Shown here: positions 1 through 12,500 of the stretch, in pieces
Position numbering within the stretch: the first letter of the stretch is position 1
Layout: every line of letters starts with the position of its first letter
NCBI GenBank assembly: GCA_014634225.1
Contig: BLFN01000732.1
Span: forward strand, 171,541 to 184,040
Length of the DNA: 12,500 bases
DNA from: Acropora yongei
Taxonomy: Eukaryota > Cnidaria > Anthozoa > Scleractinia > Acroporidae
Direction: 5' to 3'
Program-made: the position numbers and the translations under genes
Notes under the pieces: model-generated
Told to the model about the DNA's origin: nothing
Seen by the model: the letters and a program-made list of their open reading frames with translations, nothing else
Database searches by the model: none

Positions 1-590
1 ATATTTTAACTCGAACACAAAAAATTGATACACGTTAGGGACCGTTCCTTATTTATGTAGTAGAGAGGAATAAAAGGGGGAAATATGTTGGAAAGAACAA
101 ATTATCTGTATATCATATTTAGGACATGAAAACAACATTAATTTTGAACCGTGAATATAGAATATAAAAAGTTACGATCAGCGACAAACATTTTGGGAGA
201 TTTTTGCTACGTTCAATTTTGTTATTGTACGTTTTGGCGCCGGAATTCGGCGGGCGCCGTGATTAAGTTACCGTGGCATGTTTACTTACCAAACACTGAA
301 GCATCTGTGTCAAATGATGGCAAGGTACCGGGTTTTCGTAAGTTTCTTTTTCTGTCAAGTGTTATAAAGTTTGACAATAAATGAGCGAATTCAAAACAAA
401 GATCACAATCGCCCACCATTGTTTCTGCAAAGTCAAAAATTTACTCTCCAAGACGAGGTTATTTATCACCAAGGTAATTCCATCATTTTGGAAATAGCAG
501 CTATTTTATTATTCACCGGCGTCACAATTTTTTGCTGATTTTGGGGCTCATTTTGTTGAAACTCAAGCACGCTTCCAAAAGACCTGTTTA
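1..590. other. AT-rich stretch, no gene recognised
   Basis: I see no convincing exon, RNA gene or repeat here. A 77-codon open frame at 151-384 opens on GTG, has no recognisable motif and looks like chance. The missing first exon(s) of the TPR-CHAT gene could in principle lie here, but nothing that reads like the start of a TPR protein was found. Confidence 0.5.
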
Positions 591-656
591 TTTTCATGAA
601 CCCTTTCCTGCTTACAGAGCAATACTACAAATATCCTCCCGCATCACGTTTCAACC

Positions 657-1215
657 TTAAGCTCGAAAATTCAATACACAAAGGCAGAAAATATCACATA
701 ATCCTTTTTCAGCGAAACATTTTATTGAAACAAACAACATATATAAGATGCAATATAACGCCATTCGCGTTGCAATGACTTTCGACGCCATTGCTGGTTA
801 ACGAGAATAACAAACTCACGAGGCAGAATGTATATTTATATTTAATTAAGTTTGCTCAACAGAAAAACGCTAACCTCATTTTGACACGAAAATGGTTTAC
901 TATTGCCATAAAAACTATCCATTTAAGCTCGCATATTATAAAACATGATGAATTCATAAAGGCCACCTTTTCCAGCGAACAATTTTTTGAAACAAACAAC
1001 ATATTTGCTCTTAGAGGCGAAAACCTCTTCCTATTTCATTGCGTGCGTGAAGACAAGAAACTCAATCGTGTCAAATTACCACGTACCTCTGGTTCAAACC
1101 CTTTCCTGAAGAACCTTTTTCTTGAATAACAAGAAAATGCTTTACTATTGCCACAAAAACTATCCAGCACACATATCATAAAACATGATGAATTCATAAA
1201 GGCCACCTTTTCCAC
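657..1215 (+). repeat. Diverged direct repeats, three partial copies
   Basis: Three related segments share blocks in the same order. The segment at 657-745 and the one at 923-1005 both begin TTAAGCTCG and both contain a CCTTTTYCAGCGAA block followed by TTGAAACAAACAACATAT. The segment at 891-975 is repeated at 1136-1215: both contain TTTACTATTGCC, AAAACTATCCA and an identical block ending AATTCATAAAGGCCACC. An AACCCTTTCCTG block also occurs at about 600 and 1098. The spacing is about 240-270 bp. The open frames at 596-778 and 791-1129 fall on this repeat and resemble no protein I know. Confidence 0.7.
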
Positions 1216-1217
1216 CT

Positions 1218-1263
1218 GTCTTCTTGCTGTTAAGGCGCTAGTCTTCTTGCTGTTAAGGCGCTA
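1218..1263 (+). repeat. Perfect 23-bp tandem duplication (two copies)
   Basis: A unit beginning GTCTTCTTGCTG and ending AAGGCGCTA occurs at 1218-1240 and again, identical, at 1241-1263. It starts right after the last direct-repeat copy. Identity of both copies suggests a recent slippage duplication. No function is apparent. Confidence 0.9.
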
Positions 1264-1433
1264 GTTCAGGCGTTAGATAGCGCGCAAAATGATAAGGCGG
1301 AGTGCTTACGAGAGAACACGTACCCACGCGAGCCGCACAGGTTCTCATCCATTTCACACGAAGAGTATTAAACCTGCCATACAGGTAGATCTTTTCTTAG
1401 CAATTTAAGTCTATCTCCCCTCCTCTCCCCCAG

Positions 1434-1514
1434 CTGGTAACTACCACGATTCACTGAGGGACGCAAAGATTGCTGTTGAATTACAGCCTTCCTTTGTCAA
1501 GACAATTGTTCGGG
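1434..1514 (+). CDS. TPR-CHAT gene, internal exon (TPR helix)
   Basis: An acceptor with a strong pyrimidine tract (TCCCCTCCTCTCCCCCAG) precedes the exon, and a good donor (GGTAAGA) follows it. After two bases of a split codon it reads 26 codons: [10 protein letters not shown], then [18 protein letters not shown]. This is the second helix of one TPR (AxxDAxxAVELxP pattern) and the start of the next. It ends with a single G, which exon 2 completes as Gly. The residue before GNY belongs to an exon upstream of the window or not recognised here. Its match in sense and phase with the exon at 4241 is the main reason to believe it. Confidence 0.8.
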
Positions 1515-4500
1515 GTAAGATTCGCTAATTTATACATCCAGTTATTAGTCTATCTATCCTTCCGTTAGTTAGTTTGTTCTTTCGTTTCTTCCGTCATTCT
1601 TTCGTTCGCTTGTTAGTTTGTTGGTTCAGTGATTGGTTGATTCGTTCGTTCGTTCGTTTGTGCGCTCGTCCATTCGTTCCTTCCGTCCTTCGTTCATTCA
1701 TTATCTTCTTTTCTCGCCTCGGCGGACCTGGACTTTTAACACGGTTTCGCGCTTTGACCTGTGTCAGTAAGAGAGACATCTCTTTCAGTCGCTACCTTGT
1801 GTTCTCGATTAAACACCACGTCGGTTGTTGCAGTTTTTATGCGTTGCGAGTATTGGGCTTATATAAAGGCAGCCCTTTTAACGAACACCTGTCTTCTTTT
1901 GGGTATGGCCAGTCCACCCTCTACTGTTCCTTCATATCTTTTTCTCGACTGTCTCCCGTTCCCCCTCTGCCACGGTTCCTATTTTGGCCACAGATGTTGA
2001 AAATACCCTTAAAAAAGCTCTTGCCTCTGCATTATCGTGGAATATGGAAGTCCCATATTGGCAAAGCGGACATGAAACGACTTTTTTAGCAAACGATGAC
2101 TGCTAGATACCTGAGTAGTTGTACTGAAGCCTCAGAAAAGTCCAGGAGTTTTTAACTGCCGTTAAAGATTATGGGTCGATTATTAAAACAAAGTTTAGAC
2201 AATGTTCAACAAAACCGTGTTCTAAGCCATTTTCAATATTGCCAACAATCATATCCAAATATTATCTGCTGCTGATGGTAACAAGAAGGTTTGCATTCCA
2301 GACTAGACAGCAATTTATCTACTTAAAATATACCGTTTATAAACAGATTTGGAGGTCCACTAATTGTCTTAAGCCGCGGCCTAAGTTAGACTTTGTTTAA
2401 ATAACTGGCCCTATATTTGTGATGTTGTCACCCTCAAGGAGTCTCAAACCAATTTCAATACTTCAAGAAACTGTACTATATACAAGGACTGATATGACTC
2501 TATAACATTGTATCAACAAGCAGTTATGTTTTGGTTTCATATAAAGAAAACCATTGCGCCCTAAGGATTAACTGTTGTATGCTAACGTTGTCCTCAAAAC
2601 CTTGAATTTGGTTACTTCACGTTGTTGACCAGGGTGGGAATTGAACCCGTGACTTTCGGGTTAGATCACTGCTGCTCCACCGACTGAGCTACAAGGTCAG
2701 ACGGGAGCAGGCCGTGGGAACTGAAGATGTTAAGGCACGGCAATGAACATGTCCAAGTACAAGGAAGGATTACATGGTTCATGGTTCATATGGGGTAGAA
2801 AACTAGCACTTCAAATTACACTCTAATCAGTTAAGTCTGTTCAAATGTAAGTGCTACACGGCCAACGTTTGCAAAAACGTAATCCTTGCTTGTACTTGTG
2901 CATGTTCATTGCCGTGACTTTAACATCTTCAGTTCCCACGGCCTGCTCCCGTCTGACCTTGTAACTCAGTCGGTGGAGTAGCAGTGATCTAACCCGAAGG
3001 TCATGGGTTCAATTCTCACCCTCACGCTCTTAGGGTCTTAGGTCTTGTCTGTTTCGAGAATTTCCAGTCGTTGATTAAAAAGGGTTAGGGTTAAGGTTAG
3101 GGACCAACGACACACGACCCACGACTCACGACCCACCCACCCACGCCGATTATGCACTCTCCATCCAGGAAAGAGTGAAGCAATGCTGCTTTGTAGGGGA
3201 ATCCCAATGGAACCGATTGCCCCGATGTTATTGGGCGACTCCAGTATAAAGTGGGTGACAAATGCACGCGTGTTAGGTTTGACAATTGACCACAAGTTAA
3301 CCTGGGATACAGATGTGATGGATGTTAAGAAGAGTGTTGTTACCAAACTGGACATGTTAAAACGATCTAAATTCTTGCCAAAAAGCGTTTTACGAGACTT
3401 TTAATTTAAGGTTATTTTACCCTCAGTCAAATACGAACTTGTTCTGTGCGGGGTGTCTTGTGACTCAAACCTGTAGGAGTCTCCCGAATCAACTTTGACT
3501 TACCTAGAGACATGCCTTCAAAAGAGGTGCTTGCCAACTATCGGTGGCCTACCATTTTTGGTCACGCTGACGTCACAAAAATCAGAAGAACACGCGCGAT
3601 TCAGGCTTTACACGCTATACTAGTGCCCAGCTTGCCCGCGGCCTTAAAACTCTAAGGAGCCTCTTTAAGCGCCTGCCTGAATTGCCTGAATATTTACATA
3701 GAAAGACGAAATGGATATATTCATTACGGGGTGGGGACTGCTTATCATTTCCAAGATTCGAAACTGGATTCATGAAGGATTTGCTGGCTTACGGAAGCAC
3801 CGCTCTGTAGAGTGCGATCTGTTTTAACGAGAACGGAATTTCGCATTAAAGCAATAAAGACCGGAATCTAATAAGAACAAAAGATTATTTTAAGGATTTT
3901 AAATTCGACACTACCTCCGCCTCAACTACGCGGTAAAGAAATGCCAATTTTATGTACAATTGGTGATCTATTAGTCGACTGTCTTTAAATATTCTTAACA
4001 TTAGAACTGTTTGTTTACCTATGCATAATTTTAGCGATATTTTATGTCATAGAATTAAGTTTGATTCTACTATTTAAATGATAATTTATGAGTTAACAAT
4101 CTTGCAAATACTTAATAATGTAGTGATATTTTCTCTCACAAAATTATGATTTACTTTACGATTTAATTACTTATACACGACCCCACAAGCTTATATCTTT
4201 AATTTTCATCGTGTTTAAGTAAAGGTCATCTATCTACTAGGTGCAAGAGCTTGTGTTCAGCTGAATCGACCTGAGGAAGCCATCACTTGGTGTGATAAAG
4301 GATTGGAAGTATCCTTCATAATAACTTGACATTGATGATTTATTCAGTATGAACAGAAGTGGTGTACTGGAAAATACACCACACCTGAAAATCATTCGAA
4401 ACTTTACCTAGCCGAATCTGTCGTGACGTAATCTCCATAGTTTCCACTTTGATTGTTATTCGGGAGTTTAAGCATGCGACGTTTTTTAGCCGCGGACAGC

Positions 4501-6854
4501 AAGCGAAAGTGGGCTGTTTTCCACTTTAACTTGTCTTGTCACTGCTACCTTTATATTGCCAAGTTTCTTTCTTCCGTTAGAGATGATTATGTTAAAAATC
4601 TGGGAGACACTACTCTCCAGGCATGCGAAATTTGCATTTCCGGTTGCCGTCCGCGTCTCAAAGACGTCGCGTGCTAAATCTCCCTGTTCATGTTCCTTTC
4701 ACGAACACTTCGATCAATTGCAGTCGTTTTAACAGTTAAATTTTTGACAAAAATCTTGACGAAGATAAGATCGACAAGAATAATCAGCAGCTACTTGAGT
4801 TAAGGATCAGCTCTGTCGAAGAACAAGGCCGACGACCAAATCTGCAAGGCAAAAACAAGATGGAGGACTTGTCAAAAACTGAGACGGTGAGAGGAATCTC
4901 TGATAATCTGTGGATTTAATCTGAGTTACATTCACATTTTGGGAGGCGCAATGGCCTTATGGTTAGTGCGCTCGACTCCGGAGCGATTGGTCCGGGTTCG
5001 GGCCCTGGCCGGGGACATTATGTTGTCTTCTTGGCAAGACACTTTACTCTCACGGTGCCTCTCTCCACCCAGGTGTATAAATGGGTACCGGCGAATTTCA
5101 TGCTGGGGGTAGCCCTGCGTTGGACTAGCATCCCATCCAAGGGGGAGTAGAAATACTCCTAGTCGCTTCATGCTACAAAAACCGGGATAAGCTCCGGCCT
5201 AATGGGCCTCTTGGCATGTAAGCAGACTTTACCTTACATTCACATTTTAGTTAAATTATTTTCTTACTCTTTTGTTATATTGGAAACGCACTTAGCTAGA
5301 AAGTTAGTTAACACCCACTTCTCTTAAGTATTCCAAAAAAGACAATTCCGAAAACAGCTAGAACAAATGTAGCAAACCGGCACGAGTTATAGATGAAAGA
5401 AGCCGTGAACCACGCACTGAGCTCGACAATTTAAGCAAGTGTCTCCTGTAGACACCTGAAATGAATCCCGTTGAAGACACCTGAAATTGTCCAGCTATGT
5501 GGAGGATCTCTTCTCTCCTTCGAAAACAGAACAATCATTATTAAGGAGTCTCCAAAGGGTCCTCCACAGATCACAGTGGGTTCCCAATGGAAAATGAACG
5601 TTTTAATATCAATCAAATGCTATTGTCAGGCAATTTTTTAAGGGTATCCGCGATTACCCAATTGTTGCCATGCCAACGGTACAGCGCTGATAAAAAAAAA
5701 ACCCTCCAAAATTCACTTTATGGAAAATATCTTAAAATTAACATGGTGACCTTGTATTTTTTTCACATTTCGGAAACCTTATTAAGTTCTAACGCAATAC
5801 ATGTACGTAGTATGAAAATTCCAAATCGAACATGAACTACTGTTTTCATTTCTTCTTTTAGAGATTTGGAAGAGCTGCTGTCAAGTGTGAGGATCGTTCC
5901 TTGGATGTGGAGAGGGATGTAAATGCTTCAGATGAAAGCTCCTCTTCGGAAGAGATGACTGGGACCAAATCCCATGGTATTCAGAAAAGTTCGCTGCACA
6001 TCCTGAACGAAATTATCATTGCTCCTATCAAAGATACGCTGTATGGCGATGAGGTCGTTTTCGTTCCCGAGGGTCCGTTGTGTTTGGCTCCTTTTGCTGC
6101 ATTCATGAACGAAGATTCGAAATACCTCGGCGAATCTTTCCGAGTCCGCGTGATTCCATCATTGACGAGTTTGAAGCTGATCGCCGATTGCCCCGCAGAT
6201 TATCACAGCAAGACTGGTGCGCTTCTAGTGGGCGACCCCTGGGTACAAGAGGTTGATTATCAGGGGTGCGAGTTATCACAGCTGCCTTGCGCCCGAGAGG
6301 AAGTTCAAATGATTGGAAAAATACTCGGCGCTGTGCCTCTTATTGGAGAACAAGCAACAAAGGAACAAGTGCTAAAAAGTCTCTCCTCGGTTGCTTTGGT
6401 TCATATTGCAGCTCATGGTAAGATGGGAACGGGAGAAATAGCTTTAGCACCGAATCCCAGCCGGAAAACGCAGGTTCCAGTGGAAGAAGACTTCCTTTTA
6501 ACAATGAGGGATGTATTGAATGTTCAGATGCGCGCACAACTGGTTGTGCTAAGCTGCTGCCATAGTGCTCGTGGGGAGATCAAGGCTGAGGGCGTGGTCG
6601 GTATCGCCAGAGCATTTTTGGGTGCCGGCGCTCGATCTGTTCTAGTGTCTTTGTGGGCGATTGATGATGATGCTACCCTGGGGTTCATGAAGATTTTTTA
6701 CCAGCTCTTATTATGCGGTAAAAGCGCCAGCGAAGCGCTGAATCAAACCATGAAATGTATGAGGGAATCTGACCAATTTCAACAAGTAAAGCACTGGGCT
6801 CCTTTTGTCCTTATTGGCGATGATGTTACATTGGTGTTTGGCGCTGACAACTAG
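1434..6854 (+). CDS. TPR-CHAT protein gene, spliced, 5' end outside the window
   Basis: The model joins 1434-1514, 4241-4308, 4770-4886 and 5862-6854. Junction phases agree throughout: exon 1 ends with one base of a Gly codon completed by exon 2, and the other two junctions fall between codons. The result is one open frame of about 418 residues ending at TAG 6852-6854. Residues 1-65 form TPR helices, 66-120 a polar linker and about 121-418 a CHAT domain. CHAT proteins are caspase/separase-like cysteine proteases or inactive relatives, and the TPR part usually binds a partner. The order matches coral TTC28-like proteins as I remember them, but the long run of TPR units normally between exon 3 and the CHAT exon is missing. 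The start codon must be upstream of base 1. The weak point is the exon 2-exon 3 intron, whose donor (GTATCC) and acceptor (GATAAG) are poor. It could be an intact short paralogue or a decaying one. Confidence 0.77.
1561..1704 (+). repeat. TTCG/TTAG/TCCG-rich low-complexity tract
   Basis: Degenerate tetranucleotide units fill this stretch (TTCG, TTAG, TTCC, GTCC), with a clean run of TTCG at about 1643-1658. The open frames crossing it on both strands, rich in Arg/Phe or Arg/Asn/Glu, come from this simple sequence and are not genes. It lies 46 bp inside intron 1 of the TPR-CHAT gene. Confidence 0.85.
1705..2590. other. Intron 1 sequence without recognised features
   Basis: The open frames at 1574-2089 and 1761-2000 have no family motif and start in or next to the simple repeat. 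From 2090 on all frames are interrupted often. I found no splice-flanked coding segment and no clear repeat before the foldback at 2631. Confidence 0.5.
2627..3022. mobile_element. Foldback of two tRNA-derived (SINE-like) heads facing outward
   Basis: The arms at 2631-2773 and 2879-3022 are reverse complements with scattered mismatches and enclose a 105-bp spacer. Each arm holds a tRNA-like segment. On the minus strand (2627-2698, 72 nt) box A reads TAGCTCAGTCGG and box B GGTTCAATTCC, and five of seven acceptor pairs form. On the plus strand, box A lies at 2962-2973 (TAACTCAGTCGG) and box B at 3006-3016 (GGTTCAATTCT). RNA polymerase III transcription from either head would run away from the centre. 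The anticodon stem does not fold cleanly, so neither is a working tRNA. Upstream of each head both arms share about 75 bp, so the repeat unit is more than the tRNA part. The element lies in intron 1. Confidence 0.82.
3082..3145 (+). repeat. Telomere-like block plus ACGACCC-type repeats
   Basis: At 3082-3102 three TTAGGG-like units stand in a row, one with an extra A (GGGTTAGGGTTAAGGTTAGGG is 21 bases, so only its pattern is given here: two perfect, one altered). From about 3107 to 3145 come short units of the form ACGACMC, then ACCC. TTAGGG is the usual telomere repeat of cnidarians. The block ends directly at the truncated 5' end of a LINE. Confidence 0.75.
3150..3950 (+). pseudogene. Decayed 3' part of a non-LTR retrotransposon (LINE) reverse transcriptase
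   Basis: Pieces of one LINE C-terminal region follow each other in order but in shifting frames. At about 3150 [13 protein letters not shown] is followed by [12 protein letters not shown] and [15 protein letters not shown]; then a TAA replaces an aromatic codon, followed by [16 protein letters not shown] (3406-3453). At about 3509 RDMPSKEVL, near 3665 [13 protein letters not shown], near 3718 YSLRGGDC and [16 protein letters not shown], and near 3893 [12 protein letters not shown]. These match the region after the catalytic motifs in coral LINEs as I remember them. At least three stops and several frameshifts make it non-functional. It is 5'-truncated, as expected from incomplete target-primed reverse transcription. 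The 73-codon open frame at 3183-3404 is its best preserved part. Confidence 0.85.
3951..4240. other. AT-rich stretch: probable LINE 3' UTR and intron 1 end
   Basis: The sequence directly after the last LINE-like codons is AT-rich and non-coding and is probably the element's 3' untranslated part, though no clear tail or target duplication marks its end. The last bases (TATCTACTAG) form the acceptor of exon 2. ACTAG is a slightly weak acceptor, but a CTATCTAC pyrimidine context is present. Confidence 0.45.
4241..4308 (+). CDS. TPR-CHAT gene, internal exon (second TPR)
   Basis: Two bases (GT) complete the Gly codon left open by exon 1. Then 22 codons read [22 protein letters not shown], a TPR (GARACxQLxRxEEAIxWCDKGL). 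It continues the helix begun in exon 1 and leads into [12 protein letters not shown] in exon 3. The acceptor is ...CTACTAG. The proposed donor GTATCC lacks the usual AAG after GT. Reading on past the donor adds only seven codons before a TGA, so splicing here is needed for the frame to go on. Confidence 0.78.
4359..4382 (+). repeat. Small perfect hairpin in intron 2
   Basis: GTGGTGTA at 4359-4366 pairs with TACACCAC at 4375-4382 across an 8-base loop. It may be a remnant of a foldback element. No function is inferred. Confidence 0.5.
4462..4684. mobile_element. Short element with 50-bp terminal inverted repeats (MITE-like)
   Basis: The left end (4462-4511, starting GGGAGTTTAAGCATGCGAC) and the right end (4635-4684, which reads GGGAGATTTAGCACGCGAC on the other strand) are imperfect inverted repeats of about 50 bp. 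Both arms hold a GCGGAC block and a CAA-C-GAAA block. The 223-bp unit encodes no transposase. The open frame at 4453-4677 follows the element's length and is judged not to be a gene. No target duplication could be fixed by eye. It sits between exons 2 and 3 and makes up about half of intron 2. Confidence 0.75.
4770..4886 (+). CDS. TPR-CHAT gene, internal exon (TPR end and linker)
   Basis: Thirty-nine codons, phase 0 at both ends. It begins [12 protein letters not shown], which completes the TPR of exon 2 (CDKGLE then IDKNN is the expected spacing), and goes on as a polar, charged linker ([19 protein letters not shown]). The donor ACG/GTGAGA is good. The acceptor (GACGAAGATAAG) is weak because purines precede it, but the next AG upstream (4733-4734) would bring in a TAA in frame. 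Coral relatives usually enter a long TPR-repeat exon after this point. Here the next coding sequence found is the CHAT exon at 5862, also in phase 0. Confidence 0.77.
4926..5248 (+). mobile_element. tRNA-derived SINE with perfect 15-bp target-site duplication
   Basis: The same 15 bases (TTACATTCACATTTT) stand at 4926-4940 and 5234-5248 and flank an insert of 293 bp (4941-5233). The insert starts with a tRNA-like head: a box A-like TGGCCTTATGGTTAG near 4952-4966, an anticodon arm with perfect stem CGCTC/GAGCG (4969-4973, 4981-4985) around a 7-base loop, and box B GGTTCGGGCCC at 4995-5005. The middle (CTTGGCAAGACACTTTACTC, then CTCTCCACCCAGGTGTATAA) looks like the conserved central domain shared by many invertebrate SINEs, possibly the Nin-DC type; this is from memory. 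The tail is TTTACC-like. The perfect duplication means the insertion is recent. Open frames on both strands inside it are not genes. It lies in intron 3. Confidence 0.92.
5249..5861. other. Rest of intron 3
   Basis: No TPR coding sequence was recognised, although this is where the repeat array of related genes would be expected. An unexplained open frame of 58 codons runs from 5465 to a TAA at 5639-5641, with a stretch [15 protein letters not shown] do not recognise it. GACACCTGAAAT occurs twice (about 5450 and 5475). The intron ends in a good acceptor: ACTGTTTTCATTTCTTCTTTTAG. Confidence 0.5.
5862..6854 (+). CDS. TPR-CHAT gene, terminal exon encoding the CHAT protease domain
   Basis: This exon has 330 codons and a TAG stop. 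The coding frame is open back to the acceptor at 5860-5861, so the TTG at 5901 is not a start; the exon begins AGA TTT GGA ([15 protein letters not shown]). CHAT landmarks follow in order: [16 protein letters not shown] (about 6057-6104), the strand [17 protein letters not shown] with the catalytic His at 6414-6416, and [12 protein letters not shown] with the catalytic Cys taken as the second of the pair (6558-6560). Next come [20 protein letters not shown] and [14 protein letters not shown], and near the end [13 protein letters not shown]. In the spliced visible protein the pair is His273 and Cys321. Both residues and spacing fit an active CHAT cysteine protease (clan CD); the substrate is unknown. 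An acidic serine run ([10 protein letters not shown]) comes before the domain core. No signal peptide or membrane segment is visible, so it is probably cytosolic. Confidence 0.93.
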
Positions 6855-7109
6855 CAAATTCGCATTGTAAGTACACGATCACTAACTTAATGACTATAAG
6901 AAATGTTGGACACTGACTGGACAAATTCCTGATTGCAATTTCAGCATATTTTGATCACTAACTTGGTTACATATTTTTCTTGAATTAACTTTATTGTCTT
7001 TTTGGAACGTTTTCAAGTTATATACCTGACCATGACAAATACTTTTGTAAGATTTTTGTTTATTCACAATGTCCTATTCCTCCATTCTTATGTATTCCAG
7101 TTCAGTCCA
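6855..7109. other. 3' flank of the CHAT gene
   Basis: AT-rich and non-coding. No canonical AATAAA was found in the first 150 bases after the stop, so the poly(A) site is not placed. The 73-codon open frame at 7002-7223 opens on TTG and runs against a LINE remnant on the other strand, so it is not a gene. Confidence 0.5.
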
Positions 7110-7570
7110 ATCAATACGTGCAAATGCACAATACCAAATTTTCTGAGAAATCAAGACAATCCGAGGAAACACATCTTCTCAAAGATCTTAGAAAGACCTG
7201 GAAGGACAGAAATGGGTCTATAGTTGTATAACATAGAGGAGGCATCACATAATGGTCATTCATGATTGTGACATGAGAGAATAATAGATAACAAAATATT
7301 AATATGAGCTTAATTTAAACCCCTAGCAAATCAGTCTTCTTTTACAGGAGAAAAACAAATGCTATCAACAACCTCACATTTGCTATTTTTTAGGGAAGAG
7401 ATTATGCCGGCAACTTCAGAGGGAGAAATAGGAGTAAGAAAGAAACATTCTGGATTGTGACCACATCTTTGAGTGAATTGACTCGAAGGAATAATATTTG
7501 CCCGAGAGGGTCCTATGTTAGCAAAGACATTATTGAGCTGTTCTGTCAGAGTATGTTCCTGTACTATTTT
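7110..7570 (-). pseudogene. Decayed LINE reverse-transcriptase piece, minus strand
   Basis: On the minus strand an open frame from 7570 to a TGA at 7331 has no start codon and reads EHTLTEQLNNVFANIG, FFLTPISPSEVAGIISSLKN and further. This is the region just before the fingers of non-LTR reverse transcriptases (SPSEVxxIISSLKNxKxxGxD). Further along (7226-7171) comes NYRPISVLPGLSKIFEKM, the classic NYRPIS motif, then LS-stop-FLRKFGIVH near 7135-7165, where a TGA replaces the usual acidic codon. The stretch between the two pieces (7230-7330) is scrambled. Stops and frameshifts make it inactive. The catalytic YxDD part is missing; the sequence at lower coordinates no longer reads as LINE. It appears unrelated to the two plus-strand LINE copies, though I cannot assign its clade. 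Confidence 0.82.
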
Positions 7571-7699
7571 TCATGTTACTAAAATGTTGGTGAGGTTTTT
7601 TTTCTTAGAGATAATCTGGCAGGTGCAGAACACAGGTCACAGGTCATTGTTTTACCAGTACACCAGTACAAAAACAATCCTAAACATTCATTAAAGCTA

Positions 7700-7941
7700 A
7701 CCTTAGGCCTAATTAGTTTTAGGCCTAATGTTAGCATTGGGGGCATTACTAAACCACGAAACACGAAAACACCATGTATGACCCCACCATACATTGAATA
7801 CTAACCGACAAAAGTTGGATTTGAGATTAAATATCGTTTTAGGCTTAAAACATTATTGCTTCTTGTCTCAATCTTAATCTGAATCCTAATCGTAATGTCA
7901 ATTAATGGGAGCAATAACGTTTTAGGCCTAATTAGGCCTTA
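7700..7941. repeat. TAGGCCTAA-rich inverted repeats
   Basis: TTAGGCCTAA, itself a palindrome, occurs at about 7703, 7719 and 7922. The segment 7839-7859 (TTAGGCTTAAAACATTATTGC is its 21-base arm) is the reverse complement of 7911-7931 with two mismatches, enclosing 51 bp. It is probably the remains of a foldback element. The open frame at 7579-7794 on the minus strand shows no known motif. Confidence 0.6.
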
Positions 7942-8388
7942 GAAGAAACTCAGAAACTTAATTATTATGAAAGAACTTTTTTCTGGCAAGTTTGACAAGA
8001 AAATTGTATTTGTAACAATATTATTTTGTTGCATTTAGCCTCGTTAAGAGTAGTAGGCTTTGTAGAGAGAATTCTCTCCTTTGCAAGGTTTTGAAACAAG
8101 TGCAGATTAGGAATACACAGGTTTAAGTGGGATTGAGTTACGATTACGGTACCACAATTCAGATGACTTGAAAATGTGTCATAAAAAATGTTCACAGGGT
8201 TGATGTTATAGATGTATGACCAATCAATATTTTCCAATTTATACCGTACATGTAAGTATGGGATTATTGTGGAGTCAATGTCGTACCACTCTCCTTTGAT
8301 ATAGTGGGTCAACAACTACTGGATTGGGTAATTTGGGAATTTGGGAGTCAAGTTCATGTTATCAATCAGAGTTAAAGTCGAAAAAGTT
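7942..8388. other. Stretch with one unexplained minus-strand open frame
   Basis: A minus-strand frame of 116 codons (8315-7965) is the only long open frame. It is rich in Asn, Ile, Leu and Tyr, fits the local AT content and shows no motif I recognise. No splice sites or homology back it. I do not call it a gene. Confidence 0.4.
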
Positions 8389-8440
8389 ATAATAATGATG
8401 ATGAGGATGACAATGATGATTTTAATAATAATGATGAATT
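8389..8440 (+). repeat. ATG/ATA trinucleotide microsatellite
   Basis: Imperfect run of AAT, ATG and GATGAT units (AATAATGATGATGAGGATG, then AATGATGAT and AATAATAATGATGA). Simple sequence, non-coding. Confidence 0.85.
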
Positions 8441-8518
8441 TTATCTAAGTGTCAACTGTATTTAGCGTTGAGGAGCTAATTGGGAACAGTGTACAGAAAT
8501 AAAATCAAGTGATAAATA

Positions 8519-8668
8519 CATCTTATTCAATCGTTTAACATATAATACGCGCGGATATTTTGCGAGTTGCGTAGTATTTTTCCAAGCTCTGCAGGGGCGA
8601 GGAAAAATGCGAGCAATGAGCAAAATGTCCACGAGTATTATATGTTTAAAATCACCCATAAGATAAGA
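8519..8668. mobile_element. Foldback element, about 50-bp arms
   Basis: The left arm (8533-8583, containing ATATAATACGCGCGGATATT) is the imperfect reverse complement of the right arm (8601-8650, containing ATGTCCACGAGTATTATATG). The arms end at the centre in TTTTTCC and GGAAAAA around a 17-base GC-richer core (AAGCTCTGCAGGGGCGA). Weaker complementarity (TCTTAT against ATAAGA) goes on outside the arms to about 8519 and 8668. It has no coding capacity; the minus-strand open frame at 8462-8743 merely runs through it. Confidence 0.75.
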
Positions 8669-8704
8669 CAGCATAATTATTCTTAAAGCTGATAGTTGAT
8701 AGGA

Positions 8705-8897
8705 AACTCTCCATTCTCTATTTTCGAATTTCCCATAATACACTTTGTTTGCCCCCCAAATTTTGCATAAACCATTGTTTTCAAATGCTCTTGGGAATAT
8801 GTAGTGTCCCCAAGAGCATTTGAAAACAATAGTTTATGCAAAATTTGGGGGGCAAACAAAGTGTATTATGGGGAATTCGAAAATAGAGAATAGAGTT
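8705..8897. mobile_element. Near-perfect palindrome with about 90-bp arms
   Basis: The left arm (8705-8795) and right arm (8809-8897) are reverse complements with only about two mismatches and a 2-base indel near the outer end. They are separated by 13 bases (8796-8808). The arms include TTTGTTTGCCCCCCAAATTT and GCAAAATTTGGGGGGCAAAC. The shape is a foldback transposon or short non-autonomous element without coding capacity. So little difference between arms points to a young insertion or to gene conversion between arms. Confidence 0.92.
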
Positions 8898-9134
8898 ATT
8901 GAGGGCGACTGGAAAAGCCGAAGTCCGGAACCGGAATAAAAACAAGAAAGGTCGATGTTATACAGTTGTTTTATTTCAGCTAAAAGAGTTGAATGTTATA
9001 TTACACACTTTAAACTGCAAAATCGGTTTTTACGGATATTGTTGTGACTTGACTACAAAGTTCGTACCACTGGCGTCACTCTTGTTTTGAACGGCTTAAG
9101 TTACACATTGAGACTCCTCCTTGTCCCTTGGTGG
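8898..9134. other. Spacer between palindrome and LINE
   Basis: No gene recognised. The frame at 8899-9090 has no motif. The short leader of the next frame (9087-9134) is not LINE-like and probably comes from sequence flanking the insertion. Confidence 0.5.
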
Positions 9135-10860
9135 CGTGGGAGCGAAGTTAAAGGTGTGTTTCCTGATTCTCTTAAAGTGGCCAAACTCACTCCTATTCTT
9201 AAAAAAGCTAATGCTGATCATGAAGTTTTTTCAAATTTCCGTCCTGTTTCAAATCTTCAGTTTTTATCTAAACTGATTGAAAAGGCTGTTGCATATCAGC
9301 TTAATTGTTATCTTGCTGAACATGATCTTCATGATTTGTTTCAGTCGGCGTATAAAGCTATGCACAGCACTGAAACGGCTTTGGTACGTATCCACAACGA
9401 CATCCTTCAATCTGTTGATGCTGGCAACTGTGTCATTCTGATTTTCCTTGATATGTCAGCTGCGTTTGATACAGTTGTTCATGATGTCTTGCTTGATAGA
9501 CTTGCTAATCGTTTTGGTGTCAAGGATGTTGTTCTTAGCTGGTTTAGTTCGTACCTCACGAATAGGAAGCAATTCGTTGGTATCAATGAGTCTTCCTCGT
9601 GCCTTGTCAACCTTGATGTTGGAGTGCCACAGGGCTCAGTGCTAGGGCCTCTTCTTTACTTGCTCTATACTTCTCCATTAGCTGACGTTGTTAAGCGTCA
9701 TAATGTTAGTTATTATTTTTACGCTGATGATTCTCAGTTGTATTTGTCGTTTAAGGGTAACCAACAGCTTGCACAATCGAGACAGTCTTTGGAGCAATGT
9801 CTCACTGACATTTCATCGTGGATGCTTGCTAATGGTTTGAAGCTAAATCATGATAAGACAGAGCTGATGTGCATCCACTCTAGGTCTCTTCCATTAGATG
9901 AGATCGTAGTTTGTGGTGAAACTATTGTCCCTTGTACTTCTGCTGTTAATTTGGGAATAGTTTTCGATGAATGCATGACTGGGAACTTCAAGTCAGCAAG
10001 ATTTGCAAGTCGTCTTACTTTCACTTAAGAAATCTGTCTTCTATTAGAAAATATCTTACTACTAATGCTGCTCACACTATTGTTCACGCTTTCATTTCTT
10101 CCAGACTCGATTACTGTAATGCTCTCCTTTATGGGCTCCCTAAATATCTTGTTGACAGGCTACAGCACGTTCAGAATTCTGCTGCTCGTGTTGCTACTTT
10201 TACAGGGAAGTTTGATCACATCACCCCTGTGTTGATTGATCTTCATTGGCTTCCTGTATACTATAGGGTTATCTTCAAGTTGCTTCTGCTCACTTATAAG
10301 GCCTTAAATGGTCTTGCTCCTTGCTATCTGTCTGATCTTCTTTCTTATCGTTCCTCTTGCTACTCTCTTCGCTCTGTTACAAATAAACTTCTTGTTGAAC
10401 CTAGAGCTAAGCTCACCACGTATGGTTTTCGGTCCTTTTCTTTCGCTGCTCCGAGACTTTGGAATAGGTTACCTTTGAATATTCGTTCTTGCTCCTCAGT
10501 TGCTAGTTTTAAAAGCAGACTCAAAACGTTTCTTTTTACATTATTTCTTGATAATAAGAAATTTAATTAGTTATTTGTTTCTTTTTAATCATTTTCGTTT
10601 TTTTATCGCCTGGTTTGATATGTCTTTCATCATTTGATTTTATCATTATCATTTCAATAATTGTTGTTTGAAATAATAAGAATATTTTTATAGATCGTTT
10701 TTTAGAATTAATAATATTTATTGCATAATAATATTCCATATAATTTAGTGTTTTTAAATCGTTTTTATTGAAATTACTGTAAATTGTAAATTGTAAAGCG
10801 CCATGGACAGCGATACATGGATATGAGCGCTATATAAATAAAGTTATTAGTATTATTATT
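9135..10860 (+). pseudogene. 5'-truncated CR1/L2-type LINE with one frameshift
   Basis: Similarity to LINE reverse transcriptases starts at GVFPDSLKVAKLTPILKK (about 9152). It continues through FRPVSNLQFLSKLIEKAV, STETALVRIHNDI, motif A FLDMSAAFDTVVHD (Asp at 9450), GVPQGSVLGPLL (9621-9656) and the catalytic YADD at 9720-9731. At about 9989 the frame moves by -1, best explained by one lost base: GNF is followed by QVSKICKSSYFHLRN in the next frame. That frame runs to TAG at 10570 through SRLDYCNALLYGLP, LQHVQNSAARV, HITPVLIDLHWLPVYYR and FAAPRLWNRLPLNIR, the C-terminal pattern of CR1/L2 LINEs. The endonuclease and the first part of the RT are missing, as expected from 5' truncation. The 3' end is AGCGC..GAGCGCTATATAAATAAAG with AATAAA at 10837-10842 and an ATT-repeat tail to 10860. 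No target duplication found. Confidence 0.93.
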
Positions 10861-11560
10861 AAGTTGTTACTGAAGCCATGGATGAAAGGAGTCCAGGAAA
10901 GAAAAGTGAAAGACAAAAGAAATTCACCTTATTTATTGTAGTAAAATGTTAAGGTAGACAACTACCAACCTCGCCTTCCAGATCTCGCCGCATTGGAGAT
11001 CGAGAAGAAACACGGGAAAGGTGAGCACTATGTGGCACCCTCCCTAGTTCCCTTCTCCGCGCAGCTTGGTCACTAGCTTCTCTTCGCTTTCCTCTCCCCT
11101 TGCGCTTGCTACGCAGGCTAAAGATTAATCGTCAGTACTGTACACAGTTTTCAGTGATCAAACTCCTCTGAGCTGACAGCAGTAAACAAACAAGCCTTGC
11201 AAACAATAACCAACCATTTTAATAAACAACTAAAACTGAAATTACATACACAGTAATCTCTTTCACAACATTTTCCGTTTGACTGACAATCTTTACTCCC
11301 TCTCTCTTCAGTTTAGAACAACAGCAAAATCTTACTAATTAAAAAGTCAACCTAAGGCATAGTAAATTCCCTTACTCGACTGCAATTTCATAGTCAAACA
11401 AAGCAGCTCACGACTGGACATAGCTTGGACGTCCATTTCAAACAAAAAGCCTATAAATGTGATTGTTGAAATACGTCAGGATCCCTGTCAACACGGAATT
11501 GTAAACGTTTTCAGGCCTTCGTTTTTCAGCGAGTTTTACAAAATATGTGAGGCAGCGAGG
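10861..11560. other. Non-coding stretch after the LINE
   Basis: No open frame of note, RNA gene or splice-flanked exon was recognised on either strand. The first 300 bases include GC-rich, CT-rich sequence around 11020-11120 (CTCTCCCCTTGCGCTTGCTA) that looks like a dispersed repeat, but I cannot define its ends. The rest is AT-rich. Confidence 0.5.
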
Positions 11561-11695
11561 CATATATTAGTATAAGTAATCACATAATTTCGAGTGCAAT
11601 CGAGAATAAATAAGCACTTTTAAATTTTTCAAATACTACAAATTGCACTCGTCCTACGGGCTTGTCCAATTTGTAGTATTTGAAAAAATTTACAA

Positions 11696-11728
<33 letters not shown>

Positions 11729-11752
11729 TATGTGATTTCTTATTATCATATG
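11561..11752. mobile_element. Foldback element, about 85-bp arms
   Basis: The left arm (11561-11645) and right arm (11667-11752) are reverse complements with several mismatches and indels. Shared blocks are AATCACATAATTT, AATAAATAAGCACTT, AAATTTTTCAAATACTACAA and their complements. The 21-base centre is CACTCGTCCTACGGGCTTGTC, GC-rich between AT-rich arms. No coding capacity. Confidence 0.87.
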
Positions 11753-11810
11753 GCCCGTAAGGCCCCGCGCGCGCTTTCATTGTAAAACTATTGGGGAAAT
11801 GCCCGTATGA

Positions 11811-11862
11811 GGGCCGTACGCATCAGCGCGAGCAGGGCCGGAAAAAGCCGTACGGCCCTGCT
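11811..11862. repeat. GC-rich alternative hairpins around CCGTACGG
   Basis: GGGCCGTACG at 11811-11820 is the exact complement of 11849-11858. AGCAGGGCCG at 11831-11840 is the exact complement of 11853-11862. The two pairings overlap at 11853-11858, so they exclude each other. The stretch is far richer in GC than its surroundings and stands between two foldback elements, so it may be the remains of a third. Confidence 0.7.
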
Positions 11863-11948
11863 AGGAACACGTACTGCTCAGCGCCATGCAATTTTAGAGG
11901 ATTTTGAGTGCCCAATGTTTTGTGTAAAGAGCCCATATGATAAAATGC

Positions 11949-12090
11949 TTATTAACTGAGTTTAGGTCGGACCGGACGGGAAAATATTTGGCCCGCGAGG
12001 TCATGGGGAACGGACCTCGCTGCGCTCGGTCCGTACATCATGACCTCGGGCCAAATATTTTCTCGTCCGGCCCTCCCACACGGTCAATAA
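11949..12090. mobile_element. Foldback element with about 45-60-bp arms
   Basis: The core arms are clear: CCGGACGGGAAAATATTTGG at 11972-11991, followed by CCCGCGAGGTCATG, pairs with CATGACCTCGGGCC and AAATATTTTCTCGTCCGG ending at 12070. Inside them CGGACC and GGTCCG pair around CTCGCTGCGCT. Weaker pairing extends outward to TTATT (11949) and AATAA (12090). It is GC-rich for this window and encodes nothing. Confidence 0.85.
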
Positions 12091-12110
12091 GTACATAGTA
12101 TTATATTTTT

Positions 12111-12153
12111 GCACTGGTGTATTACACTTTTAGCACTGTGTTACACTTAAACT
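12111..12153 (+). repeat. Two imperfect 21-bp tandem units (GCACTG...TTACACTT)
   Basis: GCACTGGTGTATTACACTTT is followed by GCACTGTGTTACACTTAAAC, then a third GCACTG. It sits just outside the foldback at 11949-12090 and before a segment reading CTCTCAGCCAATCAGAATCG. The group may be one composite dispersed repeat; I cannot set its borders. Confidence 0.6.
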
Positions 12154-12199
12154 GCACTGCTCTCAGCCAATCAGAATCGAGTAATTTTTTCATGTATGT

Positions 12200-12500
12200 T
12201 ATTAAGAAGGAAAACATTACCTGAAAGCTAACCGTTGTAAATAAATTTGTTGTCTCTCGCTCTATTTCTCTCAGCTTTATGGAGATTTTCATTAGCTTTT
12301 ATTGAAAGTTTCGCTTCTTTTCCTTCCTCGGCTTCTCTCGAGCCGTTCTTCACTTAAATTTGTCAAATTTCGTCGCCTCTTCTCTCGTTCTCTTTCCTGC
12401 TCTTTATCCAGTTGCCCGTCACTAACATGATTTCCCGCCCGAAAATCCGGCGCGAGCGGGTTCCCAAATGCCACGCTATTTCCCGCGAAGGAAAATTGCC
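12200..12500. other. Window end: CT-rich stretch, no gene called
   Basis: A minus-strand frame of 60 codons (12474-12292) opens on GTG and encodes an Arg/Glu-rich sequence (EQEREREKRRRNL). It mirrors the CT-rich composition on the + strand. Without a start codon or homology it is not called as a gene, but it may be part of something that continues beyond base 12500. Confidence 0.4.

What the first reader, a model, noticed from the sequence alone, without database searches (positions are those of the whole stretch)
1434..6854. Three hidden TPR exons join in frame to the CHAT exon
Seen: three segments of 81, 68 and 117 nt, each bounded by AG and GT, encode consecutive TPR sequence ([39 protein letters not shown]). 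Their phases (1, 0, 0) fit together and with the CHAT exon. They are too short for an open-frame search and span 5.4 kb of transposon-filled introns. Known: TPR and CHAT are joined in TTC28-like proteins of corals. Inference: this is one gene, of which the window lacks only the 5' end.
Basis: partly seen in the sequence, partly recalled or inferred. Interest (0 to 1): 0.75.

Follow-up and report, generated by a model that had tools for sequence, protein, structure and literature searches.

The report
Shortened coral TPR-CHAT gene copy
The three small exons are real parts of a coral TPR-CHAT (TTC28-like) gene copy, but the copy lacks the long repeat section and the first piece of the protease domain that its relatives have between these exons and the CHAT exon, so it is a shortened and possibly broken relative of a large, known coral gene family.

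Summary
Observation confirmed. Segments 1434-1514, 4241-4308 and 4770-4886 (+) have the stated borders and phases and join in frame. Oculina patagonica proteins carry the joined peptide. Best matches are 42.4, 44.3 and 42.4 bits; the best of 200 shuffled windows gives 28.5. Exon 4 (5862-6854) holds a near-complete Pfam CHAT domain with both catalytic-type residues and 126 of 127 conserved columns kept.

In the two full-length relatives found, roughly 470 and 755 residues lie between these parts: a tandem TPR array and three strands plus a helix that begin the separase-like CHAT fold. No trace above shuffle level is in the window. So more than the 5' end is lacking; it looks like a deletion-shortened copy. 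Whether it is expressed or works is open; exon 1's start phase and intron 2's splice sites are doubtful.

New lead: N-terminal TPR modules of the Oculina relatives keep all five carboxylate-clamp residues in 12 of 13 copies, and the window keeps the two it covers, suggesting docking to Hsp70/Hsp90.

The parts
1434..1514 (+). Exon 1: start of the third TPR motif region of a co-chaperone-like TPR module ([27 protein letters not shown]); carries the two clamp-position residues Lys and Arg (..VKTIVRG..)
4241..4308 (+). Exon 2: [22 protein letters not shown]
4770..4886 (+). Exon 3: [19 protein letters not shown] and variable linker; if its donor is not used the frame ends ..[11 protein letters not shown] (TAA at 4917-4919)
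4887..5861 (+). Putative intron 3 (975 nt), where relatives have roughly 470-755 residues of TPR array and CHAT start; no remnant above shuffle level
   Evidence: donor GTGAGA, acceptor tract 17 of 20 pyrimidines
5862..6854 (+). Exon 4: CHAT domain exon, 330 codons plus TAG; an in-frame TAG directly precedes it
   Evidence: PF12770 1.2e-58, profile 4-289 of 289; start compared; upstream TAG
6414..6416 (+). Catalytic-type His codon (AAHG, exon residue 185)
   Evidence: His in 122 of 123 aligned sequences
6558..6560 (+). Catalytic-type Cys codon (LSCCHS, second Cys, exon residue 233)
   Evidence: Cys in 120 of 123; aligned to the Cys of 8rot

Best explanation
The locus is a deletion-shortened copy of a coral TPR-CHAT (TTC28-like) gene. 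Shown: exons 1-3 encode the end of an N-terminal TPR module of Hop/SGTA type, and exon 4 encodes the body of a separase-like CHAT domain, in the order and orientation of the full-length proteins. Shown: the tandem TPR array and the first three strands and helix of the CHAT module are not detectable between them. Inferred: one or more deletions or insertions removed the 5' part of the large TPR-CHAT exon and left a pyrimidine-rich acceptor in front of the rest, so a transcript could splice exon 3 in frame to exon 4. Inferred: in full-length relatives the clamp-type TPR module docks a partner (candidate: the C-terminal EEVD tail of Hsp70/Hsp90), the TPR array senses a ligand, and the CHAT body is the effector, as TPR/linker movement controls the CHAT protease in bacterial Craspase. 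In this copy the sensor is gone and the catalytic fold is incomplete, so it is more likely a weakened or dead copy, or at most a regulator or decoy, than a working protease.
Against: The CHAT exon has no stop or frameshift and deviates at only 1 of 127 conserved columns, rank 99 of 123, which argues for function or a very recent loss; those relatives were picked by similarity, so the test leans towards the window. Phases and a strong acceptor at exon 4 fit a working splice. A collapsed assembly could also remove a repeat-rich exon; the window has no N, but reads were not available. The exon structure of the relatives is not known, only their proteins, so 'large TPR-CHAT exon' rests on open reading frames such as P0001 that hold both.
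Confidence: 0.62

Rival explanations
1. A functional short-form gene: exon 3 is spliced to exon 4 and the short TPR-CHAT protein has its own role, for instance as a decoy, a regulator or a differently triggered protease.
For: In-frame phases, good exon 3 donor and exon 4 acceptor; intact, conserved CHAT exon; TPR length in coral TPR-CHAT proteins is reported to range from 31 to 3,347 aa in Acropora tenuis (PMC12314368, passages).
Against: The strands and helix that begin the CHAT fold are missing; no short protein with both parts among the 4 matches; exon 1 start phase and intron 2 sites are doubtful.
Confidence: 0.2
2. Assembly error: the repeat-rich TPR exon is present in the animal but was dropped or collapsed between exon 3 and exon 4.
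For: The missing part is a tandem array of very similar repeats in P0126 and P0127, the kind of sequence that assemblies can collapse (general knowledge).
Against: Intron 3 holds 975 nt without similarity to the array, not a seam inside it, and the non-repetitive pre-CHAT segment is missing too.
Confidence: 0.1
3. One reading: an intact TTC28-like gene lacking only its 5' end in the window.
For: Exons, order and phases are real.
Against: Roughly 470-755 residues missing against the two full-length relatives, including part of the CHAT fold.
Confidence: 0.05
4. Two fragments side by side that are never joined: a TPR fragment (exons 1-3, possibly ending at the stop after exon 3) and a separate 5'-truncated CHAT fragment.
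For: Exon 3 read on past its donor meets a stop after ten codons; no homology found in the 975 nt between them.
Against: Same order and strand as in the full-length proteins, and matching phase.
Confidence: 0.03

Closest known systems
Coral/metazoan TPR-CHAT proteins (TTC28-like; Oculina LOC144645277 = P0127, LOC144645270 isoform X2 = P0126)
   Same: N-terminal TPR module, CHAT body, catalytic-type His/Cys, order of parts
   Different: The window lacks the tandem TPR array and the first CHAT strands
Separase protease domain (5fc2, 5fby)
Bacterial TPR-CHAT of Craspase (Csx29)
   Same: TPR part plus separase-like CHAT with His-Cys pair (PMC9729208, passages)
   Different: No CRISPR context; animal gene with introns; 20% or less identity in the rows
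Hop/STIP1 carboxylate-clamp TPR domains
   Same: Clamp residues K5,N9-N6-K2,R6 (PMC2939883, passages) in 12 of 13 Oculina modules; K2 and R6 in the window
   Different: Joined to CHAT; binding to Hsp70/Hsp90 not tested

Membership tests
Metazoan TPR-CHAT (TTC28-like) proteins | Single C-terminal CHAT domain (PF12770) | tested here: met
   E 1.2e-58, profile 4-289 of 289
Metazoan TPR-CHAT (TTC28-like) proteins | Long stretch of multiple TPRs N-terminal to CHAT (as put in PMC12314368, passages) | tested here: not met
   The 468 and 754 residue middles of P0127/P0126 have no counterpart in the window above shuffle level; filed as a shortened copy derived from the family, not as a canonical member
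Metazoan TPR-CHAT (TTC28-like) proteins | Pre-CHAT strands and helix (NTVF..FWV..LR segment); my own criterion from the relatives | tested here: not met
   Kept by score in 93 of 93 relatives with 75 or more residues upstream, out of 122 compared; not found in the window
Metazoan TPR-CHAT (TTC28-like) proteins | Transcript joining TPR and CHAT | not testable with these tools
   no RNA-seq on hand
Clan CD His-Cys protease (separase/CHAT type) | Catalytic His and Cys | tested here: met
   His185 and Cys233 of exon 4 in conserved columns
Clan CD His-Cys protease (separase/CHAT type) | Separase-like fold | tested here: inconclusive
Clan CD His-Cys protease (separase/CHAT type) | Proteolytic activity | not testable with these tools
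   needs a bench assay
Carboxylate-clamp TPR (Hop type) | Five clamp residues K5,N9-N6-K2,R6 | tested here: inconclusive
   K2 and R6 present in the window; motifs 1 and 2 would lie upstream of it; all five present in 12 of 13 Oculina modules

The most novel reading that the evidence does not exclude
Coral TPR-CHAT proteins are separase-like proteases tethered to Hsp70/Hsp90 through an N-terminal carboxylate-clamp TPR module, with the tandem TPR array as sensor. Copies like this one, with clamp and CHAT body joined directly and no sensor, arise by deletion and act as decoys or constitutive partners. That would link a hugely expanded coral gene family to the heat-shock machinery.
Probability: 0.15. 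Interest if true: 0.6.

Novelty: new variant of a known kind. Interest (0 to 1): 0.3.

Why it matters
TPR-CHAT genes number in the hundreds in some coral genomes (276 and 304 in two Acropora; PMC12314368, passages), and in the passages I saw their role in corals is only suggested. Short exons split by kilobase introns are easily missed by open-frame gene finding, so copy counts and architectures may be wrong. This locus shows that both parts of a copy can survive while the sensor array and part of the protease fold are lost. The clamp residues give a direct, testable prediction for the family's partner. No paper in the held library holds both 'carboxylate clamp' and 'TTC28'; that is one search of open-licence papers.

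Tried and rejected
Chance exons: rejected. Remnants of the TPR array or the pre-CHAT segment: the best hits of 93 relatives' upstream parts are 24.3 bits at 10161-10232; in intron 3 there are two of 23.9 bits, at 4918-5049 (P0078, 30% over 44 columns, against the pre-CHAT segment itself) and 5548-5676 (P0038, 26% over 46, against the part just before it). They lie in the reverse of the order in the relatives, the shuffles reach a median best of 24.6 and 132 of 200 reach the window's best, so I take them as chance. Low-complexity hits of P0092 were dropped for (93 of 94 proteins with 60 or more upstream residues used). An alternative exon 1 acceptor with start phase 0 or 2: none open between 1201 and 1436. 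In-frame exon 3 acceptors also exist at 4779, 4788, 4791 and 4800 but lose conserved residues. Coral DNA in viral contigs: no confirmed relative with two queries. Genome contigs gave two bacterial CHAT loci at 27-30% identity, not pursued. Rfam: no match at gathering scores; tRNA genes: none. Ka/Ks could not be tested, as no DNA of coral relatives was available. The comparison of exons 1-2 with Oculina-invariant columns (24 of 28 kept) and exon 3 (8 of 8) says little, since all 13 modules are of one species.

Full report
What was checked. The window (12,500 nt, no N) was read in full (last 500 bases). The three segments are as described: 81, 68 and 117 nt, AG before and GT after each, phases 1, 0, 0, then exon 4 at 5862-6854 in phase 0; the joined frame is open for 418 codons.

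The segments are real exons. A search with residues 1-88 of the joined peptide found 4 proteins among 78 candidates of about 230-731 aa, and 5 among 89 candidates when longer proteins were allowed, 7 different ones in all. All are Oculina patagonica gene models, 60-67% identical. tblastn of P0121-P0124 hits 1436-1516, 4240-4305 or further, and 4746-4770 onwards, best 42.4, 44.3 and 42.4 bits; the best of 200 dinucleotide shuffles reaches 28.5. Of thirteen modules in these proteins, 13 align without a gap at junction 1-2 and 8 at junction 2-3; three have 1, 2 or 8 extra residues there and two gene models read longer other sequence. Residues before IDKNN in one Oculina model (..LNSKK) align to the window's intron end (..LDEDK), which supports the otherwise poor acceptor of exon 3.

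The CHAT exon. Pfam CHAT 1.2e-58, profile 4-289 of 289. Of 2,679 proteins with E up to 0.001 (7,998 candidates scored, not all), the best 120 were listed, at up to 77% identity. On an alignment of 123 sequences (window, those 120, P0126, P0127) the window differs from the consensus at 1 of 127 columns that are at least 95% conserved, rank 99 of 123 in deviation. The relatives were chosen by similarity, so this leans towards the window. The His and Cys of the clan CD pair are kept. The AlphaFold model (pLDDT 73.8, pTM 0.75) aligns to separase, Craspase TPR-CHAT, gingipain and DdvA.

What is missing. By the alignments, exon 3 ends near residue 336-344 of P0127 and exon 4 starts at 811; in P0126 near 282-291 and at 1044 (starts). 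The slices searched as 'middle' were 468 and 754 residues. They hold the tandem TPRs and a stretch of the type NTVFxA..FWVxQKGKxVxLR..FLxSL. In the window they score at best 23.9 bits, below the best shuffle at 26.9. The upstream parts of 93 relatives score at best 24.3 bits, which 132 of 200 shuffles reach; two 23.9-bit hits in intron 3 are in the wrong order and at shuffle level. Of 122 relatives, 93 have 75 or more residues upstream of the exon-4 start, and all 93 score above every one of 465 shuffled pieces (54 against 52 for the weakest); the 12 weakest were also looked at by eye. One relative, P0080, with 51 residues upstream, jumps from a TPR to the helix before CEDRSL, so similar losses may have happened elsewhere. 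The other relatives start too close to the site to be counted.

Doubts about the joins. Intron 2: donor GTATCC, acceptor tract 7 of 20 pyrimidines. Intron 1: donor GTAAGA, acceptor tract 10 of 20. Intron 3: donor GTGAGA, acceptor tract 17 of 20. Reading through any of the three donors meets a stop within ten codons or so. Exon 1 can only start in phase 1. P0126 is a model that skips the exon before GNYENSL and reads R-G-N where the other modules read L or F before G or E; both letters fit phase 0 or 2, not 1. This is an inference from one predicted isoform, but it may mean a frame break at the 5' side of exon 1. The phase match of exon 3 with exon 4 has a one-in-three chance by itself.

Function, by inference. 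The TPR module belongs with Hop, SGTA and CNS1 domains. The clamp consensus is K5,N9-N6-K2,R6 (PMC2939883, passages); 12 of 13 Oculina modules keep all five and the thirteenth, the exon-skipped one, lacks motifs 1-2. The window keeps K and R of motif 3. Bacterial TPR-CHAT shows that movement of TPR and linker can switch the protease on (PMC9729208, passages). Zebrafish Ttc28 binds Dachsous1b and limits microtubule dynamics (PMC12132318, passages). TTC28-like TPRs also occur fused to TRADD-N domains in animals (PMC8195603, one passage). The coral proteins may work as docked, sensor-controlled proteases; this copy lacks the sensor.

Known context. TPR-CHAT expansion in corals, TPR length variation and kinship to TTC28 are published (PMC12314368 and PMC9145168, passages); a link to apoptosis has been suggested (PMC6208414, passage). 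So the gene kind is known; the shortened architecture with clamp end and incomplete CHAT is a variant. The species is not known; a stony coral is likely from the relatives, but only Oculina is named in the results.

The 'fold' row of the membership test was lowered to inconclusive, because the beginning of the fold is missing.

Noticed in passing
window 9048-10570: Reverse transcriptase ORF (RVT_1 1.6e-29) overlapped from 9971 by a second open frame; looks like a broken LINE-like element downstream of the gene.
   Followed up: partly
window 2631-3022: Inverted repeat, arms of 103 nt at 95%, in intron 1; by eye each arm looks like the head of a tRNA-derived SINE; ARAGORN finds no tRNA.
   Followed up: partly
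window 4935-5230: SINE-like stretch in intron 3, recognised by eye, with a B-box-like GGTTCGGGCCC at 4995-5005 (one mismatch; 2 such matches in the window, 0.35 expected).
   Followed up: partly
window 3144-3404 (+) and 7334-7570 (-): Short ORFs that look by eye like LINE reverse transcriptase pieces; Pfam gives no match at E 0.01.
   Followed up: partly
window 8709-8895: Near-perfect palindrome, arms of 87 nt at 97% with 13 nt between.
   Followed up: no
proteins P0121-P0127: Oculina N-terminal TPR modules, two in most of these proteins, keep the Hsp70/Hsp90 carboxylate-clamp residues in 12 of 13 cases.
   Followed up: partly
protein P0080: Another TPR-CHAT ORF that jumps from a TPR repeat to the helix before CEDRSL without the CHAT strands.
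   Followed up: no
protein P0092: CHAT ORF preceded by a long FIYLSIYL repeat in the same frame.
   Followed up: no
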